Source: Eubacteriales bacterium (lineage in GTDB: Bacteria > Bacillota > Clostridia > Oscillospirales > Oscillospiraceae). Taken from it: a stretch of DNA of 64,000 nt. Shown piece after piece: positions 1 to 64,000 of this stretch (position 1 is its first letter; the number at the start of each line of letters is the position of its first letter). The notes under the pieces were generated by a model that saw only the letters and a program-made list of their open reading frames with translations, ran no database searches and was not told the origin of the DNA. A program made the position numbers and the translations under genes. Location of the stretch: the NCBI GenBank assembly GCA_030536515.1, contig JAUNPV010000004.1:1-64000 (forward strand), written 5' to 3'.

Positions 1-112
1 GCTTTTGTGCGCACTCTTGACATCTATGTTGAACCGGTACTTACTTTCACACTATACGCTCCTGAGTTTTATTCTTCATTTATTATAACCGGTTTGTCAA
101 GTACCACCGCAT

Positions 113-1627
113 CTAGGCATTGCCCATATTCACCGCCCGGTACTGGATGGCCTCGGCGATGTGCTCCGGGCGGATGTCCCGGCTGGCATCCAGGTCGGCA
201 ACGGTTCTTGCCACCTTCAAAATCCTGTCGTAGCTCCGGGCTGTCAGGCCCATGGTTTCGAAGGCGTTTTTCATCAGGGCGGCGCTTTCGTCGCTCAGGG
301 CGCAGTAGGCCCGCATTTCGGCGGGGCCCATCCGGGCGTTGCACATTCCGCTGTCCCCGAAGCGGCGGTTCTGAATGTCCCGGGCGGCGTTGACCCGTGT
401 TTTGACATCCCGGGAGGGCTCCGCCTGGGTGCGGTTTCGCAGGTCCTCAAAGTGGACCGAGGGGACCTCCACCACAATGTCAATCCGGTCCAGCATGGGG
501 CCGGAAATCCGGCTGCGGTAATTACGGACGCTCTGCTCCGAGCACCGGCACCGGCCGGAGGGGTCCCCATACCAGCCGCATTTGCAGGGATTCATGGCGC
601 AGACCATCATAAATTCCGCCGGATAGGTCACCGCCCCGGAGACCCGGGAGATGGTGACGGCCCCGTCCTCCAGAGGCTGGCGCATGAGGTCCAGGGTGTC
701 CTTCCGGAATTCGGGCAGCTCGTCCAAAAACAGCACGCCCTTGTGGGCCATGGATATCTCCCCGGGCCGGGGGTTGCTGCCGCCGCCGGCGAGACCGGCG
801 TTGGACACGGTATGGTGGGGCGAGCGGAAGGGCCGCCGGGTCACCAGAGGCTGCTTTGGCGTTAACAGGCCCATGACGGAGTAGATTTGACTGACCTCCA
901 GGGATTCCTCCCAGGTCATGTCCGGCAGAATGGAGGGCAGGCGCTTGCTGAGCATACTCTTGCCGGAGCCCGGCGGGCCGATGAGCAGCACATTGTGGCT
1001 CCCGGCGGCGGCCACCTCCAGGGCCCGCTTCACATTCTCCTGGCCCAGCACATCCTTGAAGTCCAGCTCCGGCACCTGCTCCCGGGCGGGGACCCAGATT
1101 GGCTCCTCGGCAAGCACCGTCTCCCCGTTGAGCCCCGCCGCCAGCTGGCGGACGTTGGTCACCGGGATAATGGCAGGCCCCCGGGCCAGGGTGGCCTCGG
1201 CGGCGTTCTGAGCGGGGACAAACAGGGTCTCGATGCCCTCGGCCTTGGCGGCCAGGGCCATGGGCAGCACCCCGGACACCGGCCGGATCAGCCCGTCCAG
1301 GCTCACCTCCCCCAGAAAGGCAGAGGTGGACTGGGGCCGCCGGACGGACCCGGCGGCACACAGGATGCTCAGCAGAATGGGCAGGTCGTAGTGAGTGCCG
1401 GATTTTTTCATGCTGGCAGGGGCCAGATTCACGGTGATACGGCTGACGGGAAAGGGCAGGCCGCTGCTTTTCGCCGCCGCCCGGACCCGGTCCCGGGCCT
1501 CCTTCACCGCCGCATCGGGCAGCCCCACCACGTCAAAGCCGGGAAGTCCCCCGGAAATATAGCACTCGGCGGTGACCCCACTGCCGCAGATGCCGGAGAT
1601 GCCCAGGGTTCGTACACTGCAAATCAT
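113..1627 (-). CDS. comM: YifB/ComM family Mg-chelatase-like AAA+ ATPase
   Basis: 504 aa protein of the YifB/ComM family. Order of parts: an N-terminal ChlI-like domain (about residues 1-170), an AAA+ core with Walker A GPPGSGKS at 217-224 and Walker B VLFLDE near 298-303, and a C-terminal Mg-chelatase-type helical domain. ComM homologues act as hexameric branch-migration helicases during natural transformation; that role is known for the family and inferred here. The frame is open 26 codons further upstream, but the ATG at 1627 is chosen because GGGAGGGG lies just before it and the protein starts at the family-typical MICSVRTLG. It stands alone downstream of the Rnf-like island, separated by a strong terminator, with its own promoter. 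Length is normal for the family. Confidence 0.93.
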   Translation of the reverse strand: MICSVRTLGISGICGSGVTAECYISGGLPGFDVVGLPDAAVKEARDRVRAAAKSSGLPFPVSRITVNLAPASMKKSGTHYDLPILLSILCAAGSVRRPQSTSAFLGEVSLDGLIRPVSGVLPMALAAKAEGIETLFVPAQNAAEATLARGPAIIPVTNVRQLAAGLNGETVLAEEPIWVPAREQVPELDFKDVLGQENVKRALEVAAAGSHNVLLIGPPGSGKSMLSKRLPSILPDMTWEESLEVSQIYSVMGLLTPKQPLVTRRPFRSPHHTVSNAGLAGGGSNPRPGEISMAHKGVLFLDELPEFRKDTLDLMRQPLEDGAVTISRVSGAVTYPAEFMMVCAMNPCKCGWYGDPSGRCRCSEQSVRNYRSRISGPMLDRIDIVVEVPSVHFEDLRNRTQAEPSRDVKTRVNAARDIQNRRFGDSGMCNARMGPAEMRAYCALSDESAALMKNAFETMGLTARSYDRILKVARTVADLDASRDIRPEHIAEAIQYRAVNMGNA

Positions 1628-1657
1628 GGTTTTCCCCTCCCTTTTTCCTTTTTGTAT

Positions 1658-1686
1658 ATGATACTCCATTTTTCGGGAAAACACAA
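1658..1686 (-). promoter_or_regulatory. Promoter of comM
   Basis: Minus strand TTGTGT (1686-1681), 17 bp spacer, TATCAT (1663-1658), about 30 bp before the comM start. Matches the sigma-A pattern moderately well. Confidence 0.5.
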
Positions 1687-1711
1687 TGGGGAATATGGAT
1701 AGCAAAAAAAT

Positions 1712-1757
1712 TTGTCACAGCGAAACCGACGCCGGGGCACCGGTTTTGCTGTGACAA
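1712..1757 (-). terminator. Intrinsic terminator of the Rnf-like operon
   Basis: Long hairpin with arms TTGTCACAGC and GCTGTGACAA extended inward by AAACCG/CGGTTT, followed on the minus strand by a run of T residues. It closes the minus-strand operon ending at 1767 and insulates comM. Confidence 0.8.
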
Positions 1758-1766
1758 GGAGCAGAT

Positions 1767-2201
1767 TCAGAAAATTCCCATGAAGCACTGGGCGGCCAGG
1801 TACAGTCCGATGGCGCTGACCACCGGGGCGGCCTTGGCGGCGGGGCCGGTGGACAGGCGGTCGGTGACGGTGCCGAACACCCAGGTGGCGGCGGTAAAGA
1901 CCACGGCCCCCAGGACGGCCAGTCTCAGGGCCTCCACGGCGCTCACAAAGCAGGCGGCCAGAGGCAGCAGGCCGAAGGTCACGGCGGCCAGCACCGGGAT
2001 GCAGATGTAGCACCGCTTGGCCCCCGGGGCCAGGTAGTAGTCCAGAACCAGAGCGGCCAGGGACAGGGCCGTCATATTGACGGCGTTGAGGCCGGGGATA
2101 ATGACGTTGGGTGCAAAGGTCCGCACCAGCACAGCGATGAGGCAGGCTGCGCCCACCAGGGCGGCCAGGACGGTGTTCAAAACATAGGCTTTATTTTTCA
2201 T
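1767..2201 (-). CDS. Unknown four-TM membrane protein at the end of the Rnf-like operon
   Basis: 144 aa, very hydrophobic, with about four predicted membrane helices (roughly residues 7-27, 36-55, 66-98, 118-142) and no cofactor or catalytic motif that I can see. I do not recognise the family. It starts 3 bp after the rnfG stop, and its ribosome site GGGGAGG lies inside the end of rnfG, so it is almost certainly co-translated with rnfCDG. In ordinary Rnf operons rnfE and rnfA follow rnfG; those are about 190-200 aa with six helices and conserved cysteines, and this protein does not resemble them. It may be a membrane anchor or an electron-passing partner in a reduced complex; that is inference. 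Confidence 0.75.
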   Translation of the reverse strand: MKNKAYVLNTVLAALVGAACLIAVLVRTFAPNVIIPGLNAVNMTALSLAALVLDYYLAPGAKRCYICIPVLAAVTFGLLPLAACFVSAVEALRLAVLGAVVFTAATWVFGTVTDRLSTGPAAKAAPVVSAIGLYLAAQCFMGIF

Positions 2202-2204
2202 AGC

Positions 2205-2741
2205 TTAACCTCCCCATGCGGTGGCGCCGGAGTCGGCATCCGCCCCGGTGACGAAGGCCACGGCGGAATTGACACTGCGGGCAATGGCCTTGGAGGTGAC
2301 GGTGGCGCCGGAAATGGCATCCACGCCCTCCCCGACCTGGGCCTCCCCGGCGGTGTTCAGGAACTGGGACAGGAACACATGGTCGGTCAGAGCGCCGGCT
2401 CCCAGGCCGAAGGTCTCCGCCATGTCCCGGACCACCAGGCCGGTGACGGTGCCCCGGTTGCTGACACCCACCAACATGGTGATGTCGTCTGCATAGCCCC
2501 GGGTGACGGTTTCAATGACGTAGCCGTTTTCCGCCTTGTGGACGGAGCGGATGGTGTCGTCCTCACCGGCATAGGGCTCCAGCGTGAAACTCTCGCTGCC
2601 GGGCAGCAGGGTCTGCATAATGGACAGGTGCTCCGCCTGGGCGTTGGCATTGGCAATGCCGTTGAGACCCCAGGAGGCGGCAAAGAGAATCAGGGCAGCC
2701 GCCAGAATGACGGCAATGGGAAGCAGGATTCCTTTTTTCAT
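2205..2741 (-). CDS. rnfG: RnfG-like FMN-binding membrane flavoprotein
   Basis: 178 aa. An N-terminal signal anchor (about 5-25) is followed by an extracytoplasmic FMN-binding domain with the ApbE flavinylation motif DAISGATVTS at 141-150; the acceptor would be Thr147, as in known RnfG. In the Rnf complex RnfG passes electrons through covalently bound FMN. A second copy of the motif spacing, DADSGAT at 168-174, sits in the last ten residues and is not something I know from typical RnfG. ATGA overlap with rnfD shows translational coupling. The protein is near family length or slightly short. Confidence 0.88.
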   Translation of the reverse strand: MKKGILLPIAVILAAALILFAASWGLNGIANANAQAEHLSIMQTLLPGSESFTLEPYAGEDDTIRSVHKAENGYVIETVTRGYADDITMLVGVSNRGTVTGLVVRDMAETFGLGAGALTDHVFLSQFLNTAGEAQVGEGVDAISGATVTSKAIARSVNSAVAFVTGADADSGATAWGG

Positions 2742-3679
2742 TTTGCGGCCCCTCCTTTTCTGGTGCCGAAGCGGCGGATGGGGGTGTAGTAATCAATGAC
2801 CCAGACCAGGGCGTTCATCAGCAGAATGGCATAGGTCACGCCCTCGGGGAACAGGCCAAAGTAGCGGAAAATCACCGTCAGCACGCCGCAGCCGATGCCA
2901 TAGACAATCTGGCCCAGAGGAGTGGCGGGAGAGGTGGCGTAGTCGGTGGCCATGAAGATGGCGCCCAGCATGACGCCGCCGGACAGCAGGCTGTACAGCA
3001 TCCAGGAAACGGGGTGGCCGGTCTTGCTGAACACCAGGGTGATAACCGCAACGGATGCCAGGTACGCCGCAGGGATGCGGACGGAAATGACCTTGCGGTA
3101 CACCAGGTAAGCGCCGCCCAGCAGCAGGGCCAGGGCAGAAATCTCGCCGATGGAGCCGGGGCATCTGCCCAGGAACATATCCAGCACACTCTGCTCGGGC
3201 AGGGCGGGCATGACCATGTGGTGCAGAGGGGTGGCGGCGGTAACGCCGTCCAGGCCCGCATACCGGGTCAGACCCACAGGGTAAATGAGCATCAGGAAGG
3301 CACGGCCTGCCAGCGCGGGATTGAAAATATTCTGGCCCAGGCCGCCGCACAGCAGCTTCACCACCAAAATGGCGAACACGCTGCCCAGAGCCGCCTGCCA
3401 GTAGGGCACGGTGTGGGGCAGGGTCATGGCCAGCAGCAGGCCGGTGACCATGGCGGAGCCGTCCACCACGGTATTGCGGGTTTTGGTGGCCTTGGCATAC
3501 AGCCACTCCGTCAGCACAGCGGCGGCTACGGAAACAAAGGTCACCGTCAGGGCCCGCCAGCCAAGCACGCACACGCCCACCGCCAGAGCGGGCAGCAGGG
3601 ACAGCACCACATCCCGCATGATGCGGTTGGTGCGGAAATCACCCCGGATGTGGGGGGAAGAAGCAACAGTCAGATTCAT
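2738..3679 (-). CDS. rnfD: RnfD-like membrane flavoprotein
   Basis: 313 aa, polytopic (NQR2/RnfD/RnfE family). The segment DGVTAATPL at 144-152 matches the D-x-x-[ST]-[GA]-A-T-P flavinylation site of RnfD, with Thr150 as the predicted FMN acceptor. The long open frame extends upstream into rnfC, but the ATG at 3679 overlaps the rnfC stop as ATGA and gives the family start MNLTVASSPHIR. RnfD is an integral membrane component that moves electrons across the membrane with RnfG. It is coupled to rnfC upstream and rnfG downstream. No rnfE, rnfA or rnfB follows. Confidence 0.92.
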   Translation of the reverse strand: MNLTVASSPHIRGDFRTNRIMRDVVLSLLPALAVGVCVLGWRALTVTFVSVAAAVLTEWLYAKATKTRNTVVDGSAMVTGLLLAMTLPHTVPYWQAALGSVFAILVVKLLCGGLGQNIFNPALAGRAFLMLIYPVGLTRYAGLDGVTAATPLHHMVMPALPEQSVLDMFLGRCPGSIGEISALALLLGGAYLVYRKVISVRIPAAYLASVAVITLVFSKTGHPVSWMLYSLLSGGVMLGAIFMATDYATSPATPLGQIVYGIGCGVLTVIFRYFGLFPEGVTYAILLMNALVWVIDYYTPIRRFGTRKGGAAK

Positions 3680-4986
3680 TTTGCATTGGCCTCCCTTACC
3701 AGTTGTTTCCCCTTGCGGAATTTTTCCACCAGGGGGAGCTTGCCGGGGCAGGTGAAGGCACAGCTGCCGCACTCGATGCAGTCCAGCACGTGGAGCCGGT
3801 CCAGCTCGTCGGTGCGCCCGGCGTTGGTGAAGCGGTACAGATACAGGGGCTGCAGGCGCATGGGGCAGACGGACACGCACTTGCCGCAGCGCAGGCAGAC
3901 GGGATTTTCAGCCGCACCGTTGCGGTCCTTCAGCAGGCACAGAATGGAGTTGGTGGCCTTGATAACTGGCACCGCCAAATCGCTCTGGGCAATGCCCATC
4001 ATGGGGCCGCCGCTGATGACCCGCTCGGTTTTCTCGTTCAGGCCGCCGGCCACCTCAATCAGGTCCCGGAAGGGGGTGCCGATGCGGACGATGAAGTTCT
4101 GGGGCTCGGCAATGGCCTCGCCGGAGATGGTGACAATCCGCTGGGTCAGGGGCACGCCCAGCCGAACGGCCCGGTAGATGGCGGCGAAGGTGGACACATT
4201 GAACACAGCGCAGCCCACGGTGACGGGCAGCTGGCCGGGGGCCACCTCACGGCCGGTGAGGGCCTGGATCAGCTGCTTTTCTGCACCCTGGGGATACCGG
4301 GTGGGCAGGACTGCCAGCTCGATGCCGGGGAAATCCTTCTGCATGGAGCGGATTTTTGCAATGGCCTCGGCCTTGTTGTCCTCCACCGCCAGCACCACCC
4401 GCTCGGGATGGAGCACCTGGCACAGCAGCTGCATTCCCTTCAGCACCTGCTCGGGGTTGGTGCGCAGGAGGGAGTCGTCGGCGGTGATGTATGGCTCGCA
4501 CTCGCAGGCGTTGGCGATGAGGGTGTCGATGTGGCCCATGGAGGACATGGCCTTGACGTTGCCGGGGAAGGCAGCGCCGCCCATGCCCACGATACCGGCC
4601 TCCCGGATGGCGTGGAGGACCTGGTCGGCATCCAGCGCCTCCAGAGGGGCGGTGATGGGCTCGGACTCCACGGTCTGGTCCTGGAAGTCATTTTCAATGA
4701 CCACAGCGTTGACCATCCGGCCGCTGGTGTGGGGCCGGGATTCAATGGCCGTGACCGTGCCGGAAACGGAGGCGTGGACCGGCACGCACAGGCCCTGGCC
4801 GTCGCCAATCTTCTGTCCCCGGAGGACCCGGTCCCCCACCTTCACCAGAGGCGTGCAGGGAGCGCCGATGTGCTGCTGCATGGGAATCACCACGGTTTTC
4901 GGGGTGATGGTGTGCAGGGTGGTAATCCGGGTGGACATTTCCTTGTTATATTTCGGGTGGATACCACCAAAAAACAGGCGTTTCAT
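3676..4986 (-). CDS. rnfC: RnfC-like NADH/ferredoxin-side electron transfer subunit
   Basis: 436 aa with the usual RnfC order: N-terminal barrel-sandwich region, a nucleotide/FMN-binding domain resembling complex I 51-kDa subunit (GMGGAAFPGNVK near 155), an SLBB region, and two 4Fe-4S motifs, CLRCGKCVSVCP and CIECGSCAFTCP, near the C-terminus. Family knowledge: RnfC is the peripheral cytoplasmic subunit that exchanges electrons with NAD(H). Starts MKRLFFGGIHP, typical of the family. It is the first rnf gene here and follows apbE across a repeat of about 150 bp. Confidence 0.95.
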   Translation of the reverse strand: MKRLFFGGIHPKYNKEMSTRITTLHTITPKTVVIPMQQHIGAPCTPLVKVGDRVLRGQKIGDGQGLCVPVHASVSGTVTAIESRPHTSGRMVNAVVIENDFQDQTVESEPITAPLEALDADQVLHAIREAGIVGMGGAAFPGNVKAMSSMGHIDTLIANACECEPYITADDSLLRTNPEQVLKGMQLLCQVLHPERVVLAVEDNKAEAIAKIRSMQKDFPGIELAVLPTRYPQGAEKQLIQALTGREVAPGQLPVTVGCAVFNVSTFAAIYRAVRLGVPLTQRIVTISGEAIAEPQNFIVRIGTPFRDLIEVAGGLNEKTERVISGGPMMGIAQSDLAVPVIKATNSILCLLKDRNGAAENPVCLRCGKCVSVCPMRLQPLYLYRFTNAGRTDELDRLHVLDCIECGSCAFTCPGKLPLVEKFRKGKQLVREANAK

Positions 4987-5011
4987 TTATTTTCACCTCA
5001 ATTTTCAAACT

Positions 5012-5155
5012 AGCCTTCCCCTTGAGGGGAAGGTGGCAGGGCGTAAGCCCTGACGGATGAGGTGCGTTCGTCCCTGAAACATCTCAAAAGACGCGGGACA
5101 CCTCATCAGTCACCGGTCTGCGGACCGGTGACAGCTTCCCCTCAAGGGGAAGCCT
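5012..5155. repeat. Family A palindromic repeat (TTCCCC-hairpin element)
   Basis: About 144 bp imperfect palindrome between apbE and rnfC. Each end is a hairpin (CTTCCCCTTGAGGGGAAG and its partner CTTCCCCTCAAGGGGAAG), followed inward by GTGGC and a second small hairpin, then GACGGATGAGG against CCTCATCAGTC. The right end touches the apbE stop codon at 5155. Other copies lie at 32261, 43687, 47371, 61130 and 62257. No coding capacity, so this is a non-autonomous MITE-like element. Confidence 0.85.
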
Positions 5156-6180
5156 TATGTGCGAATCAGCTTTTCAAACCCGGGGCTGTAGAAGCAGGTT
5201 CCCTCTGCGTCCACCCACATGGCCTGGGCCTGGGTCTTGTCAAGCAGTGCCTGGCCCTCCTCCCGGGGGAGCAGGAACAGTGCCGTGGACAGAGCATCGG
5301 CCAGGCCGGAGTCCGGGCAGACGATGGTCACCGACCGCCAGTAGGCGCTGGGGTACAGGGTGTCCGGGTCAATGATGTGGTGGTAGAGCCTGCCGCCAAC
5401 CCGGAAGGCCCGCTGATAGTCGCCGCTGGTGACCACGCTGCCGCCGGATATGTACAGGGTGTGCAGGTTGGTGCTGCTGTCCGCAGGGTTCTGCACGCCG
5501 ATGACCCAGGGGGTGCCGCTCTCGTCCTTGGGACCGGTGGCGCAGACGTTGCCGCCCACGCTGATGAGCAGCCCCTTGGGGGCGTTTTCACTGACCCGCT
5601 GGGCAGACCAGCCCTTGGCCACGGCTCCTACGTCCAGCCGCACCGCAGGGTCGGTGATGAACACCGTGGAGGCAGCTTCATCAATGACCACAGCGTCCGG
5701 GCTCACATGGGCGGATGCTTCCTCCAATGCGGCGGGGTCCGGCAGGTAGGCGTTGGCGGGGTCGTCCAGGCTGTCGGTCCGGGCCCGGTGCCACAGATAC
5801 AGCACACTGCCCATGGCCACATTCACCCGGCCATCCGTCAGCTCGAAATAGTCCTTGCAGTCCAGCAGTAGGTCCAGGACGGCCCGGTCCACGGTAACGG
5901 GGGCAATGCCTGCGTTGTCGTTGACGGTTTTCAGGTTGTTCAGGCCCTCATAATCGTTGTAGATGTCGAACAGCCGGTGGTAGTGCAGCAGCTCGTCGTG
6001 GATGGCCTGGGCGGTGGCGGTGAAGGCCTCCTGGCTTTCGGCGGCCCCCTTGATGGTGGTCACCGTGTCAAACAGGGTCAGGAAGGTGGCCTCATACCGC
6101 TTCTGCTCCGCCCTCCCCTGCCCGGCACAGCCGGACAGGAAAAAGCTAAGCAGGAGCAGCCCGCAAATCAGCCGTTTCAC
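5155..6180 (-). CDS. apbE: ApbE family FAD:protein FMN transferase (lipoprotein)
   Basis: 341 aa. Lipobox SFFLSGC puts the lipidated Cys at 18, so the enzyme works outside the membrane. The ApbE fold follows, with VGAVAKGW near 190, the Mg/flavin segment HHIIDPDTLYPS near 275 and the C-terminal ADALSTALF. ApbE moves FMN from FAD onto a Thr in D-x-x-[ST]-[GA]-A-T motifs. Its substrates are evidently next door: RnfG, RnfD and the two-domain lipoprotein 6177-7277, whose stop overlaps this start (ATGA). Normal length for the family. Confidence 0.95.
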   Translation of the reverse strand: MKRLICGLLLLSFFLSGCAGQGRAEQKRYEATFLTLFDTVTTIKGAAESQEAFTATAQAIHDELLHYHRLFDIYNDYEGLNNLKTVNDNAGIAPVTVDRAVLDLLLDCKDYFELTDGRVNVAMGSVLYLWHRARTDSLDDPANAYLPDPAALEEASAHVSPDAVVIDEAASTVFITDPAVRLDVGAVAKGWSAQRVSENAPKGLLISVGGNVCATGPKDESGTPWVIGVQNPADSSTNLHTLYISGGSVVTSGDYQRAFRVGGRLYHHIIDPDTLYPSAYWRSVTIVCPDSGLADALSTALFLLPREEGQALLDKTQAQAMWVDAEGTCFYSPGFEKLIRT

Positions 6181-7277
6181 TGGGCGGCCTTGGCAACCAG
6201 TGCCTGGAAGCCGCCGATGGCGATGGTGACGGAGGCAGTCAGGTCCGCCTCGGCAGGGGCGGTCTTTTCGTTGACGGCGATGCCGGCCACCTCAGTCGGG
6301 GTCTTGCCGGTGATGTAGGCGGCGAAGGCGGCAGCCTGCTCATCCCACTCGGCGATGGCGCCGCCCCAGGCCTTCATGCCGTAGTTCTCGCCCAGCTCGT
6401 TCTTGGTGGCCACGGGGGCGGTGACATCGGTGGTGATGGTCCCGGCATCATCCAGGGAAACCTTGGCCTGGACAGCGTCGATGGCGGCGGAGGTGATGGT
6501 GTCGCCGTTCATGGTCATGGCCAGGACCGTAGCATCCAGCTGGGCCAGGCCGGTGTGGGTGCCGTTCTCAGCGTCGTGGACATCGGAAACGGAAACGGTG
6601 TTGTCGGAGACCAGCTTCAGCTCGTCCCCGGCCTGAGCGCCCAGGTGCCGGGCGTTGGCCACGGCCTTTTCAATGGCGGAGACATAGCCGCCCAGGTAGA
6701 TGGTGGCGGAGGTGGCCAGGTCGGAGCCGTCGGGGGCGTAGCCGGTCTCGTCAATGGCGCCGGACTTCAGCTCCTCCACGGTCTTGCCCACAGCGAAGGC
6801 AGCCAGGGCGGCAGCCTGCTGGTCCCACTCGGCCACGGCGTTGCCATAGGCCACCATGCCGTAGTTCTCGCCCAGCTCGTTCTTGGTCTGGACCGGGTTC
6901 TCCAGGGCGACGTAGTTGCCGTCGGCATCCAGCTCGGCGCTGACGGTGGACTTGATGCCGTCGATGATGCAGCTCTGGATGACGCCGCTGTCGTCCACGT
7001 TGACGGCCACCAGGGTCACGTCATAATCGATGGATGCAGGGGCCTCGGCGGTGGCGGAAACGCTCTTGCCCACATTGGCAACGATGGCCAGGCCGGTCTT
7101 GACAGCGCCCTCAGCGGGAGCCTCGGTGGAAGCGGGAGCCTCGGTGGCGGGAGTGGTCTCCGGGACCGCCGCGCCCTCGGTGGGGCAGGTGCAGTTGTAG
7201 ACAACGGGGGTCCCGGCGCAGCCGGCCAAAAGGCTTGCGATGAGGACCAGGGTGAGAATAACAGAGAGCTTCTTCAT
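6177..7277 (-). CDS. Lipoprotein with two FMN-binding-like repeat domains
   Basis: 366 aa. Lipobox SLLAGC with Cys20, then a Thr/Pro/Ala-rich linker (about 30-60), then two homologous domains with a period of about 160 residues. TKNELGENYGM occurs at 131-141 and again at 291-301. Each domain ends in a segment aligned to an ApbE target: DLATSAT (186-192) and DLTASVT (345-351), where the usual Gly is Ser but Asp and Thr are kept. The layout resembles diflavin extracytoplasmic lipoproteins such as Listeria PplA, an analogy that I infer. First gene of the apbE-rnf island, with a good GGAGG site. It probably carries electrons outside the membrane; flavinylation is unproven. Confidence 0.8.
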   Translation of the reverse strand: MKKLSVILTLVLIASLLAGCAGTPVVYNCTCPTEGAAVPETTPATEAPASTEAPAEGAVKTGLAIVANVGKSVSATAEAPASIDYDVTLVAVNVDDSGVIQSCIIDGIKSTVSAELDADGNYVALENPVQTKNELGENYGMVAYGNAVAEWDQQAAALAAFAVGKTVEELKSGAIDETGYAPDGSDLATSATIYLGGYVSAIEKAVANARHLGAQAGDELKLVSDNTVSVSDVHDAENGTHTGLAQLDATVLAMTMNGDTITSAAIDAVQAKVSLDDAGTITTDVTAPVATKNELGENYGMKAWGGAIAEWDEQAAAFAAYITGKTPTEVAGIAVNEKTAPAEADLTASVTIAIGGFQALVAKAAQ

Positions 7278-7310
7278 GTTGGATTTACCTCCATTTATTT
7301 AATCGATACA

Positions 7311-7316
7311 ATTATA
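7311..7316 (-). promoter_or_regulatory. Candidate -10 box of the apbE-rnf island
   Basis: TATAAT on the minus strand about 35 bp before the lipoprotein start, in an AT-rich leader (7278-7390). I see no convincing -35 box at 17 bp. Confidence 0.4.
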
Positions 7317-7392
7317 TCTGAATGGCCTTAATGCTTTCTTTCATGTTCCTTAATGATTGTTAAGATTTAAAAATTTTTTCACATTTTCTAAC

Positions 7393-7418
7393 GGCGGCCT
7401 GAGGGCAGGCCGCCCTAC
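7393..7418. repeat. GTAGGG-type repeat, GGCGGCCTG module
   Basis: Palindrome GGCGGCCTG/CAGGCCGCC ending in CCCTACA (GTAGGG read on the minus strand). The TAG inside GTAGGG is the stop codon of the esterase gene that ends at 7415. Related copies lie at 12281, 25517, 40756 and 62594. Confidence 0.75.
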
Positions 7419-8242
7419 AGCGCCGCCACCAGCTCCTCGAAGGTGATTTTGCCCTGGGTGAATTTTTCCAAGGCCAGATAGCTGTTCACCTGGGGGGAGT
7501 ATTCCCCGCCGGACAGGGCCTCTGCCATGGCCTGCTCGTCCGGCAGCGGCTCCAGCACGTTCTGCCCGGTCCGCAGGGCTTCATAGTAGCGAAGCCCAAA
7601 TCTTCTCTGGGATTCTGCATTGATATGGATGCAGTCCGGGTTGGCCTTCAGTCCAAGGCCGGTGACAAAGCAGCAGTGGCGGTGAGTGCTGGCATAGCGC
7701 AGCAGTTCTGCGTTGACCCTTTCGTATTCCGTGCAGTTTGCGCCAAAGGCCGCCTTCCCCAGATAGTCCCCCAGGCCGCCCACCAGGAAGGGCACCTCCG
7801 GGGCGTTAAGCGCCCGTCGGAGAGCTTCCTCGATGGCCTCCAGCTTCCGGGCGTAGTCCCGGTATTTGCCCTGGTAGCTGTCGTTTTCCCCCTGGTGCCA
7901 CAGGATTGCCGCCAGCTCGCTGGTTTCCAGGGCAAATTTCGCCTCGGCCACCGCATGGCGGAAAAGCACGCCGTCGGTGCTCCATTCGTCGATGGAGCTT
8001 CCCCCCTCGGCGCAGGGAATCAGGCCGATGGACTCCTCCCGGTGCTCGTCGCACCACCGTTTGGCAAAGGAGGCCGCCGGACCGATGCCGGCAATGGCAC
8101 GGTCAAAGTGGATTGGCTCCACCATCATCTGCCAGCGGCCGTTTCGCAGCATCAGAATGTGCTCGTCCAGGATGGGCTTTACCTCATGGAGAAAGCCCCG
8201 GCCAGCCATGTTGGACTGGCCCAGCAGCAATACGGATTTCAT
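7415..8242 (-). CDS. SGNH-type carbohydrate acetylesterase (SASA/DUF303 domain)
   Basis: 275 aa. GQSNMAGRG at 8-16 carries the nucleophile Ser10. EGGSSIDEW, HQGENDS near 142 and DCIHIN near 210 supply the other SGNH blocks, with the Asp-x-x-His pair. This is the sialate O-acetylesterase/CE6-like family that removes acetyl groups from sugars. There is no signal peptide, so it is probably cytoplasmic. It stands apart from its neighbours functionally. Its TAG stop lies inside a repeat terminus (7393-7418), so the C-terminus may have been trimmed by repeat insertion. Confidence 0.8.
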   Translation of the reverse strand: MKSVLLLGQSNMAGRGFLHEVKPILDEHILMLRNGRWQMMVEPIHFDRAIAGIGPAASFAKRWCDEHREESIGLIPCAEGGSSIDEWSTDGVLFRHAVAEAKFALETSELAAILWHQGENDSYQGKYRDYARKLEAIEEALRRALNAPEVPFLVGGLGDYLGKAAFGANCTEYERVNAELLRYASTHRHCCFVTGLGLKANPDCIHINAESQRRFGLRYYEALRTGQNVLEPLPDEQAMAEALSGGEYSPQVNSYLALEKFTQGKITFEELVAAL

Positions 8243-8255
8243 AAATCAATACCTC

Positions 8256-9248
8256 TCAATCGTCAGTTTTGGTTTGCTCTCTTGGCAGGGTCACGGTGAA
8301 GGCGGCCCCCTCCCCCGGTCTGCTTTCCACGGTGATGGTTCCGTGGTGGTCCTCCGCCACCTGGGCGGCGATGGCCAGGCCCAGGCCGGTGCCTCTGCCC
8401 TGCTCCTTGGTGGTGAAGAAGGGCTCGAAAATCTTCCCCTGCATGGCCGCCGGGATGCCGCAGCCGGTGTCGGACACCCGGATGCGGACGCTGCTGTCGT
8501 CAAAGGCGGTGTCCACCGTCAGCACGCCTCCCTCCGGCTCCATGGCGTGAAAGCCGTTGAGAATCAGATTCAGCAGCAGCTGGCTCAGCTGAAGCTCCCC
8601 GCCGGTGATGCGCTGGTCCCAGCAGTTCAGGTTAAGCCGCAGCTCCACGTTTTTCGGCTTGGCGGGCATGGCCACGTCCAGGGTCCTGCGGACCAGCTCG
8701 TCGGGGGCCACCTGGGTGAATGTGGCGTCGCCCCCCTTCCGGGACAGGTCCCCCAGCCGGGAGATGATGGTCTTGGCCTTCCGGGAGGCGTTGTAGATTT
8801 CCAGGATGCTGTCGTAAAGCTCCTCCTCGTCAGCAGGCAGCTTTTCCAGCGCCATGAGGCTGTAGCCCATGATGGGAGTCAACAGGTTATTGAACTCATG
8901 GGCAATGGAGGCGCTCAACGTGCCCAGCAGCTCCAGCCGCTGGTGGTGGGCCAGCTGCTGCTGGGTCTGGTTCAGCCGCTCCATGGCCTGGACCTTCCTT
9001 TGCAGCAGCCCCACCTCCCGCCTTTCCCGGATGCTGGGCATGAGGAAGGCCGCCCCGGCCACCATCCCCGCCGCCAGCAGGGAAACGCCCAGCAGCAGCC
9101 ACCGGACGCCCCGGCACAGCGGCCCGGCGTCCCGCAGAAACGCCCCCAGCTCCGGCGCAGTCAGGGCCAGCGCCAGGGCGCAGCCCCCCAGCGTCAGCAG
9201 CCCCAGAGTCAAAATCAGCAAAAAAACGGAAATTTTCGACGGTTTCAT
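8256..9248 (-). CDS. Sensor histidine kinase, divergent from its probable regulator
   Basis: 330 aa. Two membrane helices (about 7-30 and 49-71) enclose only a short external loop, so a large ligand domain is lacking. A coiled linker (75-105) leads to a HisKA box SIAHEFNN with His117, then an HATPase_c domain with an N box, G1 DTGCGIP and G2 GRGTGLGLA. The HEFNN form is typical of NtrB/HPK4-like kinases, while the divergent regulator at 9338 is OmpR/PhoB-like, an uncommon pairing. No HAMP domain is visible. The signal is unknown. Confidence 0.88.
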   Translation of the reverse strand: MKPSKISVFLLILTLGLLTLGGCALALALTAPELGAFLRDAGPLCRGVRWLLLGVSLLAAGMVAGAAFLMPSIRERREVGLLQRKVQAMERLNQTQQQLAHHQRLELLGTLSASIAHEFNNLLTPIMGYSLMALEKLPADEEELYDSILEIYNASRKAKTIISRLGDLSRKGGDATFTQVAPDELVRRTLDVAMPAKPKNVELRLNLNCWDQRITGGELQLSQLLLNLILNGFHAMEPEGGVLTVDTAFDDSSVRIRVSDTGCGIPAAMQGKIFEPFFTTKEQGRGTGLGLAIAAQVAEDHHGTITVESRPGEGAAFTVTLPREQTKTDD

Positions 9249-9260
9249 TTCAAATCCCCC

Positions 9261-9289
9261 TTGTTATTTGGGCCTGTTTTGATTATACT
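9261..9289 (+). promoter_or_regulatory. Divergent promoter between kinase and regulator
   Basis: Plus strand TTGTTA (9261-9266), 17 bp, TATACT (9284-9289) for the regulator. The same stretch read on the minus strand gives TATAAT (9287-9282) for the kinase, so the two -10 boxes overlap. Confidence 0.5.
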
Positions 9290-9337
9290 ATCAGGAAAGA
9301 GCCAATGTGTAAAGGAAAATAATCGGGAGGGATGCTC

Positions 9338-10021
9338 ATGGCGGACACAGTGCTCATTGTGGATGACGACGAGGCGGTGCAGACCATGCTCTATAAGGTC
9401 ATCCGCAGCAATTCTCTGGAGGCGGAGACTGCATCCTCCGGGGAGGCCGCTGTGAAAATGGCGGTCCAGCGTCACTATGAGCTGATTTTGCTGGATGTGA
9501 ATATGCCGGGGATGGACGGGTTCCAGGTGGTGCAGCAGCTGAGAAGCCGGGGCATCCAGACCCCCATCATCATCGTCAGCGGCCGCCAGGAGGATTACGA
9601 CACCCTCTACGGCCTGGACATCGGCGCTGACGACTATGTGACCAAGCCCTTCAATCCCATTGTGCTGGGGGCCAAGGTCAAGGCCCTGATCCGCCGCAGC
9701 AAAGGCGCCCGGGCCGGGGACCAGAGCGTCATCACCGCCGGTCCCTTCCGCTACAACACCAGCACCCTGCGCTTTTATAAAGGAAGCCAGGAAATCGTGC
9801 TGAGCTCCAAGGAAAACGCCATGATGAAGCTGTTCATGGACAACGTCAACCGCATTTTCTCCAAGGATATGATTTACGATTTAATCTGGGGCGAGGCCAT
9901 CATCGACGAGAACGCCATTATGGTCTACATCAACCGGCTGAGACAAAAAATCGAGGACGACCCGGGAAAGCCCAGGTACATCCAGACGGTACGGGGCCTG
10001 GGGTATCGGTTTGTGGTATAG
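9338..10021 (+). CDS. OmpR/PhoB family response regulator
   Basis: 227 aa. Receiver domain (1-118) with acidic pocket VDDD, phosphoacceptor Asp53 in LLDVNMPG, and TKPF near 103. A C-terminal winged helix (about 130-227) ends in YINRLRQKIEDDP...VRGLGYRF, the OmpR signature. The ATG at 9338 is preferred over 9332 because GGGAGGG at 9325-9331 would leave no room for the earlier start. It is divergent from the histidine kinase at 8256-9248, which is its likely partner. Targets are unknown. Confidence 0.9.
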   Translation: MADTVLIVDDDEAVQTMLYKVIRSNSLEAETASSGEAAVKMAVQRHYELILLDVNMPGMDGFQVVQQLRSRGIQTPIIIVSGRQEDYDTLYGLDIGADDYVTKPFNPIVLGAKVKALIRRSKGARAGDQSVITAGPFRYNTSTLRFYKGSQEIVLSSKENAMMKLFMDNVNRIFSKDMIYDLIWGEAIIDENAIMVYINRLRQKIEDDPGKPRYIQTVRGLGYRFVV

Positions 10022-10023
10022 CC

Positions 10024-10142
10024 CGTAGGGAACGGATTCATCCGTTCCGCCGTAACCGCTTTAATCATCCTCCCAAAATCAAGAAATTCGACCCCATCGA
10101 GGGGTCGAATTTCTTTCGGAACGGATAAATCCGTTCCCTACG
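10024..10142. repeat. GTAGGG-type repeat pair, GGAACGGAT module
   Basis: Two inverted modules, CGTAGGGAACGGATTCATCC at the left and the mirrored form ending CCCTACG at 10142, flank a terminator hairpin. The right terminus supplies the TAG stop codon of the RNHCP gene at 10138-10140. Other copies lie at 12188 and 41052. Confidence 0.8.
10081..10115. terminator. Bidirectional intrinsic terminator
   Basis: Perfect 15 bp stem (AAGAAATTCGACCCC and its complement) with a 5 nt loop and A/T-rich outer ends, between convergent genes. It sits inside the repeat pair 10024-10142. Confidence 0.8.
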
Positions 10143-10596
10143 ATTCAGATTCTTCCTTGCTCCGGTAGGCCTCCGGCAGCTCGCCCTGGCCGCCCATCAT
10201 GGCGGTCATTTCCTCGATGCGCTCCAGAGGGAACGGGGGATTTGCCAGGGGCTTCATGGCAATGGACATGAGCTTCATGGGGTTATCGTCTGCCAGGACC
10301 CGGTTGGAGCTCATCTCGCCGCACCGGCGGCACCGGTGGATGATGGCCCACTCGCCCTTGTTTCGGACCCACACGGCAATGGGCTCCATAATGCCGCCGC
10401 AGTCGGATTCCCGGTCCCCGGGCTCGATGTCCACATGGAGGCTGTGCAGGCAGTTGGGACAGTGGTTCCGGTGGTCGCTGCCCGCCCCGGCGGGAACCAC
10501 CAGACGGCCGCAGTTTTTGCAGGTGAAGGTCTCCTCACAGGCGTGATTTTTATAGTAGCCCTTTTCGAATTGCTTGCGCTTGTTTTCTCGGTTCAT
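10138..10596 (-). CDS. RNHCP domain zinc-ribbon protein
   Basis: 152 aa. Four cysteine pairs, CKNCG, RNHCPNC, DCGG and CRRCG, form two probable zinc ribbons; the RNHCP string is the signature of this small family, whose function is not known. The frame continues upstream to 10848, but that part overlaps rubredoxin in another frame. The ATG at 10596 has GGGAG before it and begins MNRENKRKQFEKG. Its TAG stop is contributed by the repeat terminus at 10142. Convergent with the response regulator. Confidence 0.85.
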   Translation of the reverse strand: MNRENKRKQFEKGYYKNHACEETFTCKNCGRLVVPAGAGSDHRNHCPNCLHSLHVDIEPGDRESDCGGIMEPIAVWVRNKGEWAIIHRCRRCGEMSSNRVLADDNPMKLMSIAMKPLANPPFPLERIEEMTAMMGGQGELPEAYRSKEESES

Positions 10597-10703
10597 GGCG
10601 GTACTCCCATCATTGATTGTGAATGCTTCTATTATACCCGAGCAGCGAAATATGTCAATATTGAAAGAGAAGAAGGGCAGAGACGAATCCCTGCCCTGCC
10701 GTC

Positions 10704-10859
10704 TTATTCTTCGGAGAACTGGTCCTTGCCCACGCCGCACAGAGGGCACTCGAAATCCTCGGGCACATCCTCCCACTTGGTGCCGGGGGCAATGCCGCCC
10801 TCGGGGTAGCCCTCCTCCTCGTCGTAGGTCCAGCCGCACAGATCGCATACAAATTTCAT
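10704..10859 (-). CDS. Rubredoxin
   Basis: 51 aa, read directly from the minus strand. Starts MKFVCDLCGWTYDEEEG, with the two iron knuckles CDLCG (residues 5-9) and CPLCGVGKDQF (38-48). A single Fe(Cys)4 centre is expected. Rubredoxin donates electrons to flavodiiron proteins, and the divergent gene at 11036 is exactly such a protein, so the two probably form an oxygen/NO detoxification pair. Size is typical (51-54 aa). Too short for standard open-frame cut-offs and easily missed. Confidence 0.96.
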   Translation of the reverse strand: MKFVCDLCGWTYDEEEGYPEGGIAPGTKWEDVPEDFECPLCGVGKDQFSEE

Positions 10860-10973
10860 GTTTTCACCCCCTTCGGCTTCCGTATGCCTAGATGATACAC
10901 CATTGTCCCGCAGGAATCAACCGTTGTCTTTTCTTTTTTTGTGAACTTTCTGTAGATTGTATTCACATTCCAC

Positions 10974-11002
10974 TGTACTTTTTCCCTTCGGTGCGCTATA
11001 AT
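10974..11002 (+). promoter_or_regulatory. Promoter of the flavodiiron protein gene
   Basis: Consensus TATAAT at 10997-11002 with a weak TGTACT 17 bp upstream, 34 bp before the GTG start. The AT-rich divergent region 10860-11035 serves rubredoxin on the other strand. Confidence 0.5.
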
Positions 11003-11035
11003 GATTTCAGATACATATACACAAGGAGGAACACC

Positions 11036-12187
11036 GTGACGATTACAAACGACATTCGCTACATCGGCGTCAACGACCATGAGGTTGACCTGTTTGAAGG
11101 ACAGTATATTGTCCCCAATGGCATGGCCTACAATTCCTACGCCATCCTGGACGAGAAAATCGCCATTATGGACACCGTGGACGGCCGCTTCGCCGCCCCC
11201 TGGCTTGCCAACATCGCATCCGTGCTGGAGGGCCGCCGGCCGGACTACCTGGTGGTCCAGCACATGGAGCCGGATCACTCCGCCAACGTGGCAAAATTTC
11301 TGGAAGCCTATCCCGAAGCCACTGTGGTGGCCTCTGCCAAGGCCTTTACCATGATGAAGCAGTTCTTCGGCTCTGACTATGCAGACCGCCGGATTGTGGT
11401 TTCCGAGGGCAGCACCCTGTGCCTGGGCCGCCACACCCTCACCTTTGTCACCGCCCCCATGGTCCACTGGCCCGAGGTCATTGTGACCTACGACAGCGCT
11501 GACAAGGTGCTGTTCTCCGCCGACGGCTTCGGCAAGTTCGGCGCACTGGACGTACAGGAGGACTGGGCCTGCGAGGCACGGCGGTACTACATCGGCATTG
11601 TGGGCAAGTACGGCCCCCAGGTCCAGGCATTGCTAAAAAAGGCCGCCGGGCTGGGCATTCAGACCATCTGCCCCCTTCACGGCCCGGTGCTCACCGAAAA
11701 TCTGGGCTACTACTTAAACCTCTACGACATCTGGTCCTCCTACCGGCCCGAAAGCGAGGGCGTGGTCATTGCCTACGCCACCATCTACGGCAATACCCGC
11801 CAGGCTGCTGAGCTGCTGGCTGAGAAGCTGACCGAAAAGGGCTGCCCCAAGGTGAGCCTTTTCGACCTGGCCCGGTGCGACATGGCCGAGGCTGTGGAGG
11901 ATGCCTTCCGGTATCACAAGCTGGTGCTGGCCTCCGCCACCTACAACGGCGACGTTTTCCCCTTCATGCAGACGTTCATCCACCACCTCACCGCCCGGAA
12001 CTTCCAAAACCGGACCGTGGCCCTGATGGAAAACGGCACCTGGGCCCCCACCGCCGCCAAGGTCATGGCCAAGCTGCTGGAGGGCAGTAAAAATCTGACC
12101 TTTGCAGAGCACTCCGTCAAAATTCTCTCCGCCCTGAGCGAGGATTCCAGAGCCCAGATTGAGGCGCTGGCCGAAGAACTGGCCTAA
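11036..12187 (+). CDS. fprA: A-type flavodiiron protein (oxygen/NO reductase)
   Basis: 383 aa. The N-terminal metallo-beta-lactamase domain (about 1-245) holds the diiron ligands in HMEPDHS near 82, with further His residues in PMVHWPE and PLHGPVL. The C-terminal flavodoxin domain begins at IAYATIYGNTRQAAE (about 243-257) and binds FMN. These enzymes reduce O2 to water or NO to N2O in anaerobes, with rubredoxin as donor. GTG at 11036 is chosen because AAGGAGG lies 6 nt before it; the earlier frame is untypical. Divergent from rubredoxin. Confidence 0.95.
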   Translation: MTITNDIRYIGVNDHEVDLFEGQYIVPNGMAYNSYAILDEKIAIMDTVDGRFAAPWLANIASVLEGRRPDYLVVQHMEPDHSANVAKFLEAYPEATVVASAKAFTMMKQFFGSDYADRRIVVSEGSTLCLGRHTLTFVTAPMVHWPEVIVTYDSADKVLFSADGFGKFGALDVQEDWACEARRYYIGIVGKYGPQVQALLKKAAGLGIQTICPLHGPVLTENLGYYLNLYDIWSSYRPESEGVVIAYATIYGNTRQAAELLAEKLTEKGCPKVSLFDLARCDMAEAVEDAFRYHKLVLASATYNGDVFPFMQTFIHHLTARNFQNRTVALMENGTWAPTAAKVMAKLLEGSKNLTFAEHSVKILSALSEDSRAQIEALAEELA

Positions 12188-12298
12188 GTAGGGAACGGAT
12201 TCATCCGTTCCACTTACGCAAGGCTCCCCGGCGGAACGGATCAATCCGTTCCCTACGGGGTGTTCCAAGAAATCATTGCAGGGCAGGCCGCCCTACAG
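12188..12298. repeat. GTAGGG-type repeats: GGAACGGAT pair plus GGCAGGCCGCC end
   Basis: 12188-12257 is an inverted pair of the GGAACGGAT module with GTAGGG/CCCTAC termini, and 12281-12298 is the right end of the GGCGGCCTG module. Together they fill most of the gap between fprA and the branching enzyme. Confidence 0.75.
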
Positions 12299-12328
12299 TA
12301 CATGATCTAAGGAAAGGTGAACGAAATT

Positions 12329-14389
12329 ATGTACCGATTATTAGAACTGAACCCCCAGCTGAAGCCCTTTGCCGGGGACATCGATTTGCGGATGTTCCTG
12401 TACCGCACCACCAAAAACCGGCTGCTGTCCGAGGGCCAGACGCTGAAGGACTTCGCCAACGCCCATGAGTACTTCGGCTTCCATCATGTGGACGGCGGCT
12501 GGTACTACCGGGAGTGGGCTCCCAGCGCCTACCAGCTGTACCTGGAGGGCGAGTTCAACGACTGGAACAAAACCAGCCACCCGCTGAAAAACATCGGCGA
12601 CGGCAACTGGGAGCTGTACCTGGAGGGCGACGATGCCCTGTGGGAGGGCTGTAAGGTCAAGACTGTGGTGGATGCCAATATGCAGCGCACCGAGCACATC
12701 CCCCTCTATGCCCGCCGGGTGGTCCAGGACAAGCAGACTCTGACCTTCACCGCCGAGGTCACCGACGACTGGAAGGCCTACCGCTGGACCGACAAAAAGT
12801 TCGTGGGTGAAAAGGACCTGTACATCTACGAGGCCCACGTGGGCATGGCCCAGGAGGAGGGCCAGGTCAGCACCTACCGCCAGTTTGCCGACAAGACCCT
12901 GCCCCGCATCCAGGAGGCCGGGTACAACACCATCCAGCTGATGGCCATTATGGAGCACCCCTACTACGGCTCCTTCGGCTACCAGGTGTCCAATTTCTTC
13001 GCCGCCTCCAGCTGGTTCGGAAAGCCCAATGACCTTAAGTACCTGGTGAACAAGGCCCACAAAATGGGCATCCGGGTGCTGCTGGACGTGGTCCACTCCC
13101 ACGCTGTCAAGAACACCGCCGAGGGCATCAACCAGTTTGACGGCACCACCTGGCAGTTCTTCCACAATGGGGACAAGGGCGAGCATCCCGCCTGGGGCAC
13201 CAAGTGCTTTGACTACGGCAAGACCGGTGTCATCCACTTCCTGCTGAGCAACCTGAAATTCTGGATGACGGAGTACCATTTCGACGGCTTCCGCTTTGAC
13301 GGCGTCACCTCCATGCTGTATCACGACCACGGCCTGGGCACGGATTTTGACTCCAACAACAAGTATTTCTCCTACAACACCCACACCGAGGCCATCACCT
13401 ATTTGCAGCTGGCCAACGAGCTGATTCGCCAGGTCAACCCCCAGGCCGTCACCATTGCCGAGGATATGTCCGGTATGCCCGGTATGTGCCTGCCCATCGA
13501 GGACGGCGGCATCGGCTTTGACTACCGGCTGGGCATGGGCCTGCCGGATATGTGGATTAAAACCGTGAAGGAGCGGAAGGACGAGGACTGGAACATCGGG
13601 AAGATGTGGGGCGATATGTGCCTGCGCCGCCCCGGCGAAAAGACCGTTGCGTATGTGGAATCCCACGACCAGGCATTGGTCGGCGACAAGACCATGATTT
13701 TCCGTCTGGCCGACGCCGCCATGTACACCGACATGAACAAGGACTGCCACAACCCCGTCATCGACCGGGCCATTGCCCTGCACAAGATGATTCGCCTGTT
13801 CACCCTGGGCGGCGGCGGCGAGGGGTACTTAAACTTCATGGGCAACGAATTCGGCCACCCCGAGTGGATTGACTTCCCCCGGGAGGGTAACGGCTGGAGC
13901 TTCCACTACTGCCGCCGCCAGTGGAGCCTCCGGGACAACGGGTTCCTGAAATACCAGTGGCTGGGCGAGTTTGACAAGGACATGGTGGAGCTGTGCCGCA
14001 GCAGCGGCCTGTTCCGCCAGCAGATGGCCGACCTGCTGCTGCTGAAGGAGCCGGAAAAGACCATCGCCTTCTACCGCAGCGGCCTGCTGTTCGCCCTGAA
14101 TTTCCACCCCACCAATTCTCTGAAAAACGTCCTGGTTCCCGTCCACCAGCCCGGCGAATACACCGTGGCACTGTGCAGCGACGACGAGAAATACGGCGGC
14201 TTCGGCCAGGTGGCCCACATGACCTACCCCACCAAAACCTTCGACGGCAAGCACTATGTAGAGCTCTACATCCCCGCTAGAACCGCCATCGTGCTGAAGG
14301 AAAAGGTAATCCTCCCGGAAGCCCCCGAAACAACCCCGGAAACCCCCGCCGAAAGGCCCAAAAGAGGCCGCAAAAAGGCCGTGAAATGA
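12329..14389 (+). CDS. glgB: 1,4-alpha-glucan branching enzyme, eukaryotic type (GH13_8-like)
   Basis: 686 aa. An N-terminal CBM48-like domain is followed by a GH13 barrel. Predicted catalytic residues are Asp near 324 (GFRFDGVTSM), Glu near 377 (TIAEDMSGMP) and Asp near 446 (ESHDQALVG). DVVHSHAVKNTAEGINQFDG resembles eukaryotic and GH13_8 branching enzymes rather than the usual bacterial GH13_9 GlgB. It makes alpha-1,6 branches in glycogen. The tail (about 665-686) is rich in Pro/Thr/Glu and ends RPKRGRKKAVK, an unusual basic extension. The ATG at 12329 is preferred over GTG 12317, which overlaps the ribosome site AAGGAAAGG. No other glycogen gene is nearby. Confidence 0.9.
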   Translation: MYRLLELNPQLKPFAGDIDLRMFLYRTTKNRLLSEGQTLKDFANAHEYFGFHHVDGGWYYREWAPSAYQLYLEGEFNDWNKTSHPLKNIGDGNWELYLEGDDALWEGCKVKTVVDANMQRTEHIPLYARRVVQDKQTLTFTAEVTDDWKAYRWTDKKFVGEKDLYIYEAHVGMAQEEGQVSTYRQFADKTLPRIQEAGYNTIQLMAIMEHPYYGSFGYQVSNFFAASSWFGKPNDLKYLVNKAHKMGIRVLLDVVHSHAVKNTAEGINQFDGTTWQFFHNGDKGEHPAWGTKCFDYGKTGVIHFLLSNLKFWMTEYHFDGFRFDGVTSMLYHDHGLGTDFDSNNKYFSYNTHTEAITYLQLANELIRQVNPQAVTIAEDMSGMPGMCLPIEDGGIGFDYRLGMGLPDMWIKTVKERKDEDWNIGKMWGDMCLRRPGEKTVAYVESHDQALVGDKTMIFRLADAAMYTDMNKDCHNPVIDRAIALHKMIRLFTLGGGGEGYLNFMGNEFGHPEWIDFPREGNGWSFHYCRRQWSLRDNGFLKYQWLGEFDKDMVELCRSSGLFRQQMADLLLLKEPEKTIAFYRSGLLFALNFHPTNSLKNVLVPVHQPGEYTVALCSDDEKYGGFGQVAHMTYPTKTFDGKHYVELYIPARTAIVLKEKVILPEAPETTPETPAERPKRGRKKAVK

Positions 14390-14396
14390 CAGCTTG

Positions 14397-14471
14397 CCCC
14401 CCGCCCTGTTGGGCGGGGGGTGTTGTATGTTGCGGCACCCTTCAAACCTTCCCCCGGGGGGAAGGTTTTTT
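14397..14471 (+). terminator. Tandem terminators after glgB
   Basis: First hairpin CCCCCCGCCC/GGGCGGGGGG with a TGTT loop (14397-14420); second AAACCTTCCCC/GGGGAAGGTTT (14444-14468) followed by T residues. The second resembles one end of a family A repeat and also serves the convergent gene ending at 14480. Confidence 0.75.
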
Positions 14472-14479
14472 CTACTGCC

Positions 14480-15925
14480 TCAAATCACCGTTCCGTCGAG
14501 GGCGTTCAGCACCACCAGGGGGGCCTGGCCGATGCCAACAGAGGTGTCGTCGGAGGTGGTGATGAGCTCGCCGGTCTGCCGGTCATAATACGCCACCGTG
14601 CCGCGGAAGGCGGCGGCAGGCTGGTAGACGAAGCGCTGCTCATTTCCATAGGGGCTGTACCGGGCCAGACCGAAGTCCACGCCGGTGATGCGGACCTTGC
14701 AGGTCAGGTTCTCAGTGCCGTGCTGCCACAGAATCCAGTTGCCGCCGGAGGCACTGATGGCGTTCACATCGTAGGCGGTCAAAATGGCCTGGGCCTTATT
14801 TGCCAGCTCCTCCAGAGGCAGGACCGCTGCGGCGGGGTCGAGGACCCCGTCCTGCTCCACCAGGCTGCCCAGGTTGAAGTTGATGAGGTCGCCCTTTGGG
14901 GAGAAGGAGAAGATTCCCCGGGTAATGCCGTAGGTGGTGGAATAGGGCTGGGACCCCAGATAATTCTGGCCCCAGTGGCCCGCCAGGGCCGGGACCCCCT
15001 CGAACACCGGCACAACATCCACGTAGATTTCAAACCGCTCCTCATCGCCAAAGTAGTTGGGGTCGTACCGGGGATTGACGGCTTTGTATTCCCCCATGCC
15101 CATGGCGTCCAGCATGGCCTGGGCCTTTTGGACCACAGCATCGTACTGGGCCTGGGTCGGTTCGGGAGAGGTGCACAGCTGGGAGCGGATGTGGTGCTCC
15201 ACAGTGGAATAGGTATCATCAGTACCCAGGGACAGCTTCATCCAGTTGGACACATCACGGTGCTCCGTGGCCTGCTCGTTGAGGAACAGGTCGCAGTAGT
15301 AGTCGATGCCGTTTACGTTGGCGGTGGCCCGGAGGGTCTGGTAGCCCTCAGAATTCAGGTAGTCGTCATAGTCCTTTTCATTTTTAATCTGCCAGTCGCA
15401 GGGCTTCAGATTATTCTGCTCGGGGGCGGTTTTCAGTGTTTCCTTTAAGTATTCCAGCGCACGGTTGTGCTCACTGAGGTAGGCTGCATTATCATCGGAC
15501 TTCCACAGATTCATAAGGGTCTCCTGGTCCTGGTAGAGATTCATAATGTCAATCTTCTTTTGCAGCTGGTCCCTGGACAGCTGCCGCTGGGACAGGGGGC
15601 CCAGGTCGTAGAAGGGCACGTCCCCCAGGAGGCCCCGGCAGATGTGCTTCATGTCCTCCCCGGTGAGGAAATGGGGCGTTACCTCCACCACAGGCAGCGT
15701 ATCCGGCACCTGGACCTCCCCCAGCTCCCAGGTGTATTCCAGGGAGCCGTCGGCGCTTGCAAAGCTGCCTGTGGGCAGTGCAGCCTCCTCCCGGACCGTC
15801 GGGGCGGCGGTTTCGGCAGTGGTCTCGGGCTGGGCCGGTGTCGCCTGGGTACAGCCGGTGAGCATCAGCAGGCACAGGGCAAAAACCAGGGCCAGCAGCA
15901 GAGGCATAAAAACGGATTGTTTCAT
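14480..15925 (-). CDS. Large lipoprotein with DUF6034-like domain
   Basis: 481 aa. Lipobox LMLTGC with Cys25, then an acidic/Thr-rich linker, then a roughly 400 aa domain. Segments such as QAQYDAVVQKAQAMLDAMG, VDVVPVFEGVPA and PLVVLNALDGTVI line up with the ectodomain of the M56 receptor at 25682-28312, so the same domain exists here as a stand-alone lipoprotein. I recall this as DUF6034 but cannot search to confirm. Function is unknown, possibly an envelope sensor or substrate-binding domain. Direct-repeat boxes upstream match those of the VanRS-like operon, which suggests control by that system. Confidence 0.75.
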   Translation of the reverse strand: MKQSVFMPLLLALVFALCLLMLTGCTQATPAQPETTAETAAPTVREEAALPTGSFASADGSLEYTWELGEVQVPDTLPVVEVTPHFLTGEDMKHICRGLLGDVPFYDLGPLSQRQLSRDQLQKKIDIMNLYQDQETLMNLWKSDDNAAYLSEHNRALEYLKETLKTAPEQNNLKPCDWQIKNEKDYDDYLNSEGYQTLRATANVNGIDYYCDLFLNEQATEHRDVSNWMKLSLGTDDTYSTVEHHIRSQLCTSPEPTQAQYDAVVQKAQAMLDAMGMGEYKAVNPRYDPNYFGDEERFEIYVDVVPVFEGVPALAGHWGQNYLGSQPYSTTYGITRGIFSFSPKGDLINFNLGSLVEQDGVLDPAAAVLPLEELANKAQAILTAYDVNAISASGGNWILWQHGTENLTCKVRITGVDFGLARYSPYGNEQRFVYQPAAAFRGTVAYYDRQTGELITTSDDTSVGIGQAPLVVLNALDGTVI

Positions 15926-15959
15926 TGAAAATCCTTCCTTTCTTTTGGGTTCTGGATTG

Positions 15960-15965
15960 ATTATA
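15960..15965 (-). promoter_or_regulatory. -10 box of the DUF6034-like lipoprotein gene
   Basis: Minus strand TATAAT about 35 bp before the start codon. No good -35 box; direct repeats occupy that place, as expected for an activator-dependent promoter. Confidence 0.5.
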
Positions 15966-15985
15966 GCAGGAAGGAGCCGGGAATG

Positions 15986-16034
15986 TGCTAAGATATTCTT
16001 AGAAAATTCCTAAGATTTTGGCTTATTTCTTAGG
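15986..16034 (-). promoter_or_regulatory. Direct-repeat boxes, candidate VanR-like binding site
   Basis: On the plus strand CTAAG (15988), CTTAG (15998), CCTAAGATT (16009) and CTTAGG (16029) fall at roughly 10-12 bp intervals just upstream of the -10 box. TTCCTAAGATT is repeated exactly upstream of the regulator operon (18930-18940). Confidence 0.5.
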
Positions 16035-16052
16035 AATTAGGACAACAAAATG

Positions 16053-16080
16053 ACCGCCCTTTCCCGGAGGAAAGGGCGGT
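16053..16080 (-). terminator. Terminator of lipoprotein 16135-16989
   Basis: 12 bp stem ACCGCCCTTTCC/GGAAAGGGCGGT with a 4 nt loop, followed on the minus strand by CATTTTG. Confidence 0.7.
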
Positions 16081-16081
16081 G

Positions 16082-16129
16082 CGGCCCCCGCTGGGGGCCG
16101 ACGGGAGGGTCAGTGACCCTCCCCTACAG
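16082..16129. repeat. GTAGGG-type repeat, GGGAGGGTCA module
   Basis: GGCCCCC/GGGGGCC hairpin, then GACGGGAGGGTCAGTGACCC ending CCCCTACAG. The same two-hairpin order recurs at 61000-61238. It lies 6 bp after the lipoprotein stop. Confidence 0.7.
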
Positions 16130-16134
16130 ATGGC

Positions 16135-16989
16135 TTAAAACAGGTAGTTTCGATCCGGGACATCGAATACGGATTTGGTGAAGGGGTTTTGGGTTTCGGC
16201 TTCGATGTGGTCGGCGATTTCCCGCCCGTTGGTGGAGGCCACGGACATCACGTCGGTGATGGTCACAGTCTCCTGGGGGGTGCCCGTGAGGTTGGGGTCG
16301 GTGTAGTCCCCCTTCATAACGGCCTTTTCAAAGGCTCCCTCCCGGTCAAAGTAGAATTCCACAGTGTAGTCCCGGGTGAAGGCCGGGGGCAGGTAGGATT
16401 CATTGGCTATCTCATAGGGCGTGGCGAATTTCAGCACGTAGCTTTTGCCAAACTCGTATGCATAGGCAGACACCAGAGAAATCTCCTGGGCATCCCAGTC
16501 GCACCCCAGCAGCCAGGAGGCGGGCCGGTCGTCCCCCCACCAGCCCAGGGTCACATAGGAATCCGGGGCCAGGATGCCGTTTTCCACGCCGATGAAGTAT
16601 TCGCCGTCCTTGCAGAGATAGGTAAACTGGGTGTCCTGATAGATGCCGCCCCGGGCGGGGGTCCAGATGCTCGCAAGATTTTTCTCCATCCAGTCCTCGC
16701 CGTTTTTCCAGAGGAGAATCTGGGAACCGGGGCCGAAGGCGCCGTCCCCCTCGTATTCCCGCTGGTCGTAGAGGAGGATGCTTTCCCGGCTCTGAATGTC
16801 CTTCAAAACATTGCCGCAGCGCTCCAGAACCTCCTTTTCGTCGGCCCGAACAGGGGTTTTCTCCCCTTCCTGATAGGCGGGAATCCGATATTCCCTCCAC
16901 TCCGGGAAAGGGTCCTCAAGCTCCTTTGCACAGCCGGTGAAAAGGAACAGAAGGGTGAATAGGGACAGAATAAAGGAAAGTTTTTTCAT
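16135..16989 (-). CDS. Lipoprotein of unknown function next to the VanRS-like system
   Basis: 284 aa. Lipobox LFLFTGC with Cys19; the rest is a soluble extracytoplasmic domain rich in aromatic and acidic residues, with no motif that I recognise. It does not visibly resemble the 481 aa lipoprotein downstream. It is read in the same direction as the kinase gene, separated by a 99 bp repeat, so it may belong to the same transcript or depend on the same regulator. Possibly a sensor accessory or a target of the system; inference only. Confidence 0.7.
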   Translation of the reverse strand: MKKLSFILSLFTLLFLFTGCAKELEDPFPEWREYRIPAYQEGEKTPVRADEKEVLERCGNVLKDIQSRESILLYDQREYEGDGAFGPGSQILLWKNGEDWMEKNLASIWTPARGGIYQDTQFTYLCKDGEYFIGVENGILAPDSYVTLGWWGDDRPASWLLGCDWDAQEISLVSAYAYEFGKSYVLKFATPYEIANESYLPPAFTRDYTVEFYFDREGAFEKAVMKGDYTDPNLTGTPQETVTITDVMSVASTNGREIADHIEAETQNPFTKSVFDVPDRNYLF

Positions 16990-17039
16990 GGATTGATCTC
17001 ACTTTCTTTGATTTGCACAGTACCTGCGGAAGTTGCCTT

Positions 17040-17138
17040 GCGTAGGGACAGCCCTTGCGGCTGTCCGGCCATTCTTCCCTGGAAGAATGGCGCAATCCCG
17101 CAGGGATTGCCGGGAGGGGGCAAGCCCCTCCCCTACGC
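17040..17138. repeat. Family B repeat (GTAGGG type: ACAGCC and GGGGAGGGG modules)
   Basis: Left terminus GCGTAGGGACAGCC with palindrome GACAGCCCTTGCGGCTGTC, right end GGGAGGGGGCAAGCCCCTCC closing CCCTACGC. The right terminus supplies the TAG stop of the kinase gene (17133-17135). Other copies at 24275, 39623, 41098, 44728, 52458 and 57612. Confidence 0.85.
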
Positions 17139-18185
17139 AGACTGGGTCGGCAGCTCCACGGTAAAGGTGGTTTTTCCGTTTTCGCTTTCGGCGGTGATGG
17201 TGCCGTTGTGGGCGGTGACGATTTCCCGGGCGATGGCGAGGCCCAGGCCTGCACCGCCGGACTGGCTGCCCCGGGCATCGTCCAGGCGGTAGAATTTTTC
17301 GAAAATCGTTGCCAGCTTCTCCTTGGGGATGGTCGCGCACTGGTTTGAAAAGGCGATGCGGACCCGTCCCTCCCGGAGCTGGGCGGTGATGGAAATGGGG
17401 GTGTCCGGGTCGCTGTAGGTGACGGCGTTTTTCAAGAGGTTATTAAACACCCTTGCCAGCTTCATGGGGTCCGCCTGAATCATCAGTCTCTCCCCGGCAT
17501 CCAGATAGACGGTGTTGTTCTTGGTTTTTAAAATCGGATAGAATTCATCCACCAGTTGGGTGAGCAGATAGCTCAGGTCCAGAGGCCTCTTTTCCAGCAC
17601 CACCTGGTGGAGGTTGTAGCGGGTGATTTCAAAGAACTCGTTGATAAGCCCCTCCAGCCGCATGGCCTTGTCCAGGGTGATGCGGGTGTACTTTTTCCGC
17701 TGGTCGGCGGGCATATCCTGGGCCTCCTCCAGCAGGCTCAGATAGCCGATGACGGAGGTCAGGGGTGTTTTCATGTCGTGGGCCAGGTAGGCAATCAGGT
17801 CATTTTTCTGGGCGATTTCCTGCTGGATTTGCTGCTCCTTCAGGTCCATGGCAGCCTTGGTCTCCCTTTCCCGGGCGTTCGACTTTCGTTCCGCCCTTGC
17901 CCTGCACAGGTGTGCCGTCAGCACAAGGGAGCCTGTCCACAGGGCCACGGCCCCCAGAGAGGCAATCAGCAGGAAGTTCTTAAAGGTGTCCCAGCGGAAC
18001 AGCAGCTCCCGGTAGGCCCCGTGGATGCGGTCGTTGTAGTAGATAAACAGCAGGAAGGACCGCTCGAACCAGTCCCCCACCCGCCGGTCGAAAACCACGT
18101 CCACCAGATGGAACACGGCGTAAAACAGCAGCATGGCCCCCAGAATCACGGCCAGGCCTTTCAGTACAGATTTCAGCTTATTCAT
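17133..18185 (-). CDS. VanS-like sensor histidine kinase
   Basis: 350 aa. Two membrane helices (about 9-31 and 69-92) surround a small external loop of about 37 aa. HisKA box AYLAHDMKTPLTS has His136, followed by ITRYNL, typical of VanS-type kinases, and an HATPase_c domain ending GGAGLGLAIAREIV. Start ATG 18185 overlaps the regulator gene by 8 bp. No vanH, vanA/B or vanX gene is nearby, so this is not a resistance operon; it probably senses envelope stress. The TAG stop lies in the terminus of a family B repeat, so the last residues may have been altered. Confidence 0.88.
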   Translation of the reverse strand: MNKLKSVLKGLAVILGAMLLFYAVFHLVDVVFDRRVGDWFERSFLLFIYYNDRIHGAYRELLFRWDTFKNFLLIASLGAVALWTGSLVLTAHLCRARAERKSNARERETKAAMDLKEQQIQQEIAQKNDLIAYLAHDMKTPLTSVIGYLSLLEEAQDMPADQRKKYTRITLDKAMRLEGLINEFFEITRYNLHQVVLEKRPLDLSYLLTQLVDEFYPILKTKNNTVYLDAGERLMIQADPMKLARVFNNLLKNAVTYSDPDTPISITAQLREGRVRIAFSNQCATIPKEKLATIFEKFYRLDDARGSQSGGAGLGLAIAREIVTAHNGTITAESENGKTTFTVELPTQSA

Positions 18186-18870
18186 CGATTTTATACCCCA
18201 CTCCCCAAACAGTTTTGATGTACCGGGGGTTGTCGAAGGACTCCCCCATTTTTTGACGCAGATGACGGATGTGCACGGTGATGGTGGAATTGTTTTTGGA
18301 ATAGTATTCCTCCCCCCACACCGCCCGGAACAGCTCCTCTGCACTGACCACGCTGCCCCGCCGCTGGCACAGAATCCGCAAAATGGCGAACTCCGTAGGC
18401 GTCAGGGTCATGGGCCGGTCGTTGACCGTGGCCTCGAAGGTGGTCAGGTTCAGCATCAGGCCGCCGCAGAGGATAAGCTCCTCCTCCGGCTCCTGCTGGT
18501 TATAGCGCTTGTAGCGCCGGAGCTGGGCCTTCACCCGGGCCATCAGCTCCAGAGGCAGGAAGGGCTTGGTCACATAGTCGTCAGCCCCCAGGGCCAGGCC
18601 GTTGATTTTGTCGGTGGATTCAATTTTGGCGGTGAGCATGATTACCGGGTAGTGGTGCCGGGTGCGGATATGGCGGCACAGCTCAAAGCCGCTCATGCCC
18701 GGCAGCATCACATCCAGAATGGCCAGGTCCAGCTTTTCCCGGTCGATAACCGCCAGAGCCTCCAATGCGCTGTAGCATTTCATCACCTGATACCCCTCCC
18801 CGGCCAGATACACCTCCACCAGGTCCGCAATCTCCCGCTCATCGTCCACCACCAGTATGGTTTCAGCCAT
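18178..18870 (-). CDS. VanR-like OmpR family response regulator
   Basis: 230 aa. Receiver domain with Asp53 in ILDVMLPG and TKPF near 103; winged-helix domain ends YIKTVWGVGYKID. Close in style to VanR. ATG 18870 is preferred over the longer frame because AAAGGAG lies 7 nt before it and the domain begins MAETILVVDDE. First gene of the pair and translationally coupled to the kinase. Upstream direct repeats (18931-18947) suggest autoregulation and link it to the lipoprotein gene at 14480-15925. Confidence 0.9.
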   Translation of the reverse strand: MAETILVVDDEREIADLVEVYLAGEGYQVMKCYSALEALAVIDREKLDLAILDVMLPGMSGFELCRHIRTRHHYPVIMLTAKIESTDKINGLALGADDYVTKPFLPLELMARVKAQLRRYKRYNQQEPEEELILCGGLMLNLTTFEATVNDRPMTLTPTEFAILRILCQRRGSVVSAEELFRAVWGEEYYSKNNSTITVHIRHLRQKMGESFDNPRYIKTVWGVGYKIDE

Positions 18871-18930
18871 TGCATCAGCTCCTTTCTGCTGCCATGATAA
18901 CATATTTGCAGCGGCAGTTTATTGTTTTTT

Positions 18931-18947
18931 TCCTAAGATTCTCCTAA
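18931..18947 (-). promoter_or_regulatory. Direct repeat TCCTAA-N5-TCCTAA, candidate regulator box
   Basis: Plus strand TCCTAAGATTC then TCCTAAAAATA, an exact 11 bp period (minus strand TTAGGA twice), about 60 bp before the regulator start. A -10 candidate TATCAT lies at 18899-18894 (minus). Confidence 0.5.
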
Positions 18948-18960
18948 AAATATGAAATAA

Positions 18961-19063
18961 TGTCATTGCGAAACCAGTCTGAGGACTGGTTGTGGCAATC
19001 CGTTCTCCTGTGCAAGGGGGATACGGATTGCCACACCAGCGTGCGCGCTGGTTCGCAATGACA
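18961..19063. repeat. Family C repeat (TGTCATTGCGA termini)
   Basis: 103 bp element with inverted ends TGTCATTGCGA/TCGCAATGACA, inner hairpins ACCAGTC...GACTGGT and CCAGCG...CGCTGG, and GGCAATCCG/CGGATTGCC. Other copies at 37044, 61254 and a half copy at 53717. It ends 6 bp from the stop of the next gene. Confidence 0.85.
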
Positions 19064-19069
19064 TTTTCA

Positions 19070-20599
19070 TTATTCAGCAGAGCCGCATTTGATGACCATG
19101 GTGTCTCCGATGGCCTTGATGGAGCCGGCGTTGGGCCAGGTGGGCATGGCCCGGACCTCCTCCAGGGCGGCAAGCTCGGCAAGTTTTGCTTCGTCGGCCA
19201 GAGGTGGGTAATAGCCCATGTAGTGGTTCATCCAGGAGAAGGTGGAGTGGCAGTTCAGCATATCCTCCGGGCCGGTAAAGCCGCCGTAGGTCATTTCATT
19301 TTCCCAGGAGAATTTCATCAGTGGGTCGGAGATAGGCCCGATGAAGGCCCACTGCTTTTCCGTGTCGAAGCCCTCGGTCATGCGGACCTGGGCAATCATG
19401 GCGTTCAGGTAATTTTCCACCTGCCGGTCGGCGTAGTAGATGGCGGTGTAGTTGGTGTTGGCGAGATAGGCATAGCTGAAAATCATCACCGACAGGGCAA
19501 GGCCGATGCCCCTGGAAAGCAGCTGCCTTTTCCCCTTCCCCGCCTCAGGCAGGCACTCATACACCACAATGGGCGCACAGGCCAGCAGGGCGAAGGAATA
19601 GGCCATCAACGTGTAAATCTTGCTGGCCGGGCACTGGATGTAGATAAAGTTCACCGCAATCAGAAACAGCAGGGCCAGCACAGCGGTCAACAGTATCATC
19701 AAGGGCTTTTTGATTTTTTTCGCCAGAATATAGCCCATCATGCCCAGGGTGGCGGCACCCAGCACCAGGTAGGCCAGCTTCAGGAAGGCCGTGGCGGTGA
19801 GGCCGCAGTAGTCCCAGCGGAGCATTTTGACCACCTGGACCAGAGCGCCCCAGACCAGGCCCGGCAGGGCCGCCAGGGAGATGCTGCCCATTTCGTTGAT
19901 GCCCTGGTAGTCGGTCAGCTCTGTGTGATACAGGGCAAGGCACAGCTTCAGCAGCAGAAAATACAGCAGCAGCCCCAGCACCAGTGCGGCGCAGAAGTAC
20001 AGCCCCCGCTTCACAATAGCCAAAAAATCGCTGTCTCCCCGAAGGGCCTGCTGAATCAGCAGCAGCACCATAATGGAAATGGTCACGGGCACCAGTGCCT
20101 GGTAAATGCCCAGAGACACCGCCGTACACAGGGCGGAAATAGGAAGGCCAAACTTGGTTTTTCCCAGGACCCACACCGCCGTCACCGCCAGCAGCACCGC
20201 CAGGCCGTAATATATGGCGGTGAACCGGTGAATCATGGTGCTGGCCGCCGTGGGAAACACCACCAGCAGCATCCCAACCAGGGCGGCAAAGCCCCGGCTG
20301 CGGATGGAGAGCACCGACACCAGCAGATAGGCGGACAGGGCAATCAGCACCAGAAACACCAGGCCGTTGAACAGCGGCAGGTTGGTGTTGCCCCCCAGCT
20401 TTTCCGCCAGGCCTCCCAGAACGGACAGGGTGAACCTTCCGGAGTAAATGCCGGAGCCCTGGCCGTAGGGCATATAGTGGATGCTGTCGTAATTGTGAAT
20501 CACGTTAATCAGGGCAAACAGGTGGGTCAGAAAGCCCACCGCCAGGGTCCAGGCAAAGGCCGTGCCCGCCGGGGTTTTATACATCGCTTTCAGCTTCAT
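19070..20599 (-). CDS. GtrII-like polytopic membrane protein (glucosyltransferase domain family)
   Basis: 509 aa with about 11-12 membrane helices and a soluble C-terminal part (about 400-509). The N-terminal loop after helix 1, HNYDSIHYMPYGQGSGIYSG, matches the glucosyltransferase GtrII family, whose members transfer sugar from a lipid carrier outside the membrane. The catalytic role is inferred. It starts 11 bp after the glutamine synthetase stop with AAAGGAGG between, so the two genes are probably co-transcribed, a curious pairing. Confidence 0.75.
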   Translation of the reverse strand: MKLKAMYKTPAGTAFAWTLAVGFLTHLFALINVIHNYDSIHYMPYGQGSGIYSGRFTLSVLGGLAEKLGGNTNLPLFNGLVFLVLIALSAYLLVSVLSIRSRGFAALVGMLLVVFPTAASTMIHRFTAIYYGLAVLLAVTAVWVLGKTKFGLPISALCTAVSLGIYQALVPVTISIMVLLLIQQALRGDSDFLAIVKRGLYFCAALVLGLLLYFLLLKLCLALYHTELTDYQGINEMGSISLAALPGLVWGALVQVVKMLRWDYCGLTATAFLKLAYLVLGAATLGMMGYILAKKIKKPLMILLTAVLALLFLIAVNFIYIQCPASKIYTLMAYSFALLACAPIVVYECLPEAGKGKRQLLSRGIGLALSVMIFSYAYLANTNYTAIYYADRQVENYLNAMIAQVRMTEGFDTEKQWAFIGPISDPLMKFSWENEMTYGGFTGPEDMLNCHSTFSWMNHYMGYYPPLADEAKLAELAALEEVRAMPTWPNAGSIKAIGDTMVIKCGSAE

Positions 20600-20610
20600 G
20601 GCTGCCTCCT

Positions 20611-22698
20611 TTAATAGAACAGCAGGTCCGAGTAAGTCGGGTAGGGCCAGTAGGATTTATCCGTCAGCTCCTCCAGAATATCCGCCTCGGCGCGCAGGGC
20701 CTGCATGGCGGGGATTACCCGGTTGTGGTATTTGGCGGCCAGGGTCTCGGGGTCGGCCTTGGGGAGGATGGACAGGGCCTTTTTCAGTGCCTCCACAGCG
20801 TCATACAGGGCATCGGTGTGGTAGGAAAGGCTGCGGATGAGGGTTGTCTCCGCCCGGCAGGGAGCGCCCAGGCGCTCCTTCCCCGCCACGCTGTCGCAGA
20901 GGGTCCGGGTATAGTGGAGGGCGGCGGGGAGAATCTGGTGGACGGCCATGTCCACCATGGTCCGGGCCTCGATGTTCACGATTTTATTGTAGGCCTCCAG
21001 ATGGATGGTGTGGCGGGCACGGAACTCGTTTTCCGTGAAAATGCCGTGGCGGGTCACCAGCTCCACGTTCTTATCGCACACATAGGCAGGCAGGGCCTCG
21101 GCGGTGGAGGACAGGTTGCTCAGGCCCCGGCGGGCGGCCTCCTCCTTCCAGGCGTCGGAGTAGCCGTTGCCGCTGAAAATAATCCGGCTGTGGTCCGTCA
21201 ATGCCTGGCAGACCAGCTTTTGCAGGGCCTCGTCAAAGTTCTCCGCCTTTTCCAGCGCATCTGCAAACCGGCCCAGCTCCTCGGCCATGATGGTGTTCAG
21301 GGCGATGTTGGGCCCGGCGATGGACTGGGAGGAGCCCAGCATCCGGAATTCGAACTTGTTGCCGGTGAAGGCCAGGGGGCTGGTGCGGTTGCGGTCGGTG
21401 GTGTCCTTGGGAATGGCGGGCAGCACGTCCACGCCGATGCGCAGCAGACTCTTGGCAGGCTCGGTGTAGTTGGTGCCGTCGATGATGGACCGGACCACCC
21501 CGTCCAGCTCATCCCCCAGGAAAATGGAGACAATGGCCGGAGGGGCCTCGCCGCCGCCCAAACGGTGGTCGTTTCCGGCGGAGGCCACGGTGCAGCGGAG
21601 GAAATCCTGGTATTCGTCGATGCCCTGGATAAAGGCCGCCAGGAACACCAGGAACTGGGCGTTCTGGCTGGGGGTCTTGCCGGGGCTGAACAGATTCTTG
21701 CCGGAGTCGGTGGCCAGGGACCAGTTGTTGTGCTTGCCGGAGCCGTTGACACCGGCGAAGGGCTTTTCGTGGAGCAGACACACCAGATTGTGCTTGGCGG
21801 CGCACTTTTTCATAATCATCATAATGAGCTGGTTGTCGTCGCAGGCGGTGTTGGCGTTGGTGTAGATGGGGGCCAGCTCGTGCTGGCAGGGAGCGCCCTC
21901 GTTGTGCTTGGTCTTGCTGAGAATGCCCAGCCGCCACAGCTGCTCATCCAGGTCCTTCATAAAGGAGGACACCCGGGTGCGGATGGTGCCGAAATAGTGG
22001 TCGTCCAGCTCCTGGCCCTTGGGGGGCTGAGCGCCGAACAGGGTCCGTCCGGTAAGCCGCAGGTCCTCCCGCTGGGCGTACAGGTCCTTGGGCAGCAGGA
22101 AATACTCCTGCTCCGCCCCCACGCTGCACACCACCCGCCGGGTTTCCATATCGCCGAACAGCCGCAGAATCCGGACCGCCTCCCGGCTCACCTCCTCGAT
22201 GGAGCGGAGCAGGGGGGTCTTTTTGTCCAGAGACTCGCCGGTGTAGGAGAAAAAGCAGGTGGGGATGTACAGGCTTCCGTCCTTGACGAAGGCGCAGGCG
22301 GTGGGGTCCCAGGCGGTGTAGCCCCGGGCCTCAAAGGTGGCCCGGAGGCCGCCGGAGGGGAAGGAGCTGGCATCCGGCTCGCCCCGGACCAGCTCCTTGC
22401 CGGAAAACTCCATAATGACCCGGCCGTCGCCGGTGGGGCTGATGAAGGAATCGTGCTTTTCCGCCGTGATGCCGGTCATAGGCTGGAACCAGTGGGTGTA
22501 ATGGGTGGCGCCCTTCTCGGTGGCCCAGATTTTCATGCCCTCGGCAATGTCGTTGGCCACGTCCAGCGGCAGCTGGGAGCCGGTGGCGATGCAGTCCTTC
22601 CAGGCCCGGTAGGTATCCGAGCGCAGCCGCTGCTGCATGGTGGCCTCGTTGAAAACATCGCTGCCAAAAATCTCGGGAACATTCAGAATATCGCTCAT
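20611..22698 (-). CDS. glnN: Glutamine synthetase type III
   Basis: 695 aa, usual for GSIII (about 700). Family signs include GAEQEYFLLP near 215, KTKHNEGAPCQHELAP near 295, GVNGSGKHNNWSL near 345 and SAGNDHRLGGGEAPPAI near 405, covering metal, ATP and glutamate sites. It makes glutamine from glutamate, ammonia and ATP. The ATG at 22698 follows AAAGGACG; the extra 35 codons upstream look non-coding. GSIII is common in Bacteroidetes and gut Clostridia. No PII or glutamate synthase gene is nearby. Confidence 0.95.
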   Translation of the reverse strand: MSDILNVPEIFGSDVFNEATMQQRLRSDTYRAWKDCIATGSQLPLDVANDIAEGMKIWATEKGATHYTHWFQPMTGITAEKHDSFISPTGDGRVIMEFSGKELVRGEPDASSFPSGGLRATFEARGYTAWDPTACAFVKDGSLYIPTCFFSYTGESLDKKTPLLRSIEEVSREAVRILRLFGDMETRRVVCSVGAEQEYFLLPKDLYAQREDLRLTGRTLFGAQPPKGQELDDHYFGTIRTRVSSFMKDLDEQLWRLGILSKTKHNEGAPCQHELAPIYTNANTACDDNQLIMMIMKKCAAKHNLVCLLHEKPFAGVNGSGKHNNWSLATDSGKNLFSPGKTPSQNAQFLVFLAAFIQGIDEYQDFLRCTVASAGNDHRLGGGEAPPAIVSIFLGDELDGVVRSIIDGTNYTEPAKSLLRIGVDVLPAIPKDTTDRNRTSPLAFTGNKFEFRMLGSSQSIAGPNIALNTIMAEELGRFADALEKAENFDEALQKLVCQALTDHSRIIFSGNGYSDAWKEEAARRGLSNLSSTAEALPAYVCDKNVELVTRHGIFTENEFRARHTIHLEAYNKIVNIEARTMVDMAVHQILPAALHYTRTLCDSVAGKERLGAPCRAETTLIRSLSYHTDALYDAVEALKKALSILPKADPETLAAKYHNRVIPAMQALRAEADILEELTDKSYWPYPTYSDLLFY

Positions 22699-22915
22699 AG
22701 CGGCACGTCCTTTCACATATTGGGAGCCGGAAAATCCCGGCTGCGGCGGGCTTTCCCAGCATTTGTCCATGATACAGTTACGATTGTAGTGGAGATTCGG
22801 CAAAAATGCAAGGCATGAAACTGTGCAAAAAAGGCGGCCTGCCCGGCCTCATTTTGTGAAAGTCTACAATTCGTCCCATTTCTTCGAAATAAATGAATTA
22901 TTCGTCATATTGTTC

Positions 22916-22944
22916 TTGCATTTTTCAGGGATGTATTCTATAAT
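22916..22944 (+). promoter_or_regulatory. Promoter of the aminotransferase gene
   Basis: TTGCAT (22916-22921), 17 bp, TATAAT (22939-22944), in the AT-rich divergent region 22699-22985. I see no other clear element in that region. Confidence 0.6.
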
Positions 22945-22985
22945 AACCCCATTATACACTGTTTTTCTCTGAAAGGATGATGGAT

Positions 22986-24263
22986 ATGCGCCCCTATTCT
23001 TGCATGAACACCGACGAGCTGGCCTCGGAATACCACAAGGTTCTCTCGGATTTCCACCGCTGTAAGGCCCAGGGCCTGAATCTGAACATGGCCCGTGGCA
23101 AGCCCTCCAAAAAGCAGCTGAACCTGGTCAGCGGCATTCTGACCTCCCTGGTCGCCAGCGAGGACTGCTTCGACGGGGACATCGACGCCCGGAACTACGG
23201 CGAGCTGGCCGGTCTGCCCTGCGCCCGGGCCTACTGGGCCGACATTCTGGACTGCAAGCCTGAGCAGGTGTTCGTCGGAGGCGCTGCCTCTTTGAATATG
23301 ATGTGCGACATTGTCTCCCGAGCCTTTACCCACGGTCTGCTCCACAGCCCCCGGCCCTGGTGCCAGGAGGAAAAAATCAAGTTCCTCTGCCCCGCCCCCG
23401 GCTACGACCGCCACTTCCAGATTGGCGAATTCTACGGTGCTGAGCTCATCACCATCCCCATGACCCCCGAGGGGCCCGACATGGACATGGTGGAGGAATA
23501 TGTCAAGGACCCTGCTGTGAAGATGATTTGGGTGGTGCCCAAATACTCCAACCCCGACGGCATCATTTTCTCCGACGAGGTGATTCAGCGCTTCGCCCAC
23601 TTAAAGCCCGCCGCTCCCGACTTTGCCATCATCTGGGACAACGCCTACGGCGTTCACGAGTTCAAGGGCGACTACGTCCCCTTCCCGGACATTCTTTCCA
23701 TCTGCGAGAAGGCCGGAAACCCGGACATGGTCTATGAGTTCGCCTCCACCTCCAAAATCACCTTTGCAGGCGGCGGCATCTCCTGCATGGCGGCCTCCGT
23801 GGCCAACATCAACTTCTTCACCGGCGTGTTCGGCGTGCAGATGATTTCCTATGACAAGGTCAACCAGCTGCGCCATGTCCGCTTCCTGCAAAACAAGGCC
23901 CACACCCTGGGCATTATGAAGCTCCACGCCTCCGTCATGGCCCCCAAGTTCGAGGTGGTGTCCCGGTATCTCAACGAGCAGATTGCTCCCCTGGGCTTTG
24001 CCCACTGGAATGACCCCAAGGGCGGCTACTTTGTCAGCCTGTTCACCATGCCCGGCACCGCCCGGCGGGTGTGGCAGCTGTGCAAGGAGGCGGGGGTCAC
24101 CCTGACCAACGCCGGCGCCACCTACCCCTACGGCAACGACCCCCAGGACAGCAACCTCCGTATCGCCCCCAGCCTTCCCCCTGTGGAGGAGCTGGAAAAG
24201 GCCATGGAGGTGCTGTGCACCTGTTTGAAGCTGGCGGCTTTGGAAAAATTGCAGAATCACTAA
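22986..24263 (+). CDS. Aspartate aminotransferase-like PLP enzyme (PF12897-type)
   Basis: 425 aa fold-type I aminotransferase. AAPGYDRHF-like loop, IWDNAYGVHEF (the Asp that holds PLP, near 218), and the PLP lysine in STSKITFAGGG near 256. C-terminal GATYPYG...RIAPS carries the substrate-binding Arg. It resembles the Asp_aminotransf subgroup of MocR-like single-domain enzymes and probably moves amino groups between aspartate and 2-oxoglutarate. Three in-frame ATGs (22977, 22980, 22986) compete; 22986 has the best spacing to AAAGGA. Divergent from glutamine synthetase, consistent with nitrogen metabolism. Confidence 0.85.
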   Translation: MRPYSCMNTDELASEYHKVLSDFHRCKAQGLNLNMARGKPSKKQLNLVSGILTSLVASEDCFDGDIDARNYGELAGLPCARAYWADILDCKPEQVFVGGAASLNMMCDIVSRAFTHGLLHSPRPWCQEEKIKFLCPAPGYDRHFQIGEFYGAELITIPMTPEGPDMDMVEEYVKDPAVKMIWVVPKYSNPDGIIFSDEVIQRFAHLKPAAPDFAIIWDNAYGVHEFKGDYVPFPDILSICEKAGNPDMVYEFASTSKITFAGGGISCMAASVANINFFTGVFGVQMISYDKVNQLRHVRFLQNKAHTLGIMKLHASVMAPKFEVVSRYLNEQIAPLGFAHWNDPKGGYFVSLFTMPGTARRVWQLCKEAGVTLTNAGATYPYGNDPQDSNLRIAPSLPPVEELEKAMEVLCTCLKLAALEKLQNH

Positions 24264-24274
24264 GACAGTATGAA

Positions 24275-24384
24275 GCGTAGGGACAGCCCTTGCGGCTGTC
24301 CGCCCCCCCTTTCCCGGTGGAAAAGGGGGACTTTTTTTGCCCAAAGGCAAAAAAATCGGGAGGGGGCAAGCCCCTCCCCTACGC
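24275..24384. repeat. Family B repeat
   Basis: GCGTAGGGACAGCC start and GGGAGGGGGCAAGCCCCTCC/CCCTACGC end, with a middle hairpin around TTTTTTTGCC/GGCAAAAAAA. Fills the gap between the convergent aminotransferase and hydrolase genes and may act as terminator for both. Confidence 0.85.
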
Positions 24385-24392
24385 AGGAAATG

Positions 24393-25493
24393 CTATTTTT
24401 CTTCTTTTCCCTCCGGCAGCTCCTGCTTTTGCTGGAACTGGCCCCGGGCGTGCTTGGCGGCCTCGATGAGGCCCTGGAACTCCGTGGACAGGAGCTTGCG
24501 GAGGCTTTCGTCGCTGCTGATGGTCTTTACATAGGTGCGGAGGTTTTTCAGCTGGAAGATATCGTTGGACTTCTCCACCTTGCCGGAGGCCAGCAGGGCG
24601 TACATCACATCCACCAGCTGGTTGCGCTCCTGGTTGGTCATGGAGGCGAACCAGGTCTTGATGGTGGCATCCAGGAACCGGGAGTCCACGGTGGTATTTT
24701 CCATGTGGATAAAGCTCCTGCCCATCACCTCCCAGGTGTACAGCTCGTGCTGCAAAATGCTGACCTCCCGGCTGCGGATGATGGTGTAGGGCTCCTCGTG
24801 CTCCAGCAGCATCCCGATGACCGAGGACTGGGGGATGTAGGTGCTGATTTTGGGCACCATGGCCAGATACCCCGGGTCCCCCATCAGGTACTTGGTAAAG
24901 CCGGGGCCGTCGTGGTTCCACACGTCCAGAATCCGGCTCTGGACCATGGGGGAGCTGCGGGCGGCGGCGAACACCGCCAGATTGCCCCCTTTGGAGTGGC
25001 CCATCAGATGCATGGGCCGGTCAATTTCCGCCGCCGCCATGCGGGTGTACTCCGCCGCCAGCAGCTGGGCAGGGATGGTCTGCTGGAAGGTCATGTTGAA
25101 GTCCTCCTTCCAGCCCACCAGGGTGGAGTCGGTGCCCCGGAAGGCCAGGACCATGGACCCATCATCCAGCAGGAAGGTCATGGCAGCAAACTGGGTCTCC
25201 AGCTGGGTGCTGAACTTCTCCCGGTACAGGCACAGCCGGCTCATGCCGAAGCGGACGGAATCCGCCGCCAGCTCCAGCAGCTCCAGGTCCTGCTTCACCC
25301 GGGCGTGGCTCAGAGGCTCCGGCTGGGCAAACACCGTCTGGGCCGCATCCCGGAGGGTAAAGCTGGCCGACTCCGCCCCCATATAGCGGATGTAGGACAG
25401 GGCCGAAAACACAAGGGTATCCACCGGGTTCATAGGGTCCCGGGAAAAGGGCAGGTCCCCCCGCCACTTCACATAATCCAAAATGTTGGTCAT
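24393..25493 (-). CDS. Lipase-like alpha/beta hydrolase (Mbeg1/DUF2974 family)
   Basis: 366 aa. The nucleophile elbow GHSKGG (Ser167) and AFRGTDST near 117-124 match the Mbeg1-like (DUF2974) hydrolases found widely in Firmicutes. No signal peptide, so probably cytoplasmic. The substrate is unknown; lipids are likely. The C-terminus (about 270-366) is helical and charged. Good AAGGAGG site. It is a single-gene unit flanked by repeats on both sides. Confidence 0.85.
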   Translation of the reverse strand: MTNILDYVKWRGDLPFSRDPMNPVDTLVFSALSYIRYMGAESASFTLRDAAQTVFAQPEPLSHARVKQDLELLELAADSVRFGMSRLCLYREKFSTQLETQFAAMTFLLDDGSMVLAFRGTDSTLVGWKEDFNMTFQQTIPAQLLAAEYTRMAAAEIDRPMHLMGHSKGGNLAVFAAARSSPMVQSRILDVWNHDGPGFTKYLMGDPGYLAMVPKISTYIPQSSVIGMLLEHEEPYTIIRSREVSILQHELYTWEVMGRSFIHMENTTVDSRFLDATIKTWFASMTNQERNQLVDVMYALLASGKVEKSNDIFQLKNLRTYVKTISSDESLRKLLSTEFQGLIEAAKHARGQFQQKQELPEGKEEK

Positions 25494-25516
25494 GGCTAGA
25501 CCTCCTTATACTTATT

Positions 25517-25543
25517 GGGCGGCCTGCCCTCAGGCCGCCCTAC
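25517..25543. repeat. GTAGGG-type repeat, GGCGGCCTG module
   Basis: GGGCGGCCTGCCCTCAGGCC ending CCCTACC, the same palindrome as at 7393. Confidence 0.7.
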
Positions 25544-25609
25544 CGAGTTTTGTTAATGAAATCTTAACATGAAATTGTGAACAAATCCAGTGCTTTTTGA
25601 AATTTTCCC

Positions 25610-25638
25610 TTGACAATTTGGTTTATTGGCAGTAAACT
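25610..25638 (+). promoter_or_regulatory. Promoter of the M56-BlaI-M56 operon
   Basis: TTGACA (25610-25615), 17 bp, TAAACT (25633-25638). The -10 box is formed by the right half of a palindromic operator. Confidence 0.7.
25621..25637. promoter_or_regulatory. Operator 1, BlaI-like palindrome
   Basis: GTTTA-N7-TAAAC covering the spacer end and -10 box. A repressor bound here would block RNA polymerase. BlaI/MecI-type repressors bind short dyads of this kind; the assignment to the repressor at 28330 is inferred. Confidence 0.65.
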
Positions 25639-25646
25639 AAAGCTGT

Positions 25647-25665
25647 GGTTTATCGTGAGTAAACC
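25647..25665. promoter_or_regulatory. Operator 2, BlaI-like palindrome
   Basis: GGTTTA-N7-TAAACC, centre 27 bp from operator 1, lying over the transcription start region and just before the ribosome site AAAAGGAGG. Confidence 0.65.
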
Positions 25666-25681
25666 AAAAGGAGGAATGTTT

Positions 25682-28312
25682 ATGACCGCAATGTTGACCG
25701 GCCTGCTGTCCAGAAGCCTGGCGGCGGGGCTTTTGGTGCTTTTGATTGTTCTGTTCCGCTGGTGCTTCCGGCGGGTCCCCAAGCGGGTCCATGTGCTGCT
25801 GTGGGCGCTGGTGGCTCTGCTGCTTCTGATGCCGGAGCTTCCTCAGTCGGAGCTGTCGGTGATGCCCCGGGCGGTGTCCGATGGGTCCGCCGTGGAATCC
25901 TTTCTGGATGAGGCCCCGGAGATTATCTACCGCACCGTCGTCCCCCAGGCCCCGGAGATTGCCGCTGCCCCGGCATTGCCGGAGGCCCCTGTCTCTCAGA
26001 GCGTTCCCTGGGCTATGATTTGCACAGCCCTCTGGCTGGCGGGCGCCGCTGTCATGGTCCTGGCGGGGCTATTCAACCATTGGCGGGTCCAGCGGCGGGT
26101 GGCCGCCAGCGTGGACGCCGGAGGCGGGGTGTACCTGTGCGATTACATCGGCACCCCCTTTATCATGGGGCTTTTCCGGCCCCGCATCTACCTGCCCGCC
26201 GCCATCAAGCCCCAGGCCGCCGTCCATGTGCTGGCCCACGAGCGGGTCCACCTGAAGCGGCTGGACCAGTGGTGGAAGCTGCTGGGCTATCTGCTGCTGT
26301 GCGTCCACTGGTTTAACCCAATGCTGTGGCTTGCCTATATCCTGCTGTGCCGGGATATTGAAATGGCCTGCGACGAGCAGGTGGTGAAAAATCTGGACCT
26401 GGCCCGGCGGAAGGAATACTCCACCGCCCTGCTGGTGTGCAGCGTCCGGGAGACCCGGCTGCTGAACCCTCTGGCCTTTGGGGAAATGGGGGTCAAGGCC
26501 CGGATTCTCCGGGTGCTCCACTACAAAAAGCCCCGGTTCTGGTGGACTGTTGCTGGCATTCTGGCCGCCCTGCTGGTGGCGGTGTGCTTCCTGACCCGGC
26601 CAAAGGACCGGTCCTTTGACATCCGCATCACCGTCCCCGCCGGGAGCCGGGGCTTTGCCTACTCGGAGCAGCATATTTCTCCTCTGACCGGGAAAATCAC
26701 CGTTGCCTCCACCGAAGGGCTGGGGGAAACCTCTGTGGTTTTGAAGCCCGCAGAGGGAGGCCCTGCCGAAACCCCCGCCTACTTGGACCGGGCCATGCCC
26801 ACGAAGCTGGATGCCCAGGCCGGGGTCTGGTATCAAATCGGCATCGACGTGGAAAATCCCACGGACCGGGATAAAGATTACTATGTGACCGTCACCGGCG
26901 TGGAGGTTCGAATCGTCGACTGGGATTTGCCGCCGGAAACCCTCCCCGAAACCACCGAGGCCCCCACGGAGCCTGCCGCCAACTTCGTCTGGCAGGAGTC
27001 CTTCACCGGCCGGGACGACCGGCTGAACTTCCATCTGGACATTGCCGCCTCTCTGCCGGAGGCTCCCCTGGACCGGACGGAGGTGGAGCTGCACTATCTG
27101 ACGGAGGCGGACGTGGAGCGGGCGGCCAACGCCCTGTTCCCCGAGGCCGAGTTCCTGGACCCCACCCCCGACCTGGAGCAGGAGGTCTTTACCAAGGCGG
27201 AAATTCAGGAAAAGCTGGACCGCTGGTCCAGCTACAATAACAAGGAAGCCCTGGACGCTCTTTTCCTGGGCGAAAACGACGATATGCTGCGGATTCTCAC
27301 AGGCTTTATTGATGACTACACCGCCCTGTATGAGACCGCCCCGGACCGGGTTGACCGTCCCCCCTGCCCCTGGACCTTCCGCAAGCAGTCCTACTATGCC
27401 TATTCCCCGGAAAAGCTGGCAAACCAGGACCTTTCCCGGGAGGACTGGTGGATCAAGGCGAAGACCGAGTATCAGGACATTCCCTACACCTTCCTGGGCC
27501 GGGTCTTTGAGAATTGGCAGGAAAGTGAGCTGAACGCCTACATTCACTGCGGCATGAACCCCGGCGGCATGGATGAATACATCATCGAATCGGGGCTCAA
27601 GCGGGTGGACGCTCCCACCCGGGAACAGGTGGAGGCCATCCGGGCCAGGGCTCAGACCATTCTGGACAATATGGGTCTGCCCAACGGCTGGCAGGTGGAC
27701 GGGTGCTATGTGGATGCCGGGCAGCTGCCGGATGCCGATGTGACAGAGTACACCGTCAAGGTCACCGCCGTACCTGTCCTGAACGGCATTCCCGCCGTCC
27801 GGGCCTGGCAGCGCAACGGTGTCTGGGCCACCACCCCCTCCGGCGATATGCCTCTGACGGATGCCTACTTCCAGTTTGCCCCCAGCGGGGAGCTGCTGTA
27901 CTTCTCCCTGGAATCCCCGGTGAGTGTGGTGGGAACAGAGCCTGCCCAGGTTCTTCCCATGGAGACCCTTGTGGAAAAGGCCCGGGAATGTCTGACGGCC
28001 AAGGCCTGGGAGGACTACACCCAGGGCGAATCCTGGGCCGGGCAGTTTCAACGCATTGAGGAATCCACCGGCCAGCGGGTGCTGTGCGACATCCACATCA
28101 CCGAGGCCCGGTACGGCCTGGTGCGGCTGCCCGGAGAGGGCACCCGGTACACCTACGCCCCGGCCCTGATTCTGATGGGCTCCAAGGATTTTGTAGGCGA
28201 GCAGGATGGCGAGGTCTACAACGGCACCGGCGGAAACGGCGACATGAGCATGAACCGAATGAACCCCATTGTCATCGTCAATGCCACGGACGGCAGCATT
28301 CTTGATTTCTGA
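25682..28312 (+). CDS. M56 (BlaR1-type) membrane metallopeptidase with DUF6034-like ectodomain
   Basis: 876 aa. Helices at about 9-27, 36-50 and 108-131 frame the M56 peptidase; zinc motif HERVH at 186-190, with Glu227 in RDIEMACDEQV as the likely third ligand. Helix 4 (about 288-305) leads to a 570 aa external region. Its last 400 residues resemble lipoprotein 14480-15925 (EAIRARAQTILDNMGLP, VTAVPVLNGIPAV, PIVIVNATDGSILDF). There is no penicillin-binding domain, so it is not a classical beta-lactam sensor. The ATG at 25682 has the right spacing to AAAAGGAGG. First gene of the operon with the BlaI-like repressor. Confidence 0.88.
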   Translation: MTAMLTGLLSRSLAAGLLVLLIVLFRWCFRRVPKRVHVLLWALVALLLLMPELPQSELSVMPRAVSDGSAVESFLDEAPEIIYRTVVPQAPEIAAAPALPEAPVSQSVPWAMICTALWLAGAAVMVLAGLFNHWRVQRRVAASVDAGGGVYLCDYIGTPFIMGLFRPRIYLPAAIKPQAAVHVLAHERVHLKRLDQWWKLLGYLLLCVHWFNPMLWLAYILLCRDIEMACDEQVVKNLDLARRKEYSTALLVCSVRETRLLNPLAFGEMGVKARILRVLHYKKPRFWWTVAGILAALLVAVCFLTRPKDRSFDIRITVPAGSRGFAYSEQHISPLTGKITVASTEGLGETSVVLKPAEGGPAETPAYLDRAMPTKLDAQAGVWYQIGIDVENPTDRDKDYYVTVTGVEVRIVDWDLPPETLPETTEAPTEPAANFVWQESFTGRDDRLNFHLDIAASLPEAPLDRTEVELHYLTEADVERAANALFPEAEFLDPTPDLEQEVFTKAEIQEKLDRWSSYNNKEALDALFLGENDDMLRILTGFIDDYTALYETAPDRVDRPPCPWTFRKQSYYAYSPEKLANQDLSREDWWIKAKTEYQDIPYTFLGRVFENWQESELNAYIHCGMNPGGMDEYIIESGLKRVDAPTREQVEAIRARAQTILDNMGLPNGWQVDGCYVDAGQLPDADVTEYTVKVTAVPVLNGIPAVRAWQRNGVWATTPSGDMPLTDAYFQFAPSGELLYFSLESPVSVVGTEPAQVLPMETLVEKARECLTAKAWEDYTQGESWAGQFQRIEESTGQRVLCDIHITEARYGLVRLPGEGTRYTYAPALILMGSKDFVGEQDGEVYNGTGGNGDMSMNRMNPIVIVNATDGSILDF

Positions 28313-28329
28313 AGAAAGGATGAGCTTTT

Positions 28330-28698
28330 ATGGAAGAAATGAAATTAGGCGTGGTGGAGTCCCGGTTTGCGGACATCATCTGGGCCCACGAGCCTCTGCC
28401 CTCCCGGGACCTGGTGGACCTGTGCCAGCGGGAGCTGAACTGGAAAAAGCCCACCACCTACACGGTGCTGCGGAAGCTCTGCGACCGGGGGATTTTCCAG
28501 AATGTGGACGGCCAGGTCCGGTCCCTGATTTCCCGGGAGGATTTCTACGCCCGGCAGAGCGAAAAATTCGTGGAGGACACCTTTGACGGGTCCCTGCCCG
28601 CCTTCCTGGCCGCCTTCACCCGGCGCAAAAGCCTGACGGCGGAGGAGGCCGCCCAGATTATGGCCATGATTGCGGCCCACCGGGAGGACGGACCATGA
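28330..28698 (+). CDS. BlaI/MecI family repressor
   Basis: 122 aa, family-typical. An N-terminal winged helix (about 1-75), with TTYTVLRKLCDRGIFQ as the recognition and wing region, is followed by a C-terminal dimerisation helix pair. BlaI/MecI proteins repress until cleaved through the BlaR1-type protease pathway. Flanked on both sides by M56 receptors; its stop overlaps the next start (ATGA). The dyads at 25621 and 25647 are its probable operators, giving negative autoregulation. Confidence 0.92.
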   Translation: MEEMKLGVVESRFADIIWAHEPLPSRDLVDLCQRELNWKKPTTYTVLRKLCDRGIFQNVDGQVRSLISREDFYARQSEKFVEDTFDGSLPAFLAAFTRRKSLTAEEAAQIMAMIAAHREDGP

Positions 28699-31463
28699 AG
28701 GCTGTGTTTGAAAGTGTTCTGGCCATGAGCCTGTCGGCGGGATTTCTGGCGGCGGTGGTCATGGTCCTGCGGTGGTGCTTCCGCAAAAGCCCCAAGTGGG
28801 TCCACTGCGCCCTGTGGGCGCTGGTGGCGGTGCGGCTGCTGGTGCCCGCTCTGCCCAAAACCGACTATTCCATGGTGCCCCAGCGGGTGTCGGACCCGGA
28901 CACCGTGGCGGCCCTAGTGGAGGAAATTCCCGCCTTTGTCCCCCCTGCCCCGGTCCGGGAGGCCCCGGCTCCCCAGGCCCCGGAGGCCCCCGCTCCCCCG
29001 GCCCAGCCGGAGAAAACCAAGGCGGCTGTGGACTGGATGACGGTCCTTGCCTGGGTGTGGCTGGGCGGCGTGGGGGCCATGGGGACCTACGGTCTTTTCA
29101 GCTATCTGCGCATCCGGCGGCAGGTGGCGGCCTCGGTGGACATTGGAAACCGGGTGAACCTGTGCGACTACATCGACACCCCCTTTATTCTGGGGCTGAT
29201 ACGGCCCCGGATTTACCTGCCCTCCCAGCTGGATTCCAAAACCGCCTCCTATGTGCTGGCCCATGAGCAGGCCCATCTGAGGCGGCGGGACCACTGGTGG
29301 AAGCCCCTGGGCTTCGCCCTGCTCAGCGTCCACTGGTTCAACCCCATGATTTGGGCGGCCTATGTTCTTCTGTGCCGGGATATCGAAATGGCCTGCGACC
29401 AGGCGGTGGTCCGCACCATGAGTGAAGAACAGAAAATGCACTACTCCGGCGCTCTGCTGCGCTGCTCGGTGCCCCGGCAGCTGGTAAGCATCTGCCCCCT
29501 GGCCTTTGGAGAGGTGGGGGTCCGGGCACGGATTCAATCGGTCCTTCGCTACCGCAGACCCGCCCTGTGGCTGACCCTGGCGGGAGTGGCGGCGGTGATT
29601 GGCGGGGCGGTGCTCTTCCTGACGGACCCGCTGGCGGGGGATGTGGAATATTTCGAGACCGCCTGCTACTGCTCGGAGGGCGACATCCTGATACTGACGG
29701 ACTACGACCGCCAGCACCGGGAGGTGAAATACACCCAATACCAGCAGGGCGTGTTGCAGTACCAATGGGAAACCGATTACGCCGCCGTCGGTGACGGCCA
29801 GCTGCGGACGGTGACCTACAGCGTTTCCCCGGACACCACCCAGATTGTCTCCCCGGAGGACGGCATCGACGTCAATCCAGGCGAGACCTTTCAGCTCCAA
29901 TACCGGGAGACTCTGGACGAAAACGGCAGCGTCATACACAGCAGCTGCCTTGGTGCGGACAAAGAGGAAACCAGCGAGTATGACGCCGATGGCAACCTGG
30001 TCAGCCGGACTGCCAGCAGCAGCGGCGGGTCCAGCCAGGTCCGGCGCACCTACGACCCCCAGGGCAACCTTCTGACCGAGGCCGGCCGGTGGGAAAGGGT
30101 CGGCATTCCCGGCACATCCACACGGGAGACCCGGTATGCCTATGACGGCCAGGGCAACGTCACCGGCCGAACGGTGTATTACGACGGGGTTCTGACCGTG
30201 GAGGAGGCCACCGTCTGGAACGACGACGGCCGCAAACGCTCTACTCTCCGCTCTGGCCTGGAAACCCTGGACAGCACTCTCAGCTACTCCTACGACGAAA
30301 CCGGGCTGGTGGAGACCTGCCAGTACGCCTGGCCCGACGGCTCGGTCTACAAGACCGTGGTCAATACCTATGACGCTCACGGCAACCTTCTCAGCCATAT
30401 TTTCCGGGAAAACGGGGTGGAACAGCGGTTTTATTACAATTATCTCGGCTCTGACGGCACCAAATCCATCGGCATTCCCAGGGAGCTTTACACCCCCGGC
30501 CAGCCGGTCTCCCCCCACCCCTCCCCGGAGCAGGTCCCGGGAGATACGGTGCTGCTGGAGGTTCAGGATGTCACCCCCACCGGCTGCATTCTGAAGGTCC
30601 GCATTAACCCGAAGGCCTACGACCCCCAGGAATTCCAAACAGGCCAGCGCTTCACCCTGGCCCGGAAAGTGGGCCAGAGCTGGAAGCCTGTGCCGAAAAT
30701 AAAGGGCACCGACCTGTGGGACCCCCAGCCCATGGGGCAGCTGCCTCTGGTGGAGGGCTATTTCACCGCCGACCTGGGGCTGTCCTGGAGCCGGGCCTAC
30801 GGCATTCTCCCGCCAGGGGATTACCGGCTCACCACCTACCTGCGGTCCGATTCCCCTCAGACGGTGGAATTCACTGTGGAAGCAAACAGCCGGGACAACG
30901 AAGAAGTGCGGATTCAGGCGTGCATGGACGCTCTGAATGCGCTTGTAACCGGGGAGCACTATGCGGTGGAAACTCAAGCCTCCGACGGGACCCGTGAGGT
31001 CCACGCCCGGTCCGGGATGGACTATCTGTACGCAGTCTACGCTAACGGTGAAAGCCAGGAACCGGTGTCCGGGGAAATGCGGTATCATGGCATTTCGTAT
31101 CGGTGGCTCCTGGGCTGCTGGGCTGTCAACGAAAGCGGCGTTTCCCCCAGCCTGATGGAGTGGTATGAGGAATTCGTCTTTGGGCACGAGGAACTGTATC
31201 TGCTGCGCAGCAGCGAACGCTTCGGAATCCCCTTTGGTGTCGAGCCAAGGCCCAACCGGGAGCTGGCCCAGAGGGACCACAAAGTCACCTTCTTTCTGAA
31301 CCAATCCGGCAGGCTGACGGCCATCCGGGAGGAGGGCATCATCACCGAGTACAACGGCCAGACTGTGGAACAGCCCTACAGCCGCACACTGACGGTGGTC
31401 AGCACCGACCCGAGCATTTCGGAGAATCAGATAGCCCTTGAGTCGAACAAGCTCAACGAGTAA
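28695..31463 (+). CDS. M56 (BlaR1-type) membrane metallopeptidase with YD-repeat ectodomain
   Basis: 922 aa. N-terminal M56 module as in the upstream receptor: zinc motif HEQAH at 190-194, RDIEMACDQAV near 218-228, helix 4 at about 290-309. The external part holds five YD-type repeats between about 429 and 570 (YDADGNLVSRT, YDPQGNLL, YDGQGNVTGRT, YDETGLVE, YDAHGNLLS), then a probable Ig-like domain (about 615-760, starting DVTPTGCILKV) and an unrecognised C-terminal domain. YD repeats normally bind carbohydrate in Rhs/teneurin shells; on a BlaR1-type receptor they suggest a glycan or envelope ligand. Coupled to the repressor by ATGA. Confidence 0.85.
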   Translation: MKAVFESVLAMSLSAGFLAAVVMVLRWCFRKSPKWVHCALWALVAVRLLVPALPKTDYSMVPQRVSDPDTVAALVEEIPAFVPPAPVREAPAPQAPEAPAPPAQPEKTKAAVDWMTVLAWVWLGGVGAMGTYGLFSYLRIRRQVAASVDIGNRVNLCDYIDTPFILGLIRPRIYLPSQLDSKTASYVLAHEQAHLRRRDHWWKPLGFALLSVHWFNPMIWAAYVLLCRDIEMACDQAVVRTMSEEQKMHYSGALLRCSVPRQLVSICPLAFGEVGVRARIQSVLRYRRPALWLTLAGVAAVIGGAVLFLTDPLAGDVEYFETACYCSEGDILILTDYDRQHREVKYTQYQQGVLQYQWETDYAAVGDGQLRTVTYSVSPDTTQIVSPEDGIDVNPGETFQLQYRETLDENGSVIHSSCLGADKEETSEYDADGNLVSRTASSSGGSSQVRRTYDPQGNLLTEAGRWERVGIPGTSTRETRYAYDGQGNVTGRTVYYDGVLTVEEATVWNDDGRKRSTLRSGLETLDSTLSYSYDETGLVETCQYAWPDGSVYKTVVNTYDAHGNLLSHIFRENGVEQRFYYNYLGSDGTKSIGIPRELYTPGQPVSPHPSPEQVPGDTVLLEVQDVTPTGCILKVRINPKAYDPQEFQTGQRFTLARKVGQSWKPVPKIKGTDLWDPQPMGQLPLVEGYFTADLGLSWSRAYGILPPGDYRLTTYLRSDSPQTVEFTVEANSRDNEEVRIQACMDALNALVTGEHYAVETQASDGTREVHARSGMDYLYAVYANGESQEPVSGEMRYHGISYRWLLGCWAVNESGVSPSLMEWYEEFVFGHEELYLLRSSERFGIPFGVEPRPNRELAQRDHKVTFFLNQSGRLTAIREEGIITEYNGQTVEQPYSRTLTVVSTDPSISENQIALESNKLNE

Positions 31464-31618
31464 GAACGCTGTAATATATTTTCCTGGGAGCACCGACAAA
31501 ATGAGCTTCGTGAGCAAACCTCCCGACCCACAGATGATACTGTCATGTCACCTTCCTGTTTGACGAAAGCGCAGATTTTCAAAACGGCCGGCAGGCGATT
31601 ATTTGCAGGACAGAATCA

Positions 31619-31647
31619 TTGACAAAAGGCCTCCAGAGTCGTAGAAT
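31619..31647 (+). promoter_or_regulatory. Near-consensus promoter of the HD hydrolase gene
   Basis: TTGACA (31619-31624), exact 17 bp spacer, TAGAAT (31642-31647). The -10 box lies inside a large palindrome. Confidence 0.75.
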
Positions 31648-31671
31648 AGAGCTATTCTACGACCCTGGAGG
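31630..31671. promoter_or_regulatory. 42 bp palindrome over promoter and ribosome site
   Basis: Outer arms CCTCCAG (31630-31636) and CTGGAGG (31665-31671), inner 12 bp arms GTCGTAGAATAG (31638-31649) and CTATTCTACGAC (31652-31663), centre AG, one mismatch. It spans the -10 box, the expected start site and the Shine-Dalgarno CTGGAGG. A protein operator is likely; in read-through RNA it would hide the ribosome site. Confidence 0.7.
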
Positions 31672-31679
31672 TAATGTTT

Positions 31680-32261
31680 ATGGAACTGACCGTCAATCGG
31701 GAGCAGGCGATGGGTCTGCTGAAAAAGTACAATCAGGAGCCCTTTCACATTCTCCACGCACTGACCGTGGAGGGCGTCATGGGCTGGTTTGCCCAGGAGC
31801 TGGGCTATGGGGAGGACGCCGAATTCTGGCGGCTGTGCGGGCTGCTCCACGATGTGGACTTTGAAAGCTATCCCGACCAGCACTGCAAGAAGGCCCCGGA
31901 GCTGCTGGCGGAGATTGGGGCAAGCCAGGACATGGTCCACGCCGTCTGCTCCCACGGCTATGGCCTGTGCAGCGATGTGGAGCCGGTTCATCAAATGGAG
32001 AAGGTCATGTTCGCCGTGGACGAGCTGACCGGCCTCATCGGCGCCGCCGCCCGGATGCGGCCCAGCAAAAGCGTCATGGACATGGAGCTGAGCAGCCTGA
32101 AAAAGAAGTTCAAGGACAAGAAATTCGCCGCCGGCTGCTCCCGGGACGTCATCCGGGAGGGCGCAGACCGCCTGGGCTGGACCCTGGACGAGGTGCTGGA
32201 AAAGACCATCCTCGCCATGAGAAGCTGCGAGGCAGCGGTGAACGAGGAAATGGGAAATTAA
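31680..32261 (+). CDS. HD domain hydrolase
   Basis: 193 aa. The metal motif GLLHDVDFE (HD pair near 57-58) and an upstream His in HILHALTVEG mark an HD-superfamily phosphohydrolase, of the small HDIG-like type found in many Clostridia. The substrate is unknown, possibly a nucleotide. The ATG at 31680 gives 8 nt to CTGGAGG; ATG 31674 would be too close. It follows the M56 operon but has its own strong promoter. A family A repeat starts at its stop codon. Confidence 0.85.
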   Translation: MELTVNREQAMGLLKKYNQEPFHILHALTVEGVMGWFAQELGYGEDAEFWRLCGLLHDVDFESYPDQHCKKAPELLAEIGASQDMVHAVCSHGYGLCSDVEPVHQMEKVMFAVDELTGLIGAAARMRPSKSVMDMELSSLKKKFKDKKFAAGCSRDVIREGADRLGWTLDEVLEKTILAMRSCEAAVNEEMGN

Positions 32262-32434
32262 GGCTTCCCCCTCGGGGGAAGCTGTCACCAGTGCCGCCGC
32301 ACTGGTGACTGATGAGGGGTATTGGACGATTGAGAAGAGATTGGAAGCGCTCCACAGCACCGCTCAAAATTGGGAACACCCCTCATCCGCCCCAGTGTGC
32401 GCACTGGGACACCTTCCCCCCGAGGGGGAAGGCT
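32261..32434. repeat. Family A palindromic repeat
   Basis: 174 bp: AGGCTTCCCCCTCGGGGGAA at the left, GACTGATGAGGGG/CCCCTCATCCGCC as inner arms, CCTTCCCCCCGAGGGGGAAG at the right. Same architecture as 5012-5155. It begins on the last base of the HD gene stop. Confidence 0.85.
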
Positions 32435-32445
32435 TTGGGGTAAAA

Positions 32446-32475
32446 ACCGCCCCCGGGAAAAATCCCGGGGGCGGT
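32446..32475 (-). terminator. Terminator of the Na/Pi cotransporter gene
   Basis: 13 bp stem ACCGCCCCCGGGA/TCCCGGGGGCGGT with AAAA loop, followed by TTTTTA on the minus strand. Confidence 0.85.
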
Positions 32476-32481
32476 CGTTCT

Positions 32482-34284
32482 TTATACGATTTCCTTCAGC
32501 GGCTTGATGTACTGCTGGCGGCGGCGCTCCCGCTCGGCCAGGTATTTTACGTCGCTGCCGGAATGGATTTCCCGGAGGTAATCGTAGTGGTTTTGCAGAA
32601 TGTCCTCGTTGCTTCTGGCCATCATCATCACGGCGATGGAGGAGCACTGGTCGGAGGCACGCTCCAGGTAGGTCAGGGCCTCCATAAACACCAGGCCGCT
32701 GCTGACGGAGCACATTCCGTTTTTCAGCCGCTTGGTGTGGCGGTCCCGGAGAATCATCACCATGTCGTCGATGGTCTCCTCCAGGGGCTCGATGGCCATG
32801 GCGGAGTCATTGTCGCCTCTGGCAAAGGCATCCACGGTGATGGTCAGAATCTCATTGACGGCCCCACAGATAATCTCCAGCTCCCGCTTGGCGATGTCCG
32901 AGAAGGCGGTGTTCTCCGATTGCAGCCGCTGGGCCAGCTCCACCAGGTTGGTGGCGTAGTCGCCGATGCGCTCAAAATTGGGCACGGTCTGCATAAGCAT
33001 ATCCAGCTGGCGGTCGTCCCACTCGGTCTCCACGTTTTTCGACAGGCCAATGAGGAACCGGTCGGCGGTGTCGGTGAACTGGTCAATGACATCCTCGTCC
33101 TCATCAATCTGGCGGACCAGCACCGGGTCATATTTCAGCAGCACATTGCAGCCCTTTTCGAAGTTGGTGCTGGCCAAATCGCCCACGGCGGCAACGGCCT
33201 TGACGCTTTCGGAAACAGCCACCGCCGGAGAGATATACAGCTTCTCGTCCAGGGTGTGCAGCTCCGGGTGCCGGTCCATGGCGGTGGGGCCCTCTTTAAT
33301 CAGGAGCATGGACAGCTTCACCAGCCAGTCCGCAAAGGGAATCAGCACAATGGCGGTAATCAGATTGAAAATGGTCTGGAAATTGGCAATGCCGCCGCTG
33401 TCCACCGTCCGGACCCAGAATTCTGCACCAAACACGGCCATACGCTGCATGACGGTCATAGCCACCATGAACAGCACCGTGCCGATGGTGTTGAAGGCGA
33501 TGTGGACCACGCCGGTGCGTTTGGCATCCTTGGACGAGCCGATGGAGCAGACCATGGCGGTGGTGACGCAGGTGCCCAGGTTGATGCCCATAATCACGGG
33601 ATAGGCCATGGCAAAGGTCACCCCGGACCCGGGCACGGCGGCCACCGTCTGGAGCATACCAACGGTTGCCGAGGAGCTCTGAACAATGACGGTGAGCACC
33701 AGGCCGAAGAAAATGCCGAACAGGGGGTTTTTCATCAGCCCCAGGAAGGCGGTGAAGGCCTCGGTGCCGATGAGGGGCTTAACACCGTCGGTCATCAGAT
33801 TCAGGCCCACAAACAGCACGCCAAAGCCGATGAAAATATCGCCCACGGTTTTGGAGGACTTGGTTTTAATAAACATCAGCAAAATGATGCCCACCACCAG
33901 GGCCACCGGGGCCAGGGTATCGGTGTCAAAGAGCATCAGCAGCAGGTTGTCCCCGGCCTCGATGGAGGACAGGCGGATAATCTGGGCGGTGATGGTGGTG
34001 CCGATGTTGGCGCCCATGACAATGGAAACCGCCTGCTTCAGGCTCAGAACCCCGGCGCCGATCAGGGCGACGGTCAGCACGATGGTGGCCGTGGAGCTCT
34101 GAATCACAGCGGTGACCAGGGCACCGGTGAGGACACCCATGAAGACATTTCCGGTAACCTTCTCCAAAATACGCTTCAGCGCAGCGCCGGAGCTGTTTTT
34201 CAGGCCGTCGCCCATGACCTCGATGCCGTACAGGAACATGGCGAGGCCGCCGAGAAGCTGAATAATGGCGCTAAAAATCTCCAT
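32482..34284 (-). CDS. Na/Pi cotransporter family protein with PhoU-like domain
   Basis: 600 aa. Two inverted NptA-type transport repeats, each with the signature QSSTAT or QSSSAT (near 62 and 222), fill the first 320 residues with about eight helices. The C-terminal 230 residues form a PhoU-like helical bundle. Such proteins import phosphate with sodium in the cytoplasmic membrane, and the PhoU part may regulate this. Single gene with GGAG ribosome site. The gap 34285-34499 upstream is AT-rich and has a minus-strand TATAAT at 34352-34347 but no clear -35. Confidence 0.92.
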   Translation of the reverse strand: MEIFSAIIQLLGGLAMFLYGIEVMGDGLKNSSGAALKRILEKVTGNVFMGVLTGALVTAVIQSSTATIVLTVALIGAGVLSLKQAVSIVMGANIGTTITAQIIRLSSIEAGDNLLLMLFDTDTLAPVALVVGIILLMFIKTKSSKTVGDIFIGFGVLFVGLNLMTDGVKPLIGTEAFTAFLGLMKNPLFGIFFGLVLTVIVQSSSATVGMLQTVAAVPGSGVTFAMAYPVIMGINLGTCVTTAMVCSIGSSKDAKRTGVVHIAFNTIGTVLFMVAMTVMQRMAVFGAEFWVRTVDSGGIANFQTIFNLITAIVLIPFADWLVKLSMLLIKEGPTAMDRHPELHTLDEKLYISPAVAVSESVKAVAAVGDLASTNFEKGCNVLLKYDPVLVRQIDEDEDVIDQFTDTADRFLIGLSKNVETEWDDRQLDMLMQTVPNFERIGDYATNLVELAQRLQSENTAFSDIAKRELEIICGAVNEILTITVDAFARGDNDSAMAIEPLEETIDDMVMILRDRHTKRLKNGMCSVSSGLVFMEALTYLERASDQCSSIAVMMMARSNEDILQNHYDYLREIHSGSDVKYLAERERRRQQYIKPLKEIV

Positions 34285-34453
34285 ATAAAACTCCTATATT
34301 CTCTTTCGCCAGTTATCATGGCCCAATGGGCCGCACTTACAAGATTATTATATTCTTTTTCCCTTCAAAAGTACAGTGACAATTTTCAAATAAATTTTTC
34401 AAAAACTTTGCAGAAATTTGACAAATACAACAATAAAAAACTGTGAACATACT

Positions 34454-34487
34454 AAACAGCGGGCGCATCTGCGCCCGCCGTCTGTTT
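34454..34487 (-). terminator. Probable terminator after dut
   Basis: Stem GCGGGCGCA/TGCGCCCGC with a 2 nt loop and AAACA/TGTTT outer arms, downstream of dut on the minus strand. The T run is weak. Confidence 0.5.
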
Positions 34488-34499
34488 GGATGTATTTTG

Positions 34500-34937
34500 T
34501 TATCTGCCCGTGGAGCCGAAGCCGCCCTGGCCCCGGGCTGTGTCGGTGAGGTCCTGGACCGCCTGGTAGGCGGGGGTGAGCACCGGGGTGATAATCAGCT
34601 GGGCAATGCGCTCTCCCTGGTCCACGGTCTGGGGGGCTGCGCCGTGGTTGTGAAGAGCCACCATAATCTCCCCCCGGTAGTCGCTGTCAATAACGCCCAC
34701 CTTGTTGGCCGGGGCCAGGCCCCGCTTGCAGGCCAGGCCGCTGCGGGCGTAAATCAGCCCGGCGCAGTGAACCGGCACCTCCAGGGCCAGGCCCGTTGGC
34801 ACAAAGGCCGTTTCCCCGGGGGCAATGGTCAGGGGTTCATCCAGGCAGGCGTACAGGTCCGCCCCGGCGGAGAACTGGGTGCCGTAGCTGGGGAGCCTGG
34901 CCCCCTGCTTCAGCAGCTTCACTCGAATGCTTTCCAT
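34500..34937 (-). CDS. dut: dUTP diphosphatase
   Basis: 145 aa, trimeric dUTPase type. All five motifs are present: SAGADLYA, ARSGLA, GVIDSDYRGEI, GERIAQLII and RGQGGFGSTGR. It hydrolyses dUTP to dUMP, protecting DNA and feeding dTMP synthesis. Start overlaps the nrdG stop (TAATG), so the two nucleotide-metabolism genes form an operon. Cytoplasmic. Confidence 0.97.
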   Translation of the reverse strand: MESIRVKLLKQGARLPSYGTQFSAGADLYACLDEPLTIAPGETAFVPTGLALEVPVHCAGLIYARSGLACKRGLAPANKVGVIDSDYRGEIMVALHNHGAAPQTVDQGERIAQLIITPVLTPAYQAVQDLTDTARGQGGFGSTGR

Positions 34938-35476
34938 TACAGCATCCCCCTTTTTTCGCCCTGCCAGTCCTCCCAGAGGACCACCTGCCCTGCTTTCAGG
35001 GATTTGGGCACATCGATGATGCGCTGGTTTTCCGACCCTCGGAACCGCAGGGACAGATTTTTCTTTGCCTCCACAAACCGGCCGTCCACCAGTACATCGA
35101 GATAGGACAGATACTCCCGGCAGTCCCCCAGGCGGCCGGAGAGGATGTCCCTGTCAAAGAGGTAGCCGGAGAAGGCCCAGATGGATTTTTCCGGCATTTC
35201 CCCCTTGATTCTGCGCAGCAGGCCCACCACGGCCCCCTGGTTCTGAGGCTCGAAGGGCTCGCCGCCCAGCAGCGTCAGGCCCCGGACGTAGGCAGGCCGG
35301 AGCATTTCCAGGATGGCATCCTCGGTTTCCCGGGTGAAGGGCTGGCCGTAGTCAAAATCCCAGGCCACCTCGTTAAAGCAGCCCGGGCAGTGGTGGGTGC
35401 AGCCGGAGACAAACAGGCTCACCCGGACGCCGGGGCCGTTGGCGATATCGCAGTTTTTGATGGATGCGTAATTCAT
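34937..35476 (-). CDS. nrdG: Anaerobic ribonucleoside-triphosphate reductase activating protein
   Basis: 179 aa radical SAM activase. The cluster motif CTHHCPGC (Cys26, Cys30, Cys33) matches the NrdG CxxxCxxC pattern, and LLGGEPF gives the SAM-binding GGE block. It installs the glycyl radical on class III reductase NrdD, which is not in this window. Coupled to dut, so both supply DNA precursors under anaerobic growth. Length is normal. Confidence 0.95.
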   Translation of the reverse strand: MNYASIKNCDIANGPGVRVSLFVSGCTHHCPGCFNEVAWDFDYGQPFTRETEDAILEMLRPAYVRGLTLLGGEPFEPQNQGAVVGLLRRIKGEMPEKSIWAFSGYLFDRDILSGRLGDCREYLSYLDVLVDGRFVEAKKNLSLRFRGSENQRIIDVPKSLKAGQVVLWEDWQGEKRGML

Positions 35477-35601
35477 GGTTCATACCCCCAGGTTCATTTC
35501 TTTTCTATCAGTATATCACAGCCAGGCTTCAAATGCTAGGGTAATCAAAAGAGAATCCCGATTTTTTGTTTTTTTTGTGGAAAAGTTCATACGGATTTTT
35601 G

Positions 35602-35630
35602 TTGACATTCTACAAATCAAGTGGTACTAT
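35602..35630 (+). promoter_or_regulatory. Promoter of the MATE gene
   Basis: TTGACA (35602-35607), 17 bp, TACTAT (35625-35630), 43 bp before the start codon. Confidence 0.65.
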
Positions 35631-35673
35631 CTTGGTTAAATCTACCAAGCTATCGTATTGAAAGGCATTTCCT

Positions 35674-37041
35674 ATGAAAAAAGATTCTGTCAAAGACCTG
35701 ACCACCGGCTCCCCGGCCCGGCTGATTCTGGCGTTTATGCTGCCCATGCTGTTCGGTATGCTGTTCCAGCAGTTTTACGGCATGGTGGACACCATTGTGG
35801 TGGGCAAATTCCTGGGGGTCCAGGCCCTGGCCGGGGTGGGCTCCACCGGCTCCATCTCCTTTCTGGTGCTGGGGCTGTGCAACGGCATCTGCGCCGGGTT
35901 CGCCATTCCCGTGGCTCAGAAATTCGGCCAGCGGGACTATGCGGGGCTGAAAAAATTCGTGGGCAACATGATTTGGCTCAGCGTGGGCTTCGCCCTGGTC
36001 ATCACCCTGGTGACCACGGTGCTGTGCCGGGACATTCTGCTGTGGATGAACACCCCGGAGGACACCTTCGCCTACGCCTACGACTACATCCTTCTGATTT
36101 TCCTGGGCATTCCCGCCACCATGCTGTACAATCTGCTGTCCGGGCTGATTCGCTCTCTGGGGGACTCCCGGACGCCGGTGCTGTTTCTGATTTTTTCCAG
36201 CCTGCTGAACGTGGTATTTGACCTGCTGTTCATCCTGTCCTTCCACATGGGCGTGGCCGGGGCCGGGTGGGCCACCATGCTGAGCCAGCTGATTTCCGGC
36301 CTTCTGTGCCTGTGGCAGATTGCCCGGCGGTTCCCGGTGCTGCACATCAGCCGGGAGGACCTGCGGCCTGAGGGCTCCTACATCCGGCGGCTGCTGAACA
36401 TGGGCCTGCCTATGGGAATGCAGTATTCCATCACTGCCATTGGCAGCATCGTGCTGCAAACCGCCATCAACGGCCTGGGCTCCGCCGCCATGGCCGCCGT
36501 CACCGCCGGTGGCCGGGTGAACACCTTTGTGGTCTGCCCCTTCGACGCCATCGGCGGCACCGCCGCCACCTTTGCAGGCCAGAACCTGGGGGCCGGTAAG
36601 CCGGAGCGGATTCACGCCGGAGCCAAAAGCTGCACGGTGCTGGGCTGCATCTACTCGGTTTTCATCTTCGTGGTGCTGTACTTTGCCGGCGGCCCCCTGT
36701 CCCAGATTTTCCTGGACACCAGGGACCCCCGGGCATTGGAAATCATCCTGCCCATGAGCCGCCAGTTCCTGCTGGCCAACGCCGCCTTCTACATCCCTCT
36801 GCTGTTTGTGAATCTGCTGCGGTTCACCATCCAGGGGCTGGGCTTCTCGGGGCTGGCGGTGTTTGCCGGGGTATTCGAAATGGCCGCCCGGGCGGTGTTC
36901 GGCGTGATGCTGGTGCCCTTCTTCGGCTTCGGGGCCGTGTGCTTCGCCAACGCCGCCGCCTGGGTGGCAGCGGACGTGTTCCTATTCCCCGCCTACTTCC
37001 ACTGTTTGAAAAAACGGGGGTATGATGCTCTCAAACACTAG
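35674..37041 (+). CDS. MATE family efflux transporter
   Basis: 455 aa with about 12 helices in two related halves. MLPMLFGMLFQQFYGMVDT at the N-terminus is typical of MATE pumps of the DinF/NorM-like group. MATE proteins export drugs or metabolites with Na+ or H+. Substrate unknown. Single gene, preceded by GAAAGG, followed by a family C repeat. Nothing nearby points to a specific substrate. Confidence 0.93.
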   Translation: MKKDSVKDLTTGSPARLILAFMLPMLFGMLFQQFYGMVDTIVVGKFLGVQALAGVGSTGSISFLVLGLCNGICAGFAIPVAQKFGQRDYAGLKKFVGNMIWLSVGFALVITLVTTVLCRDILLWMNTPEDTFAYAYDYILLIFLGIPATMLYNLLSGLIRSLGDSRTPVLFLIFSSLLNVVFDLLFILSFHMGVAGAGWATMLSQLISGLLCLWQIARRFPVLHISREDLRPEGSYIRRLLNMGLPMGMQYSITAIGSIVLQTAINGLGSAAMAAVTAGGRVNTFVVCPFDAIGGTAATFAGQNLGAGKPERIHAGAKSCTVLGCIYSVFIFVVLYFAGGPLSQIFLDTRDPRALEIILPMSRQFLLANAAFYIPLLFVNLLRFTIQGLGFSGLAVFAGVFEMAARAVFGVMLVPFFGFGAVCFANAAAWVAADVFLFPAYFHCLKKRGYDALKH

Positions 37042-37043
37042 TA

Positions 37044-37157
37044 TGTCATTGCGAAACCAGTCCTCAGACTGGTTGTGGCAATCCGTTCTCCATTGCACAT
37101 TCCATGGGGAATACGGATTGCCACAGCCAGTGTTGCGACACTGGCTTCGCAATGACA
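37044..37157. repeat. Family C repeat (TGTCATTGCGA termini)
   Basis: Ends TGTCATTGCGAAACCAG and its mirrored form, inner GGCAATCCG/CGGATTGCC. It starts 3 bp after the MATE stop. Confidence 0.85.
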
Positions 37158-37195
37158 TATTTTTTGCTTTCAAAAAAGTTTACATTTTCCCCTCC

Positions 37196-37224
37196 TTGCC
37201 CTTTTTCGGTTCCTGGGGTATAAT
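37196..37224 (+). promoter_or_regulatory. Promoter of the YugP-type peptidase gene
   Basis: TTGCCC (37196-37201), 17 bp, TATAAT (37219-37224). Confidence 0.6.
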
Positions 37225-37253
37225 AGAGGAAAGAAAAACAGGAGGTAAATCCT

Positions 37254-37967
37254 ATGCCCTACTATTTTTACGGCTTTGACTGGACCTATGTGGTCCTGGT
37301 GCTGCCCTGCATTCTGCTGAGCCTCTGGGCCAGCGCCAATGTGAACTCTACCTTTAAGAAGTATGCAAACCAGTATTCCTACCGCCGCCTCACCGGGGCC
37401 GATGCCGCTCAGCGGGTGCTGAGCGCCAACGGTGTCCGTGGGGTCCGCATTGAGCGCATCAGCGGCAATCTGACGGACCACTACGACCCCCGGACCAACG
37501 TCATCCGGCTGTCGGACAGCGTTTATGGCAGCACCTCCACCGCCGCCATCGGCGTGGCCTGCCACGAGGCCGGTCATGCGGTCCAGTACGCCGAAAGCTA
37601 CGCCCCCATCAAGCTCCGGGCCGCCATCATCCCCATTACCAACATCGGCTCCAAGCTGGCCATGCCGCTGATTCTCATTGGGCTACTGTTCCTGGGCGGC
37701 GTGGGAGACAGCCTGGTCTATCTGGGCATTGCCTGCTTCGGGCTGTCGCTGGTATTTCAGCTGGTGACCCTGCCGGTGGAGTTCAACGCCAGCCGCCGGG
37801 CCATGACCGCCATCCGGGAAAGCAATCTGCTCACCGACGAGGAGCAGCAGGGCGCGAGAAAAACCCTCACCGCCGCCGCTCTGACCTACGTGGCCGCCAC
37901 CGCCGTGTCCCTGGCCCAGCTGCTGCGGCTGCTGATGATGTTCGGCGGACGCAGACGGGATGACTGA
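37254..37967 (+). CDS. YugP-like membrane zinc metallopeptidase
   Basis: 237 aa. One N-terminal helix, a zinc motif CHEAGHA (His104, Glu105, His108), two central helices (about 122-170) and a C-terminal helix, as in the Zn_peptidase_2 family (YugP of Bacillus). LPVEFNASRRA near 175 is also family-typical. Role unknown; probably membrane protein turnover. Good AGGAGG site. Followed by a hairpin that also forms the promoter region of the next gene. Confidence 0.93.
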   Translation: MPYYFYGFDWTYVVLVLPCILLSLWASANVNSTFKKYANQYSYRRLTGADAAQRVLSANGVRGVRIERISGNLTDHYDPRTNVIRLSDSVYGSTSTAAIGVACHEAGHAVQYAESYAPIKLRAAIIPITNIGSKLAMPLILIGLLFLGGVGDSLVYLGIACFGLSLVFQLVTLPVEFNASRRAMTAIRESNLLTDEEQQGARKTLTAAALTYVAATAVSLAQLLRLLMMFGGRRRDD

Positions 37968-37987
37968 TATACATTTTTCACAAAAAT

Positions 37988-38022
37988 TTCCTCCCCGGGG
38001 TTGACAACCGGGGAGGAATTTT
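37988..38022 (+). terminator. Terminator hairpin that embraces the -35 box of the next gene
   Basis: 11 bp stem TTCCTCCCCGG/CCGGGGAGGAA, then TTTT. The 9 nt loop contains TTGACA, the -35 box of the abrB-like gene. Confidence 0.7.
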
Positions 38023-38029
38023 GTATAAT
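38001..38029 (+). promoter_or_regulatory. Consensus promoter of the AbrB-like gene
   Basis: TTGACA (38001-38006), 17 bp, TATAAT (38024-38029), both perfect. Followed at 38036-38059 by GTGTGAAAA, GTGTGAAAA and TGTGA in tandem, a candidate autoregulatory site over the transcript start. Confidence 0.85.
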
Positions 38030-38077
38030 CCGTCGGTGTGAAAAGTGTGAAAAATGTGACGATTGGAGGAGACTGCT

Positions 38078-38317
38078 GTGGCAGGTGGAAAGCACCTTCT
38101 GGGCAAGGGCAAGCAGCACCGGGTCTTTGGCACCGCCAAGGTGGGTGACCGGGGGCAGATTGTGATTCCAAAGGAGGCCAGGGAGCTGTTCGGCATCAAG
38201 CCGGGGGACACCCTGCTGATTTTGGGTGAGGCGGAAACGGGCCTCATCGTGTCCCGCCCGGAGGTTTTGAACAATTTGGCCAATGAAATACTAAGTAATG
38301 TAAACAAAGAGGGTTGA
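38078..38317 (+). CDS. AbrB/MazE/SpoVT family transcription regulator
   Basis: 79 aa. The swapped-hairpin DNA-binding domain TAKVGDRGQIVIPKEARELF (about 24-43), then IKPGDTLLILGE, is characteristic. GTG at 38078 is chosen because TTGGAGGAG lies before it. It ends 6 bp before the methionine gamma-lyase-like gene, so it probably controls that operon and, through the tandem repeats in its leader, itself. Target ligand or signal unknown. Confidence 0.88.
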   Translation: MAGGKHLLGKGKQHRVFGTAKVGDRGQIVIPKEARELFGIKPGDTLLILGEAETGLIVSRPEVLNNLANEILSNVNKEG

Positions 38318-38323
38318 GAATTT

Positions 38324-39607
38324 ATGGAACAACTACTGGAGCTTTATCAAACCATGGGGGTCTCCCCCGCTGTCTACGCCTTCGGCCAGGCCGCCCTGGA
38401 CCGGCTGAAGGACCGCTTTGCCGCCATCGACCAGGTGGCGGAGTATAACCAGGCCAAGGTCCTGTGGGCCATGCAGAAAAACAAGGTCTCCGCCGCCTGC
38501 TTCGCCGCCACCACCGGCTACGGCTACGACGACCTGGGCCGGGACAACCTAGAGCGGGTCTACGCCGACGTGTTCCACACCGAGGCCGCTCTGGTGCGCC
38601 CCCAGATTACCTGCGGCACCCACGCCCTGACCGTGGCCCTCAGCGCAAACCTCTTACCCGGCGACGAGCTGCTGTCCCCGGTGGGCCTGCCCTACGACAC
38701 CCTCCAGGAGGTCATCGGCATCCGGGAGAGCACCTGCTCTCTGGCGGAGTACGGCGTGTCCTACCGGCAGGTGGACCTGCTGGAAGGCGGCGGCTTCGAC
38801 TACGAGGGCATCAAAAAGGCCATCAATGAAAAGACCAAGCTCATCACCATCCAGCGGTCCAAGGGCTACGCCACCCGGCCCACCTTCTCCGTTTCCCAGA
38901 TTGGGGAGCTGATTGCCTTCTGCAAGAGCGTCAAGCCCGACGTGCTGGTGATGGTGGACAACTGCTACGGCGAGTTTGTGGAGACCATGGAGCCCTCCGA
39001 CGTAGGGGCCGATATGACCGTCGGCTCTCTCATCAAAAACCCCGGCGGCGGCCTGGCCCCCATCGGCGGCTATATCTGCGGCACGAAAAAATGCGTGGAC
39101 CGCTGTGCCTACCGGCTGTCCGCCCCCGGCCTGGGCCAGGAGGTGGGGGCCAACCTGGGGCTGATGCCGGCCCTCTATCAGGGCTTCTTCCTGGCTCCCA
39201 CGGTGGTGGCTGCTGCGGAGAAGGGAGCCATTTTCGCCGCCAATCTCTATGAGCCGCTGGGCTTCCCCTGCATCCCCAACGCTGCCGAAAGCCGCCACGA
39301 CATCATCCAGGCCGTGGAGCTGGGCAGCGAGGAAGGCATGATTGCCTTCTGCAAGGGCATTCAGGCCGCCGCCCCCGTGGACTCCTTCGCCACCCCCTGG
39401 CCCAGCGATATGCCCGGCTACGAGGACCGGGTCATCATGGCCGCCGGTGCCTTCGTCCAGGGCAGCTCCATCGAGCTGTCCGCCGACGGCCCCATCCGTC
39501 CCCCCTACGCCGTCTACTTCCAGGGCGGCCTCACCTGGCCCCACGCCAAGCTGGGCATCCTCCTGAGCCTGCAAAAAATGGTGGATGCGGGGCTGGTGCG
39601 CCTGTAA
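38324..39607 (+). CDS. Methionine gamma-lyase family PLP enzyme (YnbB-like)
   Basis: 427 aa, PF06838-type (once called aluminium resistance protein). The PLP lysine is in GSLIKNPGGG near 242; VDNCYGEFVE near 211 gives the PLP-contacting Asp, and the N-terminal TTGYGYDDLGRD is typical. Probably a carbon-sulphur lyase acting on methionine or cystathionine, but the physiological substrate of the family is uncertain. It follows the AbrB-like gene closely. A DMT transporter lies downstream across a repeat. Confidence 0.9.
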   Translation: MEQLLELYQTMGVSPAVYAFGQAALDRLKDRFAAIDQVAEYNQAKVLWAMQKNKVSAACFAATTGYGYDDLGRDNLERVYADVFHTEAALVRPQITCGTHALTVALSANLLPGDELLSPVGLPYDTLQEVIGIRESTCSLAEYGVSYRQVDLLEGGGFDYEGIKKAINEKTKLITIQRSKGYATRPTFSVSQIGELIAFCKSVKPDVLVMVDNCYGEFVETMEPSDVGADMTVGSLIKNPGGGLAPIGGYICGTKKCVDRCAYRLSAPGLGQEVGANLGLMPALYQGFFLAPTVVAAAEKGAIFAANLYEPLGFPCIPNAAESRHDIIQAVELGSEEGMIAFCKGIQAAAPVDSFATPWPSDMPGYEDRVIMAAGAFVQGSSIELSADGPIRPPYAVYFQGGLTWPHAKLGILLSLQKMVDAGLVRL

Positions 39608-39622
39608 CGCAACGGACTCCCC

Positions 39623-39719
39623 CGTAGGGGAGGGGCTTGCCCCCTCCCGGCAATCCCTGTGGGATTGCGCCATTTTTCTGTGGAAAAATGGCCGGACAGC
39701 CGCAAGGGCTGTCCCTACG
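39623..39719. repeat. Family B repeat, inverted
   Basis: Begins CGTAGGGGAGGGGCTTGCCC and ends GGACAGCCGCAAGGGCTGTC/CCTACG, the reverse of the copy at 17040. A middle hairpin CCATTTTTC/GAAAAATGG lies inside. Confidence 0.85.
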
Positions 39720-39756
39720 GATGAGATATATTTCAAGAAACAAGAGAGGTAATTTT

Positions 39757-40665
39757 ATGACATGGTTCTGGTTTTCCATCATCACCCTGCTTTGCTGGTC
39801 CGGCTCTGACTTTTTCTCCAAAATCGGCTGCCGGGACGCTGCCGACAAGTACAGCCACCTGAAAATGGTCATGGCTGTGGGCATCGTCATGGGCCTGCAC
39901 GCTGCCTTTGAGGTTTTCGTAAACGGCGTGGAAATCTCCTGGGGCGTGATTTGGACCTACCTGCCCGTTTCCCTGCTGTACATCGGCTCCATGGCCCTAG
40001 GCTATGTGGGTCTGCGCTACATCGAGCTGAGCATCTCCTCCCCCATCTGCAACGCCTCCGGCGCATTGGTTGCCGTCATCGCCATTGTCTCCGGCACTGC
40101 CGAGCCCATGGACTGGCCCCAGTATCTGGCCATTGCCCTGGCCTGCGCCGGTGTCATCGGTCTGGGCTTTGTGGAGGCCAATGAGGACGAGGCCCTCCGG
40201 GCCGCCCGGCAGGAGGCCTCCAACTACAAGTACGCCAAAAGCTGGCTGGCCCTGGCCCTGCCCATTGCCTACTGCCTGCTGGATGCCGCCGGCACCTTTG
40301 CCGACGAGCTGGTGCTGGAGACCCTCAACGAGGATTCCGCCAACGTGGCCTACGAGCTGACCTTCCTGGCCGCCGCCGCCGTGTCCTTCGTCTACACCAT
40401 TCTCATCAAGAAGCAGCGGCTGGTTCCCAAAATGGAGGGTCCCAAGTACCTGGGCGCCATTTTCGAAACCGCCGGTCAGTTCACCTACATCATGGCCCTG
40501 GCCAGCGGCGAGGCTGCCCTGGCCGCCCCCATCATCTCCTCCTACTGCATGGCCTCGGTGCTGTGGAGCCGCCTGTTCCTGAAGGAAAAGCTCAGCTGGC
40601 GGCACTACCTGTGCATCGCCGTAACCTTCGCCGGCATCCTCATCATGGGCATATACGATATGTAA
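39757..40665 (+). CDS. EamA/DMT family transporter
   Basis: 302 aa with about ten helices, two EamA halves (1-140 and 165-302) joined by a charged loop near 145-160. MTWFWFSIITLLCWSGSD is a typical DMT start. Exports or imports small metabolites; substrate unknown. ATG 39757 follows AGAGAGG; the longer frame runs back through a repeat and is not real. Its position after an amino-acid lyase hints at amino acid export, which is inference. Confidence 0.88.
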   Translation: MTWFWFSIITLLCWSGSDFFSKIGCRDAADKYSHLKMVMAVGIVMGLHAAFEVFVNGVEISWGVIWTYLPVSLLYIGSMALGYVGLRYIELSISSPICNASGALVAVIAIVSGTAEPMDWPQYLAIALACAGVIGLGFVEANEDEALRAARQEASNYKYAKSWLALALPIAYCLLDAAGTFADELVLETLNEDSANVAYELTFLAAAAVSFVYTILIKKQRLVPKMEGPKYLGAIFETAGQFTYIMALASGEAALAAPIISSYCMASVLWSRLFLKEKLSWRHYLCIAVTFAGILIMGIYDM

Positions 40666-40698
40666 CGAACATCTTGCCCAGGAAAATGCCGCCTTTCC

Positions 40699-40735
40699 AA
40701 AAAAATCCAACCCGATTGAAGGGTTGGATTTTTTT
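40699..40735 (+). terminator. Terminator after the DMT transporter
   Basis: 13 bp stem AAAAATCCAACCC/GGGTTGGATTTTT with a 7 nt loop and T run; may work in both directions. Confidence 0.85.
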
Positions 40736-40755
40736 ATTGTCGGCCTATGATACAC

Positions 40756-40771
40756 CGTAGGGCGGCCTACA
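40756..40771. repeat. Remnant GTAGGG-type repeat
   Basis: CGTAGGGCGGCCTACA: both termini present but the inner palindrome is mostly deleted. Confidence 0.5.
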
Positions 40772-40778
40772 GTGCTTA

Positions 40779-41033
40779 TTAGTATAAGCTGCTTGATTTT
40801 GCAATCAATTCCAGCTTTTGCTGGCGGGTAAGTTTTTTGACCTGGTGCTCCCGTTTCAGGGCCTGGGAATAGCTTTCGCATTCCTCCCGATAGGCAAGCT
40901 CCAGGGGGCCACGGCCCCGGGTGTATTTTGCCCCCTTGCCGGTGCGGTGCATCTGAAGCCGGTGGGGGATGTCGTTGGTGATGCCGGTGTAGAGGGTGCC
41001 GTCAGCGCACCGGAGGATGTAGAGATACCACAT
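40779..41033 (-). CDS. GIY-YIG domain protein (UPF0213-like)
   Basis: 84 aa, the size of single-domain YhbQ/UPF0213 proteins. MWYLYILRCADGTLYTGIT gives the GIY-YIG half sites (YLYIL and YTGIT), followed by Arg in HRLQMHR and the KGAKYT block. These are putative nucleases; a role in DNA repair has been suggested for relatives. The ATG at 41033 is chosen because the longer frame runs into repeats. The ribosome site is weak (AAGGATT). Confidence 0.9.
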   Translation of the reverse strand: MWYLYILRCADGTLYTGITNDIPHRLQMHRTGKGAKYTRGRGPLELAYREECESYSQALKREHQVKKLTRQQKLELIAKSSSLY

Positions 41034-41051
41034 CTGTAATCCTTTCCAGCC

Positions 41052-41076
41052 CGTAGGGAACGGATTCATCCGTTCC
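41052..41076. repeat. GTAGGG-type repeat, GGAACGGAT half element
   Basis: CGTAGGGAACGGATTCATCC then GTTCC; the mirrored partner is absent. It lies 22 bp before a family B copy. Confidence 0.7.
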
Positions 41077-41097
41077 GCTTCGCAAGCACAGTAAATT

Positions 41098-41194
41098 GCG
41101 TAGGGACAGCCCTTGCGGCTGTCCGCCGGCTGCCCCATTTTGCGCTGTCACAATGGGCCCGTGCAGCGGGAGGGGGCAAGCCCCTCCCCTACGC
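41098..41194. repeat. Family B repeat
   Basis: GCGTAGGGACAGCC to CCCTACGC with CATTTTGCG.../...CACAATGGG in the middle. It ends 3 bp from the stop of the next gene. Confidence 0.85.
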
Positions 41195-41196
41195 AG

Positions 41197-41697
41197 CTAT
41201 CGTTTTCTTGGCTTCCTTGCCAGCACCCGGTCCAGCAGGAAGAACACCCCGTTCCCCAGAAGCAGCAGCACGGCTGCCATTGCCGTGCCCAGGTCTGCAA
41301 AATCCTCGCTCAAGGCGGCCAGGCCCAGCAGGTGCAGCAGCACCCAGTACATGGCGAGGGTGGCCCCGTTGAACAGAACTGCCTTCCACAGCCAGGGGAG
41401 CCTGGTCCGGTCCAGCCGGGGCTTGACGATGGGGTAGTAGCCCAGAAACACGAACACGGCGGCAGCCTCCTTGTCCGGGGCCAGCAGGGCGGATAAAATG
41501 GCAACGGCCCCGTACCAGGCCCAGGCCATCCGTCGGCCGCAGAGCCGGAGCACCGCTTGCAGAAGGATTGCGCACAGCAGCGGCGCAGCGTAGGTAGCCA
41601 CGGGTATCACGGTCCCCAGGCCCATGACAACCGTGGCCAGGGCCGCCAGGACGCCGCCCAGAGCCAGCTGGGCGGCGGGGGTGCGTTTACTGCCCAT
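41197..41697 (-). CDS. Membrane protein coupled to pncB (possible transport S-component)
   Basis: 166 aa with five or six helices and a basic C-terminus (ARKPRKR). The N-terminal stretch LALGGVLAALATVVMGLGT resembles the first helix of ECF transporter substrate-binding components, but I cannot place it in a named family. Its start overlaps the pncB stop by 11 bp, so it is translated with nicotinate phosphoribosyltransferase. A role in niacin uptake is an attractive but unproven idea. Confidence 0.7.
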   Translation of the reverse strand: MGSKRTPAAQLALGGVLAALATVVMGLGTVIPVATYAAPLLCAILLQAVLRLCGRRMAWAWYGAVAILSALLAPDKEAAAVFVFLGYYPIVKPRLDRTRLPWLWKAVLFNGATLAMYWVLLHLLGLAALSEDFADLGTAMAAVLLLLGNGVFFLLDRVLARKPRKR

Positions 41698-43138
41698 TTT
41701 CTTTCAGCAGGCCGTACTTGATGTCCCAGAGCTTCTGGCTCAGGTCCACGTAGTAGGTCTGGGGATTGTCAAACCGGCGGACCTCCTCCCAGAGGGTGTC
41801 CACCTGCTGGCGGCAGTAGGTGCGGATGTCCTCCAGCTTCGGCAGGTCGTAAACCAGCTGGCCGTCCTTGAAAATGGGGACCTGGAGCTCCTTGGCGGTG
41901 AAGTTGTAGACCTCCTTGGTTTTCCAGGTGGCCTCCGGGTCGAAGATGGTCATGCTGCCCTGGTCGTCCACAGTCTCGTCGTAGACGCACAGGTAGTCGG
42001 CAATGGCCTTGCCGGTGTCGTTGCCGAAGAAGCGGTAGAGCTTTTTATAGTGGGGGTTGGTGATTTTGCCCACGTTTTCGGAAATTTTGATTTTGGGGAC
42101 CACGGTGCCGTCCGGCTCCTCCAGGGCCACCAGCTTGTAAACGCCGCCGAACACCGGCTCGCTGCGGGCGGTAATCAGCCGCTCGCCCACGCCGAACATA
42201 TCAATCTGGGCCCCCTGGCGCAGGACGTCCCGGATGATATACTCGTCCAGGGAGTTGGACACGGAAATCTGACACTCCGTCCATCCGGCCTCGTCCAGCA
42301 TTTTCCTGGCCTGGCGGGTCAGGTAGGCCATGTCGCCGGAGTCCAGCCGGATGCCGCATTTGGTGATGCCCAGGGGCTTCAGCACCTCGTTGAACACCCG
42401 GATGGCGTTGGGCACGCCGGAACGCAGGGTGTTGTAGGTGTCCACCAGGAGGGTGGCGTTGTTTGGGTACATCTCCACATAGGCCTTGAAGGCCTCGTAC
42501 TCGCTGTCGAACATCTGGACCCAGGCGTGGGCCATGGTGCCGCCGGCCTTGACGCCGTAGAGCTGGTCGGAGATGGTGCAGGCAGTGCCGTGGCATCCGC
42601 CGATGTAGGCGGCACGGGCCCCCAGAATGGCAGCGTCAGACCCCTGGGCCCGGCGGGAGCCGAATTCCAGCACCGTCCGCCCCTCGGCGGCCCGGACCAC
42701 CCGGTTGGCCTTGGTGGCAATGAGGCTCTGGTGGTTGACGCTCAGCAGCAGGAAGGTCTCCACCAGCTGGGCCTGGATGGCAGGGGCCCGGACGGTGATG
42801 ATGGGTTCCTTGGGAAACACCGGGGTCCCCTCGGGGACAGCCCAGATATCGCCGGTGAATTTGAAGTCAGAAAGATACGCCAGGAATTCCTCGCTGAACA
42901 GCTTCCGGCTCCGGAGGTAGGCAATGTCCTCAGGACCAAAGTGAAGGTTCTGGATATAGCTGACAATCTGCTCAAGACCCGCGGCAATGGCAAAGCCGCC
43001 GCCGTCGGGACATTTCCGGAAGAACAGATCAAAATAGGCAATGCGCTCCTGGTAGCCCTTGGCAAAATAGCCGTAGCCCATGGTCAGCTCGTAAAAATCG
43101 CACAGCATGGTAAGATTCAGCTTGTTGTTATCGACCAT
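41687..43138 (-). CDS. pncB: Nicotinate phosphoribosyltransferase
   Basis: 483 aa. TMLCDFYELTMGYGYF at the N-terminus, GSRRAQGSDAAI near 175 and IRLDSGDMAYL near 280 are typical of the family, covering the PRPP and nicotinate sites. It makes nicotinate mononucleotide from nicotinate for NAD salvage. ATG 43138 is preferred over GTG 43147, which overlaps the ribosome site GGGGTGA. It precedes and overlaps the membrane protein gene at 41197. Confidence 0.95.
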   Translation of the reverse strand: MVDNNKLNLTMLCDFYELTMGYGYFAKGYQERIAYFDLFFRKCPDGGGFAIAAGLEQIVSYIQNLHFGPEDIAYLRSRKLFSEEFLAYLSDFKFTGDIWAVPEGTPVFPKEPIITVRAPAIQAQLVETFLLLSVNHQSLIATKANRVVRAAEGRTVLEFGSRRAQGSDAAILGARAAYIGGCHGTACTISDQLYGVKAGGTMAHAWVQMFDSEYEAFKAYVEMYPNNATLLVDTYNTLRSGVPNAIRVFNEVLKPLGITKCGIRLDSGDMAYLTRQARKMLDEAGWTECQISVSNSLDEYIIRDVLRQGAQIDMFGVGERLITARSEPVFGGVYKLVALEEPDGTVVPKIKISENVGKITNPHYKKLYRFFGNDTGKAIADYLCVYDETVDDQGSMTIFDPEATWKTKEVYNFTAKELQVPIFKDGQLVYDLPKLEDIRTYCRQQVDTLWEEVRRFDNPQTYYVDLSQKLWDIKYGLLKENGQ

Positions 43139-43169
43139 TTCAGTCACCCCGTTTTCATATTATGATGGT

Positions 43170-43198
43170 ATTATATAAAAAACCTTCGGAAATAGCAA
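43170..43198 (-). promoter_or_regulatory. Promoter of pncB
   Basis: Minus strand TTGCTA (43198-43193), 17 bp, TATAAT (43175-43170). Confidence 0.6.
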
Positions 43199-43208
43199 CC
43201 CTTTTTTG

Positions 43209-43237
43209 TTGACACTGGCAAAAATCTGGAGTATAGT
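43209..43237 (+). promoter_or_regulatory. Promoter of the 106 aa protein gene
   Basis: TTGACA (43209-43214), 17 bp, TATAGT (43232-43237). Confidence 0.7.
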
Positions 43238-43287
43238 TAAGGTGGAAAGCAGCTTTCCCCACGAATTTTTGACAGGAGGATATCACG

Positions 43288-43608
43288 ATGCAGGATTACG
43301 GAGCCATGATTCGCAGTACCTTTGAGCAGGGCAGCGTCCGGGATGCAGAGCTGCTGTTTGAGGCTTGCATCCTCAACGCCTTCCCCACCAACCACTTCCG
43401 CCGTCTGGAGCTGATCCGCTTTCTCCGGGACCAGCCCTACATGGAGGGCCGCAGCTGGAACCACGTGTTTGAAATCAAAAAAACCGAGCTCCAGGGCAGC
43501 CCCGTCTGGGCCGTCCACTGCCGCCGGGTCACCACGGGAAAATCCCCGGATAAGAACGTGTACTTAGACTACATGACCCTGGGATTTGTCCAGTATATGG
43601 AGGAGTAA
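43288..43608 (+). CDS. Small conserved-looking protein of unknown function
   Basis: 106 aa, soluble, mixed alpha/beta by eye, with a basic-aromatic C-terminal half (WAVHCRRVTTGKSPDKN, then DYMTLGFVQYMEE). No recognised motif and no signal peptide. Evidence that it is real: a near-consensus promoter, AGGAGG ribosome site and normal codon use. Divergent from pncB. Function unknown. Confidence 0.75.
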   Translation: MQDYGAMIRSTFEQGSVRDAELLFEACILNAFPTNHFRRLELIRFLRDQPYMEGRSWNHVFEIKKTELQGSPVWAVHCRRVTTGKSPDKNVYLDYMTLGFVQYMEE

Positions 43609-43686
43609 AAAAACGGAACTGCATCAAAACCGATGCAGTCCCGCTGGTTTTGGGCCTTCAGAGTGCTCCCGGCGGCGCACCAAAAT

Positions 43687-43848
43687 ACCTTCCCCCGGGG
43701 GGAAGGTGGCCGAGCGTAAGCGAGGTCGGAAGAGGAACGGCGAAACGTTGGTTTCAGCAGGCACTAACGGCTACGACAACTAACGTTACCGCCCGCATTC
43801 CTCTTCCGCCCAGTGTGCGCACTGGGCACCTTCCCCCCGGGGGAAGGT
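43687..43848. repeat. Family A palindromic repeat
   Basis: ACCTTCCCCCGGGGGGAAGG at the left and CCTTCCCCCCGGGGGAAGG at the right; inner GAGCGTAAGCGAG hairpin and GGAAGAGGAA/TTCCTCTTCC. The core includes CAGCAGGCACTAACG, shared with the copy at 61130. Confidence 0.85.
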
Positions 43849-43891
43849 TTTTTTCGGCTTCGCCGAATTTTTTGCGCTTGCGCAAAAAAGC

Positions 43892-43917
43892 GGGAGGGTC
43901 AAGTGACCCTCCCATAC
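43892..43917. repeat. GTAGGG-type repeat, GGGAGGGTCA module, decayed terminus
   Basis: GGGAGGGTCAAGTGACCCTCC followed by CATACT in place of CCTACG. It lies 11 bp from the uridine phosphorylase stop. Confidence 0.6.
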
Positions 43918-43927
43918 TGGGCGTTTT

Positions 43928-44701
43928 CTAGTTATTGCCAGCCCTGTCTTTTTCGATTATCCGCTTCATGGCCTCCACGCCTACCCGGATGGCGCCGGTG
44001 GTGTCCTCGGTCATGTTCATAAACAGGCCGGCCTTTTCCCGCTCCTGGTTCCAGATGACGTGGAAGCAGCTGCCGCAGCGGACCCCCAGGGCGGCGGCCA
44101 CCACGAACAGAGCGGCGGACTCCATTTCGCTGGCCTTGACCCCCAGCCGCTTCCAGCTCTCCCACTTTTGCAGCAGGTCGTAGTAGACCGGGGACTTCTC
44201 GGGGCTGTGCTGGCCGTAGAAGGCGTCCTTGCACTGGACCACCCCGGTGTGGGTCCGGTAGCCCAGGTCCTCGGAGGCGGCCTTCAGGGCGGCGGTGATG
44301 CCGAAATCCGGCACGGCGGGGTATTCGATGGGGGCGTATTCCAGGGAGGTGTGCTCATAGCGGACGGCTCCCGTGGCCACAATCACGTCCCCGGGACACA
44401 CGTCCATGGCAATGCCGCCGCAGGTGCCCACCCGGATGAAGGTGTCCGCCCCAATGGCGGCCAGCTCCTCCATGGCGATGGAGGCCGAGGGGCCGCCGAT
44501 GCCGGTGGAGCAGACGCTGACCTTCTCCCCCAGCAGGGTGCCGGTGTAGATGTTGTACTCCCGGTTCATGCCCACGTGGACAGGGCTGTCGAAATACCCG
44601 GCAATGGCCTCGCACCTGCCCGGGTCCCCGGGAAGGAACACATAGCGGCCAACGTCGCCGGGAACACAGCGGATGTGAAATTGCGCACCGGTATCCTGCA
44701 T
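43928..44701 (-). CDS. udp: Uridine phosphorylase-like nucleoside phosphorylase
   Basis: 257 aa of the PNP/UDP superfamily. [15 protein letters not shown] near 24-38 binds phosphate, RVGTCGGIA near 90 is the family signature, and MESAALF near 195 contacts the sugar. The sequence style matches uridine phosphorylase rather than purine nucleoside phosphorylase, but specificity is inferred. Salvages pyrimidine nucleosides. Single gene flanked by repeats. Confidence 0.85.
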
Positions 44702-44727
44702 AAAAATCGCTCCCTTCTGCAGGAACA

Positions 44728-44819
44728 GCGTAGGGACAGCCCTTGCGGCTGTCCGGCCATGGAAAGCATGGCGCCATCCCGGAGGGATGGCCGGGAGGGG
44801 GCAAGCCCCTCCCCTACGC
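44728..44819. repeat. Family B repeat
   Basis: GCGTAGGGACAGCC to CCCTACGC with GGCCATGG/CCATGGCG-like and GCCATCCC/GGGATGGC hairpins inside. Sits between udp and the alanine symporter. Confidence 0.85.
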
Positions 44820-44830
44820 AGCTCTGTTTG

Positions 44831-46258
44831 TTACTTCTGTCCCAGCTTTTCCTTCTGGAAGTAGTTTTTGGTCAGCTTTATCACCACGCCGGACAGACCC
44901 AGCAGGGCAATCAGGTTGGGAATGGCCATGAAGCCGTTGAGGGTGTCAGCGATGTTCCACACCAGGCCCAGCTCCATGGTGGCGCCGATGACCACCACCA
45001 CCACGAAAATCGCCTGGTAGACAGGCACCGCCCTGGTGCCCATGAGGAACTCGCAGCAGCGGCTGCCGTACAGCGCCCAGCCCAGAATGGTGGACAGGGC
45101 AAACAGGCTGATGCCCACGGCCAGCACCAGGGCGCTTGCTCTGGTGCCGAAGACGGTGGCAAAGCACTTTGTAATCAGCTCCACACCGGCATCCTGGCCC
45201 CAGACCACGTCCACCCCGTTGCCGGCGGTGCACAGAATGGTCAGCGCCGTGAGGGTGCAGATGACGATGGTATCCACGAACACCTCAAAAATGCCGTACA
45301 GGCCCTGCTTGACCGGGTCGCTTTCGGCGGTGGCGGCGTGGGCCATGGGCGCAGAGCCCAGGCCTGCCTCGTTGGAGAAGACACCCCGGCCAACGCCCTT
45401 CTGGATGGTGGTCATAATGGTGATGCCGAAGGCGCCGCCCAGAGCGGACTTGGCGCTGAAGGCACCCTTGAAAATCATGGCAAAGGCAGCGCCCAGGCTG
45501 TCCAGGTGCAGCAGCACCACGGCCAGTGCGCATATAATGTACGCCAGCGCCATAAAGGGCACCAGCTTCTCCGCCACTGCACCGATGCGCTTGATGCCGC
45601 CAAAGAGGACCATGGCCACAATGACCGCCACCAGCAGGCCCACCACCACACTGGAAATGGTGATGCTCTGGCCCAGAAGCTGGACGGTGGCCGCGCCGGT
45701 GTTGCCGCCGAAGGCATCGATGGCGGTGTTCACCGCCCCGGCGATGGTGTTGGCCTGGGTCATGTTGCCGATGCCGAAGGCGGCAATGCCGCCCAGCAGG
45801 CTGAAGGCCACAGCCAGGGCGTTCCACTTCTTGCCCAGGCCGTTTTTGATGTAGTACATTGGGCCGCCCACCCAGTCGCCCTTGGCGTTGCGCTCCCGGA
45901 ACCGGACCGCCAGCACCACCTCGGCATACTTGGTCATCATGCCGAACAGGGCGGAAAGCCACATCCAGAACACAGCCCCGGGGCCGCCGACGACAATGGC
46001 GCCGGTGACGCCCGCAATGTTGCCGGTACCGACGGTGGCGGCCAGGGCGGTGGTCACCGCCTGGAAGGGCGTAATCTCGCCGTCACCGGCGGACTGCTTG
46101 TGAAAGACCTTGCCGATGGTGTTGCGCATGGCGTAGCCGAATTTGCGGAACTGCAAAAAGCCCATCCGCGTGCTCAGGTAAATGCCAGTGCCCACCAGCA
46201 GAATCAGCATCCAGGGGCCCCAGGCAATGCCGTTTAAGGTTTTAACGATTTCTGTCAT
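44831..46258 (-). CDS. Sodium:alanine (AGCS family) symporter
   Basis: 475 aa with about 11 helices. TGNIAGVTGAIVVGGPGAVF near 78-97 and NEAGLGSAPMAHAAA near 300 are family signatures. It imports alanine or glycine with Na+ in the cytoplasmic membrane. Single gene with GGGAG ribosome site. Length and motifs are complete. Confidence 0.95.
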   Translation of the reverse strand: MTEIVKTLNGIAWGPWMLILLVGTGIYLSTRMGFLQFRKFGYAMRNTIGKVFHKQSAGDGEITPFQAVTTALAATVGTGNIAGVTGAIVVGGPGAVFWMWLSALFGMMTKYAEVVLAVRFRERNAKGDWVGGPMYYIKNGLGKKWNALAVAFSLLGGIAAFGIGNMTQANTIAGAVNTAIDAFGGNTGAATVQLLGQSITISSVVVGLLVAVIVAMVLFGGIKRIGAVAEKLVPFMALAYIICALAVVLLHLDSLGAAFAMIFKGAFSAKSALGGAFGITIMTTIQKGVGRGVFSNEAGLGSAPMAHAATAESDPVKQGLYGIFEVFVDTIVICTLTALTILCTAGNGVDVVWGQDAGVELITKCFATVFGTRASALVLAVGISLFALSTILGWALYGSRCCEFLMGTRAVPVYQAIFVVVVVIGATMELGLVWNIADTLNGFMAIPNLIALLGLSGVVIKLTKNYFQKEKLGQK

Positions 46259-46378
46259 AGTCTTCTCCCTGCCTTTCTGTATGGCAATATCATACTAAAT
46301 CCTGCCTTGGATTGCAAGGAAAAACTTTTTATTTATCAAAATAAATTCACTTTTTTCTCTCCGGCGGGGAGTGGTCTG

Positions 46379-46407
46379 TTGACAGCGTTTTTATCGTGTG
46401 ATATAAT
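46379..46407 (+). promoter_or_regulatory. Perfect consensus promoter
   Basis: TTGACA (46379-46384), exact 17 bp, TATAAT (46402-46407), serving the putative peptidase at 46463. Confidence 0.85.
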
Positions 46408-46462
46408 TTATTGTATCAAAAGGATGTTTTCTTCCATTCTCCATGAAAGGAGTCAATTTGCT

Positions 46463-47350
46463 ATGATTTTCGACCTGGATTTTGTAAACTTAGAGTTGAA
46501 AGCCGCTGCATCCGGCGTTGTTCCGGAGGCGCTCACCGACCATCCGGTGTTTCAAGCCATTGCCTTTCATGAAGCCCAGCTGGACCGGCCGGAGCTGACC
46601 AGAGCCCGGTTCTGCGCCGCCCTCCGGGCCGCCGCCCGGAATGAGGACGGCAGCTGGGGGCTGCGCGCCCTGTTTGACCGCCGGGAGAATCTTCTGAAGC
46701 TCATCGGCTGGCTGTCTGAGGATTCCCAGGGGATTTTTCAGATGATGGCGGCCTGGCTGTCCCATTTCACCACCGCCCGGCTGACCGGGGCCCTTCGCTG
46801 CATTCTCTATGTGGGCACCCATGACGGAGGCTTCAAGCTGGCCTCGGATTCAGAGGATATTTTCATCAACGCTGCGGCCCTGACCAATCTGGACTGCTTT
46901 CTGGAAACCCTGGCCCACGAATGCTACCACGCCCGGACCAAGTCCCCGGCCCTTGTCCGGCGAATCCAGCGGCTGGAGGAGGAGAACGACTACCTGGGGG
47001 CGGTGCTGTACTCCACCTTCGAGGAGGGCACGGCGGACTTTGTGGGCAACAACGGCGCAACCGTCACCCAGAACCCGGTGTTTCCCCTGCGGCCGCCGGA
47101 GGAGGGGGCCGCCCAACTGCGGCAGCTGCTCCGGGACTACCGCAGCGGCAGCCTTTCCGGGGAGGCGCTGTACATGACCTTCCGGAAAACCGACTGCTGC
47201 TATACCGCCGGGGTGTACATCGCCGCCGCCGTGTGGCAGGACTGCGGCATCGACGGCCTGGACGTGTGGTCCCAGGAGCTTGACTGGATGAAGTATTACA
47301 GCCTCTTCCGCTCCACCGAGCCAGGCGCAGACTGGCCGGAGCTGGTATAA
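46463..47350 (+). CDS. Putative zinc peptidase (HExxH protein, DUF5700-like)
   Basis: 295 aa, no signal peptide or membrane helix. AHECYHA gives the zinc motif His152-Glu153-His156, and EEGTADF near 189 offers a third Glu ligand as in gluzincins. It resembles the DUF2268/DUF5700 group of putative Zn-dependent proteases; substrate unknown. ATG 46463 follows GAAAGGAG; the frame upstream is not coding. It stands alone behind a perfect promoter, so it is probably well expressed. Confidence 0.8.
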   Translation: MIFDLDFVNLELKAAASGVVPEALTDHPVFQAIAFHEAQLDRPELTRARFCAALRAAARNEDGSWGLRALFDRRENLLKLIGWLSEDSQGIFQMMAAWLSHFTTARLTGALRCILYVGTHDGGFKLASDSEDIFINAAALTNLDCFLETLAHECYHARTKSPALVRRIQRLEEENDYLGAVLYSTFEEGTADFVGNNGATVTQNPVFPLRPPEEGAAQLRQLLRDYRSGSLSGEALYMTFRKTDCCYTAGVYIAAAVWQDCGIDGLDVWSQELDWMKYYSLFRSTEPGADWPELV

Positions 47351-47370
47351 CTTATCAGGTTATCTCCGCA

Positions 47371-47536
47371 AAGCCTCCCCTTACACAGGGGAGGTGGCCC
47401 GGCGTAAGCCGGGTCGGAGGGGTTGCTTAGAGTGCTTGTGATTTGCACAATATTCCCGGCTCCTGTGCAGTGGGTAGCTGTCAGACAACCCCTCAGTCAC
47501 CTGCGGTGACAGCTCCCCTTGCACAGGGGAGCCTTT
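47371..47536. repeat. Family A-like repeat, CTCCCC variant
   Basis: AAGCCTCCCCTTACACAGGG at the left and CTCCCCTTGCACAGGGGAGC at the right, inner CCGGCGTAAGCCGG hairpin and GGAGGGGTTG/CAACCCCTCAG. Same plan as family A with different hairpin sequence. Confidence 0.8.
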
Positions 47537-47589
47537 GGCCTGTGCCACGCTTGCTTGCTGCGTTAAGCCAATAAAGCATAAAATAAATC

Positions 47590-47618
47590 AATCGGCTGAC
47601 CTTAGCGGTCAGCCGATT
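47590..47618 (-). terminator. Terminator overlapping the end of gene 47602-48048
   Basis: 12 bp stem AATCGGCTGACC/GGTCAGCCGATT with a 5 nt loop; the last codons and stop lie inside it. T-rich on the minus strand. Confidence 0.75.
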
Positions 47619-48048
47619 GTTTCTGCAAATCATCCAGGAAGAAGATTCCCTCGGTGAGGTTTACAAAGGTCTCGTCGTCCTTCAGCGCATAGGCACTCCC
47701 CTTCCACCAGACCGTGGTCCGGTTGGCCCGGACCTGGACGGTCTTGCCGTCCCCGGTTTCATAGGTGAGGGCAATCAGCGGCTCCCCGCTCCCGTCCGCC
47801 CTTTGGAAGGGGGCGTATCGCAGAAAGCCGGTGAGCTTCACCGCAAGCTCCATCTGCTCCGGGTCTGTCAGCACCTTTTCCTCCTCAGTCACCGCCGGGT
47901 AGGAAACGGTCACCCGCTCCAACTTCTCCGGCTTGGGAACGCCAATCAGGTACATTCCCCTCATGCCAATGTCGAAAGCCATGACAATGGCGGTGACCGC
48001 CAGGATTTGCAGAAGAAATTTCAGGGTCCCTTTTATAAATTTATTCAT
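47602..48048 (-). CDS. Membrane-anchored protein of unknown function
   Basis: 148 aa. One N-terminal helix (about 9-30), then an extracytoplasmic domain with a beta-rich look (VTVSYPAVTEEEKVL, LIALTYETGDGKTVQV). I do not recognise the family; small one-helix proteins of this kind are common in Firmicutes. Good AAGGAGG site. It lies downstream of polC in the same direction but 92 bp away. Confidence 0.7.
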   Translation of the reverse strand: MNKFIKGTLKFLLQILAVTAIVMAFDIGMRGMYLIGVPKPEKLERVTVSYPAVTEEEKVLTDPEQMELAVKLTGFLRYAPFQRADGSGEPLIALTYETGDGKTVQVRANRTTVWWKGSAYALKDDETFVNLTEGIFFLDDLQKQSADR

Positions 48049-48140
48049 TGCAGCCGCCTCCTTTTTTTCATTTTATCACAACAAACTGCAAAATGCCAGA
48101 AAAAATGTCATCCTTCGCTGATGCGCAGGATGACATTTTT

Positions 48141-51100
48141 TCAGAAGAAGCTGACCTGGCTGGTATCGGGCAGGGTTCCGAAGGCGCCGGCATCCTTCAG
48201 CATCTGGATGTGGGTCTTGGAGACCTTGGGGCAGGCCAGGGAGAATTCCTCGATGGACAGGAAGGTCTTGTCCTTCCGGCCCTCCATGATGTCCCAGGCG
48301 GCGCTTTCGCCCAGGCCGGAAATGGCCACGAAGGGGGGCAGCAGCTTTCCGTCTTGAATCAGGAACTTGGTGGCGTGGCTTTCGTAGATGTCGATGGGGG
48401 CGAAGGTGAAGCCCCGGAGGTAGTATTCGTAGACCACCTCCATGGTGGTCAGCAGGTCCTCGTCCTTGGCGCTGGCGTCCTCGTTGCTGTCGATGGCGTC
48501 GATGTTGGCGAGGACGGCCTCCATGCCCTGGGTCATCAGCACGGCGTCAAAGCCGCCCTTCTGGCTGCGCCGGTAGAAATAGGCGGCGTAGAAGGCCAGG
48601 GGGTGGTAGACCTTGAACCAGGCAATGCGGAAGGCCATCATCACGTAGGCCACGGCGTGGGCCTTGGGGAACAGATACTTGACCTTCTTGCAGGAGCCGA
48701 TGTACCAGTCCGGGACCCCGGCGGCTACCATCTCCTCCTCGGCCCCGTCAGGCAGGCCCCTGCCCTTTCGGACGGATTCCATAATCTTAAAGGCCCGCTT
48801 CTCCGGCATTCCGCAGGAAATCAGATACAGCATGATATCGTCCCGGCAGCCGATGGTGGAGTCCACGGTGGCGGTCTTGGAGGTAATCAGGTCCCGGGCA
48901 TTGCCCAGCCACACGTCGGTGCCGTGGGTGTAGCCGGAGATACGCACCAGGAAATCGAACTTGGTGGGCATGGTGTCCAGCAGTACGCCCCGGGTGAAAC
49001 GGGTGTTGAACTCCGGCACCGCCACAGCCCCGGTGGGGCCTAAGAGCTTGTCGTCCTCATAGCCCAGGACCTTGGAGGAGGTGAAGATGGACATGGTGTC
49101 CTTGTCATCCAGGGGGATGGTCTGGGCGTTGACACCGGTCATGTCCTCCATCATGCGAATCATGGTGGGGTCGTCGTGGCCCAGCATATCCAGCTTCAGA
49201 AGATTTTCCTCCATGGAGTGGTATTCAAAATGGGTGGTAATCTGGTCGGAGTGGGGGTCGTCCGCCGGGTGCTGGACCGGGCAGAAATCCCAAATCTCAT
49301 TTTCCTGGGGAATGACCACCAGGCCGCCGGGGTGCTGGCCGGTGGTCCGGCGCACGCCCACGCACCCGGCGGCGAGCCTTGCTTCCTCGGCCCGGGAGGC
49401 CGTGCGGCCCCGCTCGGACAGGTACTTTTTCACATAGCCGAAGGCGGTCTTTTCCGCCACGGTGCCCACGGTGCCTGCCCGGAACACATGGGATTTTCCA
49501 AACAGCTCGATACAATACTGGTGAGCCTTGGCCTGGTATTCGCCGGAAAAGTTCAGGTCGATATCCGGGACCTTGTCGCCGCCGAAGCCCAGGAAGGTCT
49601 CGAAGGGGATGTTGAAGCCGTCCTTGTCCATTTTGGTCCCGCACTTGGGGCACACCATATCCGGCAGGTCCGCCCCGCAGTTGAATTCCTTGGGCACGTC
49701 CAGAATGGTGTGCTTGCAGTCGGGGTTGGGGCAGCGGTAGTGGGGCGGGAAGGAGTTGACCTCGGTGATGCCGGACATAAAGGCCACAATGGAGGAGCCA
49801 ACGGAGCCACGGGAGCCCACCAGATAGCCGTGCTCCAACGAGTTCTGGACCAGCTTCTGGGCGGACATATAAATCACGTCATAGTGGCAGGAAATGATAT
49901 CGTGAAGCTCTGTTTCCACACGCTTGACAAAGATTTCCGGCGGGTTATCCCCGTAAAGCCGGTGGAATTTCCCGTAAACCAGATTTTTCAGGTCCTCCAC
50001 GGAGTTTTCGATTTTGGGGGCGAACAGGTTGTGAGGCACGGGGCGCAGAGTCTCCACCATGTCGGCAATCAAATTGGGATTGGTGATGACCACCTCCCGG
50101 GCCTTTTCCTCCCCCAGGTAGGCAAATTCCCGGAGCATTTCGTCGGTGGTCCGCAGGTATAGGGGGTTGGGCTTGTCGGCATCGTCAAAGCCCTTGGTGG
50201 CCAGGAGGATGTGGCGGAAAATCTCGTCCTCGGGATTCAGAAAGTGGACGTCGCCGGTGGCCACCACTGGCTTGCCCAGCTCCTGGCCCAGGCGGACCAC
50301 GGTGCGGTTGAAATTCCGCAGCTCCTCCTCGTCCTGGGCGATGCCCTTGGCCAGCATGAACATATTGTTGGCCAGAGGCTGGATTTCCAGGAAATCGTAG
50401 AAGGAGGCGATGCGCTTGAGCTCATCGTCGCTTTTCCGGTCCAGAATGGCCTGGAACAGCTCGCCGGCCTCGCAGGCGGAGCCGATGATGAGGCCCTCCC
50501 GCATTTCCAGCAGCTCGGACTTGGGCATCCGAGGGACCCGGCGGAAGTAGTTCAGATTGGAATTGGAAATCAGGTGGTAGAGGTTCCGCAGGCCAACCTG
50601 GTTTTTGGCAAAGACGATGATGTGCCGTGCCTGGCGGTCCGTCACCCGGCCCTTGGCCCGCAGCTTCATCATAGCGGGGTTGATGGTCTGGAGGGTGTGG
50701 ATGTCGTGGTCCTCCTCCAGCATGGCCATGAGCTTGGTCATAATCAGGCCGCAGGTCATGGCATCGTCCCCGGCCCGGTGGTGGTTGAAGTCCGGCAGAT
50801 TCAGGGCATCGGACACGATGTTCAGCTTGAATTTGTTCAGATGGGGCAGCAGATTCTGGGACAGAATCAGGGTATCCGCCGCCGTGTAGTTGTACGCATA
50901 CCCCAGCCGCTGGCACTCCGCCCGGATGAAGCCGGTGTCAAAGTCAGAGTTGTGGGCCACCAGCACCCGGCTGCCGATGAATTCCAGGAACTTGGGCAGG
51001 GCCTCCTCAATCTTGGGCGCACCCACCAGCATCTCGTCGGTGATACCCGTCAGGTCCACAATCTTCCGGTCCAGGGTCCGCTCCGGGTCCACGAAGGTCT

Positions 51101-52442
51101 GGAAGCGGTCAATTTCCTGGCCGTCCTTCAAAATCACAGCGCCGATTTCGATAATCTTCTCGGTGCGGGCGGACAGGCCTGTGGTCTCCAAATCGAAGGC
51201 CACGAACTCCTGGTGGAAATCCATGTCCTGGGCCCCGTGGACCACGATGCGGTCGTCCACGTCGTTGACGTAGTAGCCTTCCACACCGTAGAGGATTTTG
51301 ATGTTCTCGTCGGTGCCCGCCACCTTGGCCTTGGAGGCGGCCTTCATGGCATCGGGGAAGGACTGGGCCACGCCGTGGTCGGTGATGGCGATGGCCCGGT
51401 GGCCCCAGGCGGCGGCCTGCTTGACGGCATCGCCGGTGACGGTGAGGGCGTCCATGTTGGACATGGTGGTGTGCAGGTGCAGCTCCACCCGCTTCTCCCC
51501 CTCCGCCAGGTCCTTCCGCTTGGGCATAGAGCCGGGCATCATGGCGTAGGGCTTCAGGACCATTTCGTTTTCAAACCGGTCCTCGATGGGCTTGCCCTGG
51601 ATGCGCAGGACGCTGCCCACCTTCACGGTGTCCACAATGGGCTTGGCCTCCCCGGCCTCCAAAAAGCGGCTGATGCGGACGGAATTGGTGTTGTCGGTGA
51701 TGTCGAACTTCACCACCCAGGCATTGCGCTTTTTCAGCTCCTTGTGGTCTACATTGAACACCTTTCCCTCGATAATCACCGTGCCCATGTCCAGGTTCAA
51801 ATCCTTCATGGGGACCGCATTGCCCTTGAAGGGCTTGCCATAGAAGGCCTCGCTGGGGGGCGCTGCCTTGGCTTCGGTCTTGGCTGCGGCGGCGGAGACT
51901 GCGGGCATGGTTTCCAGCACATTTTCCCGCATGGACTCCATGGCCGCAAACAGGGCCTTCCCCTCCAGCACCTGCCCCGCCTCCACGGAAATGGTCACCG
52001 GGGCGGCAAAGCGCTCCCGGAGGGCGGTCTGGACCTGGGGGACCAGCTCTTCAAGCTCCGCCTTGCCGTTGGCCTTCAGGCGGATGGTCAGCTTCTCCCC
52101 CTCCCAGTCCCATTTGGCCCCGGCCAGGGACCCCCGGGTCATGGAATTGCGGCTGACGAACAGGTCCCGCAGCTCCTCCGGCTCCATGCAGTGAAGCTGG
52201 TCCGCCGGGTGGGCGGCAGTGAGGGTGAGGCTTCTCAGGCCGTACAGGGCGCAGATATCCTTGGCGCACCCGTCCAGATGCCGCTGGGGGATGTAGCGTT
52301 CCGAGTGGAGGGCCACATGGACCGACCGGGACTCCGGGTCAATATCCGCAGCAGCGATAGCCGCCTGGGCGTAAGCTGCACGCAGCTCCTCAGGCGGCTC
52401 ATAGTCGGGGAACATATTCAAAAGGTAAATTTCTTTTTCCAT
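48141..52442 (-). CDS. polC: DNA polymerase III alpha subunit, PolC type
   Basis: 1433 aa, full length for PolC. Order: N-terminal domain (1-200), OB fold (about 215-315), split PHP domain starting VELHLHTTMSNMD, DnaQ-like 3'-5' exonuclease (VAFDLETTGLS near 415), rest of PHP, then the polymerase core with a zinc site (CPNPDCKH and CPKCGTK) and the palm segment DIDLNFSGEYQ. It is the replicative polymerase of low-GC Gram-positive lineages. I see no ribosome site before the ATG at 52442; a repeat starts 15 bp upstream, which is odd for an essential gene. Last gene of the pyrH-to-polC block. Confidence 0.97.
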   Translation of the reverse strand: MEKEIYLLNMFPDYEPPEELRAAYAQAAIAAADIDPESRSVHVALHSERYIPQRHLDGCAKDICALYGLRSLTLTAAHPADQLHCMEPEELRDLFVSRNSMTRGSLAGAKWDWEGEKLTIRLKANGKAELEELVPQVQTALRERFAAPVTISVEAGQVLEGKALFAAMESMRENVLETMPAVSAAAAKTEAKAAPPSEAFYGKPFKGNAVPMKDLNLDMGTVIIEGKVFNVDHKELKKRNAWVVKFDITDNTNSVRISRFLEAGEAKPIVDTVKVGSVLRIQGKPIEDRFENEMVLKPYAMMPGSMPKRKDLAEGEKRVELHLHTTMSNMDALTVTGDAVKQAAAWGHRAIAITDHGVAQSFPDAMKAASKAKVAGTDENIKILYGVEGYYVNDVDDRIVVHGAQDMDFHQEFVAFDLETTGLSARTEKIIEIGAVILKDGQEIDRFQTFVDPERTLDRKIVDLTGITDEMLVGAPKIEEALPKFLEFIGSRVLVAHNSDFDTGFIRAECQRLGYAYNYTAADTLILSQNLLPHLNKFKLNIVSDALNLPDFNHHRAGDDAMTCGLIMTKLMAMLEEDHDIHTLQTINPAMMKLRAKGRVTDRQARHIIVFAKNQVGLRNLYHLISNSNLNYFRRVPRMPKSELLEMREGLIIGSACEAGELFQAILDRKSDDELKRIASFYDFLEIQPLANNMFMLAKGIAQDEEELRNFNRTVVRLGQELGKPVVATGDVHFLNPEDEIFRHILLATKGFDDADKPNPLYLRTTDEMLREFAYLGEEKAREVVITNPNLIADMVETLRPVPHNLFAPKIENSVEDLKNLVYGKFHRLYGDNPPEIFVKRVETELHDIISCHYDVIYMSAQKLVQNSLEHGYLVGSRGSVGSSIVAFMSGITEVNSFPPHYRCPNPDCKHTILDVPKEFNCGADLPDMVCPKCGTKMDKDGFNIPFETFLGFGGDKVPDIDLNFSGEYQAKAHQYCIELFGKSHVFRAGTVGTVAEKTAFGYVKKYLSERGRTASRAEEARLAAGCVGVRRTTGQHPGGLVVIPQENEIWDFCPVQHPADDPHSDQITTHFEYHSMEENLLKLDMLGHDDPTMIRMMEDMTGVNAQTIPLDDKDTMSIFTSSKVLGYEDDKLLGPTGAVAVPEFNTRFTRGVLLDTMPTKFDFLVRISGYTHGTDVWLGNARDLITSKTATVDSTIGCRDDIMLYLISCGMPEKRAFKIMESVRKGRGLPDGAEEEMVAAGVPDWYIGSCKKVKYLFPKAHAVAYVMMAFRIAWFKVYHPLAFYAAYFYRRSQKGGFDAVLMTQGMEAVLANIDAIDSNEDASAKDEDLLTTMEVVYEYYLRGFTFAPIDIYESHATKFLIQDGKLLPPFVAISGLGESAAWDIMEGRKDKTFLSIEEFSLACPKVSKTHIQMLKDAGAFGTLPDTSQVSFF

Positions 52443-52457
52443 ATATTACTGAGTCTT

Positions 52458-52616
52458 GCGTAGGGACAGCCCTTGCGGCTGTCCGCCAGCGTTCTTCTTT
52501 TTGAGTGCTCATGGTGGTGCAGTACAGCGGGAGGGGGCAATTAAAATCAGGGAGCGATTGCCACCGGCAATCGATTGATCTTAATCCGCTGCGCGGAGCA
52601 CCACCCTCCCCTACGC
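52458..52616. repeat. Family B repeat with internal insertion, abutting polC
   Basis: GCGTAGGGACAGCC at the left; the right GGGAGGGGGCAA arm is split from CACCCTCCCCTACGC by about 60 bp that contains CGATTGCC/GGCAATCG. It fills the ispG-polC gap. Confidence 0.8.
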
Positions 52617-52628
52617 ATATATTCAAAA

Positions 52629-53666
52629 TTACATCTTCTCGATTCGTTCCAGCAGTGCAGGCAGCAGCTCGTCGTAGGGCCGCTTTTCTACCTGCTCGCC
52701 CTTTTCGAAAATCATGCCCCAGCCGTCGCCGCCGGCGATGCCGATGTCGGCTTCCCTTGCTTCGCCGGGGCCGTTGACCACGCAGCCCATGACGGCCACG
52801 GTGATGGGCTTTTTGCAGGTGCGCAGGGCCTCGTCCACCCGGTTCACCAGGCCGATGAGGTCAATGCGGGTCCGGCCGCAGGTGGGACAGGAGATGATGT
52901 TGACCCCGTCCCTGCGCAGGCCCGCCGCCTTGAGGATATCCCGGGCGGCATAGACCTCCTCCACCGGCTCGTCGGTCAGGCTCACCCGGATGGTGTCGCC
53001 GATGCCGTCCAACAGCAATGCGCCGATGCCCATGGCAGACTTGATGAGGCCCTGCTTCACAGGCCCGGTCTCGGTGACGCCGATGTGGATGGGGTAGTCG
53101 CACCTGGCCCGGAACAGCCGGGCGGCGGCCACCATAGTGGGCACGTTGGAGGACTTCATGGACACGCAGGTGTCGTAAAAGCCCTGCTTTTCCAGCAGCT
53201 CCAGGTGCTGGAAGGCGCTCTCCACCAGGGCCTCGGCGGTGGGGTGGCCGTATTTTTCCAGCAGCCGCTTGTCCAGGCTGCCGCCGTTGACGCCGATGCG
53301 GATGGGAATGCGGCGGTCCTTGCAAATTTCCACCACGGCCTTCACCCGGTCCTCCCCGCCGATGTTGCCGGGGTTGATGCGGATTTTGGAGGCGCCGCCC
53401 TCGGCGGCGGCAATGGCCAGCTTATAGTCAAAGTGAATGTCGGCCACCAGGGGCAGGGGGCTTTCTCTGCAAATCTCCGCAAAGCCCCGGGCAGCCTCCA
53501 GATTGGGCACCGCCAGCCGGGCAATCTGGCAGCCGGCGCAGGCCAGCTCCCGGATTTGCCGCAGAGACCCCTCCACATCCGTGGTTTTGGTGTTGAGCAT
53601 GGACTGAATCACCACCGGGGCCCCGCCGCCGATGGGAATTCCGCCTACGTTTATCTGTCTGGTCAT
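52629..53666 (-). CDS. ispG: 4-hydroxy-3-methylbut-2-enyl diphosphate synthase
   Basis: 345 aa. TIM-barrel half with VADIHFDYKLA and KIRINPGNIG, and iron-sulphur half with SCPTCGRTRID and GCVVNGPGEA, which hold the three Cys ligands. Converts MEcPP to HMBPP in the MEP isoprenoid pathway; dxr of the same pathway lies two genes upstream. Normal length for the short bacterial form. Confidence 0.97.
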   Translation of the reverse strand: MTRQINVGGIPIGGGAPVVIQSMLNTKTTDVEGSLRQIRELACAGCQIARLAVPNLEAARGFAEICRESPLPLVADIHFDYKLAIAAAEGGASKIRINPGNIGGEDRVKAVVEICKDRRIPIRIGVNGGSLDKRLLEKYGHPTAEALVESAFQHLELLEKQGFYDTCVSMKSSNVPTMVAAARLFRARCDYPIHIGVTETGPVKQGLIKSAMGIGALLLDGIGDTIRVSLTDEPVEEVYAARDILKAAGLRRDGVNIISCPTCGRTRIDLIGLVNRVDEALRTCKKPITVAVMGCVVNGPGEAREADIGIAGGDGWGMIFEKGEQVEKRPYDELLPALLERIEKM

Positions 53667-53716
53667 ATGTTTATCCCCCTTTTATCTGTGTGGGCAGCTT
53701 TCCAAAAGAAGCCGAA

Positions 53717-53766
53717 GGAATACGGATTGCCACAGCCGGTGCTGCGGCACCGGCTTCGCAATGACA
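53717..53766. repeat. Half copy of family C repeat
   Basis: Only the right half: ATACGGATTGCC, CCGGTGCTGCGGCACCGG, then TTCGCAATGACA. Lies between rseP and ispG. Confidence 0.7.
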
Positions 53767-53773
53767 TGACGAA

Positions 53774-54811
53774 TTATTTGAACAGGAAAATGATGTCCTT
53801 GAACATGATGATGCCCATGAGGGCGAACAGGGCCATCATACCGGCTCCGTGGAGCCAGCCCTCATATTTCGGGTTGATTTTCTTACCGGTTGCGGCTTCC
53901 ACCGCCGTGGTAATCAGCAGCCCCACCACCCGGCCGCCGTCCAGGGCGGGAATGGGCAGCAGGTTCATCACCGCCAGGTTGATGCCGATGAAGCCGCCGA
54001 AGTAGAGGAAGTTCATCAGCGCCACGGTCCGGCTGGGAGCGGCCTCCGCCGCCAGGGACATCTGCTGGACAATGCCCACGGGGCCGGACATATCCTTCAG
54101 CCCCGCCTGGCCGGTGAGCAGCATTTTCAGGCTCAGCCCCACAATCCGCACGGTGTCCCGGGTCAGGTTCCAGGCGTGGTCCAGCCGGTCGGCAAAGGTG
54201 ACCTCCCGGGTGGCAAAGTTGATGCCCAGCTTCTGTCCCGCCTCCGTCTCATGGTAGCGAAGCAGCACATTGTCAAGCGGGAGCTTCTGGCCGTTTCGCA
54301 CCACCACCAGGTCGTGGACCTCTCCCGGGTTCAGCCTCAGCAGCAAACTCACGTCGGAATACACGTACACCCGCTCCCCGTCAATCTCGTGGAGCACATC
54401 CCCGGGCTGCAGGGTATCGCTGACGGTGGCATAGTCCTCAAAGCTGAGAATCTCCGGCACCGCCAGACGCTTCACCGGCATGGTAAAGGCCAGCAGCATG
54501 GCAGCGCCCAGCAGGAAGTTCATGGCCGCCCCGGACACCAGGATGACCAGCCGCTTCCACCAGGCCGCCCGGTCGAAGGACCGGGGGCTTTCGCTGCCGC
54601 CGTCCTCCCCCTCCATGGCGCAGAAGCCGCCCAGAGGAATCAGACGGATGGAATAAAGGGTCTCCCCCAGCTTCTTTTGAAACAGCACCGGGCCCATGAA
54701 CATGGAAAATTCATTGACCTGGACGCCGGACAGCTTGGCTGCGGCGAAATGCCCCAGCTCGTGGACCAGAATCAGGACGCTGAACAGGGCAATGGCAAAT
54801 AAAACGCTCAT
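53774..54811 (-). CDS. rseP: Site-2 membrane zinc metalloprotease RseP
   Basis: 345 aa. HELGH at 17-21 in helix 1, a PDZ domain in the middle (about 120-200), and NLLPIPALDGGRV near 285 with the Asp zinc ligand. Cleaves membrane-bound regulators such as anti-sigma factors within the membrane. Placed between dxr and ispG as in many Clostridia. Confidence 0.96.
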   Translation of the reverse strand: MSVLFAIALFSVLILVHELGHFAAAKLSGVQVNEFSMFMGPVLFQKKLGETLYSIRLIPLGGFCAMEGEDGGSESPRSFDRAAWWKRLVILVSGAAMNFLLGAAMLLAFTMPVKRLAVPEILSFEDYATVSDTLQPGDVLHEIDGERVYVYSDVSLLLRLNPGEVHDLVVVRNGQKLPLDNVLLRYHETEAGQKLGINFATREVTFADRLDHAWNLTRDTVRIVGLSLKMLLTGQAGLKDMSGPVGIVQQMSLAAEAAPSRTVALMNFLYFGGFIGINLAVMNLLPIPALDGGRVVGLLITTAVEAATGKKINPKYEGWLHGAGMMALFALMGIIMFKDIIFLFK

Positions 54812-54823
54812 AGTTTTCCTCGA

Positions 54824-55972
54824 TTATCGCAGATTTCTGACCGCTTCCCGGGCCAGGCGGTCCGCCTCCAGGATTTCCTCCAGGGTGGGGTTCTGGACAA
54901 AGGGCACCGCCTCCACCGCCCGGGAAACCAGGTCGTAGATGTCATAAAAGCCAATTTCATCCCGGAGGAACATGGCAACGGCCTCCTCGTTGGCGCCGTT
55001 CATGGCAGGGCAGGCAGTGCCGCCCTTCTGTGCACAGCGGTAGGCCAGGGCCAGGCAGGGGAAATTCTCCGTGTCGGGTTTGGCGAAGGTCAGGGCCCCG
55101 CAGCTGAGCAGGTCCAGGCCCTCCACCGGGCTTTCCCGCCGCTCAGGGTAGGTCAGGGCCAGCTGAATGGGCAGGCGCATATCCGGCACCCCCAGCTGGG
55201 CCATCACCGCCCCGTCGGTGTACTCCACCATGCTGTGGACAATGCTCTGGCGGTGAATGACCACGTCCACCCGGTCCAGGGGGACCCGGTACAGCCGCAT
55301 GGCCTCGATGACCTCCAGGCCCTTGTTCATCAGGGTGGCGCAGTCGATGGTGATTTTGGCGCCCATTTTCCAGTTGGGGTGCTTCAGAGCGTCAGCCTTG
55401 GTGACGCTTTTCAGCTGCTCCCGGCTCATGCCGAAGAAGGGGCCGCCGGAGCAGGTGAGAATCAGCCGGCGCACCTCTTTTTTGTCCTGGCACCCCATGA
55501 GACACTGGAAAATGGCGGAGTGCTCCGAGTCCACGGGAATGATTTCCACCCCGTGCTTTTCCGCCTCGGCCATCACCAGCTCCCCGGCGCAGACCAGGGT
55601 CTCCTTGTTGGCAAGGCCGATGCGCTTGCCGGCCCGGATGGCGGCCAGGGTCGGCTTCAAACCCACCATGCCCACCACGGCGGTGATGACCAGGTCCGCT
55701 TCCTCCATGGAGGCCGCCTCAATCAGGCCCGCCTCTCCCCAGGAAATGCGGACAGGAAGGTCAGAAAGCTCCGCTTTCAGGGCATCGGCGGCCTCTTTGG
55801 TGGCCATGACGGCCAGCTTCGGCCGAAACCGGCGGCACTGCCGGGCCATCCGGTCCACGCTGGACCCGGCGGTGAGGGCAGCCACACGCACGCCCTCCAA
55901 ACGGCTGATGATATCCAGGCTCTGGCGGCCAATGGAGCCGGTGGAGCCCAGGATGGATACACAATTCATCAT
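54824..55972 (-). CDS. dxr: 1-deoxy-D-xylulose 5-phosphate reductoisomerase
   Basis: 382 aa. NADPH motif SILGSTGSIGRQSLD at the start, LANKETLV near 122, SEHSAIFQ near 150 and PNWKMGAKITID near 202 are all family-typical. First committed enzyme of the MEP pathway. Two adjacent ATGs (55972, 55969) are possible; GAGGAA fits the first. 12 bp upstream of rseP. Confidence 0.97.
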   Translation of the reverse strand: MMNCVSILGSTGSIGRQSLDIISRLEGVRVAALTAGSSVDRMARQCRRFRPKLAVMATKEAADALKAELSDLPVRISWGEAGLIEAASMEEADLVITAVVGMVGLKPTLAAIRAGKRIGLANKETLVCAGELVMAEAEKHGVEIIPVDSEHSAIFQCLMGCQDKKEVRRLILTCSGGPFFGMSREQLKSVTKADALKHPNWKMGAKITIDCATLMNKGLEVIEAMRLYRVPLDRVDVVIHRQSIVHSMVEYTDGAVMAQLGVPDMRLPIQLALTYPERRESPVEGLDLLSCGALTFAKPDTENFPCLALAYRCAQKGGTACPAMNGANEEAVAMFLRDEIGFYDIYDLVSRAVEAVPFVQNPTLEEILEADRLAREAVRNLR

Positions 55973-55990
55973 AGTCTGTTCCTCTTCCGA

Positions 55991-56803
55991 TTATACCGAA
56001 ACCATAGGCAGCAGCAGCAAAAGAGCCTCCATCAGCGGGGCCACCAGCACCAGGGAGTCAAACCGGTCCAGAACGCCGCCGTGGCCGGGTATCAGGTTGC
56101 CGTAGTCCTTGATGCCGGTCTGCCGCTTGATGACGGAGAAGCACAAATCTCCAAAAATCCCCGCCAGGGAGCCCAGCAGGCCGTACAGCAGGGCCAGGCC
56201 GTAGTTGACCCGGAATTTCAGCAGCGTCAGAATCAGAGCGTACACCAGCATGGCTGCCATGGCGGCGCCCACGCCGCCCAGAGCACCCTCGATGGTCTTG
56301 TTGGGGCTGACCACCGGGGCCATTTTGTGGCGGCCGAATTTCATGCCCACGAAATACGCCCCGGCATCGGAGACAAAGGCCACGGCAAAGGGAATCAGCA
56401 CCACAAACCGGCCAACGTTCATTGTCAAAATCCGGACGAGGGATGTGAGCAGGAACGGAAGCACCAGCCCGGACAGCAGGCACAGGCCCAGCATTTCAAT
56501 GCGGACCTTCACATGGTCCAGCATCAGCTCTGCAAACAGCGCCACAAAATAGGCCATCATCAGCAGCAGAAGCACCGGATGAATGGCTCCAAAATAGCTC
56601 CAGATGGACACGGCAAAGGCCATCACCGAGGCATACACCACCAGCCGGGGGTGGCGCACCAGCTCCGTCCGGTACAGCAGCTCATACGACGCAATGGCCA
56701 GCAGCAGCCCCATGACAATGGCCGCCACCAGCTTATCCAAAACCAGGGTAATCAGCAGCAGCAGAGGCACCAAAATAGCCGCCGCAACAATTCTTTTTTT
56801 CAT
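55991..56803 (-). CDS. cdsA: Phosphatidate cytidylyltransferase
   Basis: 270 aa with about eight helices. The C-terminal signature around KRQTGIKDYGNLIPGHGG then LDRFDS marks CdsA. Makes CDP-diacylglycerol for phospholipid synthesis in the membrane. Starts 6 bp after uppS; its ribosome site GGAGG is inside uppS. Confidence 0.96.
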   Translation of the reverse strand: MKKRIVAAAILVPLLLLITLVLDKLVAAIVMGLLLAIASYELLYRTELVRHPRLVVYASVMAFAVSIWSYFGAIHPVLLLLMMAYFVALFAELMLDHVKVRIEMLGLCLLSGLVLPFLLTSLVRILTMNVGRFVVLIPFAVAFVSDAGAYFVGMKFGRHKMAPVVSPNKTIEGALGGVGAAMAAMLVYALILTLLKFRVNYGLALLYGLLGSLAGIFGDLCFSVIKRQTGIKDYGNLIPGHGGVLDRFDSLVLVAPLMEALLLLLPMVSV

Positions 56804-56809
56804 TTCCGA

Positions 56810-57529
56810 TTATGCTCCTCCAAAACGGCGGTTCCGCCGGTGATATTGCGCAATGGCCTCATCCAGATGCTGGGGGGCAAAATCGGGCCACAGGACATTC
56901 ATAAAAACATACTCCGAGTAGGCGGACTGCCACAGCAGAAAATTGCTGGTGCGCATCTCCCCGGAGGGACGGATGATAAGCTCCGGGTCCGGCACGTCCC
57001 GGGAGTAGAGATAGGTAGACAGCATTGCCTCGGTCAGCTCCTCAGGCCGGTGCTTTCCCGCCTGGACATCCAGGGCAAAGCGGCGGGCCGCCTGGACAAT
57101 CTCGTCCCGGCCGCCGTAGTTCAGGCAGAAGTTCACCTGAACGTCATATTCCTCGGACCGGCTCTCGGCATCCCGGCAGAGCTTTTGCAGCTCGGGGCTC
57201 AACCGGGACAGGTCGCCGAAAAACCGGAAGCAGACCCGGTTTTTCTCCATATCCCGCAGGGCCTCCTCCAGATACCGGCGCAGCAGCCGCATAATGCCGG
57301 AGATTTCATCCTGGGAGCGCTTCCAGTTTTCCGTGGAAAAGGCGTAGACCGTCAGATATTTGACCCCCAGGGCACGGCAGTGGTTGGCAATGCGCCGGAA
57401 GGCCTCGGCCCCGGCGGCGTGCCCGGCGGTGCGGGGCAGCCCCCGCTGTTTGGCCCAGCGGCCGTTGCCGTCCATGATGATGGCAATATGCCTGGGCGGG
57501 GCCAGGGTTTCCTTTTCAGAAAGTGCCAT
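56810..57529 (-). CDS. uppS: Isoprenyl (undecaprenyl) diphosphate synthase
   Basis: 239 aa. MDGNGRWAKQRGLPRTAGH holds the catalytic Asp; YAFSTENWKR near 78 and RPSGEMRTSNF near 190 complete the Z-prenyltransferase set. Makes the C55 carrier for cell-wall synthesis. ATG 57529 fits AAGAGGTG; the GTG at 57538 lies within that site. Confidence 0.97.
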   Translation of the reverse strand: MALSEKETLAPPRHIAIIMDGNGRWAKQRGLPRTAGHAAGAEAFRRIANHCRALGVKYLTVYAFSTENWKRSQDEISGIMRLLRRYLEEALRDMEKNRVCFRFFGDLSRLSPELQKLCRDAESRSEEYDVQVNFCLNYGGRDEIVQAARRFALDVQAGKHRPEELTEAMLSTYLYSRDVPDPELIIRPSGEMRTSNFLLWQSAYSEYVFMNVLWPDFAPQHLDEAIAQYHRRNRRFGGA

Positions 57530-57611
57530 TTGAAGCACCTCTTTCTATTGGTAATGATAGAGCAGTGGGGCGCAATGCGCCCCAAATGCAGATAAACAGC
57601 TGCGCAAAACA

Positions 57612-57716
57612 GCGTAGGGACAGCCCTTGCGGCTGTCCGTGGCGGCAGGGCCGCCTAATCGCCGCAGGCGATGAAAGCGGACGCAAGCGGGAGGGGGGCA
57701 AGCCCCTCCCCTACGC
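57612..57716. repeat. Family B repeat
   Basis: GCGTAGGGACAGCC to CCCTACGC, with GGCGGC/GCCGCC and ATCGCC/GGCGAT hairpins inside. Interrupts the otherwise tight frr-uppS junction. Confidence 0.85.
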
Positions 57717-57742
57717 ACACAGCCATAAAAGAAGTGGGAACC

Positions 57743-58297
57743 TTAGATAGACATAAGCTCCTTTTCCTTGGCGGCCAGGGCGGCGTCTACCTTTTTGGTG
57801 TACTTGTCCAGCAGGTCCTGAAGGTCCTTTTCCGCCTTCTTCTGGTCGTCCTCGGTGATTTCGCTGCTCTTTTTCAGCTTCTTGACATAGTCCATGCCGT
57901 CCCGGCGGATGTTGCGCATGGCGACCTTGGCCTCCTCGGCGTACTTCTTGACCTGCTTGGTCAAATCCTTACGGCGCTCCTCGGTCAGCTGGGGGAAGGT
58001 CAGCCGGATGACCCGGCCGTCGTTCTGGGGGTTGATGCCCAGGTCGGAGCACTGGATGGCCTTGGCGATGTCCTTCAGCAGCTTGGTGTCCCAGGGCTGA
58101 ATCACCAGGGTCCGGGCATCGGGGGTGGAGATGGTGGCAACGCCGCTCAGCGGGGTCTCGGAGCCATAGTACTCAATGGCGATGTGGTCGAGAACCTTGG
58201 CGTTGGCACGGCCGGCACGGACGGCGCTGAAATCATCGTTCAGGTGGTCCAGGGTCCGGTCCATCTTCTTGGAAAATTCCTTAAAATCTACGTTCAT
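57743..58297 (-). CDS. frr: Ribosome recycling factor
   Basis: 184 aa, normal. AVRAGRANAKVLD and the C-terminal LDKYTKKVDAALAAKEKELM match RRF, which splits post-termination ribosomes with EF-G. ATG 58297 follows a GGAGAAG site; the longer frame reads back into pyrH. 13 bp after pyrH. Confidence 0.97.
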   Translation of the reverse strand: MNVDFKEFSKKMDRTLDHLNDDFSAVRAGRANAKVLDHIAIEYYGSETPLSGVATISTPDARTLVIQPWDTKLLKDIAKAIQCSDLGINPQNDGRVIRLTFPQLTEERRKDLTKQVKKYAEEAKVAMRNIRRDGMDYVKKLKKSSEITEDDQKKAEKDLQDLLDKYTKKVDAALAAKEKELMSI

Positions 58298-58310
58298 ACT
58301 TTCTTCTCCT

Positions 58311-59027
58311 TTACTCAGTGACGGTGGTTCCGATTTTTTCTCCGCAGGCAACGCGGAGGATATTCTGGGGATCTTTCAGGGCAAAGCAGATCAGGGTCAT
58401 GCGGTTGTCCATGGCCAGGGTCATGGCGGTGGTGTCGGTGGCCTTCAGGTGACGGGCCAGGACCTCGTCGTAGGTCAGGCTGTCGAACTTCACGGCAGTG
58501 GGGTCCACATTGGGGTCGGCGGAATAGATGCCGTCCACGTTCTTGGCCATGAGGATGGCATCGGCCTCGATTTCCACTCCCCGGAGCACAGCGCCGGTGT
58601 CGGTGGAGAAATAGGGGTTGCCGGTACCGGCGGCGAAGATGACCACCTTACCCTCGTTTAAGTAGCGGTCGGCCAGGTCCCGGGTGAAGTACTCGGCGAA
58701 CTTGTTCATCTCCACAGCGGTGAGGACCCGGGCATCCACCCCGTGCCGCTCCAGAGCGTCGGCCACGGCGATGGAGTTCATCACGGTGGCCAGCATTCCC
58801 ATGGCATCGCCGTGGGAGCGCTGCATCTTATCAGCGCCGTCCTTGACCCCCCGCCAGAAGTTGCCGCCGCCGATGACCAGGCCAATCTGGACCCCCAGGT
58901 CCCGGCACTGCCGGATAACCTGGCAGACGGAATTGATGACGGTAAAGTCCAGCCCCCGGTGGGCATCGCCCGCCAGGGCCTCGCCGCTGATTTTCAGCAG
59001 AATGCGCTTATACTTGATTTCAGGCAT
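58311..59027 (-). CDS. pyrH: UMP kinase
   Basis: 238 aa. ILLKISGEAL at the start, VIGGGNFWRG near 55 and AAGTGNPYFSTDTGA near 135 are family-typical. Makes UDP from UMP. In many Firmicutes rpsB-tsf precede pyrH; here glnS lies upstream in the opposite direction, so the block begins at pyrH. Confidence 0.97.
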   Translation of the reverse strand: MPEIKYKRILLKISGEALAGDAHRGLDFTVINSVCQVIRQCRDLGVQIGLVIGGGNFWRGVKDGADKMQRSHGDAMGMLATVMNSIAVADALERHGVDARVLTAVEMNKFAEYFTRDLADRYLNEGKVVIFAAGTGNPYFSTDTGAVLRGVEIEADAILMAKNVDGIYSADPNVDPTAVKFDSLTYDEVLARHLKATDTTAMTLAMDNRMTLICFALKDPQNILRVACGEKIGTTVTE

Positions 59028-59062
59028 ATTATCACTCCTATGTCTTTTTCATATCCTCTCCT

Positions 59063-59091
59063 ATTTTAGCGTATCAGAGGCAAATTGACAA
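59063..59091 (-). promoter_or_regulatory. Promoter of the pyrH block
   Basis: Minus strand TTGTCA (59091-59086), 17 bp, TAAAAT (59068-59063). Drives the minus-strand housekeeping genes. Confidence 0.65.
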
Positions 59092-59192
59092 CCACTAAAT
59101 TCAAAAAACTGAAAATGTTTTTGAAATTTTCAAATCCGGACCGGCCGGGCCAGGCGATTTTCAGAAAAGCGGCGGAAAATATCAGATTCCGG

Positions 59193-59221
59193 TTGCAAAA
59201 TTTCTTCTGTTCGGTTATAAT
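59193..59221 (+). promoter_or_regulatory. Promoter of glnS
   Basis: TTGCAA (59193-59198), 17 bp, TATAAT (59216-59221). Confidence 0.65.
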
Positions 59222-59257
59222 GGAAAATTATGAAAAAACCAAGAGAGGATGTTACCA

Positions 59258-60937
<1,680 letters not shown>

Positions 60938-60944
60938 AGTTCAT

Positions 60945-60975
60945 GGCCGCACCCATCAGGGTGCGGCCGTTTTTT
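60945..60975 (+). terminator. Terminator of glnS
   Basis: 10 bp stem GGCCGCACCC/GGGTGCGGCC with an ATCA loop, followed by GTTTTTTG. Confidence 0.9.
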
Positions 60976-60999
60976 GCGCCGGAAAATTTTAACCGCACC

Positions 61000-61238
61000 C
61001 GTAGGGGAGGGTCACTGACCCTCCCGTCGGCCCCCGCCAAGGGGGCCGCAACCGGCTTTCCGCCTGGAAAGCCGGTTCAGTATCGTTTGCCATTCAGCAG
61101 GCACGAACGTTTCCGACATCCAGCCTTGCTGCCCGCATTCCTCATCCGTCACGGCTTACGCCGTGCCACCTTCCCCCCGGGGGAAGGTATTGTTGCGCCG
61201 CCGGGGGCCGACGGGCGGGTTAATAACCCGCCCCTACG
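61000..61238. repeat. Composite repeat: GTAGGG-type element holding a family A half
   Basis: Outer ends CGTAGGGGAGGGTCACTGAC and GGGCGGGTTAATAACCCGCC/CCTACG, each followed inward by GTCGGCCCCCG-type hairpins. Between them lies a family A right half (CCTCATCCGTC, ACGGCTTACGCCGT, CCTTCCCCCCGGGGGAAGG, about 61130-61189). Confidence 0.75.
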
Positions 61239-61253
61239 GTTGGTGAAAAATTC

Positions 61254-61397
61254 TGTCATTGCGAGCCAGTGCGCACACTGGCGTGGCAATCCGCTTTCCC
61301 CTCTGGGTGGCCCTCGGGCCACCCAGTTCTTTTTCCGAAGGAAAAAGAAAAGGCGTACGGATTGCCACACCAGCTTGCGAGCTGGTTCGCAATGACA
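61254..61397. repeat. Family C repeat with internal hairpins
   Basis: TGTCATTGCGAGCCAG at the left and CTGGTTCGCAATGACA at the right. Contains additional hairpins GGGTGGCCC/GGGCCACCC and CTTTTTCC/GGAAAAAG. Confidence 0.8.
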
Positions 61398-61474
61398 GTC
61401 TGTAGTTTCCGCTGTTACGATCTGCCACAGTGGACCTGTGTGAGAAAATGAAACGTGTGATATTTTTATTTTCC

Positions 61475-61503
61475 TTGCATATACTCCCAGTATCGTGTAC
61501 AAT
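61475..61503 (+). promoter_or_regulatory. Promoter of the DUF975 gene
   Basis: TTGCAT (61475-61480), 17 bp, TACAAT (61498-61503). Confidence 0.6.
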
Positions 61504-61533
61504 AAAAGCATCTACAAAAAAGGGGGAATGTTC

Positions 61534-62202
61534 ATGTATGCAAGTGATTACCGTCGGATTGCCCGGGAGAAGCTGAGGGGCCGGTGGGCGGTGGCTGTTG
61601 GGGCGGCTCTGGTGGCTTCGCTGCTGGGCGGGCTGCTGGCGGGGACCAATGCGGGCCTTGAGCTGCGTGTCAGCGAGAATGTGCTGCGGCAGATGCCCCT
61701 GGAGATTCGGCTGCTGTTTATCCGGCTGGCCGCCATTGCCTCCATGCTGGCGCTGGTGCAGTTTATCATTGGCGGCGTGGTGCGGCAGGGGTACTGTCAG
61801 TTCCTGCTGGACCTTCACGACGGCCGGGAGCCCCGGGTAAACACCCTGTTTTCCAAGTTCGACCGCTTCGGGGACGGCTTTGTGCTGATGCTGCTGCAAG
61901 GCATTTATATTGCACTCTGGTCGCTGCTGTTCGTCATCCCCGGCATCATTGCCGCCTACCGCTACGCCATGGCCCCTTACATCATGCTGGAGCACCCGGG
62001 AATGCGGCCCAGCGAGGCCATCCGTGCCTCCAAGGCCATGATGGACGGCCATAAGGGCCAGCTGTTCTGCCTGGGCCTGTCCTTCATCGGCTGGGGCATC
62101 CTGTGCATCTTCACCCTGGGCATCGGCTATCTGTGGCTGAACCCCTACGTCAACGCCGCCTACACCGCCTTTTACCGGGAGATTTCCAAGGAAGCGCTGT
62201 AA
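61534..62202 (+). CDS. DUF975 family membrane protein
   Basis: 222 aa with about five helices. The N-terminal MYASDYRRIAREKLRGRW and the central VIPGIIAAYRYAMAPYIM with SEAIRASKAMMDGHK are typical of DUF975 proteins, whose function is not known. ATG 61534 follows AAAAAGGGGG at good spacing. Single gene between repeats. Confidence 0.88.
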   Translation: MYASDYRRIAREKLRGRWAVAVGAALVASLLGGLLAGTNAGLELRVSENVLRQMPLEIRLLFIRLAAIASMLALVQFIIGGVVRQGYCQFLLDLHDGREPRVNTLFSKFDRFGDGFVLMLLQGIYIALWSLLFVIPGIIAAYRYAMAPYIMLEHPGMRPSEAIRASKAMMDGHKGQLFCLGLSFIGWGILCIFTLGIGYLWLNPYVNAAYTAFYREISKEAL

Positions 62203-62206
62203 TCTG

Positions 62207-62238
62207 ACTGGCTGGCCTTTGGGCCAGCCAGTTCCTTT
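62207..62238 (+). terminator. Terminator of the DUF975 gene
   Basis: 11 bp stem ACTGGCTGGCC/GGCCAGCCAGT with TTTG loop, then TCCTTT. Confidence 0.75.
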
Positions 62239-62256
62239 CACGCTCATGCCCCCAAT

Positions 62257-62551
62257 ACCTTCCCCCGGGGGCTGCGCAGCCGTTGCCGCTTTAGCGGCTT
62301 ACGGATGCGGCGTCCCCCTTGCGGGGAGAAGGTGGCACGGCGTAAGCCGTGACGGATGAGGGATGGCGACAGGCGAAAATGAGTGAAGAAGTAAGAGTAA
62401 AGGTGTGGCTTCGCCACTTATTCAAATCATCGGCGAAGCCGATACCTCACTTCTTACTTCTTCACTATTCACTATTCACTAAATTCAGGTGCACGCCATC
62501 CCTCATCCGCCCCAGTGTGCGCACTGGGGCACCTTCCCCCCGGGGGAAGGT
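62257..62551. repeat. Composite family A repeat with two insertions
   Basis: Left hairpin ACCTTCCCCCGGGGG is interrupted by about 55 bp before GAAGGTGGCACGGCGTAAGC resumes; GACGGATGAGGGATGG pairs with CCATCCCTCATCCGCC. The core carries a separate palindrome at 62382-62480. The right end is CCTTCCCCCCGGGGGAAGG. Confidence 0.75.
62382..62480. repeat. Palindromic insert with GTGAAGAAGTAAG ends
   Basis: AGTGAAGAAGTAAGAGT at the left, CTTACTTCTTCACT at the right followed by ATTCACT twice, inner GGCTTCGCC/GGCGAAGCC. Sits inside the family A copy. Confidence 0.65.
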
Positions 62552-62593
62552 ATTTGGTGCATCGCCGGGAGGGCTCAATGGTTGCAGCCAGCG

Positions 62594-62618
62594 GCGGCGT
62601 GGGGGCACGCCGCCCTAC
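62594..62618. repeat. GTAGGG-type repeat, GGCGTGGGGGCACGCC module
   Basis: GGCGTGGGGGCACGCC followed by GCCCTACT, another palindrome joined to the same terminus. Confidence 0.5.
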
Positions 62619-62696
62619 TGTGGATTATCGTCAGGTAGCGGCAAATGCGGATTTTCGTCAGGTGGCGGGATATGTGGATTCTTAACCGTATCACGC

Positions 62697-62724
62697 AAAA
62701 ATGACCCCTTTCGGGGTCATTTTT
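62697..62724. terminator. Bidirectional terminator before gene 62726-63982
   Basis: 12 bp stem AAAAATGACCCC/GGGGTCATTTTT with TTTC loop; ends the minus-strand gene 2 bp away. Confidence 0.9.
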
Positions 62725-62725
62725 G

Positions 62726-63982
62726 TTATCTGGGCAGCTCCAAACGCATGGGTTCTCCTACGTTGGGGTCGCCTATCAGGATGTAGTCCACCTGGTCTAA
62801 GTCCAGGGGGGCGGAGAAAATAGTCAGGCCGGAGCTGAAGTCGTCACCCAGCTCTCCGCCGCCGCCACCTATGCCCACGGCGGTGGTGCCGTCCTTCATG
62901 ACAATCTGGAATTGCAGACCCGGGGCTATCCGCTCGTCGGTGCAGGTGAAGTGGCATTTCCACTGGGCCGTCAGCGGGGAGATGTACAGGTAGTCCGGGC
63001 TGACGGTGTAGTCGTATTCCTCGGTGTGGACGCCGTTTTCGTCGTAGGGGGCGCAGCCTTCGTTGTGGGGCACCCCCTCGTGGGTCCACTGGCGCACCAC
63101 GTGGCCGCCGTAGCCCGCCTTGGACACGTCCACCTTGCAGACCTCCGCCTGGTTAATCAGTCCAATGTCGAAGGTAAAGTCCCCAGTGAAGAAGGGCTCG
63201 TAGCCGTCCTCGTCCCCGTTGGCGTCCACCACCTGCTCGAACAGGCCGCCCAGGTGCAGGTATTTGGCAACGCCGTCGTTAAAGGCCGCCTCCTGGCCCA
63301 GCTGGCCGGTGATGGCAATGTCAAAGTCCTTTTTGTTGTCCGTTGGGTCCCCGTCCTCCAGCGGCGACGCTTCGATGATATAGCCGCCCATTGCATAGGG
63401 CGAGCCGTCGGCCACGGTGAGATAGTCAAACCCATCCTCGCCCTCCCGGTGAGAGAAGAAATTGTAGAGGATGTCGTCCGGCAGCACGGTGCCCTGGGGG
63501 GCCTTCACCCGGACGTAGGCGTGCATCACATGGGCGTCGCCGTAGGCGGCGGTCATGGTCATGGAGGCCCCGTTCTGGGTAACGGTCTGCTCCTGGAAGC
63601 TCTGGCCCAGCCTGTTGACGGTGTCGATCTGGCCCTGGCTGATGGTCTCGGCCACGTTGGCATCGGGGTCCTCCCACCGAGCCTGGGTCCGGCCCTCCTC
63701 CAGCTGCTGCTCCATCCGGCCCTTGAACCAGTCCCCTGCCCCGAAAATATACTCGGCGGCGGAGACCGTGACGGTCAGCAGGGAGATGGTGGCAGCGGCC
63801 ACCAGGATGTTGAAGCCCAGACGGCGCAGGCCTGTTCTGTGCTTTTTCTCTCTCATTTCTCTGTGTTCCAGTTTGCTCATAGTCAGCTCCTTAATCCGGC
63901 TTGAGGATAAGGGCGTGACTTCCTTCAGTTCCACAGGGTCCGCCGGGACGCTGTCCAGCAAATCAGAAATTCTTCGTTTCAT
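62726..63982 (-). CDS. DUF4179-like membrane protein, possible anti-sigma factor
   Basis: 418 aa. A cytoplasmic N-terminus of about 55 aa rich in charged helices (MKRRISDLLDSVPADPVELK), one helix (about 58-76), then a large external domain. This layout matches DUF4179 proteins, often encoded after an ECF sigma factor as anti-sigma factors; the gene upstream lies outside the window. The zinc HxxxCxxC motif of ZAS domains is absent. ATG 63982 follows GAGGTGGGG. Role inferred only from layout. Confidence 0.7.
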   Translation of the reverse strand: MKRRISDLLDSVPADPVELKEVTPLSSSRIKELTMSKLEHREMREKKHRTGLRRLGFNILVAAATISLLTVTVSAAEYIFGAGDWFKGRMEQQLEEGRTQARWEDPDANVAETISQGQIDTVNRLGQSFQEQTVTQNGASMTMTAAYGDAHVMHAYVRVKAPQGTVLPDDILYNFFSHREGEDGFDYLTVADGSPYAMGGYIIEASPLEDGDPTDNKKDFDIAITGQLGQEAAFNDGVAKYLHLGGLFEQVVDANGDEDGYEPFFTGDFTFDIGLINQAEVCKVDVSKAGYGGHVVRQWTHEGVPHNEGCAPYDENGVHTEEYDYTVSPDYLYISPLTAQWKCHFTCTDERIAPGLQFQIVMKDGTTAVGIGGGGGELGDDFSSGLTIFSAPLDLDQVDYILIGDPNVGEPMRLELPR

Positions 63983-64000
63983 GCTACACCCCACCTCAAA

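Follow-up and report, generated by a model that had tools for sequence, protein, structure and literature searches.

An Oscillospiraceae operon that retains the NAD-side arm of Rnf and probably exports electrons through predicted flavoproteins

The window analysed here, a stretch of 64,000 nucleotides from an Eubacteriales bacterium of the family Oscillospiraceae, carries an operon in which the NAD-side arm of the Rnf complex (RnfC, RnfD and RnfG) is preserved with conserved cofactor residues; the operon is devoid of RnfB and RnfE and adds ApbE and a lipoprotein (Table 1). Its gene content and conservation suggest, with a probability of roughly 0.7, that this island is a half-Rnf module exporting electrons from NADH through RnfC, RnfD and RnfG to a diflavin lipoprotein, which would be the path allowed by the retained subunits and sites.

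Gene calls together with Pfam and NCBIfam matches bear out the six-gene order that had been read from the sequence, lipoprotein-apbE-rnfC-rnfD-rnfG-membrane protein (the last termed MP below), all in one direction. Neighbouring genes overlap by 4 bases or are separated by 3, except for a gap of 168 bases between apbE and rnfC; the likely start of rnfD is at 3679, and its longest open reading frame begins at 3880. The strong terminator proposed for the operon end was likewise confirmed, as none of 200 shuffles was equally good and a T run follows, and a simple consensus terminator scan had this hairpin missing from its minus-strand list.

Table 1. Features of the island and its upstream neighbourhood, with positions in the window
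Feature	Position	Strand	Evidence
Lipoprotein, two ~155-aa FMN-bind2-like repeats	6177..7277	-	lipobox Cys20, D-x5-T sites, PDB 2kzx profile match
apbE, FAD:protein FMN transferase (lipoprotein)	5155..6180	-	PF02424, E 8e-61
rnfC, island type, NADH/FMN/2x[4Fe-4S] subunit	3676..4986	-	TIGR01945, E 6e-157
rnfD, membrane flavin subunit	2738..3679	-	TIGR01946, E 1e-89
rnfG, extracytosolic FMN subunit	2205..2741	-	PF04205, E 2e-15
RnfG C-terminal flavinylation-tag-like tail, D168-x5-T174 to last residue	2208..2240	-	
MP, membrane protein of 144 aa and 5 helices, probably derived from RnfA, cluster cysteines absent	1767..2201	-	
Intrinsic terminator at operon end	1712..1757	-	-28.9 kcal/mol, z -6.1, then T run
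Histidine kinase, upstream, associated not core	8256..9248	-	Pfam HisKA/HATPase_c; synteny
Response regulator, divergent from kinase, associated	9332..10021	+	Pfam Response_reg, Trans_reg_C; synteny

A genome search had been proposed with the original prediction as a way of recognising a split ordinary Rnf, that is, rnfA, rnfE and rnfB without another rnfCDG. By NCBIfam naming, one copy each of these genes was found, all within an ordinary rnfCDGEAB that is complete and lies on a different contig; the island is therefore not a split Rnf, and the predicted absence of rnfE and rnfB from the operon stands. Across all 50 related island loci searched, RnfA and RnfE were found at none, and RnfB gave a single distant partial match, a ferredoxin-like open reading frame ~1.8 kb upstream of the island in G053 that is 36% identical to part of RnfB. 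As for the ordinary systems, the rnf neighbours of the window genome are common to few ordinary loci, and for three of the 78 (L076, L086 and L126) the available sequence showed neither RnfE nor RnfA.

The further claim that the operon does without RnfA proved only partly correct: rnfA itself is not in it, but MP resembles an RnfA that has become smaller and lost its cysteines. In an hhalign profile comparison, MP (profile A5, 26 sequences of 49) matched RnfA at 92% (E 5.5e-7), compared with at most 12.2% for the controls, and MP helices 1-5 correspond to RnfA helices 2-6. Matches to single RnfA sequences were RnfA-specific but weak (best E 7e-5), and solved RnfA gave no match even at E 10. 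Both cluster cysteines of RnfA, in the CPF and TTNC motifs, are gone, and no cysteine is invariant among the 49 MP sequences; MP thus combines homology to RnfA with loss of the cysteine pair that marks the family, and it is probably a reduced, cluster-free RnfA derivative. Derivation from RnfE or from RnfD was ruled out at about 1% and under 1%, respectively, in the profile comparison, and a new [2Fe-2S] carrier was ruled out by the lack of an invariant cysteine.

The five FMN acceptor sites foreseen in the original prediction are all present and conserved as motifs, and they share the same D-x5-T spacing: T150 of RnfD (codon 3230-3232; 46/46), T147, the main predicted site of RnfG (codon 2301-2303; 47/47), T174 of RnfG, and T192 (codon 6702-6704; 40/41) and T351 (codon 6225-6227; 39/41) of the lipoprotein, where the remaining sequences have Ser. 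T174 is retained through four codons and is found in 47/47 sequences as aligned, the row of G196 being a fused protein whose column there is not the tail. The tail surrounding it occurs in 43 of the 47 island RnfG by a strict pattern and in 46 by a looser one, compared with 0/76 ordinary RnfG, which rules out chance as the source of the second SGAT; the main site of ordinary RnfG, [ST]GA[TS] as a wider pattern, was found in 58 of 76. Island RnfG scores 60 bits against the rnfG model TIGR01947, under its cut-off of 102, whereas ordinary RnfG reaches 112 bits. All 8 cluster cysteines of RnfC are kept in 45/45 island sequences.

Cys20 of the lipobox is present in 41/41 lipoproteins, and Cys18 of ApbE in 42/43. 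No Pfam or NCBIfam model matches the lipoprotein above cut-off; its profile (A8, 25 sequences of 41) matches PDB 2kzx (E 2e-5), with the DAISGAT of 2kzx falling on the first site, and its site motif is mostly [STV]AT or [ST]VT, not [S/T]GA[S/T].

A synteny comparison, also suggested at the outset, found the gene order constant over six genera: the six genes are intact, in the same order and on the same strand, at 41 of the 50 related loci, and contig ends interrupt 7 more. Within the samples searched, the system occurs in one bacterial family only, the Oscillospiraceae. The conserved upstream neighbours are EetA/EetB, encoded there at 12/40 loci, and a two-component system, whose histidine kinase and response regulator stand together at the same 14/40 loci. 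Somewhere in the genome, EetB was found in 36 of the 41 island genomes searched and was not found in the other 5. The original prediction had passed over the upstream eetA-eetB, the single-family range and the probable nature of MP as a cluster-free RnfA derivative.

In a tree that included 19 of the 45 island RnfC, these form a monophyletic group (support 100) beside the ordinary RnfC of the genus, a topology that fits an origin of the island by duplication of ordinary Rnf. Decay of a functionless duplicate might explain why the island is patchy (39/136 genomes in the genus survey), degraded in G315 and left with a split lipoprotein in G135; however, dN/dS is 0.02-0.36 across all six genes (8 to 11 pairs per gene) and the flavin sites are kept over six genera, making this explanation barely credible.

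Of the 39 carriers in the genus survey, 30 also encode RnfA/E, while the genomes of the other 9 gave no PF02508 match and have the island RnfD as their sole RnfD. Three of these 9 (G135, G200 and G201; completeness 99, 96 and 88%) form one clade, in which dN/dS is 0.13-0.15 for RnfC, 0.12-0.13 for RnfD, 0.05-0.13 for RnfG and 0.09-0.13 for MP. Assembly gaps might account for the 9 losses when all 39 carriers are counted (6.3 expected, P 0.16). Among the carriers at least 88% complete, a cut-off picked after the data were seen, 5/16 have no RnfA/E where 1.03 were expected (P 0.002), and cut-offs of 80, 85, 90 and 95% gave P 0.016-0.036. The 9 carriers, the clade of three and its dN/dS of 0.05-0.15 suggest that the island can probably stand alone, without RnfA/E.

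These carriers also bear on an alternative in which the island RnfCDG would be subunits swapped into the ordinary Rnf, sharing its RnfA/E/B and tuning it for other conditions. The 30 carriers with RnfA/E would accommodate such exchange, as would an average identity of 50% between island and ordinary RnfD, and mixed complexes are possible in those 30. Nevertheless, the carriers with neither detected RnfA/E nor a second RnfD, three of them a clade under purifying selection, the island's provision of its own RnfA-like protein, and the lack of RnfA and RnfE at all 50 loci make the alternative unlikely. The idea of a distinct machine is instead supported by the monophyletic RnfC, the constant order in six genera and the purifying selection in the clade without detected RnfA/E.

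In the electron-export reading, NADH would reduce RnfC at its FMN and [4Fe-4S] clusters, and electrons would cross the membrane via RnfD, through its riboflavin and its covalent FMN (T150), to the FMN on RnfG T147. A mobile C-terminal arm of RnfG, bearing T174, may then relay them to the FMN pair on the surface lipoprotein, and this protein would reduce an extracellular acceptor. ApbE would load the flavins, with FAD supplied by an exporter of the EetB type whose gene lies next to the island or in another part of the genome, and MP would most likely be a redox-inactive scaffold in the RnfA seat, beside RnfD and RnfG. The available text of one account (PMC12174285) describes RnfG-RnfD-RnfC-NAD as a contiguous arm; the whole route would amount to the Rnf circuit's second half in reverse.

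The outward direction, like the flow itself, its final acceptor and any ion coupling, is inferred; direction is not fixed by sequence. Ordinary Rnf, according to the same text, runs the arm towards NAD, and an extracellular or surface donor might accordingly feed the lipoprotein and RnfG, with RnfC making NADH. This inward alternative appears improbable: a covalent-FMN lipoprotein, ApbE/FmnB and EetB make up an electron-export kit in Listeria in the available text of PMC9973259, and the 14 flanking clusters inspected, the most widespread ones, included no donor enzyme.

The exporting module is probably not ion-pumping, because the [2Fe-2S] site of RnfA/E is missing. Were the half-Rnf to keep pumping Na+ by way of RnfD, following the proposal for NqrB, it would instead be an energy-conserving NADH dehydrogenase. 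RnfD is highly conserved, and one published view places the ion path in RnfD/NqrB (PMC12174285, in part), but a study of A. woodii (PMC11889175, in part) reports no ion path in RnfD and ascribes pumping to RnfA/E around the [2Fe-2S] cluster, whose two cysteine motifs are missing from MP; we consider pumping improbable.

Taken together, these analyses suggest that the Rnf circuit is modular and that an RnfCDG arm can live without RnfA/E/B, and the dispute over the ion carrier, RnfD or RnfA/E, becomes testable because a natural RnfCDG without RnfA/E exists. In gut Clostridia, the island is a candidate at the genetic level for extracellular electron transfer based on flavins; the tail conserved in its RnfG would serve as a short flavin tag of natural origin, and gene-cluster definitions based on RnfB overlook such systems. 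With somewhat less than even confidence, we propose one more class of transmembrane electron transfer linked to flavinylation, to be added to the ten operational ones. It would have arisen in Oscillospiraceae when an ordinary Rnf was duplicated and lost its ferredoxin and ion-pump half, with RnfA becoming a 5-helix scaffold free of clusters. RnfG would have acquired a second covalent FMN, carried on a C-terminal arm that swings to feed the diflavin surface lipoprotein, for one-way, non-pumping, NADH-driven export.

None of the three published definitions against which the island was compared, namely RNF, NQR/RNF-like and EET, covers it. Like the Rnf complex (rnfCDGEAB), it has RnfC, RnfD and RnfG with their cofactor residues. 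Unlike it, the island has no RnfB in the cluster, which the operational definition requires (Meheust 2021, PMC8238504), no RnfE, and what is probably an RnfA reduced and deprived of the [2Fe-2S] cysteines; its RnfG is under the rnfG model cut-off, and it adds its own ApbE, a predicted diflavin lipoprotein and the flavin-tag-like tail. The two-subunit Nqr/Rnf-like system (Meheust 2021; Huang 2024), found mainly in Actinobacteria and CPR, resembles the island in having a single transmembrane arm that leads from NAD(P)H to a flavoprotein outside the cytosol, with one-way flow proposed. However, in that system RnfD/NqrB carries a fused NqrF-type NAD domain (PF03116-PF00175) and has lost the covalent-FMN threonine, whereas the island RnfD matches PF03116 alone and keeps T150, with RnfC used for NADH oxidation.

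Listeria-type flavin extracellular electron transfer (Ndh2, PplA, FmnB, EetA/EetB) employs Ndh2 and quinone where the island has RnfCDG, and no membrane NDH-2 is encoded in the window operon; the two share an ApbE-type transferase, each has a surface lipoprotein, that of the island with predicted flavins, and EetA-EetB adjoin some islands. Although tied to RnfCDG and bearing a site motif of mostly AT/VT without GA, the island lipoprotein also resembles the double FMN-bind2 proteins, whose two domains of ~160 aa each carry one site and form a pseudo-symmetric pair in the available description of the published model.

The six genes of the island are all present and are conserved as a unit, which is closed by the strong terminator named in the original prediction (see table). 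Among 50 island loci, the window included, all six genes were intact with the same order and strand in 41. In addition, seven loci are interrupted by a contig end, the lipoprotein of genome G135 is spread over two frames, and a remnant in genome G315 has kept apbE alone. The membrane protein encoded by the last gene (MP) is present in 10 of 200 family genomes (6 of 106 genera) and in 40 of 136 genus genomes, a count that includes the G315 remnant. Among 394 genomes of the order, the six that gave a match at E <= 1e-6 all belong to this family. RnfA or RnfE was absent from all 50 loci. A ferredoxin-like ORF with 36% identity to part of RnfB lies approximately 1.8 kb upstream of the lipoprotein in genome G053 (L020:17029-17412), the sole case among these loci.

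Features of the island and its upstream region in the window
Feature	Position	Strand	Remarks	Predicted FMN sites
Hairpin with T run	1712-1757		at the end of the operon; -28.9 kcal/mol, z -6.1
MP (144 residues)	1767-2201	minus	last island gene; no Pfam/NCBIfam match above cut-off
rnfG	2205-2741	minus	fifth island gene	D141-T147, D168-T174
rnfD	2738-3679	minus	fourth island gene	D144-T150
rnfC	3676-4986	minus	third island gene
apbE	5155-6180	minus	second island gene
Lipoprotein	6177-7277	minus	first island gene; no Pfam/NCBIfam match above cut-off	D186-T192, D345-T351
SASA gene	7415-8242	minus	sialic-acid acetylesterase family
Metallo-beta-lactamase and flavodoxin protein	10892-12187	plus	Pfam ODP, Flavodoxin_5

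The assembly that contains the window spans 2.63 Mb in 48 contigs and is 98% complete; it carries two RnfA/RnfE genes, two RnfC and two RnfD. The original prediction had allowed for a split ordinary Rnf, with rnfA, rnfE and rnfB elsewhere serving the island; in the genome-wide search, these genes were found in a complete rnfCDGEAB operon on contig C27 with its own rnfCDG (with NCBIfam assignments for C, G, E, A and B). The island is therefore an extra rnfCDG, and its interpretation as half of a split Rnf was rejected. The ordinary Rnf of the same genome resembles records of uncultured Oscillospiraceae and, to a lesser degree, Candidatus Faecousia, and the organism is therefore likely to be a close neighbour of that genus. 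When the island RnfD profile was searched against named genomes, 594 relatives were matched and the 80 best were examined. The top two were islands of uncultured Oscillospiraceae (L069 and L070); the remaining 78 were ordinary rnf loci, with RnfE or RnfA visible in 75 and not seen in the available DNA in 3.

In a quick RnfC tree of 96 sequences (19 of 45 island and 77 ordinary; SH-aLRT support only), the island sequences formed one side of a branch (support 100) and grouped with the 10 ordinary RnfC from the group to which the window belongs (support 97). Mean RnfD identities agree: island sequences share 64% with one another, ordinary ones 56%, and the two groups 50%. Taken together, these sequence comparisons are consistent with an ordinary operon having been duplicated once within the family. 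Two loci (L067 and L068, in genomes G198 and G053) carry a third, distant RnfD-like protein of 338 aa beside the island and ordinary RnfD; that of L068 has PF03116 alone and no NAD domain.

A profile of 26 MPs matched RnfA with a probability of 92% (E 5.5e-7, 105 columns), and that of the first 10 MPs with 83%, versus 1.2% for RnfE, 0.3% for RnfD, 1.3% for reversed RnfA and at most 12.2% for 30 block-shuffled RnfA profiles. Against solved RnfA structures, the profile gave no match at E <= 10. In a search of 3,069 ORFs from 80 named loci, two true MPs were followed by 22 matches that were all RnfA (E 7e-5 to 0.017), and then by an RnfD at 0.018. By mean hydropathy, MP has five helices versus six in RnfA, with MP helices 1-5 parallel to RnfA helices 2-6. 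Missing from MP are RnfA helix 1, the CPF cysteine motif next to it and the TTNC loop; the two invariant cysteines of RnfA lie in the missing CPF and TTNC pieces, and no cysteine is invariant among 49 MP sequences. In the available part of a report on A. woodii, these pieces hold part of the ion site (PMC11889175). MP may act as a scaffold, and the island probably does not pump ions.

RnfA/E (PF02508) was found in 90 of 136 genus genomes, and 9 of 39 real island carriers showed no match: G135 (99% complete), G201 (96%), G241 (91%, 8% contaminated), G278 (89%), G200 (88%), G219 and G256 (82% each), G249 (65%) and G248 (53%). Each has exactly one RnfD, the island copy. Incompleteness alone predicts 6.3 losses in 39, so that nine is an unexceptional count (P 0.16). 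With completeness of 88% or more, a cut-off picked after the data were seen, 5 of 16 carriers showed no RnfA/E versus 1.03 expected (P 0.002); the corresponding values were 7/29 (P 0.036) at 80%, 5/20 (P 0.016) at 85%, 3/12 (P 0.016) at 90% and 2/8 (P 0.017) at 95%. G135, G200 and G201 form one clade (support 100), and the chance of accidentally missing the RnfA/E locus in all three is approximately 5e-5, calculated from completeness with the three treated as independent. Two pairs within this clade gave dN/dS values of 0.13-0.15 for RnfC, 0.12-0.13 for RnfD, 0.05-0.13 for RnfG and 0.09-0.13 for MP. Judged from these substitution patterns, the island subunits are maintained in genomes where an RnfA/E partner was not found. 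Within the limits given, the island is probably independent of RnfA/E.

Among the 96 genus genomes without MP, many of them incomplete, 37 likewise show no RnfA/E; members of the genus may be able to do without ordinary Rnf. In two more genomes of the family, RnfD occurs without an RnfA/E or MP match, at G122:C152:6432-7343 and, near a contig end, at G058:C109:325-1215. In G333, the genome of L070, the island is intact and ordinary rnfD was matched as two separate pieces (L191 and L192, contig C1), which suggests a broken gene.

The eight cluster cysteines of RnfC are kept in all 45 island sequences. The five FMN acceptor sites originally predicted share one geometry, with Asp six residues before Thr, and this D-x5-T pattern stood up in the alignments: Thr is kept in RnfD T150 (46/46), RnfG T147 (47/47), RnfG T174 (47/47 as aligned), and lipoprotein T192 (40/41) and T351 (39/41), with Ser in the others. 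A scan of the six island alignments for conserved D-x5-T/S returned these sites and one other, RnfD D73-T79. The T174 motif lies at the extreme C-terminus, usually ending SxATxWGG; it occurs in 46 of 47 island RnfG and in none of 76 ordinary RnfG, and its Thr is encoded by four different codons. In the exception (G196, L019:7030-9402), the short tail is replaced: this RnfG has 790 residues, with three Pfam FMN_bind stretches and, beyond these, two repeats that carry DVTSSAT motifs. An ordinary Rnf operon of a Clostridia MAG (L116:8929-11337) encodes an 802-aa RnfG with seven FMN_bind stretches. For FMN_red proteins, the accessible text of PMC11334425 describes experimental flavinylation of a predicted site and modelled sites on an unstructured C-terminal extension. 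The RnfG tail may have an arm-like role.

The lipoprotein comprises two repeats of approximately 155 residues, and its profile matches PDB 2kzx (E 2e-5), the DAISGAT of which aligns with the first lipoprotein site. In size and pairing, the repeats fit the FMN-bind2 type, domains of which often occur in even numbers according to the same text (PMC11334425). Each repeat also carries one conserved cysteine (C103, 40/41; C264, 37/41) adjoining a conserved ID motif.

Upstream genes were counted in 40 loci with at least 1,250 bases available, the G315 remnant included. In 14 of them, including the window, a histidine kinase and a response regulator in divergent orientation lie upstream. In the window, the SASA gene stands between the kinase and the lipoprotein; no SASA homologue was seen in available DNA upstream of other islands. 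The metallo-beta-lactamase and flavodoxin protein encoded 3.6 kb upstream of the island in the window is, by analogy, a putative flavodiiron oxygen or NO reductase. Co-directional eetA-eetB (PF07009, PF07456) lies upstream in 12 of the 40 loci, with a gap of 0 to 719 bases between eetB and the adjacent gene. A search of 41 island genomes detected EetB in 36; it was not found in G201, G241, G309, G319 and G332. In Listeria, as far as the consulted sections of PMC9973259 describe, EetB is the substrate subunit of an exporter supplying FAD to ApbE/FmnB, and eetA deletion has no phenotype.

The Rnf electron path runs from ferredoxin through RnfB, RnfA/E, RnfG, RnfD and RnfC to NAD, as given in the available portion of PMC12174285. 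The island retains the contiguous NAD-to-outside part and lacks the ferredoxin-to-outside part. Combined with ApbE and a diflavin protein at the cell surface, this part would most simply serve NADH oxidation with electron export, and electrons would presumably flow outward through the island to an extracellular acceptor. In the passages of open-licence papers that were consulted, we found no RnfCDG module described as lacking RnfA/E/B; published tables may contain loci of this kind that have drawn no comment. According to the sections available of Meheust et al. 2021 (PMC8238504), RnfB is the defining marker of RNF, an RnfD-NqrF fusion that of NQR/RNF-like and an NDH-2 that of EET, and the island matches none of the three; the Pfam keys of the other systems there (PF12801, PF01794, PF03929, PF16357, PF02683 and PF13486) are absent from the Pfam matches of the six island proteins. 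The nearest functional parallel is the RnfD-NqrF fusion system, treated in the accessible text of Huang et al. 2024 (PMC11334425) as a one-way path from NAD(P)H to the outside.
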